NCBI GenBank assembly: GCA_946478765.1 | Contig: CAMLDH010000214.1 | Span: forward strand, 1 to 6,850 | Direction: 5' to 3' | DNA: 6,850 nucleotides | Origin: an uncultured Oxalobacteraceae bacterium | GTDB taxonomy: Bacteria; Pseudomonadota; Gammaproteobacteria; Burkholderiales; Burkholderiaceae | Shown: positions 1 to 6,850 of the stretch, in pieces | Layout of the letters: each line of letters opens with the position of its first letter | Position numbering within the stretch: position 1 is the first letter of the stretch | Program-made: the position numbers and the translations under genes | Notes under the pieces: generated by a model | What the model saw: only the letters and a program-made list of their open reading frames with translations | What the model was told of the DNA's origin: nothing | Databases searched by the model: none

Positions 1-90
1 TACTCCTTTCGCTTGAATTTCCAGTGCACCACAAAACCCCTGCTTCACCGCCTTGCATTGCATCCCGCTACGACCGCCAAATTACCTAAC

Positions 91-118
91 TTATTACTGC
101 GCGGTTATTACTGCGCGG
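91..118. repeat. 14-nt perfect tandem duplication
   Basis: The unit TTATTACTGCGCGG occurs twice head to tail (91-104 and 105-118) without mismatch. It lies in non-coding DNA. It is probably a replication-slippage product; no known binding site is recognised. Confidence 0.85.
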
Positions 119-190
119 GCTCTTACCTTTCCCATGACCTTGCTGGAATGACCAAAGTGGTCCGGATAGCGGCCAAAATCATGCGCATCC

Positions 191-233
191 ACTCTTCATC
201 ATTCCTCATCATTCCTCATCATTCCTCATCATT
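191..233. repeat. 10-nt tandem array in the leader
   Basis: Three perfect copies of ATTCCTCATC occupy 201-230. A degenerate copy (ACTCTTCATC, 8 of 10) precedes them at 191-200 and a partial unit (ATT) follows. The period is close to one helical turn, so all copies would face the same side of the DNA. That could suit a cooperative binding site, or it may simply be a slippage-prone simple repeat. Confidence 0.8.
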
Positions 234-414
234 AAACACAAAATTCACGTTCTTCCGCATTGCGTGATGCAAGGAAATAGCTGCGCGCAATCCTCGGAAA
301 CCCGCGCCAGCATTCGCTTTCCACTCTATTGATGCAGTAGTGAAGCCTTCCATTTTCGGCGATCGCCGGTTCTTCTCCCCTTGTGCAGGAGGGTTGTCGA
401 TGCTGGAACGAATA

Positions 415-444
415 TTGGCAGCATGACCACATAAGGACTATAAG
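415..444 (+). promoter_or_regulatory. Candidate sigma70 promoter for the exported-protein cluster
   Basis: A -35-like TTGGCA (415-420, 5 of 6 to consensus) and a -10-like TATAAG (439-444, 5 of 6) are separated by 18 nt. Transcription would start near 451, giving a leader of about 43 nt before the ATG at 494. It is the best promoter match seen upstream of the first gene. It was found by eye, so it remains a prediction. Confidence 0.5.
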
Positions 445-493
445 CGATCCGCGTTTATTGCCTTTTTCTTTTCTAATTACAGGAACAAACATC

Positions 494-1336
494 ATGACAA
501 CAAATAAGACGACTACTACAATTTCCATCGGCATTGCAACATTGCTGGTGCCATTGTCGGTATTCGCTACCCAACCCGGCGCAAGCGTACCCTGCGTCGT
601 ACCCGGCGTAAGCATTCCCGGCGCAAGCGGATACGGCGTAAGCATTCCCGGCGTAAGCATTCCCGGCGCAAGCATTCCCGGCGCAAGCGGATACGGCGCA
701 AGCGGATACGGCGGCATCAACATTCATAGCGGCGTGAACGGCAGTTTCTCCCTCGGCGCCAACGGAACGGCGACGTCGTATGCGCAGAACAGCGAAGCAG
801 CGACCGCAAAGATCGGTGCAACCACCAGCTTCACACCGAATTACAGCACGGTGGCAGCGGGCGTCTCCGGTGCAACGACGAGCGACAGCGCCGGTCAGGC
901 ATATAACATCAGCACCGGTTCCGGAATGGGCACGGCAGCATCGTTCGGCTCTTCCGCAACTCTGGTTGGTGGCACGACCTCTATTCAAGGCGTGACCGCG
1001 GGCTTTAACGGTGGCGGCTCGGGTACGCAGACAAGCAATGTCATTCAGGCGGGCACTAACCAAGGCAGCTATGTGACGGGGCAGACCTTGTCCGGTTTCG
1101 ACGCGGGAGTGAATTACGCTCGGACAGCCACAACCACTTTTCCTGTTGCCGGTGTTGGCGGCAGCCGGTCGTCAACGGTAAGCCTCTCGGCGTTCAACTC
1201 GGGATATGCAAGCGGTGCGAATTCCATGGGTGCCCTGACAGGCATGAATGCGGCAGGCATCGCCAATATTGGATCGTCCGGCCAATTCTTCGGCAATGGA
1301 AACATGTCCGCCACCATCAATACGGTCGCGCCATGA
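494..1336 (+). CDS. Secreted Gly/Ser/Thr-rich protein with pentapeptide-repeat block
   Basis: I do not recognise a named family. The 280-residue product starts with a Sec signal peptide: Thr/Lys-rich n-region, hydrophobic core ISIGIATLLVPLSV, likely cleavage after VFA at residue 25. Residues 28-73 form a block of five-residue units of two kinds, G[VA]SIP and GASGY. The remainder is low-complexity Gly/Ala/Ser/Thr with scattered Asn, Gln and aromatics, and only one Cys (residue 34). The start at 494 is chosen because AGGA (481-484) precedes it at normal spacing and it begins the signal peptide; an in-frame ATG at 383 would put 37 atypical residues before it. The composition suits an extracellular structural, matrix or adhesin-like polypeptide, possibly a functional amyloid, but no catalytic or named domain supports this. 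The next gene begins 31 nt downstream and probably shares its transcript. Confidence 0.8.
   Translation: MTTNKTTTTISIGIATLLVPLSVFATQPGASVPCVVPGVSIPGASGYGVSIPGVSIPGASIPGASGYGASGYGGINIHSGVNGSFSLGANGTATSYAQNSEAATAKIGATTSFTPNYSTVAAGVSGATTSDSAGQAYNISTGSGMGTAASFGSSATLVGGTTSIQGVTAGFNGGGSGTQTSNVIQAGTNQGSYVTGQTLSGFDAGVNYARTATTTFPVAGVGGSRSSTVSLSAFNSGYASGANSMGALTGMNAAGIANIGSSGQFFGNGNMSATINTVAP
605..709 (+). repeat. Seven 15-nt coding tandem repeats
   Basis: Seven 15-nt units begin with GGCGYAAGC and end with either ATTCCC (type A) or GGATAC (type B). The order is A-B-A-A-A-B-B. Each encodes one pentapeptide, G[VA]SIP or GASGY. A diverged unit lies just upstream at 578-592 and is followed by a 12-nt shortened unit. 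Because 15 is divisible by 3, gain or loss of a copy changes protein length without shifting the frame. The near-identity of copies at DNA level implies recent expansion or ongoing homogenisation. Confidence 0.9.
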
Positions 1337-1367
1337 TCGTCTCGTCTTCCATGAAACAGGAAAGATC

Positions 1368-1970
1368 ATGAAAATCAAAACACTCATTTTGCTGGTGGCT
1401 GCCTCTTGCACGGGGGCGGCCTTGGCCGATGATGGTCTTGCGCTTCGCCCTAGTTACGATTTGCAGCAAGCGTCAGCGGCGAAGTCCGCCCTCGAGCCCG
1501 CTGCAACGACGACCAATTCCAACTCGACTGCAACCGCAACGACGAGCAGCCAAGGCGGCGCTGCTCAAGGCGTTGGAAGTCAGGGGCAGTCGTTGTCGAT
1601 CGACAGCCATGCCGTCTACGAGGCCCCGCAGCGCAACCCGGTCGCGACAGCGATCGCTCCTGCTCTGACCAGCAGCAACGATACCTGTATGGGTTCCACA
1701 TCCGTGGGCGGCAGCGCGGTGTCGTTTGCGTTCAGCGTCGGAAGCTCCTGGACCGATGAGAACTGCGTGATGCTCAAGAATGCGCGCGAGATCTGGAACA
1801 TGGGCTTCAAGGGGGCTGCGCTGGCTCGCCTGTGCATGGATACGCTGAACAAGGAGGCGCTCGAAGCCACCGGCATTCAATGCCCGGTCCGGTCAACGGC
1901 AAAAGCGCAATCGTCGGAGACAAGCGCGGCGAATGACAACAGCGCCATGCAGGATATATATGCCCATTGA
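1368..1970 (+). CDS. Secreted protein with C-terminal four-cysteine module
   Basis: The 200-residue product has a clear Sec signal peptide (MKIK, then LILLVAASCTGAA, likely cleavage after ALA at residue 20). The Cys at residue 14 sits in a poor lipobox context, so I do not call it a lipoprotein. Residues 35-100 are a Ser/Thr/Ala/Gln-rich linker. Residues 105-173 are compact and ordered, with four Cys (107, 133, 156, 172), a Gly/Ser/Phe stretch, the motif SSWTDENC and an amphipathic helix around LKNAREIWNMGFKGAALARLC. Two disulphides in the periplasm or outside the cell are likely. I have the impression of similar CMGS...WTDENC modules in hypothetical proteins of Burkholderiales, but cannot name a function. 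AGGAAAG (1358-1364) precedes the ATG. The gene is 31 nt behind the repeat protein, which suggests joint expression. Confidence 0.8.
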   Translation: MKIKTLILLVAASCTGAALADDGLALRPSYDLQQASAAKSALEPAATTTNSNSTATATTSSQGGAAQGVGSQGQSLSIDSHAVYEAPQRNPVATAIAPALTSSNDTCMGSTSVGGSAVSFAFSVGSSWTDENCVMLKNAREIWNMGFKGAALARLCMDTLNKEALEATGIQCPVRSTAKAQSSETSAANDNSAMQDIYAH

Positions 1971-1986
1971 TAACGAGCCGCACAGG

Positions 1987-2050
1987 AACAAGTTGGCGAA
2001 CTTTGAGACCGGTTTCAGTCTTGATCACTTTAAAGATTCGCCAACTTGTT
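1987..2050. repeat. 14-bp perfect inverted repeat between genes
   Basis: AACAAGTTGGCGAA (1987-2000) is matched by its exact reverse complement at 2037-2050, with a 36-nt interior. Inside it, CTTT/AAAG and AGAC/GTCT allow partial further pairing. It lies 16 nt after the stop of the four-cysteine protein and 40 nt before the next ATG. No T-tract follows the right arm, so it is not a classical intrinsic terminator. It may be an mRNA-stabilising stem, a regulator-binding palindrome or a very small mobile-element relic. Confidence 0.8.
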
Positions 2051-2090
2051 TCGGCGTGACTCCTAAGCAATGAGCGCGCGAGGAGATACC

Positions 2091-2519
2091 ATGAAAATAT
2101 TCATTCCATTTGTATTGCTTGCTGCAACGTGCAGTATCGCCGCAGCGGCAAGCGGCAATTTTCAGATCGAGCGAATGGCGTCCGGCTCGGGAACGCCGGC
2201 AGTAGGGGAGACGAACGGAACAGAAACGGCGGAACACGTCGCCGATGGTTTGTATCATGTCTCGAACTTTTTGCCCGGCTTTCCCACCGCAGCGACTATC
2301 TGGCCCAGAGAGGTGCCGATTACATGCGGCCTGGACCACGCAACCCAGCGCAAGACATGCAGCGGCTACCGTGTGATTCCCGCGATAGGCCGCGGCGAGT
2401 ATATCTTCGTCCGGCCGATGGAGGTCCCGGCGCCGCCACCGGCGCCGATAACGGTGTCCGCGCCGCCTGAACCCAAGCCGGTGCCGGTGCCGGTCACGGT
2501 CAAAAAGCCGCTGGGTTGA
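2091..2519 (+). CDS. Exported protein with Pro-rich tail, apparently the N-terminal part of a split envelope enzyme
   Basis: The 142-residue product begins with a Sec signal peptide (MKIF, IPFVLLAATC, likely cut after AAA near residue 20). Residues 45-110 form a small folded region with two Cys (79 and 90), the segment LPGFPTAATIWPREVPITC and the segment GRGEYIFVRP. I do not recognise it as a named domain. Residues 111-140 are a Pro/Val/Lys linker (APPPAPITVSAPPEPKPVP), which normally joins domains rather than ending a protein. AGGAGA (2081-2086) is a strong ribosome-binding site for this ATG. The frame stops at TGA (2517-2519), and only two sense codons later the YkuD-like frame begins in the same phase. 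I infer that this and the next entry were one protein of about 260 residues; otherwise this is a free-standing secreted protein. Confidence 0.75.
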   Translation: MKIFIPFVLLAATCSIAAAASGNFQIERMASGSGTPAVGETNGTETAEHVADGLYHVSNFLPGFPTAATIWPREVPITCGLDHATQRKTCSGYRVIPAIGRGEYIFVRPMEVPAPPPAPITVSAPPEPKPVPVPVTVKKPLG

Positions 2520-2525
2520 CGCATC

Positions 2526-2876
2526 ATGATTGTCGTCAATCTGGCGCTGGCCTCGATCTGTTTTTCTGGGGCATGCCATCCGGCCCTGGTCGGAACCAAC
2601 ACGCCTGCCGGCACGTTTGCGTTATCGCAACAGCAAACCACGGAGCCGGGATACGGGGGAGATCTCCTGGTCTATCGGGAAGACGAAAAGAATCTGTGGG
2701 CAATTCACCGCGTCTACACCCTGAATCCCACAGAGCGCAGAGTAGAGCGGCTTGTTTCCGGCAGCGTTCACCAACGACGCGCCGTGACAAAAGGCTGTAT
2801 TAACATCATGCCGGACGTCTACCAGAAGCTGATGGACTGCTGCAGCAAGGACTTTCTCGTTATTAATCAAAATTAA
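2526..2876 (+). CDS. Compact YkuD-like L,D-transpeptidase domain, lacking its own signal peptide
   Basis: The 116-residue product reads as a small YkuD (L,D-transpeptidase) fold. IVVNLALASICF (residues 2-13) fits the opening beta strands, TPAGTF (26-31) the usual TPxGxF turn, IH (60-61) the histidine strand, and TKGCIN (88-93) the [ST]xGC[IV][NR] active-site loop, with Cys91 as predicted nucleophile and His61 as partner. The family makes 3-3 cross-links in peptidoglycan or anchors proteins to it, in the periplasm. Two more Cys (105, 106) lie near the end. The hydrophobic N-terminus has no basic residues and appears to belong to the domain, so this frame alone would be cytoplasmic. There is no clear ribosome-binding site before ATG 2526. 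Both points support expression as the C-terminal half of the preceding gene, through the TGA at 2517. The family call rests on motifs only. Confidence 0.65.
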   Translation: MIVVNLALASICFSGACHPALVGTNTPAGTFALSQQQTTEPGYGGDLLVYREDEKNLWAIHRVYTLNPTERRVERLVSGSVHQRRAVTKGCINIMPDVYQKLMDCCSKDFLVINQN

Positions 2877-3333
2877 CGCAAAAGTCGCATGGCGCGTTGG
2901 GCTAACGCTACCGCGCTCATGGCGACGCTGGCAAGATGCTTCGGCCATAATTCCAAATACGGACGAATCAACGACCATTCCTCTCTCGTGACAGAGACGT
3001 CCTGTCCCAATACGCATAACCGGGAACACGGTATGCAATTAGCCGCAGCCAAGTGTGTCCGGCGCTTCCGACGACGTTATAGCCCAAGCACCCCAGTTAA
3101 TTGCCCAAGCGGTGGCAGCATGGTCGGCATCGTTGCCAATATGCCGCTGATGGCATTGCCAGCCTGCCAGTATTAACAGTTATTTTGATTAAAAATATTT
3201 GTTACGCGCACATGCGTGCCATGCGGTTGTCTGATGTGCAATCCCATAAAAGCAGTATGGGCCAATGCTCGTACTTTAGATAAAATTCTTGCATGAAAGC
3301 AACGGCGAAATAATACGCAATTTTGTTAGCTAA
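2877..3333. other. Gene-free stretch, AT-rich towards the right
   Basis: No frame on either strand gives a credible protein. The 95-residue + frame at 2889-3176 is Arg/Cys-rich and has no ribosome-binding site. On the - strand, the frame at 2622-3038 is mainly the complement of the transpeptidase gene. From about 3175 the DNA turns AT-rich and could hold a promoter for the oxygenase operon. A -10-like TAAAAT occurs at 3281-3286, but I see no matching -35 box at 16-18 nt. No tRNA, rRNA or clear terminator was seen. Confidence 0.4.
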
Positions 3334-3440
3334 GGAACGTGTACGGAATAACTTCCCGATTTATCTCACGGCGGACTGGCGCCTTGCACTGCATTCTATT
3401 GAACGCATCCAAATCGGGAAGTTATTCCGTACACGTTTCC
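3334..3440. mobile_element. 107-bp MITE-like element with long terminal inverted repeats
   Basis: A 27-bp perfect inverted repeat (3336-3362 and 3411-3437) encloses 48 bp of unrelated sequence. The outer arm core reads GTGTACGGAATAACTTCCCG, and with a 1-nt indel the arms extend to GGAA...TTCC at 3334 and 3440. The element has no coding capacity. Size and architecture fit a miniature inverted-repeat transposable element or collapsed insertion-sequence ends. I could not assign it to an IS family and see no convincing target-site duplication. In RNA it would form a very stable hairpin about 70 nt before the oxygenase start, so it may also affect expression of that operon. Confidence 0.6.
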
Positions 3441-3509
3441 AATCAAAATTTTGGTATACGCATCCGATAGCCAAAATACATTTCCTCCACCCCACCAAAA
3501 AATGAGCCC

Positions 3510-4571
3510 ATGTCTTTGTCTGCCGTATTAAGTCACTCAATTCAATCCTCGCCTGATAGACGAATTTCGCAATTTGTGTCAAAAAGTAAAATTCCTGAAA
3601 TTCATTTCTCCTATCAGGAAAATCTGGCGTTGCGCCAACATTTCTCCGCATCAGCGGTTATCGATTGCGAAAGCGCAATCGCGGCCATGCCAACTCTGGG
3701 AAAAGTCTTGCGCGAAGTGATCGCCGACGAAAATATCCAGGTGCTTGATCGCTTTTCCAAAAGCGACGATTTTGCCTTGATCATCAGGAATATGCCGATC
3801 GATCATGATTTGCCACCCACCCCCTACACGTTGGATCCCAGCATGCAGCCCGTCACTATGGCAATCTTGTCAGTATTAAGTATTTTCGCCTCCATCGGCA
3901 TACACCCGCTCGCTTACCAAGGTGAAAATGACGAAAGCTTCATCCGTCATGTTGTTCCGAAAAGGCATGCGGAGACCACGATCAGTTCTTACGGGTCGAA
4001 GATGCACTTAGGCATGCATGCCGACAACCCTCACCTGCCATTGCAAACCGAAGCGGTGAGCGACATCTCCGCCTGTCCGGAGTATTTGTCGCTCACCGGG
4101 GTGCGTTGCGAGTTGGGTGTACCCACCCGTATCGTCGACATCCGCAGCGTGCTGAACGATCTGCCGGAGTTTGTGCTTGAGGAATTAATGAGAGCGCATT
4201 TTTCGATCAAGCGTCCCGAATCTTTTGCCGATCAAAGCCTGGTATTGACGGCACCTCTGGTTGTCAAGAATGAGCAAGGTCAACTGTTATGTCGCTATAA
4301 CAAGGCCAATGTCAGTGCCACTACGGCGGCGGCCGAGTTCGCCCTGAACGTGCTGGAAGCTAGCGCGCATTTTCCCCAACACGAGCATTGCATCCTGCTG
4401 CAGCAGGGCGATTCCTTGATTTTCAAGAATCAACGCACCCTGCATGCCCGCGACGGCTTTACGCCGCGCTTCGACGGCATGGACCGATGGCTCATACGCG
4501 TGTTTGGTATCGGTGAGATGGCGCGCACCCTGCCTGTATCCGCCGATAAACCGTATATTGTCAAAGCCTGA
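3510..4571 (+). CDS. TauD/clavaminate-synthase-like Fe(II)/2-oxoglutarate oxygenase
   Basis: The 353-residue product has the marks of the clavaminate-synthase/asparagine-oxygenase branch of the TauD family, cytosolic enzymes that couple 2-oxoglutarate decarboxylation to hydroxylation, often of free or carrier-bound amino acids. The iron ligands are HAD (His170, Asp172) and a distal His312 in NQRTLHARDGFTPRFDG. Arg326 in DRWLIR, 14 residues after the distal His, is placed to bind 2-oxoglutarate. CPEYLSLTGVR (189-199) matches the strand after the first ligands. Length is usual for the family. The substrate cannot be read from the sequence. The ATG at 3510 has no good Shine-Dalgarno, but the next in-frame Met is at residue 60, inside the domain, so I keep it. 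The permease starts 3 nt after the stop, so the two are surely co-transcribed, and a trans-editing deacylase follows. An amino-acid hydroxylase role is the best inference. Confidence 0.85.
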   Translation: MSLSAVLSHSIQSSPDRRISQFVSKSKIPEIHFSYQENLALRQHFSASAVIDCESAIAAMPTLGKVLREVIADENIQVLDRFSKSDDFALIIRNMPIDHDLPPTPYTLDPSMQPVTMAILSVLSIFASIGIHPLAYQGENDESFIRHVVPKRHAETTISSYGSKMHLGMHADNPHLPLQTEAVSDISACPEYLSLTGVRCELGVPTRIVDIRSVLNDLPEFVLEELMRAHFSIKRPESFADQSLVLTAPLVVKNEQGQLLCRYNKANVSATTAAAEFALNVLEASAHFPQHEHCILLQQGDSLIFKNQRTLHARDGFTPRFDGMDRWLIRVFGIGEMARTLPVSADKPYIVKA

Positions 4572-4574
4572 TCG

Positions 4575-5339
4575 ATGCTAACTATTTCACTTTTATGCAT
4601 GTTTGCCTTCGCCGCCGGCTTAATTGACGCGGCAGTCGGGGGCGGCGGACTGATACAGATTCCCGCACTGTTTAACCTATTGCCAAACACGTCGTCGGCA
4701 GCGCTACTCGGTACCAACAAGGTCGCGGCCGCATGCGGCACCGCGTTCGCGGCCAAATCGTTCATCGGCAAAATACACATTCCATGGCGTCTGGTGTTGC
4801 CGGCCGCAATCAGTGCGTTCGGCATGTCTTTCCTCGGTGCGGCAGCAGTGTCGACAGTGCCCCAGAGTCTCATCCGCCCGGTGGTACTTGTGCTGCTGGT
4901 GCTCATGGCCATCTATACATTTTTCAAAAAGGATTTCGGGGCCGTTCAAAGACCCCGGAAAATCACTTCGCGTGAACACATCCTGGCGGTCGTGATCGGA
5001 GGCAGCATCGGTTTCTACGACGGCCTGTTCGGCCCCGGAACCGGCAGCTTCCTGATATTTTTGTTTATCCGCTTCTTTGCCTTCGATTTTGTACAGGCAT
5101 CGGCTTGTGCGAAGATCGTCAACTTAGCGACCAATGTCGCGGCGCTACTGTTTTTCATTCCTGCAGGAAAAGTGCTGTATGCATTCGCAGCGCCCATGGC
5201 AGTGTGCAATATCTTGGGTGCACTTACCGGCAGTTGGATAGCCATGCACAAGGGGGCCGCATTCGTGCGTATCTTGTTCCTCGTTTTACTTGTTATCCTG
5301 ATCTCAAAACTGGCCTATGACCTCATTCCCCATGGATAA
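4575..5339 (+). CDS. TSUP-family (TauE/SafE, YfcA-like) membrane permease
   Basis: The 254-residue product is an inner-membrane protein with about eight hydrophobic segments. It carries the two hallmark loops of the TSUP family: AGLIDAAVGGGGLIQIPAL (residues 14-32) and its internal repeat GFYDGLFGPGTGSF (146-159), with GTNK at 46-49. Family members move small anions such as sulfite, sulfoacetate, sulfolactate or other organic acids, frequently outward. The substrate here cannot be inferred from motifs. The ATG lies 3 nt after the oxygenase stop without a clear ribosome-binding site, which suggests translational coupling. The 3' end overlaps the next gene by 8 or 23 nt. Placed between an oxygenase and a tRNA-editing enzyme, it is a candidate exporter of the oxygenase product. 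Confidence 0.9.
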   Translation: MLTISLLCMFAFAAGLIDAAVGGGGLIQIPALFNLLPNTSSAALLGTNKVAAACGTAFAAKSFIGKIHIPWRLVLPAAISAFGMSFLGAAAVSTVPQSLIRPVVLVLLVLMAIYTFFKKDFGAVQRPRKITSREHILAVVIGGSIGFYDGLFGPGTGSFLIFLFIRFFAFDFVQASACAKIVNLATNVAALLFFIPAGKVLYAFAAPMAVCNILGALTGSWIAMHKGAAFVRILFLVLLVILISKLAYDLIPHG

Positions 5340-5877
5340 TTCCGACATCTCCGTACACGACAAGCTTAAGTCCCTCCTTGACAACGGCAAGGCCCGCTAT
5401 CGGCTTGTGCAACACACGGCGGCAGGAAAATCCGAAGAGGTTGCGCTGGCCCGTGGCACAGAGATCGGCCAAGGCGCCAAGGCGCTGGTCTGCGAGCTGC
5501 TGTTCGACAATGCCGTCAAGGCCAATGTGCTGGCGGTGATGCCGGCGGACAGGCAGCTGGACAAGACGGAACTGGCGCGCTCCTTTGGCGCCAAGAAAGC
5601 GAAGCTGCTGGGGATAGACGCGACGCGTGCGCTCACCAAATGCGAAATCGGCGCGATTCCGCCATTTACCTTTAGCCCAGATATTATTTTGGTGTGCGAT
5701 CCGCAATTGATCGAACGTTATTCGACTATTGCATTCAATGCGGGCAAGCTCGATATCTCGATGCTGCTCAATACCGAGGATTATCTGGCGCTGGCGAAAC
5801 CGCAACTAATGCGGATTACCGCCTCGCCCATTACGAACAAATCCCTCATGGAGGCGGTCGCAGTAGAAAGACTCTAG
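5317..5877 (+). CDS. yeaK: YeaK/ProXp-ST1-type trans-editing aminoacyl-tRNA deacylase
   Basis: The 186-residue product is a free-standing YbaK/EbsC-fold (INS-superfamily) editing protein. It resembles, as I recall that sequence, E. coli YeaK in several blocks: RGTEIGQGAKALVCE (46-60), CEIGAIPPFTF (109-119), IERYSTIAFNAGKLD (132-146) and a final LAKPQL. Lys55 in GAKAL is the expected catalytic lysine and GAIPPF the substrate-pocket loop. YeaK-class proteins hydrolyse Ser or Thr wrongly attached to various tRNAs in the cytosol. An ATG at 5332 (15 nt in) is an equally good start and would shorten the overlap with the permease gene from 23 to 8 nt; neither has a ribosome-binding site. In an operon with an amino-acid-type oxygenase and a permease, it may guard against mischarging of the pathway product. 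The C-terminus runs about 15-20 residues beyond the remembered family end. Confidence 0.88.
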   Translation: MTSFPMDNSDISVHDKLKSLLDNGKARYRLVQHTAAGKSEEVALARGTEIGQGAKALVCELLFDNAVKANVLAVMPADRQLDKTELARSFGAKKAKLLGIDATRALTKCEIGAIPPFTFSPDIILVCDPQLIERYSTIAFNAGKLDISMLLNTEDYLALAKPQLMRITASPITNKSLMEAVAVERL

Positions 5878-5899
5878 TACCTACGTGCTGGAGAGCGGG

Positions 5900-6100
5900 C
5901 TATGCAGGATGCTGCTTGCTTGCACGAAGAAAAAACCAGCCTGCTGCCAGCATCGCCACTCCCCACACCAGAAATCCAATGTCCCAATATATCCATTGGT
6001 CTGCCGGCGCTGTTTCGTTGACGTGATGGATTTGAAGAATATGGTGGTTGATAGTTTCTTCCACCACATCTATGACATCCTCACGGAACATCGCCCGCAC
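5900..6100 (-). pseudogene. C-terminal remnant of a DUF2243 membrane protein
   Basis: Read on the - strand, 66 codons match the end of DUF2243 inner-membrane proteins as I remember them: NHHILQIHHVNETAP, then QWIYWDIGFLVWG and a final hydrophobic helix VAMLAAGWFFLRAS. Intact members have about four membrane segments and roughly 150 residues or more; only the last His-rich loop and helix remain. An in-frame TGA lies at 6104-6106 (- strand), the first residues (MRAMFRED) do not fit the family, and the only start near the edge is GTG 6100. The upstream DNA is occupied by the ribosome-binding site of the small gene at 6131. I therefore call it a decayed gene. It converges on the yeaK-type gene, with 22 nt between the stops. 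Function of the family is unknown. Confidence 0.65.
6048..6076 (+). promoter_or_regulatory. Candidate promoter for the small gene at 6131
   Basis: TTGATA (6048-6053, 5 of 6) and TATGAC (6071-6076, 4 of 6) are 17 nt apart, predicting a start near 6083 and a leader of about 48 nt. It lies inside the DUF2243 remnant, which would therefore now act as promoter DNA. A second weaker pair (TTGACG 6018-6023, TATGGT 6040-6045) overlaps the region. Confidence 0.35.
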
Positions 6101-6130
6101 CAGTCAGTCGAATTATTTTTGGAGGTGCAT

Positions 6131-6319
6131 ATGAATGCGCAAAGAAATGACGCCGAGAAATCGACGCAATCCGCTGATGATGGCATCCTGGAAAAAATTG
6201 CAAGAGCAATAGATCCGCCGAGCCGGGAGGTCAGCGATGAGGAACTGATCGATCCAGGTGCAAACACGCCCGATTCGAATCCCAAAGGTAACAAACCTAA
6301 ACCTGCGGACGCCAAATAG
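6131..6319 (+). CDS. Small acidic hydrophilic protein of unknown function
   Basis: The 62-residue product is supported by a strong GGAGGT ribosome-binding site (6121-6126) four nt before the ATG. It has no signal peptide and no membrane segment. Residues 18-40 (DDGILEKIARAIDPPSREVSDEE) are predicted to form a short amphipathic helix followed by an acidic turn. The tail is rich in Pro, Asn, Lys and Gly (NPKGNKPKPADAK) and probably disordered. I do not recognise a family. The frame remains open upstream to 5885, but that part is Cys/His-rich, has no ribosome-binding site and is antisense to the DUF2243 remnant, so I reject the longer start. It stands alone, with 168 nt to the next gene. Confidence 0.75.
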   Translation: MNAQRNDAEKSTQSADDGILEKIARAIDPPSREVSDEELIDPGANTPDSNPKGNKPKPADAK

Positions 6320-6393
6320 GGCGACGGAAGCCGGTCATGGCGACGATGGCGCTTGCCCTTGTTGACCATGTCTGCATCGAACGACCTTGCCAA

Positions 6394-6417
6394 AATCAAG
6401 ACGGGCAGGCCTTGATT
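6394..6417. repeat. Short inverted repeat between genes
   Basis: AATCAAG (6394-6400) and CTTGATT (6411-6417) form a 7-bp perfect stem with a 10-nt loop, about 75 nt after the small gene's stop. There is no T-tract behind it and the stem is AT-rich. It could be a weak terminator or an operator for the efflux gene; it may also be chance. Confidence 0.35.
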
Positions 6418-6487
6418 CTTCTCACCACCAAGCAGGAAAAAATTGGTTTAAATAGCAAGACAGACACCATCAGAAGCCGCTGCGCAC

Positions 6488-6850
6488 ATGCAGCTGCCAC
6501 GGCAAGGGGGCACGGTGAGTTGTATCGGAAGTCGCGCCATCACAAGCAGTGCGGTCAGGCGACGCATATTGCTATTGCCGATGGTATTGGGTATCTCGGC
6601 CTGTACGCCAAAAAATGCCCCGCCGCCGCAGTTGCCGCCTCCTGAAGTGTCCGCCATCAAGGTAAGCGCCACACCGGTGACCGTGTACCAGGAATATGCC
6701 GCGCAGGCAGAATCGGTTGATACGGTCGAGATTCGGTCCCGGGTCGGCGGCATTATGGAACGCCAGGCGTTCCGGGACGGCGCCAAGGTCCAGCCCGGCG
6801 ACTTGCTCTTTGTTATCGACCAGCAGCCGTATATCGCTGCCCTGACGCAG
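6488..6850 (+). CDS. RND efflux periplasmic adaptor (membrane fusion) lipoprotein, 5' part only
   Basis: The frame is open to the window edge, giving 121 codons of a protein expected to have about 380-400. It begins with a basic n-region (RRR at 24-26), a hydrophobic core ILLLPMVLG and a lipobox ISAC (Cys39), followed by Thr-Pro and a Pro-rich stretch (APPPQLPPPE), typical of adaptors anchored in the inner membrane by lipid. Next come the first beta-barrel strand (VSAIKVSATPVTV) and the biotinyl-lipoyl-like half motif EIRSRVGGIMERQAFRDG, with KVQPGDLLFVIDQQPY, as in AcrA/MexA proteins. Such adaptors link an RND pump to an outer-membrane channel for drug or solvent efflux; pump genes are expected to the right. 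The start is uncertain: ATG 6488 has no ribosome-binding site, while GTG 6515, with AAGGGGG at 6504-6510, leaves a neat signal peptide (Cys at residue 30). Confidence 0.88.
   Translation, partial: MQLPRQGGTVSCIGSRAITSSAVRRRILLLPMVLGISACTPKNAPPPQLPPPEVSAIKVSATPVTVYQEYAAQAESVDTVEIRSRVGGIMERQAFRDGAKVQPGDLLFVIDQQPYIAALTQ

Follow-up and report, generated by a model that had tools for sequence, protein, structure and literature searches.

Of the systems described so far, the fluorothreonine locus of Streptomyces cattleya and Streptomyces sp. MA37 is closest to the one analysed here. In these producers FthB, a deacylase related to ProXp-ST1, keeps 4-fluorothreonine out of protein and FthC acts as exporter, both being encoded beside the enzyme that makes this beta-hydroxy amino acid (PMC11295145, PMC7162832, PMC7408626). 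The window, a stretch of 6,850 nucleotides from an uncultured Oxalobacteraceae bacterium, carries a comparable gene set, composed of a clavaminate-synthase-like oxygenase (OX), whose product may belong to the same class, a TSUP permease (TSUP) and a YeaK-type deacylase (EDIT). The linkage between EDIT and OX, the putative amino-acid-making enzyme, is found in 30 loci in addition to the window. However, fluorothreonine synthesis relies on a PLP-type transaldolase (SHMT-aldolase type), whereas the window contains no such enzyme and has an Fe/2OG oxygenase in its place. A PF04073 protein encoded on an S. cattleya plasmid, which is probably FthB, is 37% identical to EDIT and adjoins a transaldolase-like SHMT and Aldolase_II-domain gene; there, the deacylase and SHMT-aldolase genes lie on opposite strands, in contrast to the single tight operon of the window. 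Given FthB and FthC as precedent, a make-export-protect cassette with self-resistance by an editing domain is not distinctive in itself, although the sequence-only reading had expected it to be. The newer aspect is the existence of related oxygenase-exporter pairs with a different third gene. Word searches of open-licence full text, which includes few subscription papers, yielded no paper that we recognised as describing the OX-TSUP-EDIT trio.

The three genes form a tight operon on the + strand. OX (positions 3510-4571, 353 residues) encodes an AsnO-like Fe(II)/2-oxoglutarate oxygenase and is separated by 3 nt from TSUP (4575-5339, + strand, 254 residues), which encodes a TSUP/TauE permease and presumed exporter. 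EDIT (5317-5877, + strand, 186 residues), the gene of a predicted YeaK/ProXp-ST1-type aminoacyl-tRNA deacylase, overlaps TSUP by 23 nt, or by 8 nt if translation starts at the in-frame ATG at 5332. An Rfam scan gave no family at gathering score; promoter-like sites numbered 1 (versus 3.9 in shuffles) and terminator-like sites 5 (versus 4.3). Both the arrangement and the three family assignments had been read from the sequence before, and they agree with the coordinates, the Pfam scores and the comparison with YeaK.

OX matches the Pfam family TauD over the gathering score (1.4e-9) and displays the features of clavaminate-synthase-like enzymes, namely the iron triad of the His-x-Asp/Glu...His type and a 2OG-binding arginine. 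The first two iron ligands are part of the motif H170-A-D172 (positions 4017-4025, + strand); H170, D172, H312, R326 and R330 are invariant across a 24-row alignment, and in a wider alignment His and Asp are kept in every row covering positions 170 and 172. The best PDB match of an AF2 model of OX (mean pLDDT 83.7) in a fold search is AsnO (2og7, E 1.3e-20), which also ranks first in a profile search of the PDB. AsnO, the L-asparagine 3-hydroxylase of Streptomyces coelicolor, serves a lipopeptide cluster. It shares the P-x-S lid motif and equivalent amino-acid-binding residues with OX but has HxE where OX has HxD, a shorter loop behind this motif, and Asp instead of Asn at position 241. In the published pocket scheme, Glu/Gln at P2, the residue at P6 and Arg at P19 bind the amino acid (PMC6224419). 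By alignment, P2 and P19 are occupied by E139 and R330 in OX, and E139, S160 and N264 correspond to E125, N146 and D241 of AsnO, whose numbering was anchored on Asn146 as named in PMC6224419. The earlier assignment of OX to the amino-acid-type oxygenases with an intact HAD...H...R signature thus holds, since the binding residues of AsnO/KDO1-type enzymes are kept, and OX probably acts on a free amino acid.

The family names TauD and TauE/SafE could also suggest a substrate other than an amino acid, for instance a sulfonate, in which case TSUP would export sulfite and EDIT would be a passenger. This is very improbable, because OX resembles the AsnO/KDO1/VioC branch, whose members hydroxylate free amino acids, in sequence and fold, retains the amino-acid-binding residues and is accompanied by EDIT in the trio 30 times.

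A clue to the substrate may come from pocket position P15, which aligns with Asp241 of AsnO in the scheme of PMC6224419 and is occupied by N264 in the window (codon 4299-4301, + strand). Asn is found here in the window OX and in all 30 OX proteins of the Pseudomonas trios, while the remaining 36 alignment rows have Asp in 33 cases and Ser in two, with one row not covering the position. The D241N variant of AsnO converts L-Asp into L-threo-hydroxyaspartic acid, as tabulated in PMC9968057; on this basis, our guess for the OX product is 3-hydroxyaspartate or another beta-hydroxy amino acid resembling it. Two points count against it. In one group of enzymes, Asn at this position within the motif NPIN is tied to hydrophobic substrates (PMC6224419). 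Moreover, the OX match P0031 has D264 although it branches apart from the D264 enzymes in the OX tree and may be linked to EDIT, which matches on an equally long contig (4166).

EDIT matches the Pfam family tRNA_edit (PF04073) over the gathering score (1.9e-17) and is nearer to E. coli YeaK (49% identity, 138 bits) than to YbaK (20 bits), which places it among the ProXp-ST1 proteins. It shares motifs with YeaK and has a GQGAK motif with a lysine, K55 (codon 5479-5481, + strand), which is invariant in the EDIT alignment without YbaK and L112_x and which we take to be the catalytic residue. In contrast to the window, yeaK has no oxygenase or TSUP gene beside it within 6.5 kb of E. coli K-12. A scan of alignment columns revealed none that separates 36 OX-linked EDIT copies (30 from Pseudomonas and six of the window type, four of the latter linked by equal contig size only) from 117 other YeaK-type proteins; the EDIT sequence therefore shows no new specificity. 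In the EDIT tree the window copy groups apart from those of the Pseudomonas operons. Neither single nor repeated recruitment was deduced from this tree, since its deep forks are not resolved and its outgroup sits on a very long branch.

The relatives' loci were found by an alignment-based scan of genome contigs, a scan with a single sequence giving no match. The order OX-TSUP-EDIT is present in 30 of the 51 OX loci fetched, all 30 from Pseudomonas, a recurrence that exceeds chance. In 29 of these the gap between OX and TSUP amounts to 3-5 nt, and in the remaining one (L017) TSUP and EDIT matched as broken pieces. Across 298 Pseudomonas species genomes, EDIT co-occurs with OX: it was detected in all 12 genomes with a close OX, with one match each at E 1e-10, versus 5 of the 286 without (Fisher p 7.6e-18, a value that overstates independence because all genomes belong to one genus). 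The question posed by the sequence-only reading, whether the three families are neighbours elsewhere, is thereby answered positively for this genus, in which the trio recurs in a minority of species. OX and EDIT also decay jointly to some extent. Five loci retain clear remnants of OX; here, EDIT is likewise reduced to a remnant in two (L046, L051), undetected in two (L097, L098) and intact in one, that of P. gingeri G9001 (L049), whose EDIT is identical to L115 of G090. Four genomes possess EDIT while a close OX is absent.

Outside Pseudomonas, EDIT was found in none of 18 OX loci. Among the best 120 EDIT matches, OX and EDIT matched on equally long contigs four times for P0001-P0032 (lengths 5190, 9418, 3856 and 4166) and once more for P0033-P0078 (1399), where both genes cannot fit without overlap; equal size is weak evidence for linkage. 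In the order of Deefgea, EDIT matched in 13 of 399 genomes, scoring above 120 bits in 12 of these and 71 bits in the other, and none of the three genomes with an OX match is among them. Such OX-less relatives are common, and together with the identity to YeaK and the lack of a distinguishing column they would fit an ordinary ProXp-ST1 that clears Ser/Thr-mischarged tRNAs, is inactive on the OX product and is co-transcribed because OX disturbs the amino-acid pools. We regard this as unlikely: the near restriction of EDIT to OX-positive Pseudomonas genomes and its frequent loss upon OX decay would not be needed for a general proofreader.

TSUP scores 150.4 bits against the Pfam family TauE (PF01925; 8.7e-44, cut-off 32.6), and the window copy is 73-76% identical to those of the Pseudomonas operons. 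A search of plasmid DNA with the operon returned a single match of 213 bases, located within TSUP, in a Streptomyces record. Since 41 of the 298 Pseudomonas genomes encode a TSUP that is 69-76% identical to the window copy and have no close OX, TSUP has another use and is ruled out as an exclusive partner of OX. The permease is a presumed exporter of the product.

We give about even odds to a make-export-protect operon, in which OX would beta-hydroxylate an L-amino acid in its free form. The likeliest substrate is L-aspartate, giving L-threo-3-hydroxyaspartate, or else the product is a comparable small polar beta-hydroxy amino acid; TSUP would export this anionic compound. EDIT would hydrolyse tRNAs mischarged with it, much as ProXp-ST1 proteins act on Ser- and Thr-tRNA, and would thereby keep it out of the producer's own protein. 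A make-export-protect operon had already been put forward from the sequence alone, for a hydroxylated, Ser/Thr-like or other non-proteinogenic amino acid, and comparison supports it in part: through the conserved order of the trio, the tracking of OX by EDIT, their partly joint decay, the amino-acid-binding residues, N264, the third genes of related operons and the FthB precedent. Its weaker parts are the presence of TSUP in OX-less genomes, the retention of EDIT without an intact OX, the lack of a column specific for OX-linked EDIT and the 18 OX loci outside Pseudomonas that have no EDIT.

An opposite direction of transport is conceivable but unlikely. TSUP would then import an environmental amino acid or analogue, OX would begin its breakdown and EDIT would guard translation, comparable to CtdA. 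The canavanyl-tRNA deacylase is likewise a stand-alone editing protein beside toxic-amino-acid genes, but it is of the B3/B4 type and its neighbours are described as a catabolic operon for canavanine degradation (PMC10018355). Uptake and use would fit sibling OX-TSUP pairs with beta-hydroxy-acid-type dehydrogenases, and two loci (L108, L109) near genes that in L109 encode an amino-acid carrier and a type I asparaginase. It would also fit the retention of TSUP together with its LysR gene, which adjoins the OX-less TSUP in all 10 loci fetched from the 41 genomes. However, LysR is the only family that recurs next to the trio in most loci (downstream neighbours of the Pseudomonas trios being left unannotated), and two alphaproteobacterial relatives have a LysE-type protein, a member of an amino-acid exporter family, in the slot of TSUP.

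If the make-export-protect reading is true, tRNA proofreading would shield bacteria from their own hydroxylated amino acids beyond the case of fluorothreonine, ProXp-ST1 proteins would gain a natural role, a single pocket residue would be predicted to set the substrate class, and the small cassette would offer a simple handle for finding antimetabolite amino acids yet to be identified. Apart from the dehydrogenase-containing operons, other OX relatives are accompanied by an exporter and a second HisRS, or by TSUP and a GNAT acetyltransferase, and these third genes could likewise handle a toxic or reactive amino acid. Tentatively, and with considerable doubt, the operon might belong to a widespread group of minimal cassettes for warfare or signalling by amino acids, some on conjugative plasmids. 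Here, a core of CSL oxygenase and exporter would be combined with swappable protection (tRNA-editing deacylase, second aminoacyl-tRNA synthetase, N-acetyltransferase or beta-hydroxy-acid dehydrogenase), and the change from Asp to Asn at position 264 would accompany the tRNA-editing version and turn an asparagine-type into an aspartate-type oxygenase.

Some OX relatives adjoin trpBA, which weakly suggests tryptophan as substrate; trpB is an additional full copy in Deefgea, Parendozoicomonas and Endobugula and the sole full copy in Haemophilus and Actinobacillus.

The three-gene group on the + strand described in the sequence-only reading was confirmed by coordinates and Pfam assignments. It comprises a clavaminate-synthase-like Fe/2OG oxygenase (OX, 3510–4571; TauD), a permease (TSUP, 4575–5339; TauE) and a YeaK/ProXp-ST1-type deacylase (EDIT, 5317–5877, alternative start 5332; tRNA_edit), each above the curated Pfam cut-off. 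OX and TSUP are separated by 3 nt, and TSUP and EDIT overlap by 23 nt, or by 8 nt with the alternative EDIT start. Just upstream of OX lies a perfect inverted repeat with 27 bp arms and a 48 bp spacer (3336–3437), possibly a small mobile element or a terminator. Four small + strand genes at 494–2876 were assigned no function; one contains 15 nt tandem repeats (602–713), and among the four one matches phrog_20531 (3.2e-24) and one phrog_38499 (3.9e-45). At 6488–6850 an RND efflux adaptor gene (best match MexE) begins and is cut by the window end.

A profile scan with one genome per species yielded 51 OX loci, 33 from Pseudomonas and 18 from other bacteria. The neighbourhood comparison proposed in the sequence-only reading held within Pseudomonas, where OX, TSUP and EDIT follow in this order (the trio) in 30 of 33 loci. 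EDIT was matched at 1e-4 in none of the 18 other loci; a TSUP match lies within 13 of these. In the 30 trio loci, identity to the window is 73–76% for TSUP and 42–51% for EDIT, and the OX-TSUP gap measures 3–5 nt in 29; in one (L017), the matches to TSUP and EDIT are fragmented. A divergent LysR gene of one family, at least 77% identical to that of locus L007, is located upstream of OX in 29 of the 30; it is missing from L016 and from the window.

In a single draw of 298 Pseudomonas species genomes, searched with each of the three proteins, a close OX (>340 bits) was found in 12 and weaker OX matches in 55 more. EDIT (>130 bits) is present in 17, including all 12 with a close OX, where it always adjoins the OX place. 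The distribution, 12/12 versus 5/286 without a close OX, corresponds to a Fisher's exact p of 7.6e-18 with kinship ignored; an EDIT fragment in genome G275 (44.5 bits, two stops) was excluded from the count. In one of the five additional genomes, G090, OX is decayed with TSUP and EDIT intact alongside, and inspection of the EDIT loci in the others (G081, G255, G290 and G311) revealed EDIT without a close OX. TSUP at 69–76% identity occurs in 53 of the 298 genomes, 41 of which lack a close OX, and among these 41 just one, G090, carries EDIT. Ten of the 41 were examined at this locus (L096–L105); LysR adjoins TSUP in every one of these, with 58–89% identity to the L007 protein. Among 399 genomes searched from the order of Deefgea, OX was matched three times, never in its window type, and EDIT 13 times, always in genomes other than those with OX; ProXp-ST1 proteins thus need no OX in general.

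The three remaining Pseudomonas OX loci are decayed. In L046 an intact TSUP is flanked by the 3' ends of OX (140 bp left) and EDIT (83 bp left), in L051 all three genes are remnants, and in L049 OX is decayed and EDIT kept at 95% DNA identity. Among L096–L105, clear OX scars precede TSUP in L097 and L098; those in L096, L099 and L100 are ambiguous, being only 40–50 nt long and adjoining the TSUP start, and blastn found none in L101–L105. EDIT was not detected in these ten loci by blastn, and tblastn gave only a weak match in L101 (E 0.046), away from TSUP. Five loci in all have clear OX remnants; in four of them EDIT is likewise a remnant or went undetected, and in four TSUP is intact. Upstream of the OX remnant, L046 (1–909) and L049 (6782–7687) also contain part of a gene for an AMP-binding enzyme, in the latter between LysR and OX.

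By profile as well as by fold, the solved proteins nearest to OX are AsnO and the lysine hydroxylase KDO1. The structure model has a mean pLDDT of 83.7, with low values in residues 1–24 and 158–164. In an alignment of the window OX with 23 relatives (34–59% identity), H170, D172, H312, R326 and R330 are invariant, the first four bearing out the intact HAD...H...R signature noted from the sequence alone. Residues E139, S160 and N264 lie opposite E125, N146 and D241 of AsnO, whose numbering was anchored on Asn146, named P6 in an excerpt of PMC6224419. According to this excerpt, Glu or Gln at P2 binds the alpha-amino group, Arg at P19 binds the carboxylate, and the side chain is selected by the sub-pocket P12–P15, which reads PPSD in AsnO; the aligned residues of the window OX are P-E-S-N. 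The AsnO variant D241N converts L-aspartate to L-threo-hydroxyaspartic acid, as listed in a table excerpted from PMC9968057. Pocket alignment and D241N activity together suggest that the window OX could be an aspartate-type beta-hydroxylase, a tentative prediction at clearly less than even chances. An L-threo-hydroxyaspartate-type product is held to this level because the excerpt of PMC6224419 associates hydrophobic substrates with the motif NPIN, in which P15 is N.

Asn at position 264 is found in all 30 Pseudomonas trio loci and in the window; the other 36 rows hold 33 Asp, two Ser and one sequence not covering the site, in a count of 67 rows (65 loci plus the window) of which some duplicate one gene or split a gene in two. 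Among 78 OX protein matches, 31 carry Asn, 45 Asp and two Gly. In the OX tree, which contains several long branches, 26 D264 rows form one group (94/99) apart from the Asn rows. Protein P0031 has D264 and falls outside this group; its contig has the same length (4166) as that of an EDIT match, so it may be linked to an EDIT and would then be an exception to the pairing of N264 with EDIT.

According to an excerpt of PMC11295145, Ser- and Thr-tRNAs of broad identity are hydrolysed by ProXp-ST1, and the related deacylase FthB does the same to fluorothreonyl-tRNA. In the fluorothreonine locus the exporter is FthC, and the genes of both proteins are conserved (excerpts of PMC7162832 and PMC7408626). 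A search of the S. cattleya plasmid with the window EDIT revealed a PF04073 protein (37% identity) adjoining a gene with SHMT and Aldolase_II domains, as would be expected of the transaldolase; we infer that this protein is FthB. Given the FthB/FthC precedent, the principle of protection by a tRNA-editing deacylase combined with an exporter is already known; the novelty here lies in the chemistry of the oxygenase, in the operon and in a third gene that varies. The sequence-only reading had proposed that OX makes a modified amino acid, TSUP exports it and EDIT keeps it out of the cell's own proteins. This stands as the best available reading of the operon, with roughly equal chances of being right or wrong, and we infer every catalytic step in it.

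Related OX genes mostly retain the exporter and vary the remaining genes. By gene clusters, all ten Pseudomonas clade-2 loci combine OX and TSUP with a regulator gene and an SDR; in L058, the only one scanned, the regulator is of MocR type and the SDR belongs to the YdfG group. In Vibrio, Photobacterium, Marinomonas, Parendozoicomonas and others, OX is accompanied by a hydroxyisobutyrate-dehydrogenase-type enzyme and TSUP, in some cases also by TrpB and TrpA. YdfG- and hydroxyisobutyrate-type dehydrogenases are active on amino acids and, by their family names, on beta-hydroxy acids; their position beside related OX genes would fit a beta-hydroxylated product. An extra full trpB behind OX and TSUP, with trpA in the locus, was observed in Deefgea, Parendozoicomonas and Endobugula (L028, L030 and L037). 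TSUP is absent from one Burkholderiaceae MAG locus (L035) and from the clade-3 Pseudomonas loci.

In two alphaproteobacterial MAGs (L032, 6362–12320; L034, 2–4318), a HisRS gene directly precedes the OX relative, and a LysE-type exporter and parts of a TrpX-like ABC system come after it. Both MAGs have two HisRS copies; the one beside OX scores 346.4 and 316.8 bits, versus 473.6 and 475.5 for the other, and keeps its motifs. Plasmid records with an OX match (n = 96) include 40 from Klebsiella and one from Serratia. On the one example examined of each, a Klebsiella and a Serratia symbiotica plasmid, OX, TSUP and a GNAT acetyltransferase stand in a row (L120, 5791–8109; L121, 5800–8104); plasmid typing classed the former as conjugative and the latter as non-mobilizable, with tra genes alongside. 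On two Pantoea plasmids (L117, 7047–9035; L118, 7047–12178), an OX relative (29%) is preceded by a gene for a synthetase-like protein of class II (D, K, N); in L118, the one viewed further downstream, ATP-grasp, MFS and Asp/Glu racemase genes follow. Another OX-TSUP pair, 28–29% identical to the window OX, was observed in L108 and L109, in the latter near an amino-acid carrier and a type I asparaginase.
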